Shown here piece by piece: positions 1 to 64,000 of a DNA stretch of 64,000 bases. Location: NCBI RefSeq assembly GCF_002802875.1, contig NZ_PEBI01000005.1, positions 1 through 64,000 on the forward strand. Direction: 5' to 3'. The notes below the pieces were generated by a model that had not been told where the DNA came from, ran no database searches, and worked only from the letters and a program-made list of their open reading frames with translations. The stretch is from Bifidobacterium primatium (GTDB lineage: Bacteria; Actinomycetota; Actinomycetes; Actinomycetales; Bifidobacteriaceae). The first letter of the stretch is position 1. Each line of letters starts with the position of its first letter. A program made the translations under genes and the position numbers.

Positions 1-114
1 CTGGCAATCAAAAACAAAAATTCAGTAGTACAAAACACGCTCTTGAGTTCTCAAACCACCACCACACACGACCGACGGCACTCACCAGGAGAACCCGTCG
101 CTGTCGGGCAGCAA
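1..114 (-). other. putative rRNA operon leader (left edge)
   Basis: Read on the minus strand this segment contains GTTTGAGAACTCAA followed by a T-rich stretch running to the window edge. TTTGAGAACT-type sequences are typical of actinobacterial pre-rRNA leaders, in the antitermination and processing region upstream of 16S or 23S. A promoter-like pair lies just upstream at 121-149. No protein-coding signal is convincing here. The 16S gene itself would lie outside the window, so this is an inference from leader motifs alone. Confidence 0.4.
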
Positions 115-120
115 GATGAA

Positions 121-149
121 AACTTACATGAGAACGGAGAATCATGCAA
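121..149 (-). promoter_or_regulatory. sigma-70-type promoter reading left
   Basis: On the minus strand TTGCAT (144-149) is followed after 17 bp by TAAGTT (121-126). The spacing is ideal, and it precedes the rRNA-leader-like segment. It probably drives the transcript that leaves the window at base 1. Confidence 0.4.
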
Positions 150-166
150 ACCGGCATGCAAAAGTG

Positions 167-213
167 CGCCGAGAAACGTTGCAAACAAAGGCTTCTCTCG
201 GCGTGTCGTTTTT
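167..213. terminator. bidirectional hairpin terminator
   Basis: CGCCGAGA (167-174) pairs with TCTCGGCG (196-203) around a 21-nt loop. A T tract follows on the plus strand and CACTTTTG on the minus strand. It may insulate the leftward promoter from the region to the right. Confidence 0.4.
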
Positions 214-485
214 AGGCCGCAGCTTCGCTTAGCTATCGCCATCGTAAACCTCGCGCATTGCCGGGGCGTAACTTCCGTCCAACATGCAGGCAAACTCCGG
301 GCGGCGAATGGTTCACCTGCCGTATACGGTCGCCCTTGTATACGGACGCCGATTCGGCGCCGCAACGACTCATGGGCAATATGCCGGTACGGTCGCGGAC
401 CGGCCGACGGGCCGGCGGGGTCTACACTGAACGCATATTCCGTGAAGGCACAGGCCGCAATCCTGTACATAGGCGAGGAGGCATC
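214..485. other. intergenic, upstream of the GNAT gene
   Basis: No gene is supported here; the long open frames on both strands lack ribosome sites and family resemblance. A TACACT box near 423 could be the -10 of the acetyltransferase promoter, but no clear -35 was found. Confidence 0.3.
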
Positions 486-983
486 ATGATTCGACGTGCG
501 ACAGTCAACGACATTCCCGATCTCGACCGTCTGCTCTATCAGGTGGCGGAGGTCCATCACCAGGGCCGACCCGATCTGTTCAAGCCGGACGCTAAGAAGT
601 ACACCGACGAGGAGCTCGAGGCAATCATCGCTGACGACGAGCGACCCATCTTCGTCTACGTGGACGAGACGGCGAACGACGGCGACGGTACCGTCCGAGG
701 CACCGGCGTGACGGGATACGCGTTCTGCGTGTTCCAGCGGCATTCGGGAAGCCATGCGCTCACCGACATCACCACGCTGTACATCGACGACCTGTGCGTG
801 GACGAGACCGCGCGCGGCGGACACATCGGCAGCAAGCTGTACCGCCATGTGCTCGACTTCGCGCGCGAGCACGGCTGCTACAACGTCACACTGAACGTAT
901 GGTCATGCAATCCGTCGGCGTTGGCGTTCTATGAGCATTGCGGCCTGAAGCCGCAGAAGATCGGCATGGAAACGATTCTGTAG
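486..983 (+). CDS. GNAT family N-acetyltransferase
   Basis: A 165-residue protein of normal length for a single-domain Gcn5-related acetyltransferase, which moves an acetyl group from acetyl-CoA to an amine. The acetyl-CoA loop is visible as ARGGHIGSKLY (residues 109-119). It is followed by the usual C-terminal NPSALAFYE segment (142-150), where the last beta strands meet the cofactor. The start is the ATG at 486, preceded by GGCGAGGAG at good spacing; the open frame extends further upstream but without a ribosome site. The gene stands alone and converges with amrS. The substrate cannot be told from sequence. Confidence 0.85.
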   Translation: MIRRATVNDIPDLDRLLYQVAEVHHQGRPDLFKPDAKKYTDEELEAIIADDERPIFVYVDETANDGDGTVRGTGVTGYAFCVFQRHSGSHALTDITTLYIDDLCVDETARGGHIGSKLYRHVLDFAREHGCYNVTLNVWSCNPSALAFYEHCGLKPQKIGMETIL

Positions 984-985
984 AA

Positions 986-1017
986 AGCGGCGGGAGCCGA
1001 CGGACGCGGGCTCCGCT
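986..1017. terminator. possible hairpin between convergent genes
   Basis: AGCGG plus GAGCC on the left pairs with GGCTCCGCT on the right, with a short bulge. It fills the 32-bp gap between the GNAT stop and the amrS stop. There is no T tract, so its terminator role is uncertain. Confidence 0.3.
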
Positions 1018-2128
1018 AATCCCAGCGGCCGGCGATGGCGGTGCCGCAGTCGGGGCATCGGCCGTCGGCGGTGATGCGATTCGTGCGAATCTCGTACCAG
1101 TCGCGTTGGATGAGCAACGCCCGGCAATCCGGGTTCGGGCAGGTCGTGGCGTCGCCTTCGGGATTGTGCACGTTGCCGGTGTAGACGTATCGCAGCCCCT
1201 CCTCCATCGCGATGTTCCGCGCGCGGACGAGCGTGGCCAGCGGCGTGCGCGGAATGTCGGCCATCTTGTAGGCGGGGTGGAACGCGGAAAAGTGCAGGGG
1301 CACGTCGCGCCCGCAATGTTCGCGGATCCAGGCGCATTCGGCATGCAGCTGCGCGTCGTCGTCATTGAGTCCGGGGATGAGCAGCGTGGTCAGCTCGACC
1401 CATACATGATCGCCATCGGGCGTTCGCGCCTCATTGACCGCAAACGCTATGGTTTCCAGCACATCTTGCAAATGTGTGCCGGTCACTTTCCAATAGAAAT
1501 CCTCGGTGAATCCCTTCAAATCGATGTTGGCGGCGTCCATCGCGCCATAGAATTCCGGCCGGGCGACGGCGCTCATGTAGCCGGCGGTGACGGCGATGGG
1601 ATGGATGCCGAGTTCGCGGCAGGCGGCGGCCGTGTCGATGGCGTATTCGGCGAAGATGATGGGATCGTTGTAGGTGAACGCCACGGATTCGGCGCGGTAT
1701 TGCCGGGCGACGTCGGCGATTTTCTCCGGGCTCGCCTCCACGCCGAGCCGGTCCCAGTCACGGGCCTTGGAGATGTCCCAGTTCTGGCAGAACCGGCAGC
1801 CGGAATTGCAGCCGGCGGTGCCGAAACTCAATACGGACGAGCCGGGATGGAAATGGTCGAGCGGTTTCTTCTCCACGGGGTCCATGGCGAAGCCGGAGCT
1901 GCGACCGTATGTGTCGCAGACGATGACGCCGTCGTGGTTGCTGCGCACGAAACAGAAGCCCCGCTGACCGGGCTTGAGTTTGCACGCGCGCGGGCACAGG
2001 TCGCATTGCACTCGGGCGTCGGCCGAGGCTGCACCCGCCGAGCCCGTTTCGCACGGTTCGGCCGGCAGCCTATGCTGCCAACGGCCGACGGCGCGGGGAT
2101 CATATGACGTCGATGTTCCGCTCTGCAT
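1016..2128 (-). CDS. amrS: AmmeMemoRadiSam system radical SAM enzyme
   Basis: A 370-residue radical SAM protein. The cluster-binding cysteines are in the order CNSGCRFC (C107, C111, C114), the C-x3-C-x2-C pattern of this family. An N-terminal cysteine group (C42, C45, C49, C59) and a C-terminal CPNPDC...CPDC pair look like metal-binding ribbons. The gene starts 9 bp after the stop of the AmrB-AmrA fusion, so the two are almost certainly one transcript. The family is widely conserved beside Memo and AMMECR1 proteins, but its substrate was not known to me; a pyruvate-formate-lyase-activating-like glycyl radical activase is the older, weaker annotation. Family call firm, function open. Confidence 0.88.
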   Translation of the reverse strand: MQSGTSTSYDPRAVGRWQHRLPAEPCETGSAGAASADARVQCDLCPRACKLKPGQRGFCFVRSNHDGVIVCDTYGRSSGFAMDPVEKKPLDHFHPGSSVLSFGTAGCNSGCRFCQNWDISKARDWDRLGVEASPEKIADVARQYRAESVAFTYNDPIIFAEYAIDTAAACRELGIHPIAVTAGYMSAVARPEFYGAMDAANIDLKGFTEDFYWKVTGTHLQDVLETIAFAVNEARTPDGDHVWVELTTLLIPGLNDDDAQLHAECAWIREHCGRDVPLHFSAFHPAYKMADIPRTPLATLVRARNIAMEEGLRYVYTGNVHNPEGDATTCPNPDCRALLIQRDWYEIRTNRITADGRCPDCGTAIAGRWD

Positions 2129-2137
2129 GATGTTCCG

Positions 2138-4147
2138 CTAATCCTCGTAGGCCGTCACGGTGTAGCGGCTGCAGCGAATGCGGCCGTCCGTCCAGTCCAG
2201 ATCGCCAGGCAGGCCGGCCTTGGCGAGCAGATGGGCGACGAAATCATATGGCTGCGGCAGCTCGTCCCATACCTGCGGCAAGAAGGTGGCACGGCGGTTG
2301 CTGCGCGAATCCTCAAGAATCAAGCCGTCGATATGAGGCCGCAATTCGGTTTCGAGCTCGTCGCGGCTGGCGGCGGCCATGGGCTCGGGCTTCGACAGCA
2401 CCGACACCTCCACGTTCAGCAGCGGGTATTCCGCCGGGATCACCGGCATGAAACGCGGATCTCGGCTGGCAGCGTCGATTGCATGTTCGGCGACATCCCG
2501 GCCAAGCGGCCGGTACGCCTCGAGCGTGCCGATGCAGCCGCGCAACCGACCGCCCTCGGTAAGCGTGACGAAGCTGGCACCGGGGTCGCGCAGCCACGGA
2601 TGGGCGGCGGCAAGCCGGTCTACGACGGTGTCCATGGACTCAGCAGCACCGGTGATCTCGGCGACGTCCATGGACTCGGAGGCATCGTCATCGTTCTCGT
2701 TGTCGTCGATACCGAGATATCGACGAATCGCCGTACGGGCAAGACCAAGCAGCACCGGCCCCTTGTCACTGCCTTTTTCGGTCTCCTGCCGACGAGGGAT
2801 GTGGCACGCCTCAAGGCGTGACGGAGGGAGAGACGACTTGTCTTCAGCATCATCTTGGGATTCCTCTGCGGAACCGCGAAGATCGTCATCCGCGTGTTCC
2901 CACATGGCGAATGAAGCGTAGCCGACCACGGCCTCGTCCGGGTCGGGCATCGCCGGCCGGGAGGCACTGGCCGGCCGGAAGTCGGATTCCGACTGTGACT
3001 CATCCGTCGCGGCGGAATCATCGACCAAATCATCGGAAAGTGCGACGCGTCCGTCGTCTCCCGAGGTGCAGCATCCAAGGAATCGCAGGTCGAATTCGCC
3101 GGCATGCAGAGTGTTACGGCAGACGTCGAGCAGACCATTGACCGGATAGGCGCCGCATGCGCGATTCGGATGTATCGGCAGGTCGAGCGCGGCGATGCGG
3201 GCGATGGTGTCATCGTCAAGCGCCCGCGCGTAGGCGTGCGGATGGTAGTGCGACAGGTCGGAACTGATGACGATCACCGTTTCGGGACCGCCCCACAATG
3301 CCCGCAGCACGTCGCCGACTTCACTGGGCGTGGCCGCGCCGGCGTTGAGCGGCACGATCTCCACGTCATTGCCGAGCACGGTCTGCAGGAACGGAATCTG
3401 CACCTCGACGGCGTGCTCGCGTGCGTGGGTCGGGTCGTTGAGCAGCAACGCGGGAGCCGGTGCGTCGGGGGCGACGTCGCTGGCGTACGTGTCGTTGGGA
3501 AGGCGGAGAAAATCGTCGTATCCGCCGAGTGCATCGGCAATCAGGTTGGCCGATGTATCGATGGCGTCAGCGGCATCGATGGCATCAGTGGTATCGGCGG
3601 CGTCAGTGACGCCGGTGGTATCGGCGGTATCGATGCCGTTGGAATCGGGGCCGGCATCGTCGCCGATGTCGTTATCATGCGCATGATGCGCATGCGGGCG
3701 GAATCCGAATGCCGCGGCCTCCCCCGCTACGTCGATCGGCGTGATGCCGAGCGGGGTGGCGAACGCGGTTGCACGACTCATGGCCACGCCGCGGACGGCC
3801 ACGCGATGCGTCGGTCCTACGATCACCGCGCGACGGATCGTACCGCGCCCGCGTTCCAACAGTGCATAGGCGAGCGCGGCGGTCGTGCCGGAGTAGACGT
3901 ATCCGGCGTGGGGCACGATCACGGCCTTGGGCGCGCCTTCGGGCAGGTGGGCGAGCACGTCGGGAGTAAGCAGACCGCGCGCATAGTCGAGTTGGTCGTC
4001 GATCATACGCTGCAGCATGCGCGAATCGGCCGGATAGAACGCGCCGGCCACGGCTGCGGGACGAATGCGTGTGATGGATGTCGCAGATGTCGTATCGGAC
4101 GACTTGGTATCGAATGATTCCGTATCGGATGCTTCGCTGAATCTCAT
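2138..4147 (-). CDS. AmrB-AmrA fusion (Memo + AMMECR1 domains)
   Basis: One protein of about 669 residues carries two usually separate partners. The Memo-like domain (AmrB, about residues 25-380) shows PHAGYVYSG, GPTHR and SSDLSHY. The AMMECR1 domain (AmrA, about 470-669) carries the signature LRGCIG. Two parts are unlike the family core. One is a short Asp/Ser/Thr-rich N-terminus. The other is a roughly 50-residue His- then Asp/Thr/Ala-rich insertion (about 152-202) inside the Memo domain, made of repeated GAT/GCC/ATC-type codons. A GTG three codons upstream (4156) is an alternative start. Joined with amrS in an operon, it forms a complete AmmeMemoRadiSam set whose biochemical role is not established. 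Confidence 0.85.
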   Translation of the reverse strand: MRFSEASDTESFDTKSSDTTSATSITRIRPAAVAGAFYPADSRMLQRMIDDQLDYARGLLTPDVLAHLPEGAPKAVIVPHAGYVYSGTTAALAYALLERGRGTIRRAVIVGPTHRVAVRGVAMSRATAFATPLGITPIDVAGEAAAFGFRPHAHHAHDNDIGDDAGPDSNGIDTADTTGVTDAADTTDAIDAADAIDTSANLIADALGGYDDFLRLPNDTYASDVAPDAPAPALLLNDPTHAREHAVEVQIPFLQTVLGNDVEIVPLNAGAATPSEVGDVLRALWGGPETVIVISSDLSHYHPHAYARALDDDTIARIAALDLPIHPNRACGAYPVNGLLDVCRNTLHAGEFDLRFLGCCTSGDDGRVALSDDLVDDSAATDESQSESDFRPASASRPAMPDPDEAVVGYASFAMWEHADDDLRGSAEESQDDAEDKSSLPPSRLEACHIPRRQETEKGSDKGPVLLGLARTAIRRYLGIDDNENDDDASESMDVAEITGAAESMDTVVDRLAAAHPWLRDPGASFVTLTEGGRLRGCIGTLEAYRPLGRDVAEHAIDAASRDPRFMPVIPAEYPLLNVEVSVLSKPEPMAAASRDELETELRPHIDGLILEDSRSNRRATFLPQVWDELPQPYDFVAHLLAKAGLPGDLDWTDGRIRCSRYTVTAYED

Positions 4148-4187
4148 GGCAATCACCGCCTCACTACCCCATCGTAGTCAGACGGCA

Positions 4188-4299
4188 TACGGGCCGAAAT
4201 CCCCGTTTCCAGCAATTGATGACGTTTTCTGGTCGTCTTCACGACGAAAAACGACCAAAAAACACCATCAATTCGGATTTTCGGGAATTTCGGCCCGTA
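4188..4299. repeat. 112-bp nested palindrome between ddl and amrBA
   Basis: The outer arms TACGGGCCGAAATCCCCG (4188-4205) and its near-perfect reverse complement (4282-4299) enclose a second pair AATTGATG/CATCAATT. Those enclose a GGTCGT/ACGACC stem. Together they can fold into a nearly continuous hairpin filling most of the gap between ddl and the fusion gene, both on the minus strand. It could end ddl transcription or be a miniature repeat element. Confidence 0.6.
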
Positions 4300-4314
4300 C
4301 CTACTGTCAGCGAC

Positions 4315-5451
4315 CTAGCGCAGCACGCCTTCGATGAGCGTGGTGATGAGGTCGGAGTAGGCGATGCCGGTGGCTTCCCACGCCTTGGGGTACATGGAGA
4401 TGGACGTGAAGCCGGGCATGGTGTTGATCTCGTTGACCATCACCTCGCCGTCGGCGGTCACGAACGTGTCGACGCGGCTGAGGCCGGCGCCGTCCACGGC
4501 GACGAACGCCTTGGCGGCCGTCTCGCGCACCTTGGCCAGCAGCTCGTCGGGCAGATTGGCGGGCACTTCCACGTGGGAGGCGCTGGAATCCATGTACTTG
4601 CTGTCGAAATCGTAGAAGGAGTCGGCGTCGGTGCTGCGCGAGTCGAGCACGATCTCGCCGGGCCAGCTCACCTGCGGCTTGTCGCCGGCCTTCGGGCAGA
4701 GCACGGCGCATTCGATCTCGCGGGCGTTGATGCCCTGTTCGATAAGGATGCGCCAGTCATGCTTGGAGGCTTCGAACACGGCGGCGGCGAGCGCGTCGGC
4801 GTCCTCGGCGTTCTCCACCTTGGTCACGCCGAAGCTGGAGCCGGCTCGCGAAGGCTTGACGAACAGCGGGTATTCAAGGCCGGCGGCCTTCACCTGGTCG
4901 AGCAGGGCGGGACCATTGGCGGCGAATTCGGAGGCGGCGTCGAAGTCACGGGCGTCGATGGTGATGCCGGGGGCCACGGGAATGCCGGCCGCGGCGAGCA
5001 GCACCTTGGTGTAGTGCTTGTCCATGCAGGCGGCGGAGGCGAGCACGCCGCAGCCGACGTACGGCACGTTCATCATCTCGAGGAGGCCCTGCACGGTGCC
5101 GTCCTCGCCGTAGGGGCCGTGCAGCACGGGGAACACGGCGTCGACGTGGCCGAGCGATTCGAGCTCGTTGCCGTTCTGGGCGAAGAAGCCGTCCTGGCCG
5201 AGGGCGACGTCGAGCACGACCATCTTCGCGCCTTCGGTGATGGTCACCTCGGGGAGCACGCCGCTGTCGAGGTTCCAGCCGCGCGGGTCCTCGCCGTTCA
5301 CGATCCACTTGCCGTCCTTGGTGATGCCCACGGGAATCGGCTCGAAGCGGTCGGTGTCGATGGCGTTGAGCACGCTGGCCGCCGAAATGCAGGAGATCGG
5401 ATGCTCGTCGGCCCGGCCGCCATACAACACCACGATGCGCTTCTTACTCAT
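4315..5451 (-). CDS. ddl: D-alanine--D-alanine ligase
   Basis: The cytoplasmic ATP-grasp enzyme that joins two D-alanines for the peptidoglycan stem peptide. It has 378 residues, normal for the VanA/Ddl family. The N-terminal domain opens with VVLYGG and the EHPIS serine-containing loop. The C-terminal metal site is visible as NEINTMPGFTSISMYP. The ATG at 5451 is preceded on its strand by GGAGGG. It has its own transcription unit, because a strong terminator separates it from gpsA upstream. It is followed by the nested palindrome and then the AmrBA gene. Confidence 0.95.
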   Translation of the reverse strand: MSKKRIVVLYGGRADEHPISCISAASVLNAIDTDRFEPIPVGITKDGKWIVNGEDPRGWNLDSGVLPEVTITEGAKMVVLDVALGQDGFFAQNGNELESLGHVDAVFPVLHGPYGEDGTVQGLLEMMNVPYVGCGVLASAACMDKHYTKVLLAAAGIPVAPGITIDARDFDAASEFAANGPALLDQVKAAGLEYPLFVKPSRAGSSFGVTKVENAEDADALAAAVFEASKHDWRILIEQGINAREIECAVLCPKAGDKPQVSWPGEIVLDSRSTDADSFYDFDSKYMDSSASHVEVPANLPDELLAKVRETAAKAFVAVDGAGLSRVDTFVTADGEVMVNEINTMPGFTSISMYPKAWEATGIAYSDLITTLIEGVLR

Positions 5452-5547
5452 AATTCACAACCCTCCGGTCGTTCAACGGCCGCCGTTTGCGGCGTCGCCA
5501 TTCACGAATATTCATCAATATCGATAGCAAGACTACCCCGCCGGTCT

Positions 5548-5619
5548 GAAAAATAAAATTTGGTATATCCGATTATTACAGGCCGATTTTCGAGCCCTTC
5601 ATGATCGGATATGCCAAAT
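5548..5619 (-). terminator. rho-independent terminator of gpsA
   Basis: A 16-bp inverted repeat, ATTTGGTATATCCGAT (5558-5573) and its complement with one mismatch (5604-5619), is followed on the minus strand by TTTTATTTTT. The loop is 30 nt. It lies between the gpsA stop and the ddl start. Confidence 0.75.
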
Positions 5620-5649
5620 TACGAAAGCGGTCCGGAGGTGGTTCCGGCC

Positions 5650-6648
5650 CTACTCGTTGGTGATTTCGGTGCCGAACAGTTCGGAGAGCATCTGCGCGCA
5701 GGAGATGCCGTCCTCGAGCACGTGGGTCATGGCGGCGGCAAGCGGTGTGGGAACGCCGAGCTTGTCGCCGAGCGCGACCACGGTGGCGGTGGTGGGCACG
5801 CCTTCGGCCACGCCGTCGCTGGCCTTGGTGGCCTCCTCCACGCTCATGCCCTTGCCGAGGTTCGCGCCGAACGTGTAGTTGCGGGAGAGCGGGGAGCCGC
5901 AGGTGGCGATGAGGTCGCCCACGCCAGCCAGACCGGAGAACGTCTTCGGGTCGGCGCCGCACGCCTTGCCCAACGAGGTGAGTTCGGCCAGGCCGCGCGT
6001 CTCGATCATGGCGGCGGTGTTCTCGCCGTAGCCGGCGCCGCGGGCCATGCCGACGGCGAGCGCGACCACGTTCTTCAGCGAACCGCACAGTTCGAGGCCG
6101 ATGACGTCGGTGGAAGTGAACGGGTGGAAGTACGAGGTGGAGCAGGCCTGGGCCACACGGGCGGCGGCGTACGGGTTCACGGAGGCAACCACGGTGGCGC
6201 TGGGCTCGCGCCTGGCGATCTCCTTGCTCAGGTTCGGACCGGAGACGGCGGCAAAGCGGTTCTCGGGCAGGCCGAGGGCCTCGCGCACGACCTCGTCCAT
6301 GCGCTTGCCGGTGTTACGTTCGATGCCCTTCATGAGCGAGACGACGATGGCGTCGTGCGGGATCAGCCCCCTGAACTCCTCCAGCGCCACGCGCGCGAAC
6401 TGGGCGGCGATGGCCACGATGATGATTTCGGCGTGCGCCACGGCCTCGGCGCGGTCGCCGGTGGCGGTCATGTTGTCGGGCAGCTTTTCGACGACCGGCA
6501 GACGGTACGAGTTGCGGTGGTTGTCACGGATGTCGGCGACGATCTCCGGTTCGATGGCCCACATCGTCACGTCGTTGCCCGCATCGGCGAGAATCTGTCC
6601 GAATGTGGTGCCCCATGCTCCCGAACCCAGTACCGTTACGTTGGTCAT
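5650..6648 (-). CDS. gpsA: glycerol-3-phosphate dehydrogenase [NAD(P)+]
   Basis: Reduces dihydroxyacetone phosphate to sn-glycerol 3-phosphate, the backbone for membrane phospholipids and lipoteichoic acid. It has 332 residues, full length. The Rossmann nucleotide loop GSGAWGTTFG is at residues 8-17. Later family motifs are KGIERNTGKRM, SGPNLSKEI, ARGAGYGENTAAMIETRG and GLAGVGDLIATC. A strong AAGGAGA ribosome site precedes the ATG at 6648. It sits downstream of tRNA-Lys, separated from it by a terminator, and is followed by its own terminator. Confidence 0.96.
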   Translation of the reverse strand: MTNVTVLGSGAWGTTFGQILADAGNDVTMWAIEPEIVADIRDNHRNSYRLPVVEKLPDNMTATGDRAEAVAHAEIIIVAIAAQFARVALEEFRGLIPHDAIVVSLMKGIERNTGKRMDEVVREALGLPENRFAAVSGPNLSKEIARREPSATVVASVNPYAAARVAQACSTSYFHPFTSTDVIGLELCGSLKNVVALAVGMARGAGYGENTAAMIETRGLAELTSLGKACGADPKTFSGLAGVGDLIATCGSPLSRNYTFGANLGKGMSVEEATKASDGVAEGVPTTATVVALGDKLGVPTPLAAAMTHVLEDGISCAQMLSELFGTEITNE

Positions 6649-6782
6649 CGTGTCTCCTTCGCAAGTCGCCGTGTATTCCCACCCGTCCGTCGGGCCGACG
6701 TCATAATCGCGACCATATCGTCGTCGTTATGCGCACATACGAAAGACCATAGTAAACGCCGGCGTTGTCATCTGAAAGTCGT

Positions 6783-6821
6783 CCGCAAAACGCAAAAGAC
6801 CTCATCCGAAGATGAGGTCTT
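6783..6821 (-). terminator. terminator of tRNA-Lys
   Basis: An 11-bp perfect stem, AAGACCTCATC paired with GATGAGGTCTT (6796-6821), carries a CGAA/TTCG tetraloop. It is followed on the minus strand by TTTTGCGTTTT. It lies directly after the tRNA. Confidence 0.85.
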
Positions 6822-6826
6822 GTCTG

Positions 6827-6900
6827 TGCCCCCTCAGGGATTCGAACCCTGGACACGCGGATTAAGAGTCCGCTGCTCTAACCAACTGAGCTAAAGGGGC
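6827..6900 (-). tRNA. tRNA-Lys (CTT)
   Basis: A 74-nt cloverleaf on the minus strand. It has acceptor GCCCCTT/AGGGGGC, a D-arm AGCTCAGTTGGT, anticodon loop ACTCTTAAT with anticodon CTT, and a T-loop GGTTCGAATCC. The 3' CCA is not encoded. It decodes AAG. Confidence 0.95.
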
Positions 6901-6936
6901 AGTTCCTTGCTGCGGTGTTCGCCGCAACGAGAGATA

Positions 6937-6964
6937 ACTATACTCACAAACGAGATATACGCAA
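6937..6964 (-). promoter_or_regulatory. promoter of tRNA-Lys
   Basis: TTGCGT (6959-6964) and TATAGT (6937-6942) on the minus strand are separated by 16 bp, about 37 bp upstream of the mature tRNA 5' end. Confidence 0.5.
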
Positions 6965-7128
6965 ATTCGACGGTCGTTTACGGCGTGTCGCAAGTATTTT
7001 CAACGGTTTTGATTCGTATGTCGACGACCGCAGCGGCATAAAGCCACGGAGGCGCCATTCTTCAGAGGACCCCTGCCTCATCCTCGCGCATTGCCGCACT
7101 CAGGTCATTGCGTGACCAGGTCATTGCG

Positions 7129-7442
7129 TGACATGGAATATATTTCCGTTCCATATGAACGTTCCTCGGCACGGTTCATGCCACGGAATACATGATCGAC
7201 GTCATATTGCCTTCCGTACCATATTTTCGTGGCACGGAAGGTGCAATCTCCCGTATACGACGTTCCCTGACAGGATGAACCGACTTTTCATTACCAAAAT
7301 CATTGCAATTCCAACGATTCGTCTACGAACGGACGGCGGCATCATGGCAGGGAATATCCAAACAAGCGTTGTATCCGCTCCCTGTCATGTTTCCGTGGCA
7401 GGGAATAGGCGAATACGAGCCTGCGACGTTCTGTGCCACGGG
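7129..7442. repeat. left copy of a 314-bp palindrome-rich repeat flanking pepC
   Basis: It contains ten alternating half-sites of the type TTCCnTGnCA or TGnCAnGGAA. They lie at offsets 0, 33, 50, 83, 101, 134, 216, 249, 267 and 300. The best palindrome is CTTCCGTACCA-8nt-TGGCACGGAAG (7211-7240). The same sites recur in the same order and spacing (within 1 bp) at 9192-9505. A non-palindromic block AATCATTGCAAT (7298) is also shared. The remainder of 6965-7628 holds no supported gene. Confidence 0.75.
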
Positions 7443-7642
7443 ATGCAATCGCAGACTGCCACGCAAATAACGTATTTCCATAGATGATGCTCCGCGGCAC
7501 GACCGCCCCGACTCTTCGCCCTAATCGAAATCCGCCGCCCATTTCCGCATCCGACGCCGTAATGTTTGCGGCCGTGCTTTCTCGTCCGCAATGTTCCGAC
7601 GCCGTAATGTTCTCGTCATTGGGGCGGGGTATGGAAATCCGT

Positions 7643-9151
7643 ATGAACGAAACGACCATGAATCAGAACGCCGCACTGACGGCGAACCAGCTGGGCGAGT
7701 ACTCCGCCCTGTTCAACGCCGATCGCGCGAACATCGTGGCGGCAAGCGCGGCCACCAGCAGCGGCGTGCTCAAGGCGGCGACCGACTATCGCGGACTGCG
7801 CGCCCTGCCCCGCGAATTCTCCATCGAGCTCAAGCAGGGGTCCGTCACCTCGCAGCGTCATTCGGGACGCTGCTGGATGTTCGCAAGCCTCAACGTGCTT
7901 CGTCAGGACGTAATCCGCCGTTGGGAACTCGACGACTTCGAGTTCTCGGAGACGTATCTGTTCTTCTACGACAAACTGGAGAAGTCGAATTACTATCTCG
8001 AACAGGTATTGGCGACGTTGGACGAGCCGACCGATTCGCGACTGTTCCAAGCCGTCAACGGCTATCCGGCCGACGACGGCGGATGGTGGGCGATGTTCGC
8101 CGCGTTGGCCGCCAAGTACGGCCTGGTACCGAAGTCGGCGTATCCGGAGAATGCGAACTCGCGCGATTCCGACGCCCTGACGCAGTATCTCAACGCGAAG
8201 CTGCGCGAGTTCGCACTCGAGCTGCGCACCGCATATGCGAACGGCACGAGCGTGGACGAGCTGCGTGGCCGCAAGAGCGCGATGATGAACGACGTGTACC
8301 GCATCGTGGCCGTGTCGTTGGGCGAGCCGCCGCGGTCGTTCGACTGGGTCGTGCGCGGCAAGGACGATGACGAGGACGACAAGGGCAAGAAGAACAACAA
8401 GGGCGAAGCCGTCAAGGCCGATGGAGCCGATGATTCCGCAAAGGACGGCGCCAAGAACGACGCCGAAGCGGCGAAAGACGCCAAGAAGCCCGACGACGGC
8501 TTCGTGAAGGGCAAGGTCATCGCCGAATACGGCATCACGCCCAAGGAGTTCTACGACAAGTACGTGAAGCAGGATCTCGACCGGTACGTCGGCCTGGTGA
8601 ACGCGCCGATGAAGCGCACACCGTTCGGCAGACTGTATCGTCTCGCCCACGAAGGCAACGTGGTCGGCGGTCAGCCCATCGAGTTCGCGAACGTGACGCT
8701 CGACGTGTTCAAGAAGGCCATCATCGACCAGCTGCGCGGCGGCAGGCCGGTCTGGTTCGCCTGCGACTGCGACCAGTTCGCATTGCGCGGCGAGGGCGTG
8801 TTCGACCGGGCGAGCGTGCGTGTGGAGGACCTGTTCGGCATCGAATACACGATGGGCAAGGGCGACCGGCTGGAATACGGCGTCAGCCCGTCGAACCATG
8901 CGATGACGCTGATCGGCGTGAATCTCGACGCCAGCGGCAGGCCGAACCGTTGGAAGATCGAGAACAGCTGGGGCAAGGATGCGGGCCGTGACGGCTACTT
9001 CACCGCGACCGATGCCTGGTTCGACGATTATGTGAACGAGGTAGCGATCCATGACGACGTGCTCGACGACGAGACGAAAGCCATCTTCGGCACCGAGCCG
9101 GTGATGGTGCAGCCGTGGGAGCCGATTTCGCGTGCCACGCGCTGCGAGTGA
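7643..9151 (+). CDS. pepC: aminopeptidase C (bleomycin hydrolase family, C1B)
   Basis: A cytoplasmic cysteine aminopeptidase that trims N-terminal residues from peptides. From the chosen start it is 502 residues. The papain-type catalytic set is intact: Q71 and C77 in QRHSGRCWMFAS, H419 in SNHAMTLIGV, and N441 in ENSWG. The family is usually about 445 residues. The excess is a Lys/Asp/Ala-rich insertion at residues 239-285 that looks disordered and is unlike the catalytic core. ATGs at 7631, 7643 and 7658 are possible; none has a strong ribosome site, and 7643 best matches the family N-terminus. The gene stands alone between two copies of a 314-bp repeat. Confidence 0.93.
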   Translation: MNETTMNQNAALTANQLGEYSALFNADRANIVAASAATSSGVLKAATDYRGLRALPREFSIELKQGSVTSQRHSGRCWMFASLNVLRQDVIRRWELDDFEFSETYLFFYDKLEKSNYYLEQVLATLDEPTDSRLFQAVNGYPADDGGWWAMFAALAAKYGLVPKSAYPENANSRDSDALTQYLNAKLREFALELRTAYANGTSVDELRGRKSAMMNDVYRIVAVSLGEPPRSFDWVVRGKDDDEDDKGKKNNKGEAVKADGADDSAKDGAKNDAEAAKDAKKPDDGFVKGKVIAEYGITPKEFYDKYVKQDLDRYVGLVNAPMKRTPFGRLYRLAHEGNVVGGQPIEFANVTLDVFKKAIIDQLRGGRPVWFACDCDQFALRGEGVFDRASVRVEDLFGIEYTMGKGDRLEYGVSPSNHAMTLIGVNLDASGRPNRWKIENSWGKDAGRDGYFTATDAWFDDYVNEVAIHDDVLDDETKAIFGTEPVMVQPWEPISRATRCE

Positions 9152-9191
9152 AATCACAGGAAGAGATTTTTGGAGATTTTGCTCTACGCCC

Positions 9192-9505
9192 TGTCACGGA
9201 ATCGTGGATTCATGCGGATCGTCGTTCCGTGACAGGCGGCGTGGTACGGAACGACAGCCTGCATCGGATTACGCGTTCCGTACCAAAATATCGTGGCATG
9301 GAACGCAAGAAATTGCCCTATCGTCGTTCCGTGCCGCAACAGATCACATCGATGATTTTCGAATCATTGCAATATCAACGATGTCGATGACGACGACCGC
9401 GTTGATATTGGCAGGGGAATAGATAATGCCCGCTTTTTGCATTCCCTGACACAAGAAAACGGCACGGAATGCGAAAACTCGGGTTTTCGACATTCCGTGC
9501 CGGGA
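9192..9505. repeat. right copy of the 314-bp repeat flanking pepC
   Basis: It is collinear with 7129-7442: ten TTCCnTGnCA/TGnCAnGGAA half-sites at offsets 0, 33, 50, 84, 102, 135, 217, 250, 268 and 301, and AATCATTGCAAT at 9362. It begins 41 bp after the pepC stop. The palindromic sites are better conserved than the sequence between them. Perfect pairs here include CCTGTCACGGAA/TTCCGTGACAGG (9190-9236) and TGGTACGGAAC/GTTCCGTACCA (9242-9285). Confidence 0.75.
9461..9501. terminator. 18-bp hairpin between convergent pepC and fhs
   Basis: GGCACGGAATG plus CGAAAAC pairs with GTTTTCG plus CATTCCGTGCC around a TCGG tetraloop, with one bulged A. The position between convergent genes suits a bidirectional terminator, although T tracts are weak. 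It is formed by the last half-sites of the right repeat. Confidence 0.5.
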
Positions 9506-9517
9506 ACCATGTCTTCA

Positions 9518-9611
9518 TGTCATTCTGAACGGAGGGCGCAAGCCCAGGGTCGAAGAATCCTGACCCGCGGGAATAAGATTCTTCGACTCACTTCGTTCGC
9601 TCAGGATGACA
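9518..9611. repeat. 94-bp REP-like palindromic element
   Basis: Outer arms TGTCATTCTGA (9518-9528) and TCAGGATGACA (9601-9611) enclose perfect inner arms GTCGAAGAATC (9549-9559) and GATTCTTCGAC (9577-9587). The sequence resembles the CATCCTGAGC...CGAAGAATC intergenic palindromes common in several bacterial phyla. Confidence 0.65.
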
Positions 9612-9636
9612 GTGGGAGACAATCACATGGCGATCA

Positions 9637-11160
9637 TCACACGATCTTGGGCATGGGGGTGGTGAGGGACTTCGTGAGGTTCACCTGCACGACGCCGGAG
9701 CCGGCGCGCACCTCCACCTTCTTCAGCGTGACCGTGCGCTCCTCGGCGGGAGCGGTGTCGTCGTCGGTCATGGTGGCCGGGGACTTCACGGCGCATACGG
9801 CGAAGTCGTTGAGGTCGCGACCGAGGTTGGCGACGAGCTCGCGGGCGTCGGCCAGCGACTCCTCGAAGCCGGGCTTGAACACCACGCGCTCGGCGGGCAC
9901 GCCATAGGCGTTCTCGGCGATCCAGCGCACGGTGTCGACGACGTCCTCGCCCTTGTGGCTGGCCGGCTGCGACGGCGCATCCACGGCGTTGAGCGCGGTG
10001 ATGAAACCGTCGAGCTGGTCGAGCAGGCCGTCGCCGCCGTCACGGAACAGGTTGCCGATGATCGGCGCGCGGAAGCCGAGCTCGGCGGCGGTCTCCTTGA
10101 GGGCCGGAATCTGGTCGTCCTCGCCCTCCCAGAGGTTGACGAGCGGGAAGGTCGGGATGCCGAGCTTCTCGAGACGGTTCACGTGGAACGGGTAGCGCCA
10201 CTGACGGTCGGGATCGTCGCGCCAGGTGGTGGCGCGGGTCACGACGAGCGCGGCGGACGGCCACTGGGCGCCGTATTCGCGTGAGGCGATGTCGAGCCAC
10301 TTCTGCGCGCCGGCGTCGGCGCCGTAGCCGGCCTCGACGATTACGACGTCATGCAGGGCGCAGGCCATCTCCACGGAGACCAGGGTCGGGATGCCGACGG
10401 ACACGTTGGCGAACGGGCCGCCGTGCACGTACACCGGGGAGCCGTTCACGGTCTCGGTCAGGGCCGGCTTGACGGCGTCGGTGAGGATGTTGGTGATGCG
10501 CCACATGTCGGTCAGCTCGGCGAACGTCACCGGCTCGCCGTCGATCGTGCCGGCGATCATCTTGCCCACGCGCTCTGCGATCTCGTCCATCGAACGGGAG
10601 AACACGACGATCTGCATGAGCTCGCAGGTCGGGGTGAGCACCATCTTCTCGGCCACGTTGTTCTTGTTCTTGCCGTAGTCCACGGCGATGGAACGCAGGG
10701 AGCGGCTCGGCACCTCGGAGACGCGCGGCACGAGCACGGTGTCGAGCTTGCCTTCGTCCACGGCCTTCTCGGCGAAGGAGACGAGCAGGTTCTGGGCCGC
10801 CTCGATGGCGCCCATCTCGCCGCACAGACCCCAGTCGATGATCTCGGGGTGGGTCAGGGAGGCCTTGCCGCCGCCGGATGCGCCGCCCTTGGAACCGGCG
10901 GCGGTGATGCCCATGCTCGGCTGGCGCAGCACGGCGGTGGCGTCGATGCCGTGGTGGCGAAGCGCGTCGATGAGCGCGATGGTGGTGGTGGTCTTGCCTT
11001 CGCCGCGGCTCGCCTTGAGCGGGGTGTCGGCGGTGACGAGAACGACCTTGCCGTGCTTGCGCGGGGCGTCGGGGTTCTTCTTCAGGTAGTCGAGATAGCC
11101 GAAGGCGTCGATCTTCTTGACGATGCCGTACTGGCTGGTGAAATCATCGATAGTGGTCAT
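9637..11160 (-). CDS. fhs: formate--tetrahydrofolate ligase
   Basis: An ATP-dependent cytoplasmic enzyme that charges formate onto tetrahydrofolate to give 10-formyl-THF for purine synthesis and initiator-tRNA formylation. In this organism the formate probably comes from pyruvate formate-lyase. It has 507 residues, somewhat shorter than the usual 550-560. The P-loop-like RGEGKTTTT (52-60) and QPSMGITAAGSKGGASGGG block are intact. It starts at ATG 11160 behind AGAGGAGA. It is downstream of pepD on the same strand, 173 bp away, and probably has its own promoter. Confidence 0.95.
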   Translation of the reverse strand: MTTIDDFTSQYGIVKKIDAFGYLDYLKKNPDAPRKHGKVVLVTADTPLKASRGEGKTTTTIALIDALRHHGIDATAVLRQPSMGITAAGSKGGASGGGKASLTHPEIIDWGLCGEMGAIEAAQNLLVSFAEKAVDEGKLDTVLVPRVSEVPSRSLRSIAVDYGKNKNNVAEKMVLTPTCELMQIVVFSRSMDEIAERVGKMIAGTIDGEPVTFAELTDMWRITNILTDAVKPALTETVNGSPVYVHGGPFANVSVGIPTLVSVEMACALHDVVIVEAGYGADAGAQKWLDIASREYGAQWPSAALVVTRATTWRDDPDRQWRYPFHVNRLEKLGIPTFPLVNLWEGEDDQIPALKETAAELGFRAPIIGNLFRDGGDGLLDQLDGFITALNAVDAPSQPASHKGEDVVDTVRWIAENAYGVPAERVVFKPGFEESLADARELVANLGRDLNDFAVCAVKSPATMTDDDTAPAEERTVTLKKVEVRAGSGVVQVNLTKSLTTPMPKIV

Positions 11161-11333
11161 GACTCTCCTCTGGGATTGGCGAGGTTATGCGGTTCGGTTC
11201 ACGGCCCGAGCCGGCCGATTCGCGACGGCTCGGACCGCTTGATTCGCAACGTTCCTAGCGTACAACACCGGTCGGTGCGTGAGAATTACGCGTCCGGGTG
11301 CCGGTATCGTGTGCCGGTACGACGGCCGAATTT

Positions 11334-12929
11334 TCAGTTGTCGGACAGGTGGAAGTCGTTGCGCATGTTCATGCTGGCGGCGTACAGCACGTCGGAGAGC
11401 AGCGCGTCGGTCTCGGCCTTGAGCTGGTCGGCCATGGTCTGGTTGGCGGCGGCGAGCACCTCACGCACCTCGGGGTTGCGCACGGCGGCGACGATGGCGT
11501 CGGCGTCGCGCTTCCCTTCCACGGCCTCCTCCTCATCGGCCAGGTCATCGAGGTCGACCGGGTTCTCGTCGAGTCGAGACACCTGCTCGTCGGCGGCGGC
11601 CAGCATGCGATGGCCGAGTCCGCCGGTCTTCTCGCAGTATCGGTCGATCAGCGGCGACGTGGCGGCGAAGTTCGCGTCGGCGAGCGCGGCGATGAGCCTG
11701 TTCGCCCAGTAGAAGTTGTCGGAGTCGACGTGGTCGGTGGTGTCGGCGAGATAGGCGGGGGTGGCGTCGACGTTCGCGTAGAACGGCACGAGCGTGTTGA
11801 ACGCGTTGGATCCGTAGGCCATCCACTGGATGGAACGGCAGGATTCGGGACGGTAGGGTCGGATCTGCATGACGGCGAGCTGGCTCTGGCGGTTGATGCC
11901 GATGGGGCGCAGGCTGCCGCGCGTGTGCTCGTCGCCGAGCGTGCCGTATGGATCGTACGGGGTGCCCTGGTAGTGCGAGCTGAGCACGTATTTCACGTCT
12001 TCGATGGTGATCTTGCGTTCCGGCTGGCGCGCCCACGGGATGTCGTCGCTGTCGGGGCGGTGGGCGGCGTCGGGGCCGTCCCACACCTCGTCGTACGGGT
12101 TGAGGAAGCGCTGCATGTACCAGGCGCGCGGCGTGTTGTACACGTGGTCGCGGTCGGAGTGCGAACCGAACGCGTCGCGCGGGTTGAACGGCGAGACGCC
12201 TTCGACGGCGAGGTCGAGATGGTTCGTTTCGATGAATTCGCCCAGGTCGGCGGAGCACATGTGCTCCTCCTGGTCGCCGAGCGCGTCGTCGAGGTCGAAT
12301 TCGTCGATGCCCAGCTGGTTGGGCATGGTCACGTAGGCGTCGTCGGGCACGCGCTTGGCGATCCAATGATGGCCGCCGACCGTCTCGAGCCACCAGATCT
12401 CGTTGACGTCGGAGAAGGCGATGCCGTTCATTTCGTACGTGCCGTACTGCTCGAGCAGCGCGCCGAGGCGTTCGACGCCTTCGCGCGCGGAACGGATGTA
12501 CGGCAGCACGATGGTGAGCAGGTCCTCCTCGCCGATGCCGCCGGGGACTTCCGGCTCGTAGCCGTCCTCGCCTTCCACGCCGCGGGCGGGCACGAGCTCG
12601 ACCAGCGGGTCGGCGCCGAGCACGCGTTCGTTGGTGGTGAGGGTTTCGGTGGCGCTCATGGCCACGTTGGCCTCGTTGACGCCGGCCTCGCCCCAGATGC
12701 CCTGCTTGTTGACGGCATCGGGCACCGACGTGTACTGCATCGGATCGTCGGGCAGGTCGATTTCGACGTGGCTGATGACGGAACGGTACTTGCGCGGCTG
12801 TTCCTCGGGCTTGACGACGATGAACTTCTTCGACGTGAACTCGCCCTGCTGCGAATCCTCATTGCGGGCGATGATGGTGGAACCGTCGTAGCTGGCGTTC
12901 CTGCCGACCAGAATCGTGGTGCACGACAT
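11334..12929 (-). CDS. pepD: C69 family dipeptidase
   Basis: A 531-residue N-terminal-nucleophile dipeptidase. The catalytic cysteine is C3 in [13 protein letters not shown], followed by the family segment [12 protein letters not shown]. Here the cysteine lies immediately behind the start, with no propeptide, as in lactobacillus PepD enzymes. Later conserved blocks are [17 protein letters not shown] and [15 protein letters not shown]. No signal peptide is seen, so it is cytoplasmic. The nearest AGGAG is about 14 nt from the ATG, farther than usual. It follows a PEBP gene by 54 bp on the same strand, so the two may be co-transcribed. Confidence 0.92.
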
Positions 12930-12983
12930 GACTGTGGTGTTGCTCCTTTGATTGATGTTGTTCGATGACGATGGTAAACGGAA

Positions 12984-13544
12984 TCAGGCCTTGCCGGTGA
13001 GGAAGATGGCGTCCTGATCGGGCACGTCACCGGCGGCGTTGGCGTCGCGCAGCGCGTGGACGAGCTCGTTCATCCAGAATCCGCCGTTCAGCCCCTTGAG
13101 CGGATGCCTCGTGGCGTAGACGTGCAGATAGTAGTCGTGGTCCTTGTCCGGCGGCTGCGGTCCGTTGTATCGCATGGTCGCGGCCGGGTCGGTGCCGCCG
13201 ACGAACGGCGACGCCTGCGAGGTGCGGCCCTGCAGGGCCTCGGGAATCATGGCGACCATCTGACGGGAGAAGTCCGGCGGAATCTGCAGCGCATGGGAGT
13301 CGTTGAAGTCGTACATCAGCGCGGCGATCGGCAGGTTCGCGACCGTCCAGTGGATCCATTCGAATCCGCAGACGGGGATGGAGTCGGGGTCGGTGAACGT
13401 CCAATGCAGGTACTGGGCCTCGGGGGCGACGTCATCGACGTAGAACGGGAAGGAGACGACGGGGACGCCGGCGGCCTGGTATTCAGGCTCGGCCTGCTTG
13501 GCGAACACGTCTGGGATCGTGGTGAAATCGGCGGAAATCTTCAT
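12984..13544 (-). CDS. YbhB/YbcL-type PEBP family protein
   Basis: About 186 residues of phosphatidylethanolamine-binding-protein fold, the bacterial Raf-kinase-inhibitor-like family. The ligand-pocket segments are recognisable as LHWTFTDPDSIP and WIHWTVANLP, followed by GPQPPDKDHDYYLHVYA. The bacterial members have no settled biochemical role. No signal peptide is present, so it is cytoplasmic. I chose the internal ATG at 13544 (MKISADF), which gives the family N-terminus; a GTG at 13562 would add six residues. It lies between the LacI gene and pepD on the same strand. Confidence 0.85.
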   Translation of the reverse strand: MKISADFTTIPDVFAKQAEPEYQAAGVPVVSFPFYVDDVAPEAQYLHWTFTDPDSIPVCGFEWIHWTVANLPIAALMYDFNDSHALQIPPDFSRQMVAMIPEALQGRTSQASPFVGGTDPAATMRYNGPQPPDKDHDYYLHVYATRHPLKGLNGGFWMNELVHALRDANAAGDVPDQDAIFLTGKA

Positions 13545-13598
13545 AAACCAAGCATAGACCACAAGATGTTGCCCGACGCGAACAACCCGCGCCGCGAA

Positions 13599-14750
13599 TC
13601 ATCGTGCGGCCGGGCCGACGCTTCCGCGGACGAGCAGCGACGTCGGCAACGCGATGACGTCGCCGTCGCCGGCCGGCGCGCAGCCGTCCGGCAGACGCAG
13701 CGCCGCCATGTCGGCGTCGCCGAAGGAATCCAACGCGTACAGTCCCGTTTCGCTCATGCGCAGCAGGGCGCGGACTCCGACCGCGCCGATCTGCGCGCGA
13801 GGAATCGTGACGGTCGTCAGTTGGGGACGGACGACCGTGGATATCGGCGAATCGTCGAACGCGATGACCGACACGTCGTCGGGCACGCGGACGCCGTTCT
13901 GCGAGAGCCACGCCATCATTCCGGCGGCTATCGCATCGTTGTAGGCGATGACGCCGGTCGGCCGGCCGGCGAACGCGGCGACGTCGGCGGGACCGGCGCC
14001 GGCGATCCCACGGCCGAACAGCGTGCGGGCGGCCTGTTCGCCGCCCTGCGCCGACGAATCCACCGGCCCGATATGATGCACCGTCAGGCCCATGGACTGA
14101 CCGAGGGCACGTACGGCATGCAGGCGCGAACGGTCGGCCCACGAGTCGGGGCCGGAGACATACGCCACCTCGGAATGACGGTTCGAAGCGAGCAATGACA
14201 ACGCCTGACGGGTGCCGACGGCGACGTTCGGCACGATGCTGGAGACCGACTCCGACGGCCGGTTGAGCACCACCATGGGCACGCGGCGGGCGAGGTGGGC
14301 GATGCGGTCGGCGTCCATGCGGTCGGAGGCGATGAGGATGCCCTTCGATGTTTCGGCGATCTCCTCGACGAACGAGACCTCCCATTGGCTGCCGCGATTC
14401 GATTCGATGACGCTGATGGCAAGGCCGGAGGCGTAGGCCTCGTTCTGCGCGCCGCGCAGCAGGGCCGATGATTCGGCCGCGTCCTTGACCACAAGGCTGA
14501 TGATGCCCGAGTTCTTCATCGGGCGTTTGCGATACGGCCGGTAGACGTATCCGAGACGATCGGCGGCCTGACGAATCTGCGCCACGGTGGCGGGATTCAC
14601 CCGATCGGGGTTCTTGAAGGCGCGCGACACCGTGGATGGCGAGACGCCGGCAGCAGTGGCCACGTCCACCAGCCGCACCGGCTGGGAGGACCGAGATGCG
14701 GACGGGGAGGCGGACGCCATATCCGTATCGTCATCGGCCATACCGACCAT
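13599..14750 (-). CDS. LacI family transcriptional regulator (beside GH78)
   Basis: A 383-residue regulator. The N-terminal helix-turn-helix (about residues 26-50) reads VRLVDVATAAGVSPSTVSRAF, with the hinge after it, and the periplasmic-binding-protein-like sugar domain fills the rest. GVIAYNDAIAAGMM and VSVIAFDDSP are typical effector-domain strands. ATG 14750 has GGAGGAG at correct spacing. It begins 53 bp after the stop of the GH78 alpha-rhamnosidase gene. It is therefore probably co-transcribed with that gene and controls it in response to a rhamnoside; no clear operator palindrome was seen. Confidence 0.93.
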   Translation of the reverse strand: MVGMADDDTDMASASPSASRSSQPVRLVDVATAAGVSPSTVSRAFKNPDRVNPATVAQIRQAADRLGYVYRPYRKRPMKNSGIISLVVKDAAESSALLRGAQNEAYASGLAISVIESNRGSQWEVSFVEEIAETSKGILIASDRMDADRIAHLARRVPMVVLNRPSESVSSIVPNVAVGTRQALSLLASNRHSEVAYVSGPDSWADRSRLHAVRALGQSMGLTVHHIGPVDSSAQGGEQAARTLFGRGIAGAGPADVAAFAGRPTGVIAYNDAIAAGMMAWLSQNGVRVPDDVSVIAFDDSPISTVVRPQLTTVTIPRAQIGAVGVRALLRMSETGLYALDSFGDADMAALRLPDGCAPAGDGDVIALPTSLLVRGSVGPAAR

Positions 14751-14803
14751 GTCGTCTCCTCCCCCGGCGTCATACGCCGTGCCGCCGCGCTGCCTGAATC
14801 ACC

Positions 14804-17593
14804 TCACATCTTAGCGGGCTGCAGCAGGATCTCGTGGCGACCGGAGGCGAGATGTTCGGCGGCGACCGTGCCCTGCGGGGTCAGCACCGTGGCCTCGGCG
14901 TGGTCGGGCACGTCGACGGTTACGCGGACGGCGCCGGCGTCTGAGGCCGAATCCTCGTCGGTCACGCGCTCGGCGCGCACGGTGATGGGCCCGCGCACGG
15001 TCGGCACGGTCGCGGCGGCCGAATCCACGGCGCCGCGTTCGCCGGGCTCGCCCAGCTGCGGCCGTACCTCGAACTCGGCGTAGCCGGGCGCGGTCGGCCG
15101 GATGCCGAGCAGTCCCTCGGGCAGCAGGTATGCGGGCGATGCGGCCCACGGATGCGAATACGTGGTGTTCGGCTTGTTCTCCACGTCCCATGCCTCCATG
15201 GTGGCGCCGGCGCCCTTGTCTATCATGTTCATCCACGTGCGCAGGCCGTCGTGCGCGGCGATCAGCGCCGTGGCGTCGGAGCCGAATCCGGCGGCGTACA
15301 GGCCGGCGAGATACACGCTGGCGGCATATACGCTGCATGCCATGCCCTTGCCGCGCAGGAACGCGCCGACCGGTTCGCGCTGCGATTCGGGAAGTTCGGC
15401 GAAGGCGAGCGCGAAGGCCGAGGCGTGCAGGGAATGGTGGTCGATGCGCGCGCCGTCTGCACCGTCCGTCAGGCCGTCCACGTAGGCGCCGGCTTCGGCG
15501 TCGTAAAGGCGTTCGTGCATGGCGGCGCGCATGCGCTTGGCGATGCCGGCGAATCGCGTGGCGTCATCGTCTCGTCCAAGCGCGGCGGCGATGTCGGCCA
15601 TGTCGGCGAAGGTCCGGGACGACAGCGCGTTGATGACGGTGTTCACGCGACCGAACCGGAATCCGTCGCGTTCCACGGGCGGCCAGTCGATGAGGTCGCC
15701 GTCGGTGTGGCTGGATTCGCCCGGGTCCTTGACGATCAGCCCTGAATCCTCGTCGAGATGCTTCGTCGGCAGCAGTGCGACGAGATCGTCGTAATGATCG
15801 GCGATCTGACGGGTGGAGCCGGTGCGCATCCATGCGTCGTGCGCGGCGAGGATGAGATACAGCGGCCATTCGGTGGGCCAGGTGCGGTTGGCGATCAGCC
15901 AGTCGACGGAGTATTCGGCGAGCGCGGGGGCGTCGTCGACGGCGAGGTGCGCGTGCTGCTGGAGCCATGCGTCGCCTTCGTAGGGCGCGCGTTCGCGCGT
16001 CCACGAATCGGCGTAGATGTTGCCGTTGGTCGATTCCATGGTGTTGCGGCAGAAGTTCCAGACGGTGTCCAGCGTGGCGTTCGACGACGTGAACGACGCT
16101 GCGGAACGGTCGAACGGGTAGACGAGCGCGGCGGCCTCGACGCGGTCGCCGGCCGTGCCGTCGCCGTCGGCGCCGATGCCGGCCGCGAGATGGCGCAGCG
16201 CCTCAGACGAATCAACGGACGGGATGATCTCCACGTAGCGGAATACGCGCAGACCCCATGTTTCCATGGTCGTCGGCCTGCCGCCGTCGCCGAGATGCCA
16301 CGTGTCCTCGTAGTTGTTGAAGGCGCTGAGATGCCATTTGACGGAGCCGTCGGGGTTCAGCACCTCGCCGTAGCGAATCTTGAAATCGGCGGGACCGTAG
16401 CCGGCGGCGCGTGTGATGCGGACGCCGCCCTCCCATGTGCGGCCGAAGTCGAGGACGAGATGGCCGTCGTCAGTCAGTCGGGACGATGCCGGCGCGTGAT
16501 ACCGCACGGTCGGCTTGTCGGTGGGCGTGGGCAGCAGTGTTGCGAAGTCGCCGCGAATGGCGGCCGGCGTCCAGTCGGCGTCGTCGAAGTCGGGGTCCGC
16601 GAATCCGAACGGATAGTTCGCCGCCTGCACGTTCTCTGCCGGGGCTTCGAAATACTGCGTGCCGACGGATGCGGAGTCGGGGTAGATGGTGGCGCCGGGC
16701 AGGGTGCGCCAGTCGGGGCCGGTGCCGTAGTGGGCGGTCTCGCCGTCGGCGAAGTGCACGTCGAGCTGGGCGATGAACCGCTGGTCCTCGACGGTGTAGG
16801 CGAGCGCGCCGATGGCGTTGGCCTTGCCGGCGTCGAGGAGGTCGGTCACGTCGTAGCCGTCGTAGCGGGCCTCGTCGCCGACGGGGAAGGTCGGGCCGTA
16901 GCCGACGAACGTGCCGTTGACCCATGCGCGGTATACGAACTGTCGGGCGGCGCGCGTACTGGATGCGGTCACGTTGAGCGTGGCCCAGACGACGGGCTTG
17001 TCGGGCAGGCAGATCGTGCCGCGCAGGAACGCCCAGCCGCGGGAGTTGTGTTCGTCGGCGGCCTTCCTGTCGCCGACGAAGAACGAGTCGTCGGTGGCCA
17101 CGTCGGTTTCCTCGGGCAGGTCGAATTCGGCCGATTCGTCGATCCGGCCGGGAGCGGCGGCATCGGCGGGCACCCAGATGGGCGTGGCCTGCCAATGTTC
17201 GCCGGCGCCGGTGCCGAACGTCGCCGGATGCGACCATGCGGAGACGCGGCCGTCGGCGTCCCATACGCGCACGGCCAGCCAGTAGCGTGTGGAGGCGGGC
17301 ATGGCGAGGCCGTCGAGCGGGATGTTGACGTCGCCGTCGTAGTCGCGGCGACCGGAATCCCAGACCGTGTTGCCGGAGAGCGGATGGTCGGTGACGATGA
17401 TCTGGTACGAGCGCCAGTCGGAGGTGGTATTGACGTCGGCGTCGAACCACCAGCGTGCGACGACCGTCGATTCCGGCGCCAGGTCGACCGGCTCGACGCG
17501 GTCGTTGATGCGGATGTGCGCGGGGACGCCCGTCAGTTCGGCGGCGCCTGATGCCGCGTCAAGCTCGGCGGCATTGGATTCGTTGGAGTTCAC
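14804..17593 (-). CDS. glycoside hydrolase family 78 alpha-L-rhamnosidase
   Basis: About 929 residues, typical of GH78 enzymes that release terminal L-rhamnose from plant glycosides and polysaccharides. N-terminal beta-sandwich domains contain SYQIIV...VWDSGR and RYWLAVRVWDADG. They are followed by the (alpha/alpha)6 catalytic barrel with SWTRERAPYEGDAWLQ, TEWPLYLILAAHDAW and the C-terminal Trp-rich YSHPWAASPAYLLPEGLLGI. The acid and base glutamates are probably in the first and last of these. No signal peptide means cytoplasmic action on imported substrates. I chose GTG 17593, preceded by AAAAGAG; upstream TTG 17635 is less likely. It heads an apparent two-gene unit with the LacI gene. Confidence 0.9.
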   Translation of the reverse strand: MNSNESNAAELDAASGAAELTGVPAHIRINDRVEPVDLAPESTVVARWWFDADVNTTSDWRSYQIIVTDHPLSGNTVWDSGRRDYDGDVNIPLDGLAMPASTRYWLAVRVWDADGRVSAWSHPATFGTGAGEHWQATPIWVPADAAAPGRIDESAEFDLPEETDVATDDSFFVGDRKAADEHNSRGWAFLRGTICLPDKPVVWATLNVTASSTRAARQFVYRAWVNGTFVGYGPTFPVGDEARYDGYDVTDLLDAGKANAIGALAYTVEDQRFIAQLDVHFADGETAHYGTGPDWRTLPGATIYPDSASVGTQYFEAPAENVQAANYPFGFADPDFDDADWTPAAIRGDFATLLPTPTDKPTVRYHAPASSRLTDDGHLVLDFGRTWEGGVRITRAAGYGPADFKIRYGEVLNPDGSVKWHLSAFNNYEDTWHLGDGGRPTTMETWGLRVFRYVEIIPSVDSSEALRHLAAGIGADGDGTAGDRVEAAALVYPFDRSAASFTSSNATLDTVWNFCRNTMESTNGNIYADSWTRERAPYEGDAWLQQHAHLAVDDAPALAEYSVDWLIANRTWPTEWPLYLILAAHDAWMRTGSTRQIADHYDDLVALLPTKHLDEDSGLIVKDPGESSHTDGDLIDWPPVERDGFRFGRVNTVINALSSRTFADMADIAAALGRDDDATRFAGIAKRMRAAMHERLYDAEAGAYVDGLTDGADGARIDHHSLHASAFALAFAELPESQREPVGAFLRGKGMACSVYAASVYLAGLYAAGFGSDATALIAAHDGLRTWMNMIDKGAGATMEAWDVENKPNTTYSHPWAASPAYLLPEGLLGIRPTAPGYAEFEVRPQLGEPGERGAVDSAAATVPTVRGPITVRAERVTDEDSASDAGAVRVTVDVPDHAEATVLTPQGTVAAEHLASGRHEILLQPAKM

Positions 17594-17722
17594 GGTGTGC
17601 TCTTTTCTCAACATCATTGTTTGCGGATTTGTCAATGATGATAGAAACGCGAGTCCGCAATCCTACGTTTTGCGCCCCGTTTGCATCTTTTGCCGTTTTT
17701 GCCAACGAATAGGACCGAGCAA

Positions 17723-18889
17723 TCACGCAATCAATGCGCAGAACAGCGCTTCGAACACGAGCAGCGGATTGCCGTTGCCGGCGAGACGTCGCCGGGCCGT
17801 GGCGATGGATTCCAGCCGTCCGATCGCGGCCTCGCGCGTCAGCCGCGAGGCGAGGTTCGCAATCGCCGTGCGGTTCTCCTTGTTTATCAATCCGACCGCG
17901 TCTTCGGCATTGTTCTGCAATACGGCCACGTCGCGGTACACACTGGCGATGGAGTTCAATGCACGGTCGAGTACGTCACGGCTGCGGCGCGTGGTCCGGC
18001 GCTTGATGTCCTCCTTCTTGCCGAGGGCGTTGTATGCGCCGCGAATCTTCGGCGGGATACGGTCCTTCTCCCCCAGTCCGTTGACGCGGCGGAAGTCGGC
18101 CTGCGCGCGGGCGACCTGGCCCTCGATCTCCTCGGCGGCCTGCGCGTTGGCGTCGGAGATGAGATGGTCGGCGAGCAGCACGGCGTCCGAGGCCTTGGCG
18201 AGATTCAATACGCCGACGACGAGCGTATCGCGGTCGGTCATCACGCGTTCGTTGGTCGCATACAGTTTCGCGATGCCGATGTGGCCTTCGGCGAGTCTCG
18301 CGGCCCGGGATGCCACATGTTCGGTGAAGCGACGGTCCTCGGGCAGCGACGGGTTCACCGTGTCCATCAGGAACGCGGCGACGGCCTTCGTCGACGGCAC
18401 GGCGAGGTTGACCACGCGTGTGCGCGAACGGATGGTGGGCAGCACATCCTGCGCGCTTGGCGCGCACAACAGCCATATCGTATGCTCGGCCGGCTCCTCG
18501 ATCTCCTTGAGCAGCACGTTCGTGGTGCGTTCGAGCATGCGGTCCACATCCTCGATGATGATGATTCGCCATGGCGCGGTGGCCGGCATCTGTTCGGATG
18601 TCTCGATGAGTCCTCGTACGGCGTCGATGCCGATGGTCACCTTGTCGGTGGCGAGCACGGTGACGTCGGGATGCGTGTTCGCAAGCACGTGGCGGCAGGT
18701 CGTGCATTCGCCGCAGCCATGATTCGGGCATTCGAGCGCGGCGGCGAACGCGCGCGCCATGTTCGATCGGCCCGAACCGGCCGGACCGCAGATCAGCCAT
18801 GACTGCGCGATGTCGGCGGGTGCACCGGCCACGCGCGACAGCAGTTCGACGGTCGGTTTCTGGCCGACGATGGCATCCCACACGCTCAT
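17723..18889 (-). CDS. holB: DNA polymerase III subunit delta'
   Basis: A 388-residue AAA+ clamp-loader subunit of the replisome. It has the N-terminal WDAIVGQ motif and a zinc module [12 protein letters not shown]. The degenerate Walker A is GPAGSGRS, where lysine is replaced by arginine, as expected for the non-hydrolysing delta' subunit. [10 protein letters not shown] and LLKEIEEP follow. The true start is ATG 18889, which overlaps the tmk stop in an ATGA arrangement, so translation of the two is probably coupled. The frame is open upstream through tmk, but that part is a shadow. tmk-holB pairing is common in Gram-positives. Confidence 0.93.
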
Positions 18890-19527
18890 CGCGAATCCTC
18901 CCCATAGCCGAGCAGGTCGTCGATGTCGACCCGGATCTGCGTCCACACGGTTTCGATGGGCTGGGCGGCGTCGATCACGCGGAATCGTTCCGGTTCGGCC
19001 TCGGCCAGGTCGAGGAACGCCCGGCGCGTGCGGTTCTGGAAGTCGTCGCCGGCCGATTCCATACGGTCCTCGTCGTGCTGGAGCCGGGCGTGGGATGCGG
19101 CCGGGTCCATGTCGAGCAGATACGTGCGTACGGGCAGCAGGTTGTTCGTGGCCCACAGGCTCAGATCGCGAATCTCTTTGGCCGTGAGTTCACGACCGCC
19201 GGCCTGATATGCCAATGACGAGTCGAGATAGCGGTCGGTGATGACGACCTCGTCGCGTTCGAGGGCCGGACGGATGGTTTCGGCCACGTGCTGGGCGCGG
19301 TCGGCCGCGAAGATGAGCGCTTCGGCGCGCGGCGCGATGTCGGCGGCGTCATCGGCCACGTTCCCAAGCAGCAGACGCCGTAACGTGGCGCCGAGCGGCG
19401 TACCGCCGGGTTCGCGCGTGACCAGCACCGTGCGGTCGCGCGATTCGAGATACTGCCGAAGTCGTTCCACCTGCGTGGTCTTGCCGACGCCGTCGACGCC
19501 CTCAAACGAAATAAACAATCCAGCCAT
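18886..19527 (-). CDS. tmk: thymidylate kinase
   Basis: A 213-residue cytoplasmic kinase that phosphorylates dTMP to dTDP. The P-loop [12 protein letters not shown] is at residues 6-17, the DR(Y) nucleotide-binding motif is in [15 protein letters not shown], and the arginine-rich [10 protein letters not shown] loop is present. I chose ATG 19527 ([13 protein letters not shown]). The open frame continues 27 codons upstream but without family similarity. Its stop overlaps the holB start by four bases. topA lies upstream on the same strand, separated by a hairpin. Confidence 0.95.
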
Positions 19528-19598
19528 GGACTCTACCGTATCGGCGAACCGCGATTTTTGCGTCCCGCATATCGAGGCGCAGTTCATACATCGGCGAT

Positions 19599-19624
19599 GG
19601 CCCGGCACTGATTGACGCCGGGCC
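19599..19624. terminator. hairpin between topA and tmk
   Basis: A perfect 8-bp GC stem, GGCCCGGC/GCCGGGCC, has a 10-nt loop and lies 7 bp after the topA stop. There is no T tract, so termination would be partial. Confidence 0.4.
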
Positions 19625-19630
19625 AGTGGA

Positions 19631-22600
19631 CTACCTGGACTTCTTCTTGGCGGCGGGCGCCTTGGCCACGACGGCCGGGCGTTCGTAGCCTTCGTTCGCG
19701 GCGAGCCATTCGATGTCCGACTTCACCGTGGAGGCGGTGGAGCCGATCTTCTCGGCGATGCGCGTGTTGGCCCAGCCCTTGCTGGCGTACTTCTTCACCT
19801 CGGCGCGGCGTTCGGCGCGCTTGGCCTCCACGGCGCTGACCTTCGGCGTGGCCTTGGCGGCGGACTTGGCACCCGACTTGCCCTTGGCACCGCCGCGGCC
19901 ACGACCACGACCACGCGTGGAGGGACCGGCGGCACGCTTCTCGGCGAGCAGGCGGAACGCGTCGGCCGGGTCGATGGATTCGGGCGAATACTGCCTCGGC
20001 AGCGTGCGGTTGGTCTCGCCGTCGGTGATGTAGGCGCCGAAGCGGCCGTCCTTGATGGTCACGGGCTTGCCGGTCTCCGGGTCGTTGCCGAGCTCGCGCA
20101 GCGGCGGCTTGGCGGCACCGCGTCCACGGCCGCGACCGTACTTGGGCTGGTCGAACAGTTCCTTGGCCTTGGCGATGTCGACGGTGAAGATCTCGTCCTC
20201 CGAGCCGAGCGAACGCGTCTCGGACTTGCCGTCGGCGCCGGTCTTGGTGAGGTACGGGCCGTAACGGCCGTTGTTGGCCAGCACCACGGCCTGCGTGACC
20301 TCGCCGGTTTCGGTGTTGGTCTGCGGCAGCGTACCGACCTCGCGCGGCAGCGACAGCAGCTTCAACGCGTCGTCGAGCGAAAGCGCGTCGGGGTTCATGG
20401 TCTTGAACAGCGACGCCATCTTTGGCCTGGATGCGGCGTCGGCGCCCTTGCGACGGGACGGACGCTTCTTCGGTGCGGCCTTGCCTTCCTTCGCAGCCTC
20501 TTCCTCGGCTGCCTTGGCTGCGGCGCGTTCGGCCTCGGCCTGTGCCTGCTGTTCCGGCGTGATGAGCGCCACGTACGGGCCGAAGCGGCCCTTGCGCAGT
20601 TCCACGGTGCCGCCGGTCTTCGGGTCGGTGCCGAGCACGCGCGGCCCGCCGGAGTTCGTGGCGATGAGCTCATGGCCGACCTCGGGCGTCAGCTCGTCGG
20701 GCGCCAGCGTATCGGGCAGGGAGGCGTGCTTCGGGTTGCCGTCGGCGTCGAGGTTCTTCGTGTCCTCAAGATACGGGCCGTAACGGCCGACGCGCACATG
20801 CAGCCCGTCGCCGATGTCGATGGTGTTGATCTCGCGCGCATCGATGTCGCCGAGCTGCGCGACCTGCTGCTGCAGTCCCTTGTGCGCCTCCTCGGCGGAG
20901 CCGACCGTGCCCGAGCCGGTGCCGAAGTAGAAGTGCGTCAGCCAGTCCTTGCCGGTCTCCTTGCCGCGGGCGATCTGGTCGAGGCCGTTCTCCATCTGCG
21001 CGGTGAACTGGTAGTCCACATACTGCGGGAAGTTCGTCTCCAAAAGCTTGATGACGGAGAACGCCAGCCACGACGGAATCAGCGCGCGGCCCTTCTCGTA
21101 CACGTATCCGCGGTCGATGATCGTGGAGATGATGCTCGCATACGTCGACGGTCGGCCGATCTCCTTGGCCTCGAGCGTCTTGACAAGCGTGGCCTCGGTG
21201 TATCGGGCCGGCGGCTGGGTCTCATGCCCGGCGGGTTCGACCTCGGTGGCGGCCAGCCGGTCGCCGACCTTCATCGGCGGCAACGACGCGTTCTCCGTAC
21301 GGTCGGCCTTCTTGTCGTTTTTCTTGGCGGAGTCGGCCCCGCCATTGCCATTGCCATTGCCATTGCCATTGCCGCGACCGAACACCCGCAGGAATCCGGG
21401 GAACTCGATGACCGTGCCGGACGCCTGGAACAACGCCTCGCCACGGGAGCCCGCTTCGGCGCCAAGCCGCACGGTGGCGGTCGAACCGGTGGCGTCGGCC
21501 ATCTGCGAGGCCAACGTGCGCTGCCAGATGAGCGTATAGAGCCGCAGCTGGTCCGGCGGCACGCGCGTGGCCAGCTCGTCGGGCGAACGGAACGTGGAGC
21601 CGGCGGGGCGGATGCATTCGTGGGCCTCCTGCGCACCGGCCGTCTTGGTCACATACTGCTTCGGACTGTCGGAAAGGTATTCCTTGCCGTAGATCGAGCC
21701 GACCGCGCTGCGGGCGGCGGCGATGGCCTCCTGCGACAGCGTAACGGAATCGGTTCGCATATACGTGATGTAGCCGTTCTCGTACAGGCCCTGCGCCGCG
21801 CGCATCGTGGCGCGAGAGCTCATGCCGAGACGATTGCCGGCGGTCTGCTGCAGCGTGGACGTGGTGAACGGCGGCTGGGGACGACGACGATACGGCTTCG
21901 TTTCAAGCGAACGCACCGTGAACGGCTGTTCGCGCACGGCCGCAGCCACTTCGTTGGCCAGCGATTCGTCCATGACGACCGGGGATTCCTTGACAGCCGC
22001 CGCAGTCAGATTACCGTCGGCGCCGAAGTCCTTGGAACCGGCGAGACGACTGCCGCCCAACGCCACGAGCCGGGCGTCGAACCCGGCGTCGACGTCACCG
22101 GCCGCCGCACCTTCCGTGGCGACCAGTGTGGCGATGACGTCCCAGTACGCGGTGCGCACGAACGCCATGCGCTCGCGCTCGCGCTCGACGATCAGACGCG
22201 TGGCGACGGACTGCACGCGGCCGGCGGAAAGTCCCGGACCGACCTTGCGCCACAGGACGGGGGAAAGCTCGTAGCCATAGAGTCGGTCGAGCACACGACG
22301 GGTCTCCTGCGCGTCGACCATGTTGTCGTCGACGTCGCGCGTGGCGGTCAGCGATTTTTTGATGGCCTCGGGCGTGATCTCATGGAAGACCATGCGCTTG
22401 ACCGGCACCTTCGGCTTGAGCGTCTGCACGAGATGCCATGCGATGGCCTCGCCCTCGCGATCCTCATCGGTTGCGAGGTAGAGCTCGTCGGCGCTCTTCA
22501 ACGCGGACTTGAGTTCGGCGACGGTCGACTTCTTGTTGTCGTTGACGATGTAGTACGGCTCGAATCCGTCGTTCACGTCGACGCCGAACTTGCCGAACTT

Positions 22601-22753
22601 CTCCTTGCGGCTCGGCGGCACCTGCGAAGGCTGGGCGAGGTCGCGGATGTGACCGACCGACGCCATGACCTCGTAGCCCTTGCCCAGGTAGCCGCCGATC
22701 TTCTTCGCCTTGGTGGGCGACTCGACGATGACGAGCTTGGTACCGGTAGTCAT
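19631..22753 (-). CDS. topA: DNA topoisomerase I
   Basis: A 1040-residue type IA topoisomerase that relaxes negative supercoils. The N-terminal Toprim domain holds [18 protein letters not shown] and [15 protein letters not shown]. The active-site tyrosine is in [11 protein letters not shown]-terminal repeats carry GRYGPY or GRFGPY motifs several times, ending with Lys/Ala-rich stretches. Two oddities stand out. The first is an in-frame run of alternating Gly-Asn from five GGCAAT-type hexamers (21341-21370). The second is a final segment of about 60 residues ([20 protein letters not shown]) that looks like a helix-turn-helix. ATG 22753 has GAAGGAGA upstream. Confidence 0.96.
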
Positions 22754-22819
22754 GGGCCTCTCCTTCGTTGTTCAGCCTGTAAGCCTGTCAGCTACAGAGC
22801 ATCATAACCATGATGGCGG

Positions 22820-24079
22820 TCAGCGTCGTTTCGGCGGGGCCGGCGGCGCGCCGACGAGGCCGGCCTTCGACAGCGGCGCCGCAGTGATGTGACGCATGGC
22901 GAGCGTCAGGCCGAACATCAGCGAAACGACGGCGAAAACAAGGACCGCGCCGGAGATGTGCGCAGCGCCGCTCGCCCATTTGGCGCTGTACTGCAGGCCG
23001 GGGGCGAGCTGCCAGACAAGATAGAGACCGTAGGCGCCGGCCATGAGCCCACCGACGATCATGACGGTTCCGGCGATCTGCACGCTGGCGGAGGAGACGC
23101 GGGTGCCCGGCTCGTCCATGCCGGACGTGCGGGTGAAAGCGAGCGCAAGCAGGGCGAGGCCTCCGACGAGGAACATGGCCACGACGATGTCGGTCGGGCG
23201 ATGCCATCCGCCGGCGATGACGGACAGGCCGACGAACGCCGTGTACAGCGCGCCGAGTACGGCGACGAGGGCGCGCAGCGCACGCGGCACCACGCACAGC
23301 AGGGCGATCGCGGCGACGGCCGCCATGGCGGCGTGGCCGGACGGCGACGTGTTGCCGGCGTCGTTCAGGCTGGAAAGATTGAGTATGGGCCGGGGCAGCA
23401 TGTGCTTGAGCAGTTCGGCGAGCGCGAAGGCGACGACGGCGAACACGGCCATCTGCACGAGTGCGCGCCAGCGTTTGCGTGCCGTGCCGACGGCGACGGC
23501 GACGACGCCGAGCACCACGTCGATGACGGCGGCGACGGAGACCGACAGGCCGCCGAGCGAGAACGATTTCGCGAGGATGCCGGCCAATGCGGCCATCCAT
23601 CCGGGCAGGGCGCCCGAGAAGCCGTCGTAGGCGAGGTTGTCGTATTCCTGACCGCCCATCGACTGCACGGCCACCCACCATACGATGAACGCGGCGGCGA
23701 GCGCGACGATGCCGAACACGATGCACAGCATGATGCTGCCGGTGTGCGGGCGGGCGAGCAGCGGGTCGACGGAGGAGCCCGTCTTGGAGGCGGAGGCCTT
23801 GCCGTCGGCGATATCGGCGATATCGGTATCGCCGGCACCATCGGCATCGTCGGAAACGGCATCGAGTCCGGCCGGTGCGTGCATGTCGGTCGCGCGCATG
23901 CCGTCGGCGGGGACGCGCAGCGGCTCGAACGACGGCGGCATCGCCGCGCCGGATGACGGCGCGCCCACGGGCGCCGCGTCCGCCGGCACGACCGGCGATC
24001 CGGCATCCGTCGGCTGCTTCGGCACGGCGTCGCCATCCAAAGGTTCGAGATACAGTTTCGTCCGCTTCTTGTCACTCAT
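22820..24079 (-). CDS. PAP2 superfamily membrane phosphatase
   Basis: About 419 residues. The first 110 are Ala/Asp/Pro-rich and probably cytoplasmic. The remainder has about six hydrophobic segments. The acid-phosphatase signature is split as expected: KHMLPRP, SPSGHAAM, and SVIAGGWHRPTDIV carrying the second histidine and the aspartate. Such enzymes dephosphorylate lipid phosphates such as phosphatidic acid or undecaprenyl pyrophosphate; the substrate here is not determined. I chose ATG 24079 (MSDKKRTKLYLEP); GTG 24106 is an alternative. topA is downstream on the same strand. Confidence 0.88.
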   Translation of the reverse strand: MSDKKRTKLYLEPLDGDAVPKQPTDAGSPVVPADAAPVGAPSSGAAMPPSFEPLRVPADGMRATDMHAPAGLDAVSDDADGAGDTDIADIADGKASASKTGSSVDPLLARPHTGSIMLCIVFGIVALAAAFIVWWVAVQSMGGQEYDNLAYDGFSGALPGWMAALAGILAKSFSLGGLSVSVAAVIDVVLGVVAVAVGTARKRWRALVQMAVFAVVAFALAELLKHMLPRPILNLSSLNDAGNTSPSGHAAMAAVAAIALLCVVPRALRALVAVLGALYTAFVGLSVIAGGWHRPTDIVVAMFLVGGLALLALAFTRTSGMDEPGTRVSSASVQIAGTVMIVGGLMAGAYGLYLVWQLAPGLQYSAKWASGAAHISGAVLVFAVVSLMFGLTLAMRHITAAPLSKAGLVGAPPAPPKRR

Positions 24080-24257
24080 AGTCACGACTTTACGGCCGGA
24101 AATCACAGAAGCGAGCGAACTCGGCGAACCATCTCGCTTTGTTCACCAGACCCGCGAATTTTGACGGCCGGAACCGACGTCGGCGAAGCCGAAGGACACG
24201 GAAACAAAGAATGGGAAAAATGGAACGGTCCGGAAGCCGAAAAAGAAGGGCCGGAAA

Positions 24258-24293
24258 ATTGGAAAGGCCCCGGACACTAATGTTTCCGAGGCC
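24258..24293 (-). terminator. terminator of tRNA-Arg
   Basis: GGCCTCGGA pairs with TCCGGGGCC (24266-24274 and 24285-24293, one G-U), then TTTCCAATTTT on the minus strand, just after the tRNA. Confidence 0.75.
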
Positions 24294-24298
24294 TCTAG

Positions 24299-24372
24299 TG
24301 CGCCAGACAGGATTCGAACCTGCAACCTTCTGATCCGTAGTCAGATGCTCTAATCCATTGGGCTACTGGCGC
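24299..24372 (-). tRNA. tRNA-Arg (ACG)
   Basis: A 74-nt cloverleaf on the minus strand, with acceptor GCGCCAG/CTGGCGC, discriminator A, anticodon stem-loop CTGACTACGGATCAG with anticodon ACG (read as ICG), and T-loop GGTTCGAATCC. No CCA is encoded. Confidence 0.95.
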
Positions 24373-24414
24373 ATGTTCCGCATTGGAACCGTGTTCCAAC
24401 CGAACGACTTGAAT

Positions 24415-24443
24415 ACAATAAGCCACTGATGAATTCTGTGCAA
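24415..24443 (-). promoter_or_regulatory. promoter of tRNA-Arg
   Basis: TTGCAC (24438-24443) and TATTGT (24415-24420) on the minus strand are spaced 17 bp, about 43 bp upstream of the tRNA. Confidence 0.5.
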
Positions 24444-24492
24444 ATTCGATGTTACATACGGCGTGTCGCCAATGATTGCAAGGATAATCAAC

Positions 24493-24534
24493 GGCCGGCC
24501 CACGCGATGGAGACGCTCATCACGCGAGCCGGCC
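24493..24534 (-). terminator. hairpin after the nucleoside hydrolase gene
   Basis: GGCCGGC/GCCGGCC arms (24493-24499 and 24528-24534) with further CGCG and GATG/CATC pairing inside form a long stem 71 bp after the stop. GTTGATTATCC follows on the minus strand, so the T tract is weak. Confidence 0.45.
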
Positions 24535-24604
24535 ACATTTCCCTCACATCTGTTGCCGAACCGTTATCGGATGTGGACCGGCGACGGCCCGCCCACGCGG
24601 ACCG

Positions 24605-25561
24605 TCAGCCGATCGCCTTGATGGCGTCGATGATGAGGTTCCAGAACCTGTCGAAGTCGAGCTTGACGGCCACCTGCGTATGGCATTCCTCGGCGCTTGG
24701 TTCGGGGCCGCGCAGGTCGGCGACGGTCATGCCGAGCGCCGGGCCGTCGTGGGTCTCCACGTCGAGCGGGCAACGGCGCGTGGTCATCACGTCGGGGTCG
24801 ATGAGGTAGGCCACGGTGCACGGGTCGTGCACGGGCGGGTCGATGAAGTCCTGGTTGTTCCGGTAGGCCTTGCGGAAGAAGTCCATGAGTCCGCTGGCGA
24901 AATGCGCCAGATCGGTGCCGATGGCGTCGATGCGGCCCTGCACCTCGGGCGTGCACAGCGCCTGATGGGTCAGGTCGAGGCCGACCATGGTCAGAGGCCA
25001 CTTCTCGTTGAACACGATGCGCGCGGCCTCGGGGTCGGTGGCCACGTTGAATTCGGCCACGGCGCTGCAGTTGCCCACATGGTAGCCGCCGCCCATGAGC
25101 ACGACCTCCTTGACGCGGTCGACGATCCTCGGTTCGAGACGCACGGCCATGGCGATGTTGGTGAGCGGGCCGGTCGGCACGAGGGTGATGGTGCCCGGCT
25201 CGTTGCTCATGATGGTGTCGATGATCCAGTTGACGGCATGGCCCTCGTCGAGCGGACGGCTCGGCTCCGGCAGTTCCACGCCGTCGAGGCCGCTTTCGCC
25301 GTGCACGGCGGCGGCGACCTTCAGCGGACGCAGAATCGGACGGTCGCAGCCGGCACGCACCGGCACGTCCGTGGCGCCCGCAGCCTCGAGCGTGGCGCGC
25401 GCGTTGTACGTGACCTTGTCGAGGCTCTGGTTGCCGCCGACGGTCGTGACGCCGATGAGGTCGATCTTCGGGTTGCCGATGGCGAGCAGAATCGCCATCG
25501 CATCGTCGTGGCCGGGGTCGCAGTCCAGGATGATCTTCGTCGCATCCGCCGTATTCGTCAT
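24605..25561 (-). CDS. nucleoside hydrolase (IUNH family)
   Basis: A 318-residue purine/pyrimidine ribonucleoside hydrolase that splits nucleosides into base and ribose for salvage. The calcium-binding aspartate cluster DCDPGHDDAMAI is at residues 10-21. Further family segments are VPTGPLTNIAMA and LVLMGGGYH-like VVLMGGGYHVGNCS. The C-terminal active-site histidine region PVHDPCTVAYLIDP is present. ATG 25561 has a near-perfect AAAGGAG. It is a single-gene unit between tRNA-Arg and the SRP RNA. Base specificity cannot be read from sequence. Confidence 0.93.
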   Translation of the reverse strand: MTNTADATKIILDCDPGHDDAMAILLAIGNPKIDLIGVTTVGGNQSLDKVTYNARATLEAAGATDVPVRAGCDRPILRPLKVAAAVHGESGLDGVELPEPSRPLDEGHAVNWIIDTIMSNEPGTITLVPTGPLTNIAMAVRLEPRIVDRVKEVVLMGGGYHVGNCSAVAEFNVATDPEAARIVFNEKWPLTMVGLDLTHQALCTPEVQGRIDAIGTDLAHFASGLMDFFRKAYRNNQDFIDPPVHDPCTVAYLIDPDVMTTRRCPLDVETHDGPALGMTVADLRGPEPSAEECHTQVAVKLDFDRFWNLIIDAIKAIG

Positions 25562-25922
25562 ATTCGCTCCTTTACGAACCGATTGCATGAATCCAATCAA
25601 AAACAGGTGATAAAACGCTACACCATCGTTCTAGGCAATCATTGTAGACCACGAAAGGGAACGCCTCGGCGGGCATCGCACCGGGAGGACGGGAATCACC
25701 GCCGTATCGCACGAAATTGAACGGATGCCCTTGCACGATGCCGGAACGCATGAACACATGTCAAGGATGTCGGGATATGTGAAGACCTAAGTATAGAAGG
25801 CCTGGGTATATGCATCCGTGTGCACGAATACGCCCACGCGAAGGGAACCGACGACCGGAAATCGAAATTCGAAAAAAATCGAGACGGAAAAAGAAAAATA
25901 TAAAAATATAGGAAGAGGAAAA

Positions 25923-26010
25923 GACCCCTACGCACCCGTCAGAGACCACTTACCCTTGCTGCATTCCTGCCCTGGGGGGTTTGGGCGGCATAACGCCGCG
26001 TAGGAGCCGG
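25923..26010 (-). ncRNA. ffs: signal recognition particle RNA (small bacterial type)
   Basis: The minus strand holds the Ffh-binding hairpin sequence CAGGGCAGGAATGCAGCAAG followed by GGTAAGTGG. That tip is closed by a terminal 11-bp stem: GGCTCCTACGC (26008 to 25998) with GCGTAGGGGTC (25933 to 25923). A run of TCTTTTCC follows the 3' end as a terminator. About 88 nt is the normal size for actinobacterial 4.5S RNA. The RNA targets membrane proteins with Ffh. The exact ends are inferred from the stem and the promoter at 26017-26045. The rest of 25562-25922 is AT-rich toward the RNA, with no gene. Confidence 0.9.
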
Positions 26011-26016
26011 TTAGCC

Positions 26017-26045
26017 ACTATACAGCATCGGTCACGACAACACAA
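26017..26045 (-). promoter_or_regulatory. promoter of the SRP RNA
   Basis: TTGTGT (26040-26045) and TATAGT (26017-26022) on the minus strand have 17 bp between them. They place the transcription start near 26010, at the first base pair of the RNA's terminal stem. Confidence 0.6.
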
Positions 26046-26107
26046 CCAAACCGTGCCATGTACCATGGAAAGGCAACCGAACCATGTGAGAAAAGTCGAG
26101 GAAATCC

Positions 26108-27286
26108 ATGGAATTCAATCCGAACAACACCGATCTCGTGATCGTCGGCGCGGGCCTGTTCGGCCTGACCGTCGCGCAGCAGGCGGTCGAGCATGCCGGA
26201 GCCCGCGTGCACATCATCGACGTGCGCGACCACATCGGCGGCAACGCCTACTCGTATTTCGACGACGAGACCGGCATCGAAATCCACAAGTACGGCGCCC
26301 ATCTGTTCCACACATCGAACCGTCGCGTGTGGGAGTACGTCAACCGCTTCACCGAATTCACCGACTACGTGCACCGCGTGTACACGACGCACAACGGCGA
26401 GGTGTTCCCGCTGCCCATCAACCTGGGCACCATCAACCAGTTCTTCCACGCGTCGTACACGCCGGCCGAGGCGAAGAGGCTCATCGAGGAGCAGGCAGGC
26501 GAATACGCCGACATCACGCCGAAGAACCTTGACGAACAGGGCAAGAAGCTCATCGGCAAGCCGCTGTACGAGGCGTTCATCAAGAACTACACGGGCAAGC
26601 AGTGGCAGACCGATCCGGCCGAGCTGCCGGCGAGCATCATCCGCCGACTGCCCATGCGCTACAACTACAACAACCGCTACTTCAAGGACACGTGGGAGGG
26701 CCTGCCGAAGGACGGCTACACCGCATGGTTCGAGAAGATGATCGCCGACCCGCGCATCGAGGTGTCGCTCGGCGTCGACTTCTTCGACGAGTCGCAGCCG
26801 CTGAACAGGAAGGCCATCCAGGCCGCCGGCATCACCGTCGTCTACACCGGCCCCATCGACCGATACTTCGACTACGACCTGGGCGAGCTCAAGTGGCGCA
26901 CGGTCGACTTCAAGGAGCGCCGCTACGACGAGGACGACCACTTCGGCTGCCCGGTGATGAACTACGCCGACGCCGACGTGCCGTACACCCGCGCCATCGA
27001 GTTCAAGAACTTCAACCCCGAGCGCGCCGAGTCGTACAAGCCGGGCAGGACGGTGGTGTGGGAGGAGTACTCGCGCTTCGCCCGTCGCGGCGACGAGCCC
27101 TACTACCCCATCAACACCGAGGACGACAAGAACATCTACGCGCAGTACCAGGCGAAGGCCGCACTGGAGCCGAACACCGTGTTCGGCGGCCGCCTCGGCA
27201 CCTACAAGTACTACGACATGCATCAGGTGATCGACACGGCGCTGACCGCCTACGACGAGCAGGTCGCCCCGCTGCTGCGCAAGTAG
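26108..27286 (+). CDS. glf: UDP-galactopyranose mutase
   Basis: A 392-residue flavoenzyme that interconverts UDP-galactopyranose and UDP-galactofuranose, supplying galactofuranose for cell-surface polysaccharide. The FAD-binding GAGLFGLTVAQQA is near residue 16. The family signature HIGGNAYSYFDDETGIEIH follows, then HKYGAHLFHTSN. The C-terminal FGGRLGTYKYYDMHQVI block is complete. ATG 26108 follows CGAGGAA. It is convergent with the LtaS-like gene, with a shared terminator between. The location beside teichoic-acid-like and peptidoglycan genes fits an envelope role. Confidence 0.96.
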   Translation: MEFNPNNTDLVIVGAGLFGLTVAQQAVEHAGARVHIIDVRDHIGGNAYSYFDDETGIEIHKYGAHLFHTSNRRVWEYVNRFTEFTDYVHRVYTTHNGEVFPLPINLGTINQFFHASYTPAEAKRLIEEQAGEYADITPKNLDEQGKKLIGKPLYEAFIKNYTGKQWQTDPAELPASIIRRLPMRYNYNNRYFKDTWEGLPKDGYTAWFEKMIADPRIEVSLGVDFFDESQPLNRKAIQAAGITVVYTGPIDRYFDYDLGELKWRTVDFKERRYDEDDHFGCPVMNYADADVPYTRAIEFKNFNPERAESYKPGRTVVWEEYSRFARRGDEPYYPINTEDDKNIYAQYQAKAALEPNTVFGGRLGTYKYYDMHQVIDTALTAYDEQVAPLLRK

Positions 27287-27307
27287 CGGACCGAAGGCAG
27301 GCGCCTT

Positions 27308-27406
27308 TCCCTCGTTCGGCCGTTCCCCACGCCGTCGATAATTGGCCGTCACATTGGCGTTGCGGCATGTCTGTCGATGGCACGGGATGGCCGAACGAGG
27401 GATTTT
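27308..27406. terminator. bidirectional terminator between glf and the LtaS-like gene
   Basis: Perfect 14-bp arms TCCCTCGTTCGGCC (27308-27321) and GGCCGAACGAGGGA (27389-27402) are followed by TTTT on the plus strand. The loop is 67 nt, with internal short pairings. Confidence 0.6.
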
Positions 27407-27408
27407 CG

Positions 27409-29724
27409 CTAGTTCTCCTTCTTGGCGACCGGCGACTTGGCGGCGGCAGACGACGACTTCGAGGACGGCTTGGCGGAGGCTTCCACGGGCTCCGCGGGCT
27501 GCGGCACCTGGGCGGCGTTCTTCGTGCCCTCGGTGATGTCGAGCTCCTCTTCCTCCTTGAGCTGCTGCTCCTCGGCGTCCTCCGGCATCGTCATGAAGGA
27601 GGTGTCGCGCAGATAGCCCTTGCCGGCGGTGATGTCGTACTGGATGAGCTTGTAGTCGGCGAGCAGACGCTGCGTCTCCTTGTCGGCCTTCGTCACGTCG
27701 AAGCGGTTGCCGTTCTTGTCGAGGAACAGCGCCTGCCCCTCGGGGATGCGCGACCAGCTCTGGATCTTGTTCACCACCGGCGGCTCCATGGCCGGCACCT
27801 TGCCGTGCAGTTCGGTGAGGAACGCCAGATACGGGCTCACCTTCGCGTTCATGTGCTCGGCGGTCTGCGCCATGAAGTAGTTCGGCGACGTGATCTCGCT
27901 GGAACTCGCCGGCAGTTTCGTGCCACGCGACTCCGAGGCCTTGTTCGACCAGATGAAGTAGTCGGTCTCGTGCAGCGCCACCGAATTGTCGGCGTCGGCG
28001 GAGGCCGAGGCGTAGATGCCCGGCAGATGGTCGCCGTAGAAGATCACCGTGATCGGCTTGTTGATGTTGTTGAGCTGGTCGAGGAAGCTCTTCGTGGCCT
28101 GATCGGTGTATTCCACGCCCTTCGCATACGTCTGGATCTGCGTGGTCTCGTCGAGGCCCAACGGCTGGCTCGAGTCCTTGCTCGCGGCCTTGAACTCGTT
28201 GTTGAGATACCAGTTGTCGTAGTTCATGTGGTTCTGCATCGTGAGCACCGAAAGGAACTGGCTCTTGTCGGTGTCAATCTTCTCAAGCAGACTCTGGTAC
28301 GCCGAGGAGTCCTTGACGTACGGGGAGTTGTCGATGCGGTCCTGATGCGCGATGACGTCGGGCTCGTTGAGCGTCCAGAAGTGCGCGAACCCGAACTTCC
28401 TGTAGTTCTCGCGGCGCGAGTACATCGACGACTCGTACGGATGGAACGCCTGCGAATCCTTGCCGCCGTTCCATATCTGGTTGAACGTGGGCGTCCAGTC
28501 GAGCTTCGAGATGAGCTGCTGATACGGCGAGGTAAGCGAGGCGTCGAAATTCGCCATCGACAGGCCGGTCATGGCCATGAACTCCATGTTGGCCGTGCCA
28601 CCGCCGTATCCGGCCGACAGCATCCGTCCCGACGTGGTCTGCGCCTTGACATTCCGGATGTTCGGCATCGGATCCTTGTTGAGCGACAGTCCGGGCACGC
28701 GCGTCGGGTCGGAGAACGATTCCGAAAGCACCATGATCACCGTGCTGTCGGTGAGATTGGAGGCGCGGTCCTTGTTGATCTCGCGGGCCTCCTTGGCGTA
28801 GCGTCGGGCGATCTTCTTCATCGTGGCCTTGGAGTAGTTCGCCGGCTCGTCCATGACCTTCGGGTTGACGAACCTCGCGAAGCCCATGAGCGTGCCGTTC
28901 GCCTGCGCATCCTCGACGGAATCCCACAGCTTCGGCGAATCGCCGAACGACTGCGCGAAATTGTAGGACCATGCGCTCGTCGTGCCGAGGCCCGCCGTGA
29001 ACAGACCGAGGAACAGGGCCGGCAGCACGAACAGCAGCAGCCTCGCGGTGATGGTGAGGTTGCGGTTCTCGAAGCGGATGAAGCTGCGACGGCCGTCGCG
29101 ATGCTTCAGCGAATAGCAGATGACGATCATCGCCAGGAAGAATATGGCCGCCGACATGAATATTCGCGAGGCGCCGGTCGGTATGAACTCCGCCATATTG
29201 CCGGTGTCGCTTTTGAGGAAGCTCAGATCCGAGGGTTTGACGGTCTCGTAGCGCGCACCCACCTTGAACCGTTCCACGACCGCGCAGAATCCGACGATCG
29301 ACAGGAACACGGGCGTCGCCACCCAGAACCGGTTGATAAGCACGAGCACGAGCAGGTATATCAGGCCGAGCAGCAGCAGATTCAGCAGGAACTGGAACTG
29401 CTGGCCGGTCCACATCTTCGAGATGAAGCCGCCGAAGCCTCGCAGCGGCTCGACGGTCCATACGCTCCATTGCAGCAGTCCGACGGCGACGATGTCGACC
29501 GCGAGGAACGCGATGAGATACGCCCACCACGGGAACGGACGATGCTGCGCGGTGCCGGCGTTGAGCGGCAGTCCGATGCCCGAACGGTCGACGTCGTCGG
29601 AATCGATGACGGCGTCGGCGACCGCGTCATCGACGGCCACGCCGGCGGCCGCCATGTCGGCGCCGCCCTCGCCGTCGATCGGCGACGACGAATCATCGGT
29701 CACGTTCTTGCGTTCCTCGGTCAC
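27409..29724 (-). CDS. LtaS-like membrane sulfatase-fold phosphotransferase
   Basis: About 771 residues. After a charged N-terminus come about five membrane helices (WWAYLIAFLAVDIVAVGLLQ onward). An extracellular alkaline-phosphatase/sulfatase-fold domain follows, as in lipoteichoic acid synthase. Its metal and nucleophile positions are visible: VLSESFSD (Glu), GGGTANMEF (Thr nucleophile), and ITVIFYGDHLPG (Asp-His). LtaS transfers glycerol phosphate from phosphatidylglycerol to a glycolipid anchor; I infer the same chemistry here. I chose GTG 29724 behind GAAGGAG. The C-terminus is Lys/Ser/Ala-rich. It is divergent from the penicillin-binding protein gene. Confidence 0.88.
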   Translation of the reverse strand: MTEERKNVTDDSSSPIDGEGGADMAAAGVAVDDAVADAVIDSDDVDRSGIGLPLNAGTAQHRPFPWWAYLIAFLAVDIVAVGLLQWSVWTVEPLRGFGGFISKMWTGQQFQFLLNLLLLGLIYLLVLVLINRFWVATPVFLSIVGFCAVVERFKVGARYETVKPSDLSFLKSDTGNMAEFIPTGASRIFMSAAIFFLAMIVICYSLKHRDGRRSFIRFENRNLTITARLLLFVLPALFLGLFTAGLGTTSAWSYNFAQSFGDSPKLWDSVEDAQANGTLMGFARFVNPKVMDEPANYSKATMKKIARRYAKEAREINKDRASNLTDSTVIMVLSESFSDPTRVPGLSLNKDPMPNIRNVKAQTTSGRMLSAGYGGGTANMEFMAMTGLSMANFDASLTSPYQQLISKLDWTPTFNQIWNGGKDSQAFHPYESSMYSRRENYRKFGFAHFWTLNEPDVIAHQDRIDNSPYVKDSSAYQSLLEKIDTDKSQFLSVLTMQNHMNYDNWYLNNEFKAASKDSSQPLGLDETTQIQTYAKGVEYTDQATKSFLDQLNNINKPITVIFYGDHLPGIYASASADADNSVALHETDYFIWSNKASESRGTKLPASSSEITSPNYFMAQTAEHMNAKVSPYLAFLTELHGKVPAMEPPVVNKIQSWSRIPEGQALFLDKNGNRFDVTKADKETQRLLADYKLIQYDITAGKGYLRDTSFMTMPEDAEEQQLKEEEELDITEGTKNAAQVPQPAEPVEASAKPSSKSSSAAAKSPVAKKEN

Positions 29725-29993
29725 GCGCAGCACTCCTTCGCATCGTGATGGCAAGCAGGCGTCATCGACGGGGTCGAACCGCCCTGCGGGTAAACTTGCG
29801 GCAAACGGCCGGCAAATCAACCTCACTGTAGTCCGCACATGCGGCGGCGTGAAGCAATATAGTGGAAAAACCTGAGAATATACACCTTTATCTTGTGGAT
29901 TCCTTGCAAAAACACCGTGTTTTCGTACGGAAAGTATGAACGTTTCCCCACCGGCCGAATGATTTCAAAGCTTGCGGGAGTAGCCTGAGGGGC

Positions 29994-32312
29994 ATGGCTT
30001 CTCAGACTCGTCGATCCATCAGATCAGCTAGCGGACGATCGGTGTCGTCGTCGGCACCGGCCTCGTTCCCGGCCTCGGGCCCCGCTCCGCAGACGACCGC
30101 GGTAAAACCGTCGCGCCGCAACCGATCGCACAAACCGCCGAAGAAGAACAAGAAGAAGCATCGCATTCTCAAGTGGATTCTCGGCTTCATCGCGCTGTGC
30201 CTTGCGGCCGGCATCGGCCTGTTCGCCTACCTCTACATCACCACGGAGGTGCCGAACCCCGAGAACATCGCGCTGGCCGAGAAAACCACCGTCTACTACA
30301 ACGACGGCAAAAGCGAGATCGGCAGCTTCGCCGAGCAGAACCGCGAGATCATCGACTGCTCCGTGCTGCCGGATTACGTGGGCAACGCCATCGTGGCCTC
30401 GGAGAACCGCACGTTCTGGTCCGACAGCGGCATCGACCTCAAGGGCATCGGCCGCGCGCTCGTGAACAACGTGACCAAGGGCACGAGGCAGGGCGGCTCG
30501 ACGATCACCCAGCAGTACGCGGAACGCTATTATCTCGGCGAGACCACGACGTACAAGGGCAAGATCAAGGAGGCGTTCCTCGCCCTGAAGATCGCGCAGA
30601 CGCAGGACAAGGACACCGTGCTGTGCAACTACATGAACACCATCTACCTCGGCCGTAACGCCTACGGCATCCAGGCCGCGGCGAAGTCGTACTTCAACAA
30701 GGACGCGAAGGACCTGACGCTTTCCGAGGCGGCGATGCTGGCCGGCATCATCCCCTCGCCGAACAACTGGGATCCGGCCGTCAGCAAGGTCTCGGCGCAG
30801 AAGCGCTTCAACCGCGTGCTCAACATCATGCGCGAGGACGGCTACATCTCGGCCAAGGACAAGAGCTCGGCCAAGCTGCCCGACACCGTCAAGCAGAAGA
30901 CCGACAACATCTACCAGGGCACCAAGGGCTATCTGCTCATGATGGTGCGCAACGAACTCGTGAACTCGAAGGCGTTCACCACGACCGACATCGACACCGG
31001 CGGCTACAAGATCATCACCACGATCGACAAGGCCAAGCAGGACCTGATGTACAAGACCGCCACGCCCACCGACACCTCGAAGGGCATCCCGGACGGCGTG
31101 CAGGTCGGCGGCATCTCGGTGAACCCGAAGACCGGCGCCATCATCTCGATATACGGCGGCGAGGACTACCTCAAGCACCAGCTCAACAACGCCACGCAGG
31201 CGACGTACGAGATCGGCTCGACCATGAAGCCGTTCGTGCTGCTCTCCACGGTGCAGAAGGGCGTGAGTCTCAACACCGTGTTCAACGGCAATTCGCCGCG
31301 CTCGTTCCCCGGCATCACCACGCCGATGACCAACTCGGGCGGCGTGAGCTACGGCTACATCAACCTGTATCAGGCGACGGCCAACTCGGTGAACACCGTG
31401 TACATGGACCTGGCGCAGCATCTCGGCTCGCAGACCATCATCGACACGGCTCACACGGCCGGCATCAAGGGCACGATCGCGAACGACGCCTACACGGCGC
31501 TCGGCAACTCCGGCCTGAGCGTGCTCGACGTCTCGCGCGGCTTCGCCACCATCGCCAACGGCGGCAAGAAGCCGACCGTGCACATCGTGGGCAAGGTGAC
31601 CAACTCGCAGAACAAGGACCTCTACACCGGCCCGACGTCGAGCGAGCGCGTGTTCGACTCGAACGACGTGGCGCTGGTGACGAAGGCCATGGAAGGCGTC
31701 ATCCAGTACGGCACCGGTTCCGAGGCGAGCTCCATCGGCAAGACGATGGCCGGCAAGTCCGGTACGGCAAACGACGCGAAGGCCGTGAGCTTCGTGGGCT
31801 TCACGCCCTCGACGCTGACCATCTTCGCCATGTGGAACCCCGGCAAGGACGGCTCCGCACAGGAGATGCCGACGTTCAGTGGATACCAGTACGGCATGGG
31901 CTTCCCCGCGCATCTGTTCACGCTGTATATGTCGCAGGCGCTTGAGGGCGTGGAGGACGAGCAGTTCCCCGAGGCCACCGACGATGGCACCGTGGGCGGC
32001 ACGGACGGCACCTGGGGCACCGGCAGCGGCTCCTCGTACTCGGGCGGCTCGAGCTCCGGCAACAGCTACCAGAACGGCGAGGAGGAGTCGAACGGTGAAT
32101 CCGAAAGCGGCTCCGGCACCGAGAGCGGCAACGGTTCGAGTACCACGCCGTCGCCCTCACAGAGCGAAAGCACACAGACGCAGGAGCAGCAGAGCCAAGA
32201 GAATCAGCAGCAACAGGAGCAGCAGCAGGAGCAAAACCAGCAACAACAGCAGGGACAGCAACAACAGGGGCAGCAGAGCCAGCAGCAAAGCACCCAGAGC
32301 AACTCCCAGTAG
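29994..32312 (+). CDS. class A penicillin-binding protein
   Basis: A 772-residue bifunctional peptidoglycan synthase. The cytoplasmic tail is basic, followed by one membrane anchor (about residues 60-85). The glycosyltransferase domain contains SENRTFWSD with its catalytic glutamate, GGSTITQQYAE and ALKIAQTQ. The transpeptidase domain has the nucleophile in GSTMKPF, then SVN and KSGTAN. The last 100 or so residues form a Gly/Ser linker followed by an extreme Gln-rich tail from CAG/CAA codons, probably outside the membrane. ATG 29994 follows GAGGGG. The partner genes are glf and the LtaS-like enzyme. Confidence 0.95.
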   Translation: MASQTRRSIRSASGRSVSSSAPASFPASGPAPQTTAVKPSRRNRSHKPPKKNKKKHRILKWILGFIALCLAAGIGLFAYLYITTEVPNPENIALAEKTTVYYNDGKSEIGSFAEQNREIIDCSVLPDYVGNAIVASENRTFWSDSGIDLKGIGRALVNNVTKGTRQGGSTITQQYAERYYLGETTTYKGKIKEAFLALKIAQTQDKDTVLCNYMNTIYLGRNAYGIQAAAKSYFNKDAKDLTLSEAAMLAGIIPSPNNWDPAVSKVSAQKRFNRVLNIMREDGYISAKDKSSAKLPDTVKQKTDNIYQGTKGYLLMMVRNELVNSKAFTTTDIDTGGYKIITTIDKAKQDLMYKTATPTDTSKGIPDGVQVGGISVNPKTGAIISIYGGEDYLKHQLNNATQATYEIGSTMKPFVLLSTVQKGVSLNTVFNGNSPRSFPGITTPMTNSGGVSYGYINLYQATANSVNTVYMDLAQHLGSQTIIDTAHTAGIKGTIANDAYTALGNSGLSVLDVSRGFATIANGGKKPTVHIVGKVTNSQNKDLYTGPTSSERVFDSNDVALVTKAMEGVIQYGTGSEASSIGKTMAGKSGTANDAKAVSFVGFTPSTLTIFAMWNPGKDGSAQEMPTFSGYQYGMGFPAHLFTLYMSQALEGVEDEQFPEATDDGTVGGTDGTWGTGSGSSYSGGSSSGNSYQNGEEESNGESESGSGTESGNGSSTTPSPSQSESTQTQEQQSQENQQQQEQQQEQNQQQQQGQQQQGQQSQQQSTQSNSQ

Positions 32313-32336
32313 TGTCCGCAACGGGTTCACATGGGT

Positions 32337-32402
32337 TTGTGGGTCTGTCGCATACATGAGAAGCCGGTTTTCGGTGTCCTCGTGTATGCGGCAGACCCAC
32401 AA
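32337..32402. repeat. 26-bp-arm hairpin after the PBP gene
   Basis: The arms at 32337-32362 (beginning TTGTGGGTCTGTCGCATACA) and 32377-32402 pair with only a few G-U or transition mismatches around a 14-nt loop. It starts 25 bp after the PBP stop. The arm end CAGACCCACAA recurs as a motif at 59580-59764. Confidence 0.65.
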
Positions 32403-32470
32403 CGTTATTGATGAACTGTTCGGGCCCGCGAACCAGGCCCATGCACAAACCGGCCGGCTTATATGACGAG

Positions 32471-32508
32471 AGGGGCCGGACCATTCTCCAGGGAATGGTC
32501 CGGCCCCT
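32471..32508. terminator. bidirectional terminator between PBP and leuA
   Basis: A perfect 16-bp stem, AGGGGCCGGACCATTC and its complement, has a 6-nt loop, between convergent genes. With the hairpin at 32337-32402 it accounts for most of the 302-bp gap 32313-32614. Confidence 0.7.
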
Positions 32509-32614
32509 CCTGTCTATCGATCTTCCATCGACCGCCTATCGGTCCGTCCGATCCACTGAGCCAACGGACTCAACGGGCTGGTCGCAAGGCGGCCTTGTCC
32601 AACCGACGTCCGGC

Positions 32615-35547
<2,933 letters not shown>

Positions 35548-35581
35548 CCTCTGCTCCCTATTATGGTTATGCCCACAACAT

Positions 35582-35685
35582 GAGTTGTGAGGCTTCGTTG
35601 TGGCAAAACGACGGTTCGGCACCCCGAAAACGTTGCAATTTCGTGGAGACGAATAGCCGGCACGAAAAACCAAACCTCACAACTC
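35582..35685. repeat. CGAGTTGTG-type element, copy A
   Basis: An 11-bp perfect inverted repeat, GAGTTGTGAGG (35582-35592) and CCTCACAACTC (35675-35685), bounds a 104-bp segment between the kinase and regulator genes. The left 15 bases match copy C at 59060 exactly. Confidence 0.65.
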
Positions 35686-35691
35686 GCCGTT

Positions 35692-36960
35692 TCAGCCCTG
35701 CATCGGCTGGGCGAGCCGCACCTCGGTGCCCCATCCGGGTCGGGAGACGATTTCCGCAGTGCCGCCGGCGCGTTTCATCCGGCCGAGAATCGACTCCTTG
35801 ACACCCAAATGGCCGACCGGCAGCCGTCCCGCATCGAATCCCTCGCCGTGGTCGCGTACGAACAGCTGCACCCTGTCGCCGCCGACCTCCATATATACGG
35901 AGATCGGCGCGGCGCCGTGCTTGGCTGCGTTGGTCATGGCCTCGGATGCAGCGTAGAGCAATGATTCCAATTCCGGCGTATACGCGCACTCCCCCACCAC
36001 GACCACATCGATGGGCTTCTCCTGCGCGTCCTCCACGCCGGCGGCGACGCGTTTGACCACGCGGGAGAACGGCTCCGGGGACGATGACGGCCCGGGGACC
36101 GGGATGCCGACGATGGGCGCGCCCGACGGCGGGCGCATCCGCCGCAACGCATCCGCGGAGACACGACCCATGGTTTCGCCCCCGCTGCCGGCAACATTGC
36201 CGACGCCACCGACGCCGACCGACGAGGCCGCCGCCTCCGGATCGCCATACAGCCATTCGCGCAGCTCGCGCTCCTGCGCACGGGCGAGCGCCGCCACCTT
36301 CGCGGAATCGCCGGACTGCATCTGGATCAGCGCGAGCGTCTGCAGTACGGAGTCGTGCAGTCGGGAGGCGATGTCGGCGCGCAGCTCCTCGCGGGCGGTC
36401 CGGGCCCGCTGCATGCCCAGGTCGGAGACCAGACTGATCCACCACGGTGCGACGATCACGCCCAATGCGGCGATCATCACCAGTCCGGCGACCGCCCCCT
36501 GAAACAGCGGGATCAGACGGATGACGGTGCTGAACATCACCAGCACGCCGATGATGGCGGCCGCCATGCCGGCGACCATGACGACGATGGTGAGACGGCT
36601 CGTATGCGTCTCGGGATGCAGACGGTCGTCCATGACGAAGCTCATCTGGGTCCATCCGACGGTCACGCCGATGAACACCAGGGCCAGGCCGACCACCACG
36701 CGCACGGGCAATCCGGCGACGACGCCCAATACCGCCAGCCCGACGGACAATACGCCGACCAGCGCGGTGATGGCGCCGACGGTCGCCGGCCGCACGTTGC
36801 GCTGCGACTCCTGCATACGGCTCGCCGCGTCGACGAGCGAGCTCAGCGTGGTGCGGCGCAACGGCGAATCATAGGAGGCGGATGCGGGATCGGGGCCCTT
36901 GGCCCGGCGTTGAGACGTCGAACCGTTCGAGTCATGCGACCGCAGGTCGTTGTCGTTCAT
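35692..36960 (-). CDS. PspC-associated sensor histidine kinase
   Basis: A 422-residue membrane kinase of the HisKA_3 (NarX/DesK-like) class. Four hydrophobic segments (about residues 62-175) are followed by the dimerisation helix with H202 in SRLHDSVLQTLALIQ. A long Gly/Pro-rich spacer precedes the ATPase domain, whose N-box ASEAMTNAAKHG and G-box VRDHGEGFDAGRLPVGHLG are intact. There is no extracellular sensor domain, so signals probably come from the membrane. ATG 36960 follows GGAGCGGGG. It is divergent from the PspC-domain gene, a frequent arrangement in actinobacteria. Confidence 0.92.
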   Translation of the reverse strand: MNDNDLRSHDSNGSTSQRRAKGPDPASASYDSPLRRTTLSSLVDAASRMQESQRNVRPATVGAITALVGVLSVGLAVLGVVAGLPVRVVVGLALVFIGVTVGWTQMSFVMDDRLHPETHTSRLTIVVMVAGMAAAIIGVLVMFSTVIRLIPLFQGAVAGLVMIAALGVIVAPWWISLVSDLGMQRARTAREELRADIASRLHDSVLQTLALIQMQSGDSAKVAALARAQERELREWLYGDPEAAASSVGVGGVGNVAGSGGETMGRVSADALRRMRPPSGAPIVGIPVPGPSSSPEPFSRVVKRVAAGVEDAQEKPIDVVVVGECAYTPELESLLYAASEAMTNAAKHGAAPISVYMEVGGDRVQLFVRDHGEGFDAGRLPVGHLGVKESILGRMKRAGGTAEIVSRPGWGTEVRLAQPMQG

Positions 36961-37325
36961 ATCCCCGCTCCTTCGTGCCCGTATCATCGTCCTTCCGCAG
37001 TGCCTGCGGCGGCCCGCCGAGCGGCATCAGGCCATCAGACCGTTGTGCCGTCGGGTGCGACCGCAGGAAATAGCGACGTCCGTTCCGCCCCCAACTCTAA
37101 CAACCCTCGCGCCTGCCGATCACGGGATTTCGGGGTTCCCGCCCGCGAATCAGGGAACGTTCAGGGTGTTCCCCCATAGCGGCCGGCGCGCTTTCGAGGT
37201 GGAATGGAATCAACATCGGAACAGGTCTGACGACTGATGGCCGGAGCACGAAGCCGGCATCATCGAGCAACCCCGGAAAGACAGATCCGAAAAATGCAAG
37301 CCCAGAGAGATTGGATGTGAGAGCA
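36961..37325. promoter_or_regulatory. divergent promoter region, kinase/PspC
   Basis: 365 bp without a gene between divergent starts, so it must hold both promoters and probably the regulator's binding site. The only small palindrome noted is CCGCAG-TGC-CTGCGG near 36997. No promoter could be placed with confidence. Confidence 0.4.
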
Positions 37326-38825
37326 ATGACCTCCCCACAGCATAACAATCAGAGTCCTTTCGGCGGACAGACCCCGCCGCCGTATCAGCCACCGCAGTCC
37401 CAGCCCCAACAGCCGGGCATGGGGCAGCCCGGCCCCCAACCGACCGGCCCCGGACAGGCCATGCCGAACCGGATGCCGAACCAGCCGCTGGGCAGCCGGC
37501 TCTTCAACTGGCTTCGCACGCTCGGACTCAACCGCAGCACCAACCGCTGGCTGGGCGGCGTCTCCGGCGCAATCGCCAACCGTCTCGGCTGGGACCCCAT
37601 CATCATCCGCATCATCTGGTTCGCGTTCTTCTGCGCGGCCGGATTCGGCGCGCTGCTCTACGGCGTGATGTGGCTGCTGCTGCCCGATGAGCGTGACGGT
37701 TCGATCCTCGCCGAGGAGGCCGTCGTGAGCGCGAGATTCCCGTCGTCGTTCTGGATCGCCGTCGTCATGATCATCATCGGCTGCCCCGGCAGCGTGTTCG
37801 TGGTGCCGTTCGTCTCGATCCCCGTGTTCGTGGTGCTCATCATCGTGGCCGCGGTGATGGCCAATCGCAATGCGAACGCGCAGGGCGGCAGTCCCGCAAC
37901 CGGCAACGGCGGCGGGTTCGGCGGCAACGGCCCGTTCGTGCCGCAGTCCGGTCCGCGTCCGGCGGCCGGCGCAGCCATGCCGAACGCCGCAGCGGGCGCA
38001 ACCGGTCCGACGCCGCAGCAACCGTTCGCCGCACAGCAGCCCGGACCGGCAGCCCCCGGCGCCGCGCCACGATTCCGGACCGTTCCTCCGACGGCTCCGG
38101 TCGCAGCGCCGATGCCACCGGTCGTGTACCGCCGCAAGCCGGCCGGCCCGGTCGTGGTCGGCATCACCTCCGGCCTGCTCATCCTCTCGCTGGCCGCGCT
38201 GATGTGGTTCCTGTTCTTCGGCGGTTTCGCCGACATGCCGTCGCCGGTTATGATGATCTGCCTGTGGATTCTCGGCGCCACGTTCGTGCTCGGCATCATC
38301 ACCATCATCGTCGGCTTCACCGGCCGCAAATCGGGCGGTCTGATTCCCATCACGATTCTCGCGCTGATCTGTTCGTTGGGCGCGTATGCGGCGATGCCGA
38401 CGTACACGGCCGTGGCGAATCATATCAGCGGGCAGTATGGCGAATCGGCGATCCGCGCGACCGCGAACTACACGTCGTCGGACTTCTACCAGCTGCGCAG
38501 CCATGGACTGCAGGCGGTGTCGTCGGAGGTGACCGTCGATCTGTCGGATTGGCGTACCGTCTACCCCGATTCGTCGGACTGCCCGACCGGCGACTTCCCC
38601 ATCGACGCGATGTCGAGCACGGTGCATGTGATCGTGCCGAACGGATGCTGGGCCCGTTCGAACATGAATCTGATGTTCGGCACCGCCAGCACATACGATG
38701 TGTCGGGCGCATCGGACGTCAGCAACAATCTGGTGCTGGTCGGCGATGCCGCGTTCTCCAGCGTCAGCGTCACCAATTCGAAATCGGACTCGTCCGGTTC
38801 CTATACCGATCCGTACGACTACTGA
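37326..38825 (+). CDS. PspC domain-containing membrane protein
   Basis: 499 residues. A Pro/Gln-rich cytoplasmic head (1-50) precedes a PspC domain (about 58-120) with LGGVSGAIANRLGWDPIIIRIIWF. Several further membrane segments and another Pro/Ala/Gly-rich linker follow. The extracytoplasmic C-terminal part contains SSDFYQLRSHG and resembles the toastrack-type tail of LiaF/PspC-family proteins. PspC proteins sense or buffer membrane damage and often modulate a neighbouring kinase. It is divergent from the histidine kinase and followed by another membrane protein gene 101 bp downstream. I chose ATG 37326; an in-frame TTG lies at 37311. Confidence 0.88.
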   Translation: MTSPQHNNQSPFGGQTPPPYQPPQSQPQQPGMGQPGPQPTGPGQAMPNRMPNQPLGSRLFNWLRTLGLNRSTNRWLGGVSGAIANRLGWDPIIIRIIWFAFFCAAGFGALLYGVMWLLLPDERDGSILAEEAVVSARFPSSFWIAVVMIIIGCPGSVFVVPFVSIPVFVVLIIVAAVMANRNANAQGGSPATGNGGGFGGNGPFVPQSGPRPAAGAAMPNAAAGATGPTPQQPFAAQQPGPAAPGAAPRFRTVPPTAPVAAPMPPVVYRRKPAGPVVVGITSGLLILSLAALMWFLFFGGFADMPSPVMMICLWILGATFVLGIITIIVGFTGRKSGGLIPITILALICSLGAYAAMPTYTAVANHISGQYGESAIRATANYTSSDFYQLRSHGLQAVSSEVTVDLSDWRTVYPDSSDCPTGDFPIDAMSSTVHVIVPNGCWARSNMNLMFGTASTYDVSGASDVSNNLVLVGDAAFSSVSVTNSKSDSSGSYTDPYDY

Positions 38826-38926
38826 TTCCCCGCGATCGGCGGTTTCCCCTTCCGACATTCCCGCAATCACCCGCAAATCCGTTTTATGAATCATCAGACG
38901 AATCATCAAGCAGAATCGAGACCATC

Positions 38927-39967
38927 ATGACCACGAAGAGTTTTCTCCATGGGTTTTCCAACGAACCGACGATGATCATCGCGCAGGCCGACGGTGGCGC
39001 AAGCCCCGCCGACGACGCGGCCGCATCCGCCAACGACGCGGCAACGCAGACGTTCCCCGCCACGGCCGACCGTCAGGCCGCGTCGGAGGCCCCGACGCAG
39101 GCACTCGACGTCGGTCGAATCCGCTCGCAGTCCGCGGAGACGGAGACGCTGCCGGCGATTGCGGACGCCGTCGATAATACAGAACGCATCGACGACGCCA
39201 CGCTTGATGCGACGACGAATCTTGACGCTACGACCGACTTCGACGCGACGCAGCCGATTGCAACGGCCGACGCGTCACAGCCGGTATCGGAGCCGACGTC
39301 GATCATCGATACGACAGTCAACGAACGCATCGGACTGACGACGCCGCTGGAGGCGCAGCTCGCCGGCGTGGCCGAATCCCCGGTCGAAGCCGACGCCTCG
39401 GCCTCGGCACACGAACGAACCGAGGAGGCCGCAGACGATGACGGCATTCCCACGCAGCCGATGATCGGCAAACCGGCGGTGAATCTCGCCGGCACGGAAC
39501 CGGTCGGCGCTGCCGCCGCCGGCCCGCAGGCGGCGTGGCAGCAGCAGGCGGCCGCGGCACAGGGCTACGCGGACGAGGCGCAACGTCACGGATACCCCGG
39601 TTCGGGCGAGACGGCACAGGCCACGGCCGGACCACAGTACGGCAATTATCCGGGCTGGAACCAGTACACCGGCAATCCGAGCGCGCCCTACACGCCGCGT
39701 GTGGAATACAAGAAGGGTCCGAGTGCGGGGACCATCGTATGGGGCACGCTGCTGGCGCTGTTCGCGTTCGGCGGGCTGGCCAGCACGTGGCTGTTCGGCT
39801 TCGCGATGTCGCCGACCGTATGGACGATGCTCGCCATCGCCGCACTGGTGGTGATCGGTCTGGCGCTGGTCATCGGCGGCGTCGCATCGGCCGTCCGTCG
39901 CAGGAAGACGGCGGACGCCGCATCGGCAACCGCCGGCGGCGGCAGTGCATCGCCGCGCCAGGCGTAG
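38927..39967 (+). CDS. uncharacterised membrane protein beside PspC
   Basis: 346 residues with no family I can name. The first 260 are Ala/Thr/Asp-rich and probably disordered. They include repeated TQ-containing stretches such as ATQTFPAT, PTQALD and IPTQPM, which resemble phospho-threonine (FHA-binding) segments. A Gly/Pro/Tyr-rich stretch leads to two membrane helices (about 270-325), then a short basic tail. It follows the PspC gene by 101 bp on the same strand, so it probably belongs to the same envelope-stress unit. The ribosome site is weak (CGAG). Function unknown. Confidence 0.75.
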   Translation: MTTKSFLHGFSNEPTMIIAQADGGASPADDAAASANDAATQTFPATADRQAASEAPTQALDVGRIRSQSAETETLPAIADAVDNTERIDDATLDATTNLDATTDFDATQPIATADASQPVSEPTSIIDTTVNERIGLTTPLEAQLAGVAESPVEADASASAHERTEEAADDDGIPTQPMIGKPAVNLAGTEPVGAAAAGPQAAWQQQAAAAQGYADEAQRHGYPGSGETAQATAGPQYGNYPGWNQYTGNPSAPYTPRVEYKKGPSAGTIVWGTLLALFAFGGLASTWLFGFAMSPTVWTMLAIAALVVIGLALVIGGVASAVRRRKTADAASATAGGGSASPRQA

Positions 39968-39978
39968 GCCGCCACTGT

Positions 39979-40011
39979 GATTTGTGCACGGCCTTGGACC
40001 GTGCACAAATC
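39979..40011. terminator. bidirectional terminator
   Basis: A perfect 13-bp stem, GATTTGTGCACGG/CCGTGCACAAATC, has a 7-nt loop, between convergent genes. Confidence 0.7.
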
Positions 40012-40130
40012 GCGATATATGAGCGTATCTGCCGATTCGTGAGCGCCAATCCGCGCATGCATTCATGCGCATTCGGGAGGTGACGGAAATCGAAGCTGAT
40101 AAGCGATTACAGACGATGAGCGATAAACGG

Positions 40131-40757
40131 TCACTGGTAGTGGAACAGGGAGACGCCGAGACGGGCCATGCAGAACGCGTTGCCCAGCCACGTGTGCCTG
40201 CTCGTCGGCCATACGGAGCCGAGGCGAGGCGCGTTCTGGCTCAGCCAGATGCTGGGCACACGGCCATCGTTGCTGCGCGAACCGAGCAGATTGAAACCGT
40301 TCTTGTGCACCAGCCAGTCGGGATGCTGGGTGGCGATGGCGAGCCCCTCTTCAAGCGTGAGCGGCAGACGGCCATCGGATTCCACGAGCTTGCGCGCGAT
40401 GTCGGGCTCGCGATTCGTGTATTTGGTGCCGGTGTGTGGGTCCACGACGATGTAGAACGGGCCTTCCGGCGGCTCGAAACCGTCCTGCGGCATGAAGCTG
40501 GCGATGTCGCGCGGCGGCATGGTGGTGAAACCGGCCATGCGATTGATGCTGGTTCGCGCGATCAACGATTCCGGCGAGACCAGCTCGCGCGTAGGCACCA
40601 GCAGGATGTTGGAACCAAGGTCGCTTTTCGACAGCGCGTTGATGATCGGCGTGGCCAGCGAACGGAACGCGGCCGCCGTCATGTCGGCCACATCGGGGTA
40701 GCCAAGGGCCACGATGCGATCAAGCTGCTTTTGCGCTTCGACAGATGCTTCAGACAT
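40131..40757 (-). CDS. DUF5701-like protein
   Basis: A soluble 208-residue protein that matches my recollection of the actinobacterial DUF5701 family. It opens with an N-terminal helix around LDRIVALGYPDVADMT. The core is FYIVVDPHTGTKYTNREPD, followed by LPLTLEEGLAIATQHPDWL. The C-terminal part reads GSRSNDGRVPSIWLS and HTWLGNAFCMARLG. The biochemical role is unknown. I chose ATG 40757 (MSEASVEAQKQL); the frame is open for 54 more codons upstream but without similarity. It lies downstream of asd, beyond a strong terminator, and converges with the membrane protein gene. Confidence 0.75.
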   Translation of the reverse strand: MSEASVEAQKQLDRIVALGYPDVADMTAAAFRSLATPIINALSKSDLGSNILLVPTRELVSPESLIARTSINRMAGFTTMPPRDIASFMPQDGFEPPEGPFYIVVDPHTGTKYTNREPDIARKLVESDGRLPLTLEEGLAIATQHPDWLVHKNGFNLLGSRSNDGRVPSIWLSQNAPRLGSVWPTSRHTWLGNAFCMARLGVSLFHYQ

Positions 40758-40932
40758 GTCTACCAGTATCCCCAGCGATAGTGACATATGGGGAGTGATT
40801 TCCGACTTCCCCTCGGTGAAATCATACGAAAGGATCTCCACTCGGCATATGTGAGGCAGGAGAACGACCGCCATGCAACGGTCTGAGAAGGAGCACCGGA
40901 TTCGACGGAAGTACGTCATATGGGAGATAGAA

Positions 40933-40960
40933 GAAAAAAGCTCCCCTGCAAAGCAGGGGA
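40933..40960 (-). terminator. rho-independent terminator downstream of asd
   Basis: An 8-bp stem, TCCCCTGC/GCAGGGGA, with a 3-nt loop is followed on the minus strand by GCTTTTTTC. It ends transcription coming from the lysC-ACT-asd operon. Confidence 0.85.
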
Positions 40961-41055
40961 AGCCGACCGCCGTAAGACGGGCCGAGGGGTTCGTCTCAGT
41001 ACGCCCCCTCAGTCAGGCTTGCGCCTGACAGCTCCCCCACCGTTCGTGGGGGAGC
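40961..41055. repeat. cluster of hairpins downstream of asd
   Basis: It includes GTCAGGC-TTGC-GCCTGAC (41012-41029) and GCTCCCCCAC-CGTTC-GTGGGGGAGC (41031-41055), separated from the terminator hairpin by a GACCGCC...GGGCCGA stretch. It looks like a compound intergenic repeat rather than a gene. Together with the next two entries it accounts for the 494-bp gap 40758-41251. Confidence 0.55.
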
Positions 41056-41110
41056 CAAGGAATTGCAGCCTAAACGACTGATTGGCACTGCGCCGATTCG
41101 GCAAGCCTCG

Positions 41111-41173
41111 CGCTCGATAAATCGCGCTCGCATCGCCTACGCGCAGTCCACTGGACTACGCGCTTAACGGCTC
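41111..41173 (+). repeat. 63-nt covarying element, copy 1 (beyond asd)
   Basis: 49 of 63 positions match copy 2 at 56810-56872. The central stem (positions 31-39 with 43-51) keeps pairing despite changes: here GCGCAGTCC with GGACTACGC, one C-A mismatch. On its left lies CTGATTGGCACTGCGCC, an imperfect inverted copy of the 36-bp tandem unit that lies on its right. Confidence 0.7.
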
Positions 41174-41174
41174 A

Positions 41175-41282
41175 GCAGATCAGAGCTGATCCGCACAGTG
41201 TTAATCATTCGCAGATCAGAGCTGATCTGCACAGTGCTTATCGTTCGCAGATCAGAGCTGATCTGCGAAGTGCTTCTTCGCG
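41175..41282. repeat. three tandem 36-bp units overlapping the asd 3' end
   Basis: Units at 41175-41210, 41211-41246 and 41247-41282 each begin GCAGATCAGAGCTGAT. The third contains the asd stop and its last ten codons. The outer two are degenerate noncoding copies. Each unit's start is itself a palindrome (GCAGATCAG/CTGATC). Confidence 0.8.
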
Positions 41283-42322
41283 ACGACCTCGGCGAGCTCG
41301 ATGGCGTTGAGGGCGGCGCCCTTGCGCAGGTTGTCGTTGGTGATGAACATCGACAGGCCCTTCTTGCCGTCGACGGCCTGGTCCTGACGGATGCGGCCGA
41401 CGAAGCTCGGGTCCTTGCCTGCGGCGAGCTGCGGGGTGGGGATGTCGTCGAGTACGACGCCCGGGGCCTTGGCGAGCACCTCGCGGGCTTCGTCCGGGGT
41501 GACGTCCTTCTCGAACTCGGCGTTGATGCTCATGCCGTGGGAGGTGAACACGCCGATGCGCACGCAGGTGCAGCTGGCCTTGAGATCGGGCAGGTGCAGG
41601 ATCTTGCGGCTTTCGTTGCGCAGCTTCTGCTCCTCGTCGGTCTCCTCGCTGCCGTCGTCCACGATGGAGCCGATGAACGGCACGGCGTTGAAGGCGATGG
41701 TGCGCACGACCTTGGTCGGTTCGGGGAAGTCGATGGCGGAACCGTCGAACACGAGCTTGTCGGCACCCTGCTCGATGGCGGCCTTGGCCTCGTTCATGAG
41801 CTGCAGCACGCCGGCGCGACCCGCACCGGAGACGGCCTGGTAGGAGCTGACGATCAGTCGCTTGAGACCGAACGCGTCGGAAAGGGCCTTCATGGCCGGC
41901 ATGCAGGCCATGGTGGTGCAGTTCGGGTTGGCGATGATGCGGTCCGGAACGTCGTCCAGATCCTCGGGGTTGACCTCGGCGACGACCAGCGGCACGTTGT
42001 CGTGCATACGCCACTGGGAGGAGTTGTCGATCACGTAGGCGCCGGCCTCGGCGAACTTCGGGGCCCACACCTTGGAGGTGCCGCCGCCTGCGGAGAAGAT
42101 GGCGATGTCGATGCCGGAGAGATTGGCCTTGGCGACGTCCTCCACCACGATGTCGTGGCCGCGCCAGTTGAGCACGGTGCCGGCGGAGTGGGCGGACGCC
42201 ATGAAGCGCAGGTCCTTCACGGGGAAGTCGCGCTCGTCGAGGATGCGACGCATCACCATACCGACCTGGCCGGTGGCGCCGAGCACCGCTACGTTTACAC
42301 CTTTGTCATTGATCTGAACCAT
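41252..42322 (-). CDS. asd: aspartate-semialdehyde dehydrogenase
   Basis: A 356-residue NADPH-dependent enzyme that reduces aspartyl phosphate to the semialdehyde. This is the branch point to lysine/diaminopimelate, threonine and methionine. The nucleotide loop VLGATGQVG is at residues 12-20. The active-site cysteine is in IANPNCTTM, and the substrate region contains SYQAVSGAGRAG. ATG 42322 lies 59 bp after the ACT subunit stop, completing the order lysC, ACT subunit, asd in one operon. The last codons have been duplicated downstream as 36-bp tandem units. Confidence 0.96.
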   Translation of the reverse strand: MVQINDKGVNVAVLGATGQVGMVMRRILDERDFPVKDLRFMASAHSAGTVLNWRGHDIVVEDVAKANLSGIDIAIFSAGGGTSKVWAPKFAEAGAYVIDNSSQWRMHDNVPLVVAEVNPEDLDDVPDRIIANPNCTTMACMPAMKALSDAFGLKRLIVSSYQAVSGAGRAGVLQLMNEAKAAIEQGADKLVFDGSAIDFPEPTKVVRTIAFNAVPFIGSIVDDGSEETDEEQKLRNESRKILHLPDLKASCTCVRIGVFTSHGMSINAEFEKDVTPDEAREVLAKAPGVVLDDIPTPQLAAGKDPSFVGRIRQDQAVDGKKGLSMFITNDNLRKGAALNAIELAEVVAKKHFADQL

Positions 42323-42381
42323 GGTTCGTTCCCTTCTGCCCTGCTGGTTCCTAAACGATTCCTATGCGGCGTATCGCTGCT

Positions 42382-42945
42382 TCAGCGGCCGGTGCCGCCG
42401 TACACCACGGCCTCCACCTGATCGGAGTCGAGGTTGAACTTGGTGTGGATGGCGCGCACGGCGTCCTCGAGGTCCTCGAGCGGCACCATGGCGGAGATGC
42501 GGATTTCGGAGGTGGAGATCATCAGCACGTTGATGTTCTTCTCGCTCAGCGCGCGGAAGAACGTAGCGGCGATGCCCGAGTGGGTCTTCATGCCGACGCC
42601 CACGAGCGCGACCTTGCCGACCTCCTTGTTGATGTCGACGGACTCGTACTTGAGCTCCTCGCGCTTGTCGGCCAGCACCTGCTCGATCTGGCGAAGCTGG
42701 GCCTCGGACGCGGTGAAGGAGATGTCGGCGGTGCCGGTGGACGCGGCGGCCTGCACGATCATATCGACGTTCACGCCGGCCTCGGCCAGGCTGGTGAACA
42801 CGGAGGCGCTCACGCCGGGGACATCGGGGATGCGACGCAGCGTGACCTGCACCTCGCTCTTGTCGTGCGCGATGCCGGAGACGACCGGGTCTTCGGGGCC
42901 GAGGTCGGGGAACAGGTCGCCCATGGACTGGTTATCGTTGGTCAT
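42382..42945 (-). CDS. ACT-domain regulatory subunit of aspartokinase
   Basis: A 187-residue protein with two ACT domains. The first contains VQVTLRRIPDVPGVSASVFTS and the second KVALVGVGMKTHSGIAATFF, both with the ligand-binding loop. The C-terminal half ends SEIRISAMVPLEDLEDAVRAIH as in aspartokinase regulatory regions. It corresponds to the C-terminal half of a normal aspartokinase but has its own ATG at 42945. It is out of frame with, and 92 bp downstream of, the catalytic gene. It probably binds lysine/threonine and controls the kinase in trans. The ribosome site is weak. Confidence 0.88.
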   Translation of the reverse strand: MTNDNQSMGDLFPDLGPEDPVVSGIAHDKSEVQVTLRRIPDVPGVSASVFTSLAEAGVNVDMIVQAAASTGTADISFTASEAQLRQIEQVLADKREELKYESVDINKEVGKVALVGVGMKTHSGIAATFFRALSEKNINVLMISTSEIRISAMVPLEDLEDAVRAIHTKFNLDSDQVEAVVYGGTGR

Positions 42946-43037
42946 GATTACTACTTTCGCGATGTTGTACGGATTGGTTGCTTGTTGATGCTCTTGCTGA
43001 TGTCCTGAATGCTTGCCGAGGTCCGGCGAGGAACGGC

Positions 43038-43802
43038 CTAATTCAGGTTCGGGATGCTGCGCGGATCGGCGCCCTCGGGCAGGACCAGCGTGCCGGGGCG
43101 GTGCGAGAACGAGCTGCGCACGTGCAGCGGCATCTTGAAACGCTCCGCGTATTCGACGCAGCGCAGGGCCAGCACCTTGGAGCCGCAGGCGGCCATCTCG
43201 AGGATCGCCTCGTAGGAGATCGCGGGGATGCGTCGGGCGGTCGGCACAATACGGGGATCGGCGGTGAACACGCCGTCGACGTCGGTGTAGATCTCGCACA
43301 CGTCGGCACCCAGCGCCACGGCCAGCGCCACTGCGGAGGTGTCGGAGCCGCCACGGCCGAGCGTGGTGGGATCGCCCTTGGTGTTGATGCCCTGGAAGCC
43401 GGCGACGATGGCCACATCGCCCTGTTCGAGCACTTCGGCCACACGCTTCGGCTTCACGGAGCGGATATGCGCGGCGCCGTAGCGGGCGTCGGTGAGGAAG
43501 CCGGCCTGCTGGCCGGTGAACGAGTGGGCGCGCACACCCTGCGCGTGAATGGCCATGGCCAGCAGACTCATGGAGATGCGCTCGCCGGCGGTCATGAGCA
43601 TGTCCATCTCGCGCTCCGGCGGCTTGGAGTCGATGTCGAGGGCCTGGTCGATCAGATCGTCGGTGGTGTCGCCCATGGCCGAGACCACCACGGCCACGTC
43701 GTTGCCCTTCTTCTTGGTATCGATGATGCGCTTGGCCACACGCTTGATCGAGTCGGTGTCGGCTACCGACGAGCCGCCATACTTCTGAACGATAAGTGCC
43801 AC
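43038..43802 (-). CDS. lysC: aspartokinase catalytic subunit
   Basis: A 254-residue amino-acid-kinase domain only. It has the ATP motif KYGGSSV (8-14), the aspartate-binding segment [13 protein letters not shown], and [13 protein letters not shown]. The usual 400-residue enzyme would continue into two ACT domains, but here the frame stops after [11 protein letters not shown]. The start is GTG at 43802. The ACT domains are supplied by the next gene. The stop is clean and both halves are intact, so this is a genuine split rather than a frameshift. It heads the lysC-ACT-asd operon. Confidence 0.93.
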
Positions 43803-44032
43803 TTCAGTCCCATCTCGTGATTACTGCGCATATTGACGTTTGCCATGCGCACAAGTAAGTCAATACTGTACGCAAACGGCAAGATTATAGGGCTCTCGAA
43901 GATTACGGCGCGAACACCGCTCCACAATGTGAGCGCGGCCCATCCACGGGTCGGAGCACCGGCCGATGTCAATCGATTGACCACGCCACGGAACAGCCGC
44001 TCGCACGGCTTCCGTACGGGCCTACGCCCGGG

Positions 44033-44635
44033 TCACGCCTCGCGGCGGCCGACGAGCGCACGGCCGAGCGTGACCTCGTCGGCGTATTCGAGGTCGGCGC
44101 CGACGGGCAGGCCGCTCGCCAGCCGTGTGACCTTGACCTCGAGCGGACCGAGCAGCCGGGAGATGTAGGTGGTGGTGGCCTCGCCCTCGATGTTGGGGTT
44201 GAGGGCCATGATGACCTCGCTCACCTCGCCGGAGCCGAGGCGTTCCAGCAGCTGGGGGATGCGCAGGTCGGCCGGCCCGACGTTGGCCATGGGGTTGATG
44301 GCGCCGCCGAGCACATGGTAGAGGCCGCGGAATTCGCGGGTGCGCTCGATGCTCATCACGTCCTTGGGCTCCTGGACCACGCAGATGACAGTGCGGTCGC
44401 GACGTGGGTCGACGCAGATCGGGCACGGGCTCGTCTCGCACACGTTGCCGCAGATCTCGCAGAACCTCACCTTGGCCTTGACCTCCTGAATGGCGTCGGC
44501 GAGCGCCTGGGCCTCCTGATCGTCGGCGCCCAGCAGGTAGAAGGCGATGCGCTGCGCGCCCTTCGGCCCGATGCCGGGAAGTTTGGCGAACGCATCGATG
44601 AGATTCTGGATCGCGCCATCGTAGGCCAGTGCCAT
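44033..44635 (-). CDS. recR: recombination protein RecR
   Basis: A 200-residue RecFOR-pathway protein that helps load RecA at gaps. It has the N-terminal helix-hairpin-helix [20 protein letters not shown]. The four-cysteine zinc finger [16 protein letters not shown] spans about residues 57-72. The Toprim domain contains [10 protein letters not shown] and [16 protein letters not shown] 44635 has AAGGAG six bases upstream. It follows dnaX by 101 bp, a common bacterial pair, with a hairpin in the gap. Confidence 0.96.
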
Positions 44636-44695
44636 GCATCGCTCCTTATACGGTCATGCGGCTATACGGCTTTGCCGTCCTGTTCGGGTATTTCG

Positions 44696-44724
44696 GGCAT
44701 CCGGCCGGCGTGCGGCCGGATGCC
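44696..44724 (-). terminator. hairpin between dnaX and recR
   Basis: A perfect 11-bp stem, GGCATCCGGCC/GGCCGGATGCC, has a 7-nt loop, 12 bp after the dnaX stop. It lacks a T tract, so it may only attenuate read-through into recR. Confidence 0.4.
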
Positions 44725-44736
44725 ATCATCGCGGGG

Positions 44737-47511
44737 TTATTCGCCGTCGTCATTCTTGCGCTTGGCGACGATATTGCGCGGGTTGCGCGGGTCGTCGGGC
44801 TCGAGGACCTCCACGTTCTTGACTTCGAAGAACTTCTTCAGTTCCTCGAGGTCCATGGCGCCGGCCGCGCCCAATGACTCGTCCGACATGGAGTATTCGT
44901 CATCGTCGGGGTCGACGGCGGGCGGCTGCGGGCCGGCGGGAGCCGCAGGGCCTGCGGCCGGCCCGCCGAACCCGGACGACGACGGCCACGCGGCCCCGTC
45001 GCCCGGCGCGGACGCGGCCTGGACGTTCTGCCGGGCGTGCGGATTGAAATGACGGACCTGCACCGGCGGCTGGGACTGCTGCGCCACGGCCGGAGCGGGG
45101 TCGGCATGGGGCTGCACCGGCTGGCTCGACTGTCCGGCCGGTTGGGCCCACGGATCGGCGCCGATTGACGGATCGGCCTCCGACGACGGATTCGGAGCCG
45201 GCTGCGCAGCCGGGGACGGAGTCGGAGTCGCCCACGGATCGTTGTCGTCGCTCAGGTCCGGCACGGCCACATGCTTGGCGTGCGGCTCGGCATGCGGCTT
45301 CTCCCGATGGGAAAGGTCCTCGTACGGCCGGGCGGAGCCGGTCTGCGCGGTCGACTGGGCCCAGGGATCGTCTGCGGGGTCGGCCGCGGCCGGAGCCGAC
45401 TGTGCCGACGAGGCATGGGCAGATGGCGCGGGCATCGCCCATGGATCGTCCTCCGGAAGCGGGGGCCGCCCCGGGCCGCTGTTCGGAAGGCCGCTGTTCG
45501 GACCGTGATCTGCGGCCCGATGAACGTCGGAATCGTTCTGCGCCTCGGCGTTGTCGGCCGGAGCCGTCTCATGATCGTGCGACTGCCTCGACGCCGCGGC
45601 GGCCGTACCGACGCCGGCCGGCATGGACGACGACAGGCTGGCCTGCAGCAGTTCCGCCTTGATGCGCTGCTGCTCCTGCGGCGGCAGCTGGCTCCATGGC
45701 GGCGCCATCTGGCCGTCGGCCATCTTCTTGGTCGGGGCGAGCGCCACATCGGGGCCGAACGCCTTGCGGGTCTCGGCGCGAAGGATGTCGGTCACCTTGT
45801 TGGTGCCGTCCACTTCCTCCCTGGCGACGGCGAGCGCGAACGCATACTTGCTCAGCGGCACGTCGAACTTGATCCATAGCCGCATCTGGCCGGTCTTCGG
45901 ATGGGGCGCGAGATTGATGCGCGGCACCTTGTCGCGGTTCACATATCTGCGCACGTCCTCGGGCAGCGCGGCGACGATCGCATCCCACTTCTCATCCGGC
46001 GTGCGGTTGTCCGATGCGGGATCGCCCGATGCGGAATCCTGCGATGCGTGACCGCCGGCCTGCGACGCGGACGTCTGCCCGTCCTGCTGGCCGGAAGCCG
46101 ACGATTGCGGAACAGAGGCCGCAGAGGAGCGGCCGTCGTCGGATGCCGACGCGGATACGGTCGCATCGGCGGACGCCACGGATGCGGCTCCATCCGCCGC
46201 CTGCGACGATGAAGGAACCTGCGGCTGCGACGACGTGGATGATGATGACGCCGACGACGATGGCTGCTGCTGACGACGACGGCCAATGAAGCCGCCGCGC
46301 GCCGCGCCGGACGACTGCGGCGACGATGCCGCCGCGTTCCCGGCGGCATCGGCCGAGGCCGTGCCCGACGACGAAGCCGCCGTCGCCGCGGCCGGCGCGG
46401 CGGCGACCGTTGCGGGCACCAGCAGTCGTGCGGCCAGCAGTTCAAGCCGCATACGCGGCGAAATCGCGCCGGTCATCGAACCCAACGTATCGTTGATGAC
46501 ATCGGCGATGGCCGTCAGTCGCTGCAATCCCAAGGCCTCGGCCTGACGCCGCAGGTCGTCGACGCCCTCCGCCTCGGCATCATCGCTGAGCACGGATTCC
46601 GCACGCTCGCCGGCGATGGTGAGAACCAGCAGGTCACGCACACGCGACAGCAGATCCTCGACGAAGCGCCGCGGGTCGAAGCCACCGACCACGACCTTCT
46701 GCACCACGCCATACAGCTTCTCGCCGTCCTTGTCGATGACGGCGTCGATGGCCTCGGCGATGAGCGCATCCGGCGTGAAGCCGAGCAACGCGACGGCGGA
46801 GTCATGGGCGATCACGCCGTCGACGGCACCGACCATGAGCTGGTCAAGCACCGAAAGCGTGTCTCGCATGGAGCCACCGCCGGCACGCATGGCCAGCTTG
46901 AGCACGCCGGGCTCCGGCTTGATGCCCTCCTTGCCGCAGATATCCTCCAGATACGGCCCCATGACCTCGGGCGGCACCAGACGGAACGGATAATGATGGG
47001 TGCGCGAACGAATCGTGCCGATGACCTTCTCCGGCTCCGTCGTCGCGAAGATGAACATCACATGCTCCGGCGGCTCCTCCACGATCTTCAGCAGCGCGTT
47101 GAAGCCCTGCTGCGTGACCATATGGGCCTCGTCGAGGATGAAGATCTTATAGCGGTCGCGGGCGGGCGCGAAGCCGGCGCGTTCGCGAAGCTCGCGGGCA
47201 TCGTCCACGCCGTTATGGCTGGCCGCGTCAATCTCCACCACATCGATGGAGCCGGGGCCGCCGGTGGCGAGATCCCTGCAGGATTCGCATTCACCGCACG
47301 GATGCGAGGTCGGGCCCTTCGCGCAGTTGACGCAGCGGGCCAGAATACGGGCTGAACTGGTCTTGCCGCAGCCGCGCGGGCCGGAGAACAGGTACGCATG
47401 CGTGAGCTTGCCCTCGTCAAGGGCGCGGGAGAGGGGAATGGTGACTTGGTCCTGACCCACGATGCCGTCGAAGGTATCGGGGCGGTAACGCCTATACAAT
47501 GCCAAAGCCAT
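44737..47511 (-). CDS. dnaX: DNA polymerase III subunits gamma/tau
   Basis: A 924-residue clamp-loader ATPase. The AAA+ core has YRRYRPDTFDGIVGQ, Walker A GPRGCGKTSSA, the zinc module CVNCAKGPTSHPCGECESC, and Walker B FILDEAHM. Domain III follows. The C-terminal half is an Ala/Ser/Pro/Gln-rich tether with a small folded segment (DEKWDAIVAALPEDVRRYVN to ALAPTKKMADGQM), which may contact the polymerase. No slippery A-run frameshift signal was noticed. I chose ATG 47511 (MALALYRRYRP); the upstream 19 codons lack similarity. Confidence 0.95.
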   Translation of the reverse strand: MALALYRRYRPDTFDGIVGQDQVTIPLSRALDEGKLTHAYLFSGPRGCGKTSSARILARCVNCAKGPTSHPCGECESCRDLATGGPGSIDVVEIDAASHNGVDDARELRERAGFAPARDRYKIFILDEAHMVTQQGFNALLKIVEEPPEHVMFIFATTEPEKVIGTIRSRTHHYPFRLVPPEVMGPYLEDICGKEGIKPEPGVLKLAMRAGGGSMRDTLSVLDQLMVGAVDGVIAHDSAVALLGFTPDALIAEAIDAVIDKDGEKLYGVVQKVVVGGFDPRRFVEDLLSRVRDLLVLTIAGERAESVLSDDAEAEGVDDLRRQAEALGLQRLTAIADVINDTLGSMTGAISPRMRLELLAARLLVPATVAAAPAAATAASSSGTASADAAGNAAASSPQSSGAARGGFIGRRRQQQPSSSASSSSTSSQPQVPSSSQAADGAASVASADATVSASASDDGRSSAASVPQSSASGQQDGQTSASQAGGHASQDSASGDPASDNRTPDEKWDAIVAALPEDVRRYVNRDKVPRINLAPHPKTGQMRLWIKFDVPLSKYAFALAVAREEVDGTNKVTDILRAETRKAFGPDVALAPTKKMADGQMAPPWSQLPPQEQQRIKAELLQASLSSSMPAGVGTAAAASRQSHDHETAPADNAEAQNDSDVHRAADHGPNSGLPNSGPGRPPLPEDDPWAMPAPSAHASSAQSAPAAADPADDPWAQSTAQTGSARPYEDLSHREKPHAEPHAKHVAVPDLSDDNDPWATPTPSPAAQPAPNPSSEADPSIGADPWAQPAGQSSQPVQPHADPAPAVAQQSQPPVQVRHFNPHARQNVQAASAPGDGAAWPSSSGFGGPAAGPAAPAGPQPPAVDPDDDEYSMSDESLGAAGAMDLEELKKFFEVKNVEVLEPDDPRNPRNIVAKRKNDDGE

Positions 47512-47637
47512 AATGCAAACCCATTCTTTCCAAATCCGTACGACCATCCCGGTGAGCCAAGTCACCATACTACTTTGTGGGGTCCTCGCCTACGAGGCAT
47601 GGCCCGCCAAGCATCATCGCGAGACGGAGGTCAAGCC

Positions 47638-47934
47638 CTAGGCCGAGGCAAGGCCCCGGTCCAGAAGCTCACGCATCGCTTCCGACTGCGAGAGATGATG
47701 CCGCCTCGCATATTCGTTCAACAGGCGAAAACGATTCTCATCCAAGCGAACCTGCACCTTATGTCGCGCCGGAGTCAGGCCGATTTCCAAAGGACGGCCG
47801 CGTCGGCGCGATTCAAGAAACCCGAGGGGATACCCACGCTCCGCCTCTTCGGCGTCCGCATTCAGCACGGCATTCTCCTCATCGGAGAAATCCGCATCAC
47901 TGACGATGATGTAATCTCGATCATCACCCATCAT
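47638..47934 (-). CDS. ribbon-helix-helix antitoxin-like protein
   Basis: A 98-residue protein with a C-terminal ribbon-helix-helix: a beta strand in HKVQVRLDENRF, then helices in LLNEYARRHHLSQSEAMRELLDRG. Its acidic N-terminus (YIIVSDADFSDEENAV) could wrap a toxin. Its ATG at 47934 overlaps the stop of the preceding small gene in an ATGA arrangement and has GGAGG five bases upstream. I therefore prefer it to the longer TTG-started frame (48024), which would overlap the upstream gene by about 95 bp. The order toxin-like then antitoxin is reversed from the commonest type II layout. Confidence 0.75.
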   Translation of the reverse strand: MMGDDRDYIIVSDADFSDEENAVLNADAEEAERGYPLGFLESRRRGRPLEIGLTPARHKVQVRLDENRFRLLNEYARRHHLSQSEAMRELLDRGLASA

Positions 47935-48245
47935 CCATCCTCCCAATATGTCGTATCCACTGTCCCCTGCAACAACAGCGGCCAGTACTTTTTGCGAAGC
48001 TTCATTGCGTAAATCAGCAGCCAACCACGATGGGTTCTTTTGATCACCACCTCCAAGGCGGCGGCATTGTCGTCAAACCCCACGCACAACAGTTTCAGCT
48101 GGTCCTCATCCAGAACACTTGTCCCCAAAGGATGACGCGCCACCGTCAACGCATCGGATGGATCGATGCCACGCTTCAACGCCGATTCACGAACAAATAC
48201 GGGACGGCCTGCCGGCAACCCCTCGCCTTTATTATTGTAGTACAT
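47931..48245 (-). CDS. small toxin-like protein of an actinobacterial TA family
   Basis: 104 residues. The core resembles a small actinobacterial protein family found beside ribbon-helix-helix antitoxins. It opens with ALKRGIDPSDALTVARHP, continues with LLCVGFDDNAAALEVVI, and ends with WLLIYAMKLRKKYW, where the usual family motif is a hydrophobic stretch followed by HAM-x-LR-x-K/Y. The residue usually histidine before Ala-Met is tyrosine here. ATG 48245 has AAGGA nine bases upstream. It is stop-start coupled to the ribbon-helix-helix gene and divergent from the formate channel gene. Toxicity and mechanism are inferred from arrangement and similarity only. Confidence 0.65.
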   Translation of the reverse strand: MYYNNKGEGLPAGRPVFVRESALKRGIDPSDALTVARHPLGTSVLDEDQLKLLCVGFDDNAAALEVVIKRTHRGWLLIYAMKLRKKYWPLLLQGTVDTTYWEDG

Positions 48246-48361
48246 AATTCCATATCCTTATCGGCCCTTCCTGCAAATGGTGGGAACGGATGCTGCGGCG
48301 TCAACCGTATGCGCGAATATGGTGTGCGGTTCATCGAAGACTCCAGAGAAGGGATCTCACC

Positions 48362-49273
48362 ATGCCGCACAACGGCAACCCGGCAACCGACGCCGGCAAC
48401 ACACCGACCATCAAGACGACGCCGTCGATCCTCACCCCGCAGGTCAACATCAACGCGCTCACCCCCGCCGAAACCGAGGAGGCCGTGGAGAAGGCCGGCA
48501 TCGGCAAGACCCAGCTCAGCGGCGGCAAGGCATTCGTCTCCGCCATGTTCGCCGGCGCGTTCATCGGCTTCGGCGCGCTGTTCTTCCTCATCGTCACCAG
48601 CGATCCGGCCATGACCTGGGGCCCGAAACGATTCGTCGGCGGCCTCGCCTTCTGCATGGGACTCGTGCTCGTGCTCTGCTGCGGCGCCGAACTGTTCACC
48701 GGCAACTCGCTCATGGCCTCCGACATCGCCGCCCGCAAGATCAGCTGGGGCGCGCTCGCCAAGAACTGGATCATCGTCTGGTTCGGCAACCTCGCCGGAG
48801 CCCTGCTGCTCGTCACGCTCATCGCCTTCGCCGGCACCATGGGCCTCAACGACGGCGCCGTGGGCGACACCGCCGTGGCGACCGCCGCCTCGAAGATCAC
48901 CCCGGACTGGATAACGCTGTTCTTCCGCGGCATCCTGTGCAACATCCTCGTCTGCCTGGCCGTGCGCATCGGATTCTCCGCCCGCTCCGTCGGCGACAAG
49001 GTGCTCGGCATCCTGCTGCCCATCGCCGGATTCGTCGCCATGGGCTTCGAACACTGCGTGGCCAACATGTTCTTCCTCCCCGTGGGACTCGTCTCCAAGA
49101 CGCTCGGATTCGGCGCGCAGGCCGCCGGCGCCGAAGCGGTCACCGTGCAGGGTATTCTCTACAACCTCTCCGCCGCCACTCTGGGCAACATCGTCGGCGG
49201 AGCCATCTTCGTGGCACTCGCCTACTGGTTCGTCAACGCCCGCAAGGATTCCGCCAAGTCCGACGCCAAGTGA
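48362..49273 (+). CDS. formate/nitrite transporter family protein
   Basis: A 303-residue FNT channel with six membrane helices. A 50-residue polar N-terminus precedes the first helix. Channel-family features are GAFIGFGALFFLIV, CCGAELFTGNSLM (the omega-loop region) and GFEHCVANMFFLP, with the conserved histidine-containing GFEH. Such proteins export or import formate as a pentamer. Bifidobacteria make formate with pyruvate formate-lyase, so export is the likely role; nitrite cannot be excluded. ATG 48362 follows GAGAAGGG. It is a single gene between the TA-like pair and the tad locus. Confidence 0.92.
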   Translation: MPHNGNPATDAGNTPTIKTTPSILTPQVNINALTPAETEEAVEKAGIGKTQLSGGKAFVSAMFAGAFIGFGALFFLIVTSDPAMTWGPKRFVGGLAFCMGLVLVLCCGAELFTGNSLMASDIAARKISWGALAKNWIIVWFGNLAGALLLVTLIAFAGTMGLNDGAVGDTAVATAASKITPDWITLFFRGILCNILVCLAVRIGFSARSVGDKVLGILLPIAGFVAMGFEHCVANMFFLPVGLVSKTLGFGAQAAGAEAVTVQGILYNLSAATLGNIVGGAIFVALAYWFVNARKDSAKSDAK

Positions 49274-49275
49274 CC

Positions 49276-49323
49276 GATTGCGGTCATCAACCGACCGGAT
49301 TCCGTCGGCCGATGACCGCAATC
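49276..49323. terminator. bidirectional terminator, FNT gene and tad locus
   Basis: Perfect 13-bp arms GATTGCGGTCATC/GATGACCGCAATC with an inner CGAC/GTCG pair start 3 bp after the channel gene stop, between convergent units. Confidence 0.65.
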
Positions 49324-49374
49324 AAGGCCGCAATCGGACGGTTCGCCATCGAAGGACCGCCGGCATCATCGCCG

Positions 49375-49830
49375 CTACCGGCAGTCCTTCGGACCGGCCT
49401 TCGCCCGCATCGTCACCTCACCGACAAACGGCACCCTCGTGGTCACCGAAGCGCCGACCACCACGTCCTCGCCCATAATCGAGCATTCGGCAAGCCTCGC
49501 CCGATTCGAGGAGGCCACGCCTCCCGCTTTCGCACACGGATCGCCCAGGGATTCGTAATGGGCCGTCGCCGCAGCAAGCGCGGCGTGATCGGCCGCCGTC
49601 TGCGCCACGGACTTGCAGTACAGCACATTGCCCACGGCCAGTATGGCCGACAGCAGCACGGCCGCTGCCGTCACCAATCCCACGCCGATCACCGTTCCCG
49701 ACCCGCGGTCGCTTTGCCTCAGCGGGTTGCCCTCGAGGCCATCGCATCGTGGGTTTACGCCGCATCGCCGGCCTTCACCACGTCGCCGGTTTCCTCCACG
49801 TCGCCGACTTCCGTTCCGTCGTCCGTTCAT
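49375..49830 (-). CDS. TadE-like protein of the actinobacterial tad locus
   Basis: 151 residues. An Arg/Gly-rich head precedes GSGTVIGVGLVTAAAVLLSAI, a single membrane helix. The conserved QTAADHAALAAATA segment follows, as in the Rv3654c-type 'helicase/secretion neighbourhood TadE-like' proteins. It is probably a pseudopilin or pilus-assembly partner exported through the tad machinery. ATG 49830 has GGTGAGG upstream. It is the last gene of the tad unit, 10 bp after TadE. Confidence 0.8.
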   Translation of the reverse strand: MNGRRNGSRRRGGNRRRGEGRRCGVNPRCDGLEGNPLRQSDRGSGTVIGVGLVTAAAVLLSAILAVGNVLYCKSVAQTAADHAALAAATAHYESLGDPCAKAGGVASSNRARLAECSIMGEDVVVGASVTTRVPFVGEVTMRAKAGPKDCR

Positions 49831-49840
49831 GCCTCACCGC

Positions 49841-50290
49841 CTATTCATGAAGCATGCCCACGGCCCTGCCTTCCAAGGCCATCGGCAGTACGCCCAACGG
49901 ACCGGGCATCAGCGGGCATCGTGTGGTCACCGTCACCTGTCCGCCGCCCGTCGCGGTCGAGACCGTCGCGCCGGGGCCGGCGATGCGCGCCACCACGCCG
50001 GCCGGATCGGCATCGCCGGATTCCCCGGCGACCACCAGTTCCCGCGCCGCGGCACGCGCCGCCTCCTGACAGTTCATATTGACGATCACGGCCCTCGCCG
50101 ACGAAAACAACAACAGCGACACCACCATCACCGCCGGCAGCACCACCGCGAATTCCGCGGTCACCGTGCCTGCATCCGTTCCGCCGATGCCCGATCCGCC
50201 AAGACCGCCGAGGTTTCCGAGCATCCGGCGCAGGACCTTGATTCGGCCCGTGATCGCCTTTCGGCCCGACACCACGACTCCGCCGATCAC
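49841..50290 (-). CDS. tadE: TadE family pseudopilin
   Basis: 149 residues. The TadE motif is GTVTAEFAVVLPAVMVVSLLL, with the conserved Glu and hydrophobic helix. NCQEAARAAARELV follows, then a small extracellular domain. In tad systems it is processed by a prepilin peptidase and acts as a minor pilin. The GTG start at 50290 overlaps the stop of the DUF4244 pilin gene by four bases (GTGA), so the two are translationally coupled. Confidence 0.85.
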   Translation of the reverse strand: MIGGVVVSGRKAITGRIKVLRRMLGNLGGLGGSGIGGTDAGTVTAEFAVVLPAVMVVSLLLFSSARAVIVNMNCQEAARAAARELVVAGESGDADPAGVVARIAGPGATVSTATGGGQVTVTTRCPLMPGPLGVLPMALEGRAVGMLHE

Positions 50291-50571
50291 ACGCTGAGCG
50301 CCTGTTTGACCAGATTGGTCAGCAGCGTCTTCACCGCGCCCGATTTGAGGATGGCCACCAGGAGTCCGGCGAAGCCGGTCGCGGCTATCATGACCACCGC
50401 ATACTCCGCCGTCGCCAGTCCCTTCTCCGGTTCCGCCGTGATGGTGCGCATGCGGGCGTCAAGCATGCATATCCTCGTGTTCGCCGCCTTCGCCATCGCC
50501 CGCATACGGCCACGTATTCCCGGACCGTACAGGTCCTGATCGTGAAGCGGCGTTCCCTCCGACCGTGTCAT
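50287..50571 (-). CDS. DUF4244 family Flp-type pilin
   Basis: 94 residues. A basic N-terminal leader is followed by KGLATAEYAVVMIAATGFAG, with the Glu-5-like residue of Flp pilins and a single hydrophobic helix, then VLTNLVKQAL-like C-terminus (LLTNLVKQALSV). In actinobacterial tad loci this family supplies the major pilus subunit. ATG 50571 has AAAGGA at good spacing; the longer frame to 50625 is less likely. A 270-bp gap separates it from tadC, so it may also have its own promoter to allow high expression. Confidence 0.82.
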   Translation of the reverse strand: MTRSEGTPLHDQDLYGPGIRGRMRAMAKAANTRICMLDARMRTITAEPEKGLATAEYAVVMIAATGFAGLLVAILKSGAVKTLLTNLVKQALSV

Positions 50572-50841
50572 CGTAGTGTCCTTTCTCTTCGCCGGCCATC
50601 CGCAGTCGACGGTGGCCGCCATCACCGGTCTGGTGATGGGACTTTTTGATTCGGTTGTGTTCGTGTCGCCGGCGTATCGCCGATCATGGTCCCGCTTCGA
50701 AGCTGATTCCAGTCTGCCGTATTCCGCCTTGTCACCGCATGGTTTTCCGACAATGTTGACGAACGTGGTCGAGCCTTACTCTCCATTGAAAAATCCGACT
50801 GTGGAATGCCGACGAAACCGCGCACAACGTCAACGCGGATA

Positions 50842-51462
50842 TCATCGTCCGGCGAAAGCCGCGATGGAGGGGATGACGCCGATGAGGATGAACGCCGGAA
50901 GGAAGCACAATCCCATCGGCACGAGGATGCGAACCGACAGCCTGGCGGCGGACTCCTCGATGGACCGTCGTTCGTCGAGATCGATTTGTTCGATGGTCGT
51001 CTCGATGCGCAACAGCGGCGAGACGCCATGCTTCCACGACGGTTCCAACGCGGATTTCATCAGACGCATTGCCTCGTCATAACGGCCGTCCGGCGCGGGC
51101 GCGGCCCATGCACCGTCCCATTCCGCGCCGCGGTTCAATGCCGCGGCGACACGCAGCATCCGACTGCCCAGACCGTCCGATTCGGCATCGTCCGACGCGG
51201 CCGCATCCGGCATGGCATCGCCCTCCCGCTCTACGAGCACACCGCCGATAACCGACATCGCCCGCGGAATCGACGCTCCCTGACGTATGGCGACGGCCAG
51301 CATCTCCAGCAGCAATGTCATCGGCGGCTCGGCTCCGTCGCCGGCCCCACGACGGAGCCGAGCCGACGCATGACCGGCCGGTCCGTTGGTCCGCCCGCTG
51401 TATATCATCACGGCGAGTACCGTCATCATCGCCGCCAGCAGCTGCCACATGTCACCGGCCAT
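50842..51462 (-). CDS. tadC: TadC-like pilus inner-membrane protein
   Basis: 206 residues, a type II secretion F-domain protein. It has an N-terminal helix (WQLLAAMMTVLAVMIY). A cytoplasmic domain follows with LLLEMLAVAIRQGASIPRAM, the usual F-domain turn. The C-terminal helix is VRILVPMGLCFLPAFILIGVIPSI. It forms the membrane platform with TadB. The ATG at 51462 lies inside the end of tadB (11-bp overlap), indicating coupled translation. It is shorter than classical TadC, as in other actinobacteria. Confidence 0.82.
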   Translation of the reverse strand: MAGDMWQLLAAMMTVLAVMIYSGRTNGPAGHASARLRRGAGDGAEPPMTLLLEMLAVAIRQGASIPRAMSVIGGVLVEREGDAMPDAAASDDAESDGLGSRMLRVAAALNRGAEWDGAWAAPAPDGRYDEAMRLMKSALEPSWKHGVSPLLRIETTIEQIDLDERRSIEESAARLSVRILVPMGLCFLPAFILIGVIPSIAAFAGR

Positions 51463-52132
51463 GCCCAGCCTCCGATCGTCGTGTATCGAACCGTGCCGAA
51501 CGAAGCTGACTCATCAGCGTCTCCATCCATATCAGTCCGACGACGTAGCAGACCGCTCCCGCCAACAGACATATCAGACCGCCGACCGATCCGAACAGAA
51601 ACGACAGCGGCCGTACGCCAAGCGCCTCGCCCAATGCGATGGTCACCAGCGGCAGGGCGGACAGCAGTTTCACCGTGGACTTCGGCATAGCCAGCGACTT
51701 CGCCTCCAGATCCTCCAGCAGTCGCCGGCGCGAATGCGCGGCCGACACTGCTGCCAGGCAACGCACGGTCTCGCATCCCAGCAGTTCGCTGATGCGGAAC
51801 GCCATGGCCACGTCCTCGGCCACACGCATCGCCTGCTCGACCGGTTCGTCATGCCGTCGTCTCGCCTCGAACGCCGCGGCAACGCGGGCTGGGGTCGCAA
51901 CGGTTCCGGCGAAACACCGGCCTGCAAGCTCCTCCACTGCGGCGATGGCGGTGCCTCCGTTGCGAATGAACGCGCTCAGCGACGACAACGCCGCCGCCAC
52001 GCCCATACGAGGCACCGGGCGATTCCCCTCCTCGCGAATCACAGCATGGAGCCTATCGGTGCGGTACCGGCTCGCGCCCGAACACAGCCACACCGTCATT
52101 CCCACCATGAGCGCGACCATGAACGGCATCAT
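51452..52132 (-). CDS. tadB: TadB-like pilus inner-membrane protein
   Basis: About 226 residues with an N-terminal helix (MPFMVALMVGMTVWLC). The F-domain core includes LSAFIRNGGTAIAAVEELAG and VAMAFRISELLGCETV. Two C-terminal helices follow around LGVRPLSFLFGSVGGLICLL. It pairs with TadC as the assembly platform moved by TadA. The start is uncertain: ATG 52132 places a membrane helix at the N-terminus and lies 11 bp after the tadA stop. In-frame ATGs at 52210 and 52228 would overlap tadA. Confidence 0.8.
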   Translation of the reverse strand: MMPFMVALMVGMTVWLCSGASRYRTDRLHAVIREEGNRPVPRMGVAAALSSLSAFIRNGGTAIAAVEELAGRCFAGTVATPARVAAAFEARRRHDEPVEQAMRVAEDVAMAFRISELLGCETVRCLAAVSAAHSRRRLLEDLEAKSLAMPKSTVKLLSALPLVTIALGEALGVRPLSFLFGSVGGLICLLAGAVCYVVGLIWMETLMSQLRSARFDTRRSEAGHGR

Positions 52133-52143
52133 GATGCACCGGC

Positions 52144-53238
52144 TCAGGGTCTCGGCGGCAGCTGTGGCCTGCCGCCGTCCACGCCGGGAATCAGTGGGAT
52201 GCCCCACCATCCGGCGAAGCGTGGCCATATCGGATGATGGACCGGCATGCCCGTGCCGTCCCATTCACACACAGGGCGGCCAATCAGTCTCCCGTCGTCA
52301 TCGGTCTCCAGCAATCCCACCTGGGCTATACGGCGCCGACCGTCTACACGTTCCAGATGCAGCACCACATCGAACGCCCCTTCCGCCAGCATGGCAAGAG
52401 CCGCCGGATCCAGTCCGGCGAGCAATCCCAGCGTGGAGAGCCTGGCCGGCACCCGGTCCACGCCGTCGGCGTGCAACGTGGCCATACCACCGTGATGCCC
52501 GGAGTTCAACGCACGCAGCAGGTCGGCAATCTCCTCGCCGCGGCATTCGCCCAGCACCACACGGTCGGGGCGCATGCGCAGCGTGGCCTTCACCAGTTCC
52601 GGCAGACCTATGCCGCCGGCGCCTTCCACGTTCGGCTCGCGGGCCACCAAGGCCACATGGTTGTCGTGGTCGATGCCCCCGAGTTCACGAATCTCCTCCA
52701 CGCTGACGATGCGCTCGCTGTCGGCGCATTCGCCCAGCAGCGCCTTGAGCAATGTGGTCTTGCCGGTGCCCGTACCGCCGGTGATCAGTACGGTGGCACG
52801 CCGCTCGACCAGTCTGCGCAGCATCGTCAGCCAGGCGTACGGGAACAGTCCGGCCGCGCCCAATGCCGGCAGATTCGCCATGGCATGGTCCGGAAAACGA
52901 ATGGACAGCGCGGCCCCCTGCGCCACCAATGGCGCGATGACCGCATGCACACGGATGCCGTCCACAGTGGCGGCGTCGGCGATCGGGTGCGAGTCGTCGA
53001 GCCTGTGCCCGAGCTGCGCGCATAGTTGCACGGCGTATTCGCGCACGATCTGCGGCGTACGGAATCCCACGGCCACGGTCCGTTCCTCCATGCCGTCACC
53101 GGAATCGACCCATATGCGCCCGTCGCAGGTCACCGCCACATCGGTCACGCCTCCTTCGCGCACCAGTTCGTCGAGCGGGCCGAACATCACGCGTCGTCCT
53201 CGACGGTCTGACCGCCTATCGATTGCGACGCCGGTCAT
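52144..53238 (-). CDS. tadA: TadA/CpaF-type pilus assembly ATPase
   Basis: A 364-residue secretion ATPase that powers Flp pilus assembly. It has a short N-terminal domain and Walker A GGTGTGKTTLL. The Asp box is IVSVEEIREL, and Walker B and His box are VVLGECRGEEI and SGHHGGMATLHAD. It lacks the extended N-terminal domain of proteobacterial CpaF. The ATG at 53238 lies inside the end of the upstream TadZ-like gene (23-bp overlap). Confidence 0.93.
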   Translation of the reverse strand: MTGVAIDRRSDRRGRRVMFGPLDELVREGGVTDVAVTCDGRIWVDSGDGMEERTVAVGFRTPQIVREYAVQLCAQLGHRLDDSHPIADAATVDGIRVHAVIAPLVAQGAALSIRFPDHAMANLPALGAAGLFPYAWLTMLRRLVERRATVLITGGTGTGKTTLLKALLGECADSERIVSVEEIRELGGIDHDNHVALVAREPNVEGAGGIGLPELVKATLRMRPDRVVLGECRGEEIADLLRALNSGHHGGMATLHADGVDRVPARLSTLGLLAGLDPAALAMLAEGAFDVVLHLERVDGRRRIAQVGLLETDDDGRLIGRPVCEWDGTGMPVHHPIWPRFAGWWGIPLIPGVDGGRPQLPPRP

Positions 53239-54370
53239 GGCGGCATGCCTCTTCGATGCGGTCGCATAGCTCGTTCATGAGCTTGCGGTATTTTCTCGGT
53301 ATCCTGGCGATGCCGAGACCGGACAATATGGATTTGCCCAGCGAGGCGTCCCGTTTCATCACGCCGATCATCGACGTCTTCAGATAGTCCTCGGCCTCAC
53401 GCCTGCTCACGGCTCCGGCGCGAGAAGAGACGGGCGGCCTGATGCCCACCAAGATGGTTGCCGTTCCTTCGGCGTCCACGGACTCGCGCATCATGTCGTC
53501 ATCGAGACCGCTCGTGACGGCATCGACTCCCCCGCCACGCAGCCATCGCAGCATGCCCCGGGCGCGTGCAAGCCCCAGCACGCTGAGCTCCACCAGCATC
53601 ACATGCACAGCGACCGGCATGTCCTTCCACGCCGCGGCATGCCCGGCGTCGAACACCAGCACATCACGGTTTTCCGCGAGCGCCGACAGCGCGGCCTCGA
53701 CCTCCCACCAATCCGGTTCGCCGCCGTTCCAGGGGTCGGCGGCCAGCACGACGACATCGTCCCATTTCGGCAGCTCGTTGATCAACGCCTCCGGTTCTAT
53801 GCGCCCCAGCGGCGCACTGATGCCACTCCATCGAAGCCCCTCCTCGGCCTCCTGCCCGAGCAGCACATCCAATCCGCCGGCTGCCAGGTCAAGATCGACG
53901 AGCGCACAACTGCGATCACGCTGCGTCAGCGACCACGAGCACATGGCCGCCAGCACGCTCACGCCGGCACCGCCCGTCGGTGAGAAGAACAGCACCGCGC
54001 CGCCTCGGGCGTTCGCCGAGGCCAGTCCCGCGCCGATCTGCTGAGCCATGTCAACCGGTCCGCTTCTCCGCAGTCGGTCCATCGCACGGCTTTTACCGTC
54101 ATGGTCGCCATTGGTCTTGCGGCTACCGCCATCAGCCCTACGACCACCGCCACCCCCACCATCGCCGCCGGCACGTGTGTAGAACCGTCTCGGCCTGGGC
54201 AACGGCAGCGAACGCACGCCGTCCGGCAGCGGCATCGGCGACACCGACGGGTCTAAGCCCGCACCGGCACCGCCGCCCACGCCTACCCCGCCGGCATTCG
54301 CGCCCACGCCGCCGCCCACGCCGCCGACAACCAGCACCGTGTTCTTCGTCTTCATTCGCATATCGTCCAT
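53216..54370 (-). CDS. TadZ/CpaE-like (Ssd-type) protein
   Basis: About 384 residues. The first 90 are Gly- and Arg-rich and low complexity. The rest is a MinD/ParA-like fold with a deviant Walker A, SPTGGAGVSVLA, in which the usual lysine is missing. It continues with SCALVDLDLAAGGLDVLLG and DVLVFDAGH. In tad loci such proteins position the pilus machine at a cell site; the actinobacterial form is called septum-site-determining-like protein. ATG 54370 follows GGAAG. The first gene of the tad unit, it overlaps tadA by 23 bp. Confidence 0.8.
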   Translation of the reverse strand: MDDMRMKTKNTVLVVGGVGGGVGANAGGVGVGGGAGAGLDPSVSPMPLPDGVRSLPLPRPRRFYTRAGGDGGGGGGRRADGGSRKTNGDHDGKSRAMDRLRRSGPVDMAQQIGAGLASANARGGAVLFFSPTGGAGVSVLAAMCSWSLTQRDRSCALVDLDLAAGGLDVLLGQEAEEGLRWSGISAPLGRIEPEALINELPKWDDVVVLAADPWNGGEPDWWEVEAALSALAENRDVLVFDAGHAAAWKDMPVAVHVMLVELSVLGLARARGMLRWLRGGGVDAVTSGLDDDMMRESVDAEGTATILVGIRPPVSSRAGAVSRREAEDYLKTSMIGVMKRDASLGKSILSGLGIARIPRKYRKLMNELCDRIEEACRHDRRRNR

Positions 54371-54813
54371 ATTTCGAATTCTTCCAAGAACGGGCGTTGA
54401 ATCCCAAGGCAGCGGAACAATGTTGACGAACGGTCCACCCTCACCCCGAGTTATCCACATTTCGCACAGATATGGCCAGAATCTCCCAAACACCGCACAG
54501 ATACTCCACGTCCGGCAAACATAAACAGACCAAAACCGAACGCTTGCGGCTCGTCCGAGACAACGCCGACGACCAGCCCGAAAACACCCCCGTCCATCGG
54601 AAAAATCCCGTATCAGTATTCGGGAAAAATCCCCCTGCCGGCTTGCATTTTCGCCTCGTCCGGAAATAATTGGAAGTACAAGCAAAACTCAAGAGCGGAG
54701 CCCACAAGAGTAGATGATCACCAAGGTCAATGATGTTGGGCGGATACCAGACTTTTACCGCCACGACGACGATGTTGTGTAGAGATTCCGCATTGTGTAG
54801 CGCTTGTACATAG
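54371..54813. other. intergenic between the tad locus and a + strand terminator
   Basis: 443 bp without a supported gene. It must carry the tad promoter reading left. The right part ends in a strong terminator on the plus strand (54814-54842), with no coding frame before it. A plus-strand small RNA transcript is therefore possible, but no known RNA family was recognised. Confidence 0.4.
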
Positions 54814-54842
54814 AACCGGCCCCCGAATGGGGGCCGGTTTTT
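54814..54842 (+). terminator. strong orphan terminator on the plus strand
   Basis: A perfect 11-bp stem, AACCGGCCCCC/GGGGGCCGGTT, with loop GAAT runs straight into TTTTTG. No annotated gene precedes it on this strand; tad is on the other strand. Confidence 0.85.
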
Positions 54843-54849
54843 GTTTACC

Positions 54850-55020
54850 CGAAATCGTGCAGGTCCTCCGATGCCCGGCACATTCGCCACCCAACATCCC
54901 CACCGCCCACCGCACCTGTCACCCAGCTCATCCGTCACCCACCGCACCCGCCGCTCCGCGCACCAGCATCCAACGCATCCGCACCCAACACCCAACGCAT
55001 CCGCGCATCTCACGGCCCTC
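54850..55020 (+). promoter_or_regulatory. C-rich, G-poor tract upstream of the mannosyltransferase gene
   Basis: The plus strand is dominated by C and A, with repeated CACCC, CGCATCC and CCAACGCATCCG runs and few G. Such a sequence in a nascent RNA resembles a Rho-utilisation site. No gene is supported. Confidence 0.3.
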
Positions 55021-55057
55021 CACCATGCGTCCACAACGACCCATTACCCTTGAAAGG

Positions 55058-56767
55058 GTGAAACCGGAAACCGTCAAGCGCACCGAACGCCACATCCCCG
55101 GCAGCCGGCATACGGCGGCGATCGCCCCGGACCAGCCGACAGCACCGACCAAAGAGCCGGCCTCGCCGAAAGCATCGGCCATGCCGGCATTTCTCCATGC
55201 GTCGCGCATCATGAACTGGGTGCTGCCCATCCTCATGGCCGTGTTCGGCGGCCTGCTGCGGTTCATCCGACTCGGTTCGCCCCGCGCCGTGGTCTTCGAC
55301 GAAACGTATTACGTCAAGGACGCGTGGACGATGATCATGACCGGAGAGCCACGCAACTGGCCCGAGACCATCAACGGCGTCGACATCGACAACCTCTTCG
55401 CCCAAGGCATGTATCTCAACGCCTGGGATTCCAGCGCGGAATACGTGGTCCATCCGCCGTTCGGCAAATGGTGCATCGCACTCGGCATGCAGCTGTTCGG
55501 CGGCGCCGCGAACACGTTCGCCTGGCGCGCTGCCACGGCCGTCGCCGGCACCGTGGCCATACTCATCCTGTGCCGCATCATCCTGCGGCTGTTCCATTCG
55601 CTGCCGATGGCGATGATCGGCGGATTCCTCATGTCCATCGACGGCATGGGTATCACGCTCAGCCGCACCGGACTACTCGACAACTTCATCATGGTATTCG
55701 CGCTCGGTGCGTTCGCATGCATGCTCGGCCACCGCGACTGGGCGCGCGATCGACTGCACCGGGCCTACGCCCGCGAATCCGTCCAGCGTGGCGTCCGATG
55801 GCTGCCGCCATCCGGCAATGATCCGGCCGCGCCGCTGCGGCTCGACTCCGCCGGCCCGTTCATCGCGTTCTCATGGTGGCGCCTTTCGGCCGCCATACTG
55901 CTCGGTCTGACCACCGGCGTGAAATGGTCGGGAGCCTACCTCTTCGCCGTGTTCTGCGTCATCAGCGTGCTGTGGGACGCATGGGAGCGCCATGTCGCCG
56001 GCTTCCGCAGCTGGCTGATCACCGGTCTCTGGAAGGACGGCCTGCTCGCCGCCGCATACATGGTGCCCGTCTACATCGCGACGTATCTGGCCACATGGAT
56101 CGGCTGGTTCACCCACCCCGACTCGTACATGCACGACTGGGCCGAGAAGAACCCCGGCGCCGGCATCACATGGCTGCCGCAGTCATGGCGTTCGTTCGTC
56201 GAATATCACGTGCAGATGTGGCAGTTCCACACCACCCTCGACGCCCCGCACGACTACAAGGCCAACCCGCTCACCTGGCCCATCCAATGGCGGCCGACCA
56301 GTTTCTACTGGCAGGAGCTCGACGGGCATCCCGGACTGTGCTCGCTCAGCCCCGACTCCAAATGCGTGGCCGCGATCACCTCGCTCGGCAATCCGCTGAT
56401 CTGGTGGCTGGGTTCGGCATGCGTCATCGCCGCCATCATCATCGCCGTCGCCGTCAGACGCGGCGACTGGCGAATCTGGGCCGTGCTCGCCGGGTTCCTC
56501 GGCGGCTGGCTGCCGTGGGCGCAGTATCTCAACCGCACCACGTTCACGTTCTACGCCATCGTCATCCTGCCGTGGATCATCCTCGGATTCGTCTACGTGG
56601 CCGACTGGCTGCGCAGCCGTCTCGACGCCTTCACGTTCTGGTGGATCATGGGCGGCGTGCTCGTCATCATCGCCCTGGTGTCCGTGTTCTTCTACCCCAT
56701 CTGGACGGCCATCCCCGTACCGTACGAGTTCTGGCTGTCGCACATGTGGCTTGAAAGCTGGATATAA
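55058..56767 (+). CDS. protein O-mannosyltransferase (PMT, GT39)
   Basis: About 569 residues with some ten membrane helices. It transfers mannose from a polyprenyl-phosphate carrier to Ser/Thr of secreted proteins. The first extracytoplasmic loop carries the catalytic acidic pair in VVFDETYYVKDAW. HPPFGKW follows, then WLPQSWRSFVEYHVQMWQFH. The start is uncertain: GTG 55058 has a TACCCT box seven bases upstream and could be leaderless, and ATG 55025 or 55181 are alternatives. The last 24 bp of the gene are repeated 134 bp downstream. Confidence 0.9.
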   Translation: MKPETVKRTERHIPGSRHTAAIAPDQPTAPTKEPASPKASAMPAFLHASRIMNWVLPILMAVFGGLLRFIRLGSPRAVVFDETYYVKDAWTMIMTGEPRNWPETINGVDIDNLFAQGMYLNAWDSSAEYVVHPPFGKWCIALGMQLFGGAANTFAWRAATAVAGTVAILILCRIILRLFHSLPMAMIGGFLMSIDGMGITLSRTGLLDNFIMVFALGAFACMLGHRDWARDRLHRAYARESVQRGVRWLPPSGNDPAAPLRLDSAGPFIAFSWWRLSAAILLGLTTGVKWSGAYLFAVFCVISVLWDAWERHVAGFRSWLITGLWKDGLLAAAYMVPVYIATYLATWIGWFTHPDSYMHDWAEKNPGAGITWLPQSWRSFVEYHVQMWQFHTTLDAPHDYKANPLTWPIQWRPTSFYWQELDGHPGLCSLSPDSKCVAAITSLGNPLIWWLGSACVIAAIIIAVAVRRGDWRIWAVLAGFLGGWLPWAQYLNRTTFTFYAIVILPWIILGFVYVADWLRSRLDAFTFWWIMGGVLVIIALVSVFFYPIWTAIPVPYEFWLSHMWLESWI

Positions 56768-56900
56768 ATTGAACGATCAGGGACTTTCAAGCCACGTGTG
56801 CGACCGTCACGCTCGATGCATCGCGCTCCCCTCGCCTACGGGGAACCCACCGGGTTCCCCGCTTCACGGCTCGGCTCATGTGGCTTGAAAGCTGGATATA
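56743..56900. repeat. 24-bp direct repeat of the mannosyltransferase 3' end
   Basis: 56743-56766, the last codons of the gene, recurs exactly at 56877-56900. An inverted copy of the middle, CTTTCAAGCCAC, lies at 56784-56795. The inverted and second direct copies flank the 63-nt element, so the block can fold as a long hairpin. Confidence 0.8.
56810..56872 (+). repeat. 63-nt covarying element, copy 2 (beyond the PMT gene)
   Basis: It is the same length as copy 1 and 78 percent identical. Its central stem GGGGAACCC/GGGTTCCCC is perfectly paired, while the copy-1 stem has different bases at the same positions. Three base pairs show double compensatory changes, and a fourth position is a mismatch in copy 1 only. 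Confidence 0.7.
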
Positions 56901-56925
56901 GGAAATTCTTTCGGGAAGGAATGCC

Positions 56926-57843
56926 ATGGGATTGGGAAACGTTTCGGAACGCAGATCGCAGCCGCCGCAGATCGGCGTCTCCGTGGTGATCCTCGCCTTG
57001 GGCGGCGATGAGGATTCGACCGGGACGACCGTCGATTCCTCCGACGCCGCGACCGCCACGGCCGCAGTCCCGACGACCACGCCAAAACCGGCCTCCGGCG
57101 GGCGGAGCCGACTGTGGCTGCCGCTCGTCCGTCGCGTGCGCCAGCCGTTCAAAGGCATGTGGGCGCTGCCCGGCGGCGGCCTGCGCGCCGACCGCTCGCT
57201 CGAACAGGCGGCCTACGCGGCGCTGGAATCCACGACCGATCTGCATCCGCGGTATCTCGAGCAGCTGCATACGTTCGGCGATCCCGCGCGATCGCACGGC
57301 GGCCTGCCCATGGTCTCCATCGTGTACTGGGCGCTGGTCGGCCGGGCGGAGACGAAGGACTTCGCCGACGCCGACAACGTGCGGTGGTTCCCCGAACACG
57401 ACCTGCCCGAGCTGGCGTTCGACCACCGGCAGATCATCGACCATGCACTGTGGCGGCTACGCAACCGCATCGAATACCCGGAGGTGGCCACGCGACTGGT
57501 CGGCGACACGTTCACCCTCGCGCAGCTGCACGACGTATACGAGGCGATCGCCGGCGAACCGATAGACCTGGCGAATTTCCGCCGCAAGATGCTCGCCTCC
57601 AAACAGTTGGAGGCGACGGGCGAGAAACGCCGCGAGGGACGGCACCGTCCGGCGGCCGTGTATCGCTACGCCGACGCCGCGACGCCCGACGGCACGGACG
57701 GCAACATGGCCGTCGGCGACGGGCCCCGATGGCCGGGGCGCGCGGCCGGCGCCGTCGGCGCGCCGGCCGATAGCACGGACCCAGCCGAAGTCCGCGACCC
57801 TTCGGACGACGCCATCGCCGCGCTCATCCCCTCGCGCGAGTAG
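56926..57843 (+). CDS. NrtR-type Nudix transcriptional regulator
   Basis: 305 residues. The N-terminal Nudix-like domain contains FKGMWALPGGGLRADRSLEQAA, but the catalytic REUXEE box is degenerate (AALESTT...), which points to sensing rather than hydrolysis. A C-terminal winged helix follows: FTLAQLHDVYEAIAGEPIDL and NFRRKMLASKQLEATG. This is the layout of NrtR, the ADP-ribose-responsive repressor of NAD metabolism genes. The N-terminal domain has a Thr/Asp-rich insertion, and the C-terminus ends in an Ala/Gly/Pro-rich tail. ATG 56926 follows AAGGAA. No NAD genes are adjacent. Confidence 0.87.
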   Translation: MGLGNVSERRSQPPQIGVSVVILALGGDEDSTGTTVDSSDAATATAAVPTTTPKPASGGRSRLWLPLVRRVRQPFKGMWALPGGGLRADRSLEQAAYAALESTTDLHPRYLEQLHTFGDPARSHGGLPMVSIVYWALVGRAETKDFADADNVRWFPEHDLPELAFDHRQIIDHALWRLRNRIEYPEVATRLVGDTFTLAQLHDVYEAIAGEPIDLANFRRKMLASKQLEATGEKRREGRHRPAAVYRYADAATPDGTDGNMAVGDGPRWPGRAAGAVGAPADSTDPAEVRDPSDDAIAALIPSRE

Positions 57844-57898
57844 GTATCCCGTACCCCGGTAGGACTCGAACCCATCGGAAGACCCATCCCCTCGCGCG
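57825..57898. repeat. 14-bp direct repeat around a tRNA-like fragment
   Basis: CATCCCCTCGCGCG at 57825-57838, inside the end of the Nudix gene, recurs at 57885-57898. The 46 bp between them contain GGGTTCGAGTCC on the minus strand, which matches a tRNA T-arm. No complete tRNA is present. Confidence 0.6.
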
Positions 57899-58034
57899 CT
57901 GATTTGTAAGGATTTCGACGGCAGTTCAAGCGGGCCATGGCTCGTACATGACGGAATGCTAGGGTGGTTGACGGTTACAGACTCCGTTCGATATACCATC
58001 AAGTACTTGTCTGAAGGATCTATCAAGGATTTTC

Positions 58035-58802
58035 ATGCGTTTCGTCAATTTCATTCTTGAACTGCTCAAGGACCCGCGCGCCGCGATCGCCGGGTGGATT
58101 GCCATGGGACCGGGCGTGGCATGCGGCTTCATCTTCCTCATCGTGTTCATCGAGACGGGCGTGGTGTTCTTCCCGTTCCTGCCCGGCGACTCGCTGCTGT
58201 TCGCCGCCGGCGTGTTCGCGGCCCCCGATGCCGTGACCGGCCAGTCCGCGCTGCCGCTGCACATCCTGCTGCCCGTGGTGTGGACCGCCCCGATCATCGG
58301 CGACCAGTGCAACTACTTCATCGGCCACTTCTTCGGCCGCCGCATCATCAAATCGGGCAAGGTCAAGGCCATGACGCCCGAGCGCATCGAGAAGACCGAG
58401 AAGATGATCGACAAGTGGGGGCCGCTCGCCGTGTTCCTCGGCCGCTTCTTCCCCTTCATCCGCACGTTCATGCCGTTCATCTCCGGCATCTCCGGCATGC
58501 GCTGGAGCCGTTTCACGCCGTTCTCGGTGCTTGGCGGCCTCACCTGGTCGTCGCTGTTCACGTTCCTCGGCTTCTTCTTCGGCAACATCCCCGCCGTGCA
58601 GAAGCACTTCGAGCTGGTGATCGTGCTGATTCTCGCCGTCTCGCTGCTGCCGACCATCATCGGCCTGCTCAAGGCGAAGTTCGGCAAGAAGAAGGCTGCG
58701 GCCGACGAAGGCCTCGAAGGAGGCGAGATTGCCGGCGGCGCAGTTACCGCGACCGTCGACGCCACCGGTTTCAGCGATTCCACCCCGCGTCACGCCGCCT
58801 GA
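58035..58802 (+). CDS. DedA family membrane protein
   Basis: 255 residues with about five membrane segments. DedA/VTT-domain features are VFIETGVVFFPFLPGDSLLF, then GDQCNYFIGHFFGRR. GRFFPFIRTFMPFISGISGM follows, with the conserved basic residues in the re-entrant loop, and GGLTWSSLFTFLGFFFG. DedA proteins are thought to flip undecaprenyl phosphate or other lipids; the substrate here is not known. The C-terminus is Ala/Glu/Gly-rich. ATG 58035 behind AAGGA marks the start. It has its own terminator downstream. Confidence 0.93.
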   Translation: MRFVNFILELLKDPRAAIAGWIAMGPGVACGFIFLIVFIETGVVFFPFLPGDSLLFAAGVFAAPDAVTGQSALPLHILLPVVWTAPIIGDQCNYFIGHFFGRRIIKSGKVKAMTPERIEKTEKMIDKWGPLAVFLGRFFPFIRTFMPFISGISGMRWSRFTPFSVLGGLTWSSLFTFLGFFFGNIPAVQKHFELVIVLILAVSLLPTIIGLLKAKFGKKKAAADEGLEGGEIAGGAVTATVDATGFSDSTPRHAA

Positions 58803-58854
58803 GAGAAGTCGTTTCGCATTTCGTCCGGTCGGTTCTCCGCCGGCCTGAAAGCAT

Positions 58855-58888
58855 AACCCGTCCGGAACCCTTCGCCGGACGGGTTTTC
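58855..58888 (+). terminator. terminator of the dedA-family gene
   Basis: An 11-bp perfect stem, AACCCGTCCGG/CCGGACGGGTT, with a 9-nt loop runs into TTTT, 53 bp after the stop. Confidence 0.88.
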
Positions 58889-58900
58889 ATATCCAAAACC

Positions 58901-59007
58901 CGAGTTGTGGGTGCTTCATTTCCGGGACGGGTCGCCTTCGCTACGCGATTCCGCCATTCTCCGGCACCGCACACGGCATTCCCTGCAATACGAATACCCA
59001 CAACTCG
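58901..59007. repeat. CGAGTTGTG-type element, copy B
   Basis: A 12-bp inverted repeat, CGAGTTGTGGGT (58901-58912) and ACCCACAACTCG (58996-59007). The interior shares ATTCCGCCATT with copy C. Confidence 0.65.
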
Positions 59008-59058
59008 ACATTTCGCGGTGAAAACGGAGCATACGGACCCTCGAAACCCGTCGAAACC

Positions 59059-59164
59059 CGAGTTGTGAGGCTTCTTTGACGAAACCACGCCTCCCTGCCC
59101 CATAAATTCCGCCATTTTCCAACATTGTTTTCTGCGGTCTTGCCCCGGCAAGCCTCACAACTCG
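59059..59164. repeat. CGAGTTGTG-type element, copy C
   Basis: A 13-bp inverted repeat, CGAGTTGTGAGGC (59059-59071) and GCCTCACAACTCG (59152-59164). It lies 51 bp from copy B, and its left 15 bp match copy A. The remainder of 58803-59327 has no gene. Confidence 0.65.
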
Positions 59165-59265
59165 AGTTTTTGCGGCAACGGAAGCCGTTTGCGTCTATGA
59201 GGCCCGAACAACAGCGTCCAAATGCCCGCAATGTGGAAGAATCGTGGACCTGACGCCGACACGAA

Positions 59266-59294
59266 TTGCACGAATCGCGTTCGCGTATTAAAGT
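59266..59294 (+). promoter_or_regulatory. promoter of tRNA-Ala
   Basis: TTGCAC (59266-59271), a 17-bp spacer, then TAAAGT (59289-59294), 34 bp before the mature tRNA. Confidence 0.5.
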
Positions 59295-59327
59295 AATGCA
59301 AGTTGTCGCGTTAAGCACAGCACCCTT

Positions 59328-59400
59328 GGGGCTATAGCTCAGTTGGTAGAGCGCTTCGTTCGCATCGAAGAGGTCGGGGTTTCGACTACCCTTAGCTCCA
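59328..59400 (+). tRNA. tRNA-Ala (CGC)
   Basis: A 73-nt cloverleaf with acceptor GGGGCTA/TAGCTCC, D-arm AGCTCAGTTGGT, and anticodon stem-loop CTTCG-TTCGCAT-CGAAG with anticodon CGC, which reads GCG. The T-loop is TTTCGACT rather than the common TTCGAAT/C. The discriminator is A; no CCA is encoded. Confidence 0.94.
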
Positions 59401-59401
59401 C

Positions 59402-59441
59402 GAAGGCCTTCTGCATTCATTCCACCGCGGAAGGCCTTTTT
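59402..59441 (+). terminator. terminator of tRNA-Ala
   Basis: AAGGCCTTC (59403-59411) pairs with GAAGGCCTT (59430-59438), followed by TTTTT, directly after the tRNA. Confidence 0.85.
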
Positions 59442-59551
59442 CATATCTGCATGACTTTCACCCGAGTGAATCCTCCGGTCCGCGACCGATTAATCCCAGC
59501 CTTTCTCATCTTCTTGCCGGATTGCGTCGTCGAACAAACCCCATAATGAAC

Positions 59552-59764
59552 AGATTGACCCACGGTTAATGAATATGCCAGACCCACTAATCCTCGCCGC
59601 GAACCGACAGACCCACAAACCTAATCCACCAGACCCACAAAACCGATTGAGTAGACCCATAAATTCGACCACTTGGGCCTGCACTACCGTCCATATAGGT
59701 ACACAAACCGATAGACCCACGAAACCGTCCCGCGACGGCCGCGAACCGACAGCCCCACGAAACC
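59552..59764 (+). repeat. scattered AGACCCACnAA motif array
   Basis: Six to seven copies of a motif like CAGACCCACAAAC lie near 59552, 59580, 59608, 59630, 59652, 59712 and 59750. Two copies are preceded by CCGCGAACCGA. The spacing is irregular and no gene is supported. The same 11-mer forms the arm ends of the hairpin after the PBP gene. Confidence 0.5.
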
Positions 59765-59789
59765 GCCATGGTTTCTTCAGGGAAATTTA

Positions 59790-59970
59790 AGGGTTTCGCA
59801 TCGTTATGCCAAGACTCGTGGGGTTATATAGGAAATGTCAACGGAAACGCCAAGCGGCAACGCAGGACGCGACCGGCGATGAGGCTCCTACTCCTCGGGA
59901 ACCTGATAATTGAACCTTTCTTCTTCTCCTCTCTTCCTCTTGCCCCGGTGCCCAACCCACCGGGGTTTTT
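59790..59970 (+). ncRNA. candidate small RNA ending in an orphan terminator
   Basis: A strong terminator at 59943-59970 (CCCCGGTG/CACCGGGG stem, then TTTTTC) lies on the plus strand. The only upstream gene, tRNA-Ala, already has its own terminator. The preceding 150 bp hold a TTATATAGG stretch and a pyrimidine-rich TTCTTCTTCTCC run, but no coding frame with a ribosome site. The 5' end is unknown and no known RNA family was recognised. Confidence 0.35.
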
Positions 59971-60109
59971 CTTATCCATTTCCTATCCATCGAGCTTTCT
60001 GCCGAAACCTGGCCGATACGTTCGTCAGCGACCGCATTCCGGCCTCGTCATAATCGATTTGGCCAAATTCGCGCCTCGTGCCGCTCGCACTACTGGCCGT
60101 CCGCCTGCG

Positions 60110-61147
60110 TCACATGCGCGTGGCGGTGGAGCGCAGAATCAGCGAGGCCTGCAGCATGGAATGCGGGTCGGCAAGAGTTTCGCCGCGCATGAGCGTCACG
60201 AGTTTTTCGGCGGCCATACGGCCCATCAGCTGCGGGTCCTGATGCAGCGTGGTCAGCTCGGCCATGGAGGAAAGTGCGTTGTCGTCGAAGCCGATGACGG
60301 CGAGGTCCTCGGGCACGCGCAGCCCGACCTTGCGCACCGCGTACATGAGCGCGATGGCGAAGTCGTCGGTCTCCACGCATACGGCGGTGGGACGGTCGCG
60401 CTTGGAGATGATGCGGTTCGCCGCTTCGGAGACGGCGTCCTGGAAGCTGTGGAACTTGCCGAAATCGCGCCCCTCGAACAGGCTCAGCTCGTCCTCCCCG
60501 TATCCCATGGATCGCGCCACATCGAGGAATGCGCCCGAACGCAGCTTGGCGCTGAACTGGAAATCGGGGTTGTCGGGCATCTCGACGAATCCGATGCGCT
60601 TGTGACCGAGCGAGTTGAGCAGTTGCACGGCCTGTCGCATGGCGTTCATGTCGTCGACGCGCACGGTGGCGCTGTAGCCGCCGATGGCACGCGCGTCCAG
60701 CCCGACCGAGGGAATCGTCAAGTCCTCGAGGATGCCGACCTGCTGCTGGTCGAGCATGATGGAGACGACAATCATGCCGTCGGCGTTGCGGTTGCCGGGC
60801 AGCTGTTCGAAGAATCGGCGAAGATCGGCCTGCGTGCGCACGATGAGCGGCACGAGATCGTAGCCGGCGTCGGCGAGGACCTCGTATGCACCCTGCATGG
60901 CGGCCGAGTTGAACCAGGTGTTGAGCGAGTCGGTGAACACCATGGTCACGCGCATGGTCTTGCCGCTGGCCAATGACGATGCGCTGCGAGACAGGGTGAA
61001 ATGCAGACGGTCGGCGACCTCCTGCACGCGTGCGCGGGTCTTTTCGCTTACCCGGCCGGTGCCTCGCAATGCCCTCGACACCGTGGATTCGGATACGCCT
61101 GCAGCCGCCGCCACATCCTTCAGACTTGCCACGCCGTTCTCCTTCAT
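60110..61147 (-). CDS. LacI family transcriptional regulator (beside GH31)
   Basis: About 345 residues. The N-terminal helix-turn-helix reads ASLKDVAAAAGVSESTVSRA. The hinge helix is in LSRSASSLASGKTMRV. The sugar-binding domain contains VGLDARAIGGYSATVRVDD, CVETDDFAIALMYA and LAVIGFDDNALSS. I chose ATG 61147 (MKENGVASLKD). An ATG 31 codons upstream (61240) has a better GAAGGG site and would add an Arg-rich extension. It is divergent from the GH31 gene. TTGCGCAA palindromes lie near both starts, so it probably represses itself and the glucosidase until an alpha-glucoside is present. Confidence 0.93.
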   Translation of the reverse strand: MKENGVASLKDVAAAAGVSESTVSRALRGTGRVSEKTRARVQEVADRLHFTLSRSASSLASGKTMRVTMVFTDSLNTWFNSAAMQGAYEVLADAGYDLVPLIVRTQADLRRFFEQLPGNRNADGMIVVSIMLDQQQVGILEDLTIPSVGLDARAIGGYSATVRVDDMNAMRQAVQLLNSLGHKRIGFVEMPDNPDFQFSAKLRSGAFLDVARSMGYGEDELSLFEGRDFGKFHSFQDAVSEAANRIISKRDRPTAVCVETDDFAIALMYAVRKVGLRVPEDLAVIGFDDNALSSMAELTTLHQDPQLMGRMAAEKLVTLMRGETLADPHSMLQASLILRSTATRM

Positions 61148-61251
61148 CGCTCGTTCAAGGCCTGCACACCATGCATATGCGTCGGGAATCGAACCGTCCA
61201 CATGCCTCGCCCGCCAATCGACGTCATATCGACGCCGCATCGGCCCTTCTC

Positions 61252-61269
61252 TGCGCAAGACTTGCGCAA
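61252..61269. promoter_or_regulatory. LacI-type operator near the regulator gene
   Basis: TGCGCAA (61252-61258) then TTGCGCAA (61262-61269). TTGC-GCAA has the central CG of LacI-family operators. It lies about 105 bp upstream of the chosen LacI start. Confidence 0.55.
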
Positions 61270-61529
61270 CCACTGTTCTTTTTACCGCAAGCATGGGGCA
61301 ATACGCAAATAACGGGAATATGCCAAGCGTTTGCCCATTTTCGCGGGCGCCGCGCACGCGCCGCGCGATGTTCGCGCAGGCCGTGCGCCGTCGCCGCGGC
61401 ACCATCAGACGATGGCCGCACCATCAGGCGATCGTCGCATCGTCGGACACAACGAACCATTGCCGAACGGTCGTTGTCATCGTTGATATTAACGTTTGCA
61501 TCAATATATCATCTGATATTCATGACAAC

Positions 61530-61548
61530 TTGCGCAGCAATTGCGCAA
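61530..61548. promoter_or_regulatory. LacI-type operator near the GH31 gene
   Basis: TTGCGCA (61530-61536) and TTGCGCAA (61541-61548), 81 bp before the GH31 start and beside AT-rich promoter-like sequence. The rest of 61148-61628 has no gene. Confidence 0.6.
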
Positions 61549-61628
61549 GCGCTAGCATAAATATCGTATCCCCAACGATAAGATGAGAGTGTTCACCAAT
61601 CTGAACCCGGCGACGAAGGAGTCCGCAC

Positions 61629-64000
61629 ATGGTAGATACATCCCTGTTTTCAATGAAAACGCTGAACGCGCATCCGGCCACGAATCCCGCGACCGTGCTC
61701 AGCGGCGACCATTGGCGCATCAGCCTGCTCACCGATGCGCTCGTGCGCTTCGAGTGGTCCGATTCAGGCCGGTTCGTCGATACGCCGACGCAGATGGCGT
61801 TCAACCGTGACTTCACAGCGGCCTATGGCGACGACGTCCCGCAGTTCACGGCAGTCGAACGCGACGGCTGGCTGGAGATCGATACGCCGAGCCTGCATAT
61901 CTCGTACAACAAGCGTCCGTTCACCAAGGAGGGCTTGTACGCCACGGTCAAAGGGGTCGCCAGCACCGACAACACCTGGCATTACGGCGACGACCAGCTG
62001 CATAATCTCGGCGGCACGTATCGCACGCTCGACTGGGCGAACGGCCGCATCCCCGTGGACGACGGCGTGAACAGCACCGACGGCTGGGCAGTGATCGACG
62101 ATTCCGAATCCAACATCATCATCAAGGCCGATGAGGTCGGCGGCCACGCCAATCCGTTCGGCACATGGGTCGTGCCGAAGCCGGAGCCGACGACCGACCT
62201 GTATCTGTTCGGCTACGGCCATCGCTACCGCGAGGCCGTGCATGATTTCTACAAGCTCACCGGCCCGACGCCGCTGCTGCCGCGATTCGTGCTGGGCAAC
62301 TGGTGGAGCCGCTACCATCGCTACACCGAAGCCGAATACCAGGAGCTGGTCACGCGCTTCGAGGCCGAGGGACTGCCGTTCACGACGGCCGTCATCGACA
62401 TGGACTGGCATCTGGTGGACGACGTCGACCCGAAGTACGGCTCGGGCTGGACGGGTTACACGTGGAACAGGGACTTCTTCCCCGACCCGCAGCGATTCCT
62501 GCATTGGCTGCACGACCATGGCATGAAGACCACGCTGAACGTGCATCCTCGTGACGGCGTGCGCGCGTTCGAGGACGCCTACGCCGACATGGCCAAGGCG
62601 ACGGGCGTGGACCCGAAGACCGGCGAGGCCGTGCAGTTCGACCTGACCGACCCGACGTTCATGGCCGCATACTTCGACAAGCTGCATCATCCGATGGAGG
62701 ACGAGGGCGTCGACTTCTGGTGGCTCGACTGGCAGCAGGGCGGCGTGACCCGCCAGCGCGGCCTCGACCCGCTGTGGATGCTCAACCATCTGCATTACCT
62801 GGATTCCGCGCGCGGCGACGCCCGTCGCGAAGGCGAGGATACCGATCCGGCGCAGAGGATGGACGCCCGCCCGCTCACGTTCTCGCGCTACGCCGGTCCG
62901 GGCTCGCACCGCTACCCCATCGGCTTCTCCGGCGACACCGTGGTGACGTGGGAGTCGCTGAAGTTCCAGCCCGAGTTCACGGCCACGGCCTCGAACATCG
63001 GCTACGGCTGGTGGAGCCACGACATCGGCGGCCACATGTTCGGATACCGCGACGAGGAGCTGGAGGCGCGCTGGTACCAGCTGGGCACGTTCAGCCCCAT
63101 CAACCGCCTGCATTCCACCGATTCGCCGTTCAACGGCAAGGAGCCATGGAACTTCCACACCGAGGTGCGCGACGCGATGGATGCCACGCTGCGCTTGCGC
63201 CACGCGCTGATCCCGTACCTGTACACGATGAACTGGCGCGCCGCCCGCGAGGCCGAGCCGCTGGTGCAGCCGTTGTACTGGGACTACCCGGAGATCCGCG
63301 ACGCCTACAAGCTCACCGATGAGTTCCTCTTCGGTACGGAACTGCTGGTATCGCCGATCGTCACTCCGATCGACCGCGACGTGCAGATGGCGAAGGCCGA
63401 CGTGTGGCTGCCGCAGGGCACGTGGTTCGACTTCTTCGACGGCCGTCACTATGTGTCGCGACCTGCCGACGGACGTCGTCTCGAGGCGTGGCGCGGACTC
63501 GACCGGACGCCGGTGTTCGCCAGGGCCGGCGCCATCGTACCGCTGCAGGAGCTGCCGGAGAACGGCGCGGCGGCCGCAGGCGATGGCGGCACGCTGAACT
63601 CCGTCGCCAACCCCAAGGCCCTGCGCGTGCTGGTCTTCCCCGGTGCGAACGGCGAGTTCACCATGATCGAGGACGATGGCGCGGTGGAATCCGAAGTGCG
63701 TAAAACGACCACATGTTTCACGTGGAACATTGGCGGCGAGGTCGGCTCCGGCAATGCGTCGTTCGTCATCAATGCGGCCGAGGGCGCGACCGACGTCATC
63801 CCCGAGGAGCGCTCGTGGACGGTGGTGTTCCGCGGCGTGAAGGACTCGGCGGTCACGGTGTCGGCGGCCGGCAGCGCGGCGGTCGAGGCCCGGACGTCCT
63901 ACGACGAGGAGACGCTCAGCCTCATCGTCGAGATTCCCGCCACCGCAGTCAGCGAAACCATCACGCTCACGCTGACCGACGGCGCGACGGTCGCCGAGAA
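61629..64000 (+). CDS. glycoside hydrolase family 31 alpha-glucosidase (3' end outside window)
   Basis: At least 790 residues, open to the window edge. The N-terminal beta-sandwich is followed by the (beta/alpha)8 barrel. Barrel features are VIDMDWH, the catalytic nucleophile in FWWLDWQQGG, and GFSGDTVVTWESLKFQ with the acid/base aspartate, then WWSHDIGGH. Distal beta domains begin after VSPIVTPIDRD. Family members release alpha-linked glucose (or xylose) from oligosaccharides. No signal peptide is seen, so it is cytoplasmic. ATG 61629 follows AAGGAG. It is divergent from the LacI gene, with a TTGCGCAA operator upstream. The stop codon lies beyond 64000. Confidence 0.92.
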   Translation, partial: MVDTSLFSMKTLNAHPATNPATVLSGDHWRISLLTDALVRFEWSDSGRFVDTPTQMAFNRDFTAAYGDDVPQFTAVERDGWLEIDTPSLHISYNKRPFTKEGLYATVKGVASTDNTWHYGDDQLHNLGGTYRTLDWANGRIPVDDGVNSTDGWAVIDDSESNIIIKADEVGGHANPFGTWVVPKPEPTTDLYLFGYGHRYREAVHDFYKLTGPTPLLPRFVLGNWWSRYHRYTEAEYQELVTRFEAEGLPFTTAVIDMDWHLVDDVDPKYGSGWTGYTWNRDFFPDPQRFLHWLHDHGMKTTLNVHPRDGVRAFEDAYADMAKATGVDPKTGEAVQFDLTDPTFMAAYFDKLHHPMEDEGVDFWWLDWQQGGVTRQRGLDPLWMLNHLHYLDSARGDARREGEDTDPAQRMDARPLTFSRYAGPGSHRYPIGFSGDTVVTWESLKFQPEFTATASNIGYGWWSHDIGGHMFGYRDEELEARWYQLGTFSPINRLHSTDSPFNGKEPWNFHTEVRDAMDATLRLRHALIPYLYTMNWRAAREAEPLVQPLYWDYPEIRDAYKLTDEFLFGTELLVSPIVTPIDRDVQMAKADVWLPQGTWFDFFDGRHYVSRPADGRRLEAWRGLDRTPVFARAGAIVPLQELPENGAAAAGDGGTLNSVANPKALRVLVFPGANGEFTMIEDDGAVESEVRKTTTCFTWNIGGEVGSGNASFVINAAEGATDVIPEERSWTVVFRGVKDSAVTVSAAGSAAVEARTSYDEETLSLIVEIPATAVSETITLTLTDGATVAE

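Follow-up and report, generated by a model that had tools for sequence, protein, structure and literature searches.

The plasmid centromeres R1 parC and F sopC consist of iteron arrays on both sides of a core, phage att sites combine a core with arm sites, and phage stoperators are asymmetric, operator-like single sites dispersed between genes. The arrays described here, two of which flank a pepC-like gene, share features with all three. Like the centromeres, they place several regularly spaced sites on either side of a centre; unlike them, they occur in at least 20 copies in one genome, no par genes were found among 30 array-neighbour proteins scanned, and the right-hand array at pepC has no match among 72,556 plasmid records. 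As in att sites, inverted core arms surround 6 bp and arm sites flank them, but the copies are many, the arms are mirrored and no element is attached. As with stoperators, operator-like sites are dispersed between genes, but they form phased arrays instead of asymmetric single sites, and only two stretches in IMG/VR match, each with one unit. A phage or plasmid origin was rejected on the IMG/VR and plasmid results.

BIMEs are arrays of REP elements that are bound by IHF, gyrase and Pol I. The present arrays are likewise dispersed, intergenic and species-specific, with regular repeats in alternating orientation (PMC2817692). They differ in having 10-bp half-sites in place of palindromic REPs, independent arms and a common core at a recurring helical phase, and in the absence of a Y1 transposase from 8 of 9 genus genomes. 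The intergenic, regular, alternating layout of REP/BIME elements was thus found, but compensatory complementarity and a cognate RAYT were not. Near-identical copies with defined ends, the mark of MITEs, were not seen, although relatives have a few similar pairs. With regard to CRISPR arrays, the repeats here are degenerate and their spacing is interrupted by the core. A search of the open-licence literature found no description of such arrays in bifidobacteria among the entries listed, although older ones may exist, and 'Bifidobacter' is absent from the available main texts of PMC12306157 and PMC2817692. The arrays are a real and unusual class of phased intergenic arrays. On balance, the sequence evidence leads us to favour the reading that both repeats beside pepC are members of a dispersed class of intergenic, helically phased, putative protein-binding arrays.

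Organization of the arrays around pepC

The window is the whole stretch of 64,000 nucleotides analysed (G000:C5:1-64000), from a genome of 2.70 Mb (G000) in a family (f1) of 189 genomes. An array consists of 43-bp units every 51 bp, broken once by a gap of 72 bp that is sometimes about 10, 20 or 30 bp longer. Each unit is made of two facing 10-bp half-sites (TGGCASGGAA) whose starts are 33 bp apart. The central gap holds a core palindrome of 20-22 bp, and the numbers of units before and after it vary between arrays. The features around pepC are as follows, with strand given for the gene and none assigned to the array features.

7129..7171: left array unit 1, degenerate, arms 33 bp apart
7179..7221: left array unit 2
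7230..7272: left array unit 3
7273..7344: left array central gap, 72 bp
7298..7319: left array core palindrome AATCATTGCAATTCCAACGATT, its centre 41 bp from the nearest half-site centre on both sides
7345..7387: left array unit 4
7396..7438: left array unit 5
7457..7499: left array, possible sixth unit, weak (score 17)
7631..9151, + strand: pepC-like gene, Peptidase_C1_2, between both arrays and not tied to them
9192..9234: right array unit 1
9242..9285: right array unit 2, arms 34 bp apart
9294..9336: right array unit 3
9337..9408: right array central gap, 72 bp
9362..9383: right array core palindrome AATCATTGCAATATCAACGATG
9409..9451: right array unit 4
9460..9502: right array unit 5

The ten half-site offsets that the earlier note gave for each segment are exact in both, and amount to five inverted half-site pairs per segment; arm spacing is 33 throughout the left array. 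Degenerate half-sites include TTCCTCGGCA at 7162 and the unit at 9409. The block AATCATTGCAAT..CAACGAT that the note saw in both segments is present at 7298-7318 and 9362-9382, but it had been called non-palindromic and is in fact an imperfect palindrome, centred within the 72-bp gap. When 7129-7442 and 9192-9505 are aligned globally, the score is 41, whereas 500 dinucleotide shuffles average -35.1 (sd 6.7, max -16; z = 11.4), so that the proposed collinearity beats its shuffled null, with an ungapped identity of only 96/314. Half-sites are also better kept than the DNA between them, as had been claimed: the five corresponding spacer pairs are 30-52% identical, and non-corresponding ones average 34%. 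Because the spacers of the left and right arrays do not match, the two arrays share architecture and not a recent duplication; recent duplication of one array around pepC was rejected on this ground.

Short direct repeats lie beside the left array at 7101-7132 (CAGGTCATTGCGTGAC, twice in tandem) and 7550-7611 (TCCGACGCCGTAATGTT, twice, 45 bp apart). Directly after the right array, at 9519-9611, is another dispersed palindrome, TCATYCTGA..GTCGAAG..CTTCGAC..TCAGGATGA, which also occurs near other arrays (L072:4690-4800, L174:1220-1460).

Spacing and helical phase

Among 469 half-sites, facing pairs up to 70 bp apart are separated by 33 bp in 122 cases, by 34 bp in 16 and by other distances in 8. 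Back-to-back pairs lie 18 bp apart in 61 cases, 17 bp in 17 and at other distances up to 70 in 42, of which 27 fall at 67-70, which corresponds to skipping one site. Half-sites on the same strand are spaced by 51 bp (109), 50 bp (26), 52 bp (20) or other distances (21). For 25 cores, taken at up to 4 mismatches and with a half-site on both sides, the core centre is 41 bp from the nearest half-site centre on 42 of 50 sides, the others being at 51 bp (3), 71 (2), 40 (2) and 72 (1).

The spacers are free in sequence but phased as well. Over 160 units the column variance of spacer A/T is 0.034, against a maximum of 0.0035 in 2000 permutations, and the power of spacer A/T peaks at 10.25 bp among 11 periods tried. 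The A/T peaks are found in the linker and, within the unit, close to positions 17-18 and 26-28, and this phasing suggests that a bending protein covers each 43-bp unit. Constrained half-sites at helically phased spacing, as looked for in a protein-binding array on duplex DNA, were found.

The first 12 kb of the window contributed to the unit, gap and covariation counts and the first 14 kb to the metric, phase and spacer-identity counts, the gene calls at the arrays and the comparison of whole arrays; placement among genes scanned the whole window, where only the two pepC arrays were placed. Locus L074, an inverted copy of L073, was excluded from the metric and A/T phase counts. These two stretches of another genome (G005:C1:121900-131900 and 199900-209900) are identical over the 595 bp compared, with mirrored gene layout, and represent either a real duplication or an assembly artefact.

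Conservation of the sites and independence of the arms

In ten orthologous array pairs (nine between G000 and G005, one between G000 and G004), 58 of 634 half-site positions have changed (9.1%), against 161 of 914 spacer positions (p = 1.8e-6), and the core has changed at 12/154 positions against 96/462 in the flank of the centre (p = 1.3e-4). Counted in the reverse direction, the figures are 57/635 against 159/915 (p = 2.3e-6) and 14/152 against 80/413 (p = 0.003). The 150-bp flanks, which are partly coding, differ at 343/2887 positions (11.9%), so that half-sites change only modestly slower than these; the contrast is with the fast-changing spacers, relative to which half-sites and core change about half as fast. 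The selection on the sites proposed from the pepC arrays is thereby supported in orthologous arrays.

Variation in one arm of a unit is independent of variation in the other. Across 155 distinct units, which include orthologous ones, mutual information between arms at positions 1, 3, 6 and 10 is not significant (p 0.48-0.72) and equal letters are not above shuffles (p 0.27 or more): identical letters occur at position 3 in 61/155 units (64.9 expected) and at position 6 in 69/155 (69.0 expected). The 86 units of G000 alone likewise show no covariation. Arms of a second family, built on GATGGACT, pair slightly above shuffles (102/164 against 91.5, p = 0.018, 41 distinct units), which falls to 72/120 against 66.2 (p = 0.10, 30 units) after like units are collapsed; for the inner columns p is 0.064, and 0.19 after collapsing. 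Single-strand folding of the right array is strong (z = -7.8), as any inverted repeat folds so, and no Rfam family reaches its threshold at the arrays.

Spacer identity in G000 is 0.362 between arrays and 0.374 within them, against 0.30 when shuffled, and tandem duplication was rejected as the origin of units on the ground that spacers from one array hardly resemble each other more than they do those of other arrays. A small number of same-genome array pairs do resemble each other, namely L050/L056 (85% over 473 bp), the L077 pair (80% over 225) and the L086 pair (72% over 232).

Distribution of the arrays

The pattern TGNCANGGAA-N23-TTCCNTGNCA, at up to 2 mismatches, has 71 matches in G000 and the reversed pattern 1. 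At least 20 arrays are present in this genome: 19 with two or more units (window and L058-L072), plus L246, the remnant at L063:9856 not being counted; unit counts cover facing pairs 32-34 bp apart above the score threshold. At up to 1 mismatch there are 46 units in G000 and 42, 28, 22, 15, 3, 0, 0 and 0 in eight congeners, five of which therefore carry units. Family-wide, 19 of 189 genomes match, 13 of these lying outside the genus with 1 or 2 matches each. A scan of all species returned 22 stretches, with two or more units in 13/13 from Bifidobacterium and a single unit in 9/9 others. In genome G008, two exact units lie at a distance of 339 bp.

In another genus of the family, g13, three genomes carry similar units, TGCCACGGAAC..GTTSCGTGSCA (G084:C11:143050; G095:C11:158432 and 158589, 157 bp apart; G133:C13:34762), which from their sequence are possibly a relative of the arm family outside the genus.

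The earlier note had suggested searching for the element away from pepC and for pepC without the element, and both turned up, the former at many loci and the latter in three related genomes. The pepC-type gene accompanies TGGCACGGAA arrays in G000 and G005 and stands without them in G001, G004 and G006; G002, G003, G007 and G008 have neither gene nor arrays at this place, and only relatives of about 40% identity elsewhere. The gap between pepC and the formate-tetrahydrofolate ligase gene carries TGGCACGGAA arrays in G000 and G005, and in the same gap of G001 and G006 the core sits, by eye, inside another palindrome (in G001 with CTTCTGGGGT arms). The gene is incidental to the arrays. Since arrays are gained and lost between species and the arm family is absent in three congeners, their role is not essential.

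Position among genes

Eighteen of the 20 arrays could be placed in gaps, 9 tandem, 7 convergent and 2 divergent; L065 overlaps a called ORF and L070 has one side without a called gene. Other gaps at array loci number 48 tandem, 16 convergent and 25 divergent, and for the 18 placed arrays the orientation bias is not significant (p = 0.23 for divergent, 0.06 for convergent). Position was dropped as evidence for insulation on this ground. The nearest stop lies at a median of 46 bp (16 arrays) and the nearest start at 162 bp (11 arrays), and the Pfam labels of scanned neighbours are diverse.

Two arrays enclose genes at pepC, L064 and L068, and at L063 the genes have an array on one side and a remnant on the other. 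The stretches L063:4970-9951, L076 and L179 are one locus. It holds a single array in G001, GH3-MFS-TetR genes between array and array remnant in G000, and other genes in G005. The arrays mark insertion points at this locus.

The core palindrome and other arm families

The core has the geometry ATCGTTG-N6-CAACGAT, two 7-bp inverted arms around 6 bp. Matches to ATCGTTGNAATTNCAACGAT at up to 2 mismatches were found in 136 of 189 family genomes, and in 15-32 copies in 8 of 9 genus genomes, with a reversed control reaching at most 1 per genome and 4 in all. Ten of the 25 core copies in G000 are within the TGGCACGGAA arrays identified. Half-cores are of two interchangeable types, the variant half AACCGCAT being present in 7 of the 37 gaps listed. 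By eye, cores outside arrays lie in terminator-like hairpins that follow tRNA genes, ahead of other genes and close to DnaA boxes; one of the surveys behind this covered 30 loci, one per genome.

Other arm words surround cores in G001, G002, G006 and G000. GTGACCSGG stands 44.5-45.5 bp from the core centre in 6/7 loci and at 25.5 in 5/7. TGCTGGACT (3 loci) stands at 37.5 on one side and at 44.5-45.5 on the other where present, then mostly follows 19-bp steps, so that its arms are not exactly mirrored. GATGGACT is found at 39 and 75 from the core on both sides in 3/5 loci. The pattern GATGGACT-N28-AGTCCATC gives 17, 23, 9 and 1 units in 4 of 9 genomes (control 0), with unit starts 61 (60) bp apart and a 114-bp step across the centre in 14/15 rows (12 distinct places). 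A core-like block is present in each of the 14 centres of this family examined (12 distinct places), and in 7 centres it has the variant half AACCGCAT. The A/T tracts of this family, at 16-19 and 26-29 of 44, are positioned relative to the dyad just as those of the first family are. After duplicates and loci with too little flank were dropped, 3 or more mirrored 8-mers were counted in 20 of 63 core loci, against 2.4 expected and a null maximum of 9, although the total of mirrored 8-mers (191) is within the null maximum (197).

By eye, core-centred repeats with further arm words are seen in genus g13 at L142 (G072) and L136 (G066), the words being GGTCACGGTCAC and, at about 33-34 bp spacing, TGCCACGGTA.

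Alternative explanations

The earlier note had left three readings side by side, of which protein-binding arrays under selection is supported and the other two are not. Structured RNA, a chain of hairpins transcribed between genes, could appeal to the folding of the right array and to the slight arm-pairing excess of the GATGGACT family; the arms of the TGGCACGGAA family, however, do not covary and provide no covarying stem, Rfam matches are absent, and helical 10-bp steps would be meaningless for hairpins joined by linkers. The hairpin or RNA reading was rejected on the missing arm covariation, strong folding notwithstanding, and is barely credible. A miniature element that had bracketed pepC is at odds with copies that mostly have sites and not spacers in common, with the many loci lacking pepC and with the three related genomes that have the gene but not the arrays. 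By eye, no target-site duplication was noticed at empty sites, where the gaps are too different to define an insertion point. Non-autonomous mobile repeats of REP/BIME type, copied as hairpins by a RAYT-type (Y1) transposase, would be compatible with intergenic position, alternating orientation, species-specific families, strong folding and the few alike array pairs (L050/L056, L077, L086). We nevertheless hold them very improbable: complementarity of the arms is not kept, spacers of different G000 arrays are hardly related, and Y1_Tnp is missing from 8 of 9 genus genomes including G000, while its sole carrier, G007, has no units, on which last finding RAYT-driven repeats were rejected.

Ordinary transcription-factor operators, that is, clustered sites of one regulator controlling adjacent genes, appear unlikely. 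Degenerate half-sites under constraint are what such operators would have, some placed arrays do lie in divergent (2/18) or tandem (9) gaps, and a MarR gene adjoins one array and a TetR gene the array remnant, but the arrays are closer to stops than to starts, their neighbours are diverse in function and several arm families surround one core. We see a slim chance that the arrays are att-like recombination sites, with the core as recombinase core site, the flanking half-sites as arm-type sites and direct copies bracketing exchangeable genes. The core geometry with its two half-core types, the genes enclosed at pepC, L064, L068 and L063, and the different contents of the L063 locus in different species speak for it. 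No excision or inversion product was seen, however, cores also occur by themselves, ahead of genes or within terminator-like hairpins, and the L063 remnant is without a core, which fits homologous recombination better.

Proposed mechanism

In the protein-binding reading, which we prefer, a dimeric protein, probably one that bends DNA, would recognise the sites in duplex form, with a single dimer on each unit and the dimers on one helix face around the core. The core may be bound by a second protein common to bifidobacteria, and arm specificity may have diverged to yield array families with other half-sites around the same core. The predicted duplex protein-binding nature is well supported by the sequence data, and an insulator or nucleoid role is a guess. 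The most likely role, itself weakly supported, would be as compact nucleoprotein blocks between genes, either insulating adjacent transcription units or organising the chromosome; the sole pointer to insulation is position, which is not statistically distinctive and suggests it weakly.

More tentatively, Bifidobacteriaceae may possess a modular chromosomal site system, in which one core palindrome serves a conserved protein and mirrored arrays serve paralogous DNA-bending proteins, the platforms insulating genes or organising the nucleoid. The words (TGGCACGGAA, GATGGACT, GTGACCSGG, TGCTGGACT and others) would diverge fast between species and be exchanged over evolution, under a fixed geometry in which A/T tracts lie 5 bp from the dyad of each unit and distances from the core go in 10-bp steps. 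If so, the arrays would represent dispersed nucleoprotein sites built to a ruler, in which the centre is constant and the arm codes can be exchanged; such a class would differ from REP/BIME intergenic repeats and would be a candidate insulator or nucleoid-organising system for bifidobacteria. Which protein reads each word, and why words change but geometry does not, would then be testable.

Further occurrences of the core

At eight loci (L149, L150, L155, L157, L158, L191, L257 and L258), terminator-like hairpins that directly follow tRNA genes have, by eye, the core as their loop or centre. Also by eye, an element GGCGTGTCGC / GCGACACGCC recurs upstream of tRNA genes and often has a core or half-core next to it (window 6975-7010; L177, L139, L152, L153).

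Clusters of DnaA boxes with a core in mid-cluster were seen by eye at L193 (G001:C21) and L199 (G002:C2), at 6-9 kb from dnaA. They are distinct from the boxes that adjoin this gene and could be a DnaA titration or reactivation site. A link to oriC was rejected, as 30 dnaA loci held no core at up to 3 mismatches and the core-bearing clusters are 6-9 kb away.

Two cores exactly 87 bp apart occur in G000, G001, G002 and G006 (L245, G000:C5:211383 and 211470; L174, L194, L209). In G000 (copy at L072) the pair has an NADPH-type oxidoreductase gene on one side and a sulfite reductase-flavodoxin operon on the other, and it is likely a regulated divergent promoter and a clue to the core-binding protein.
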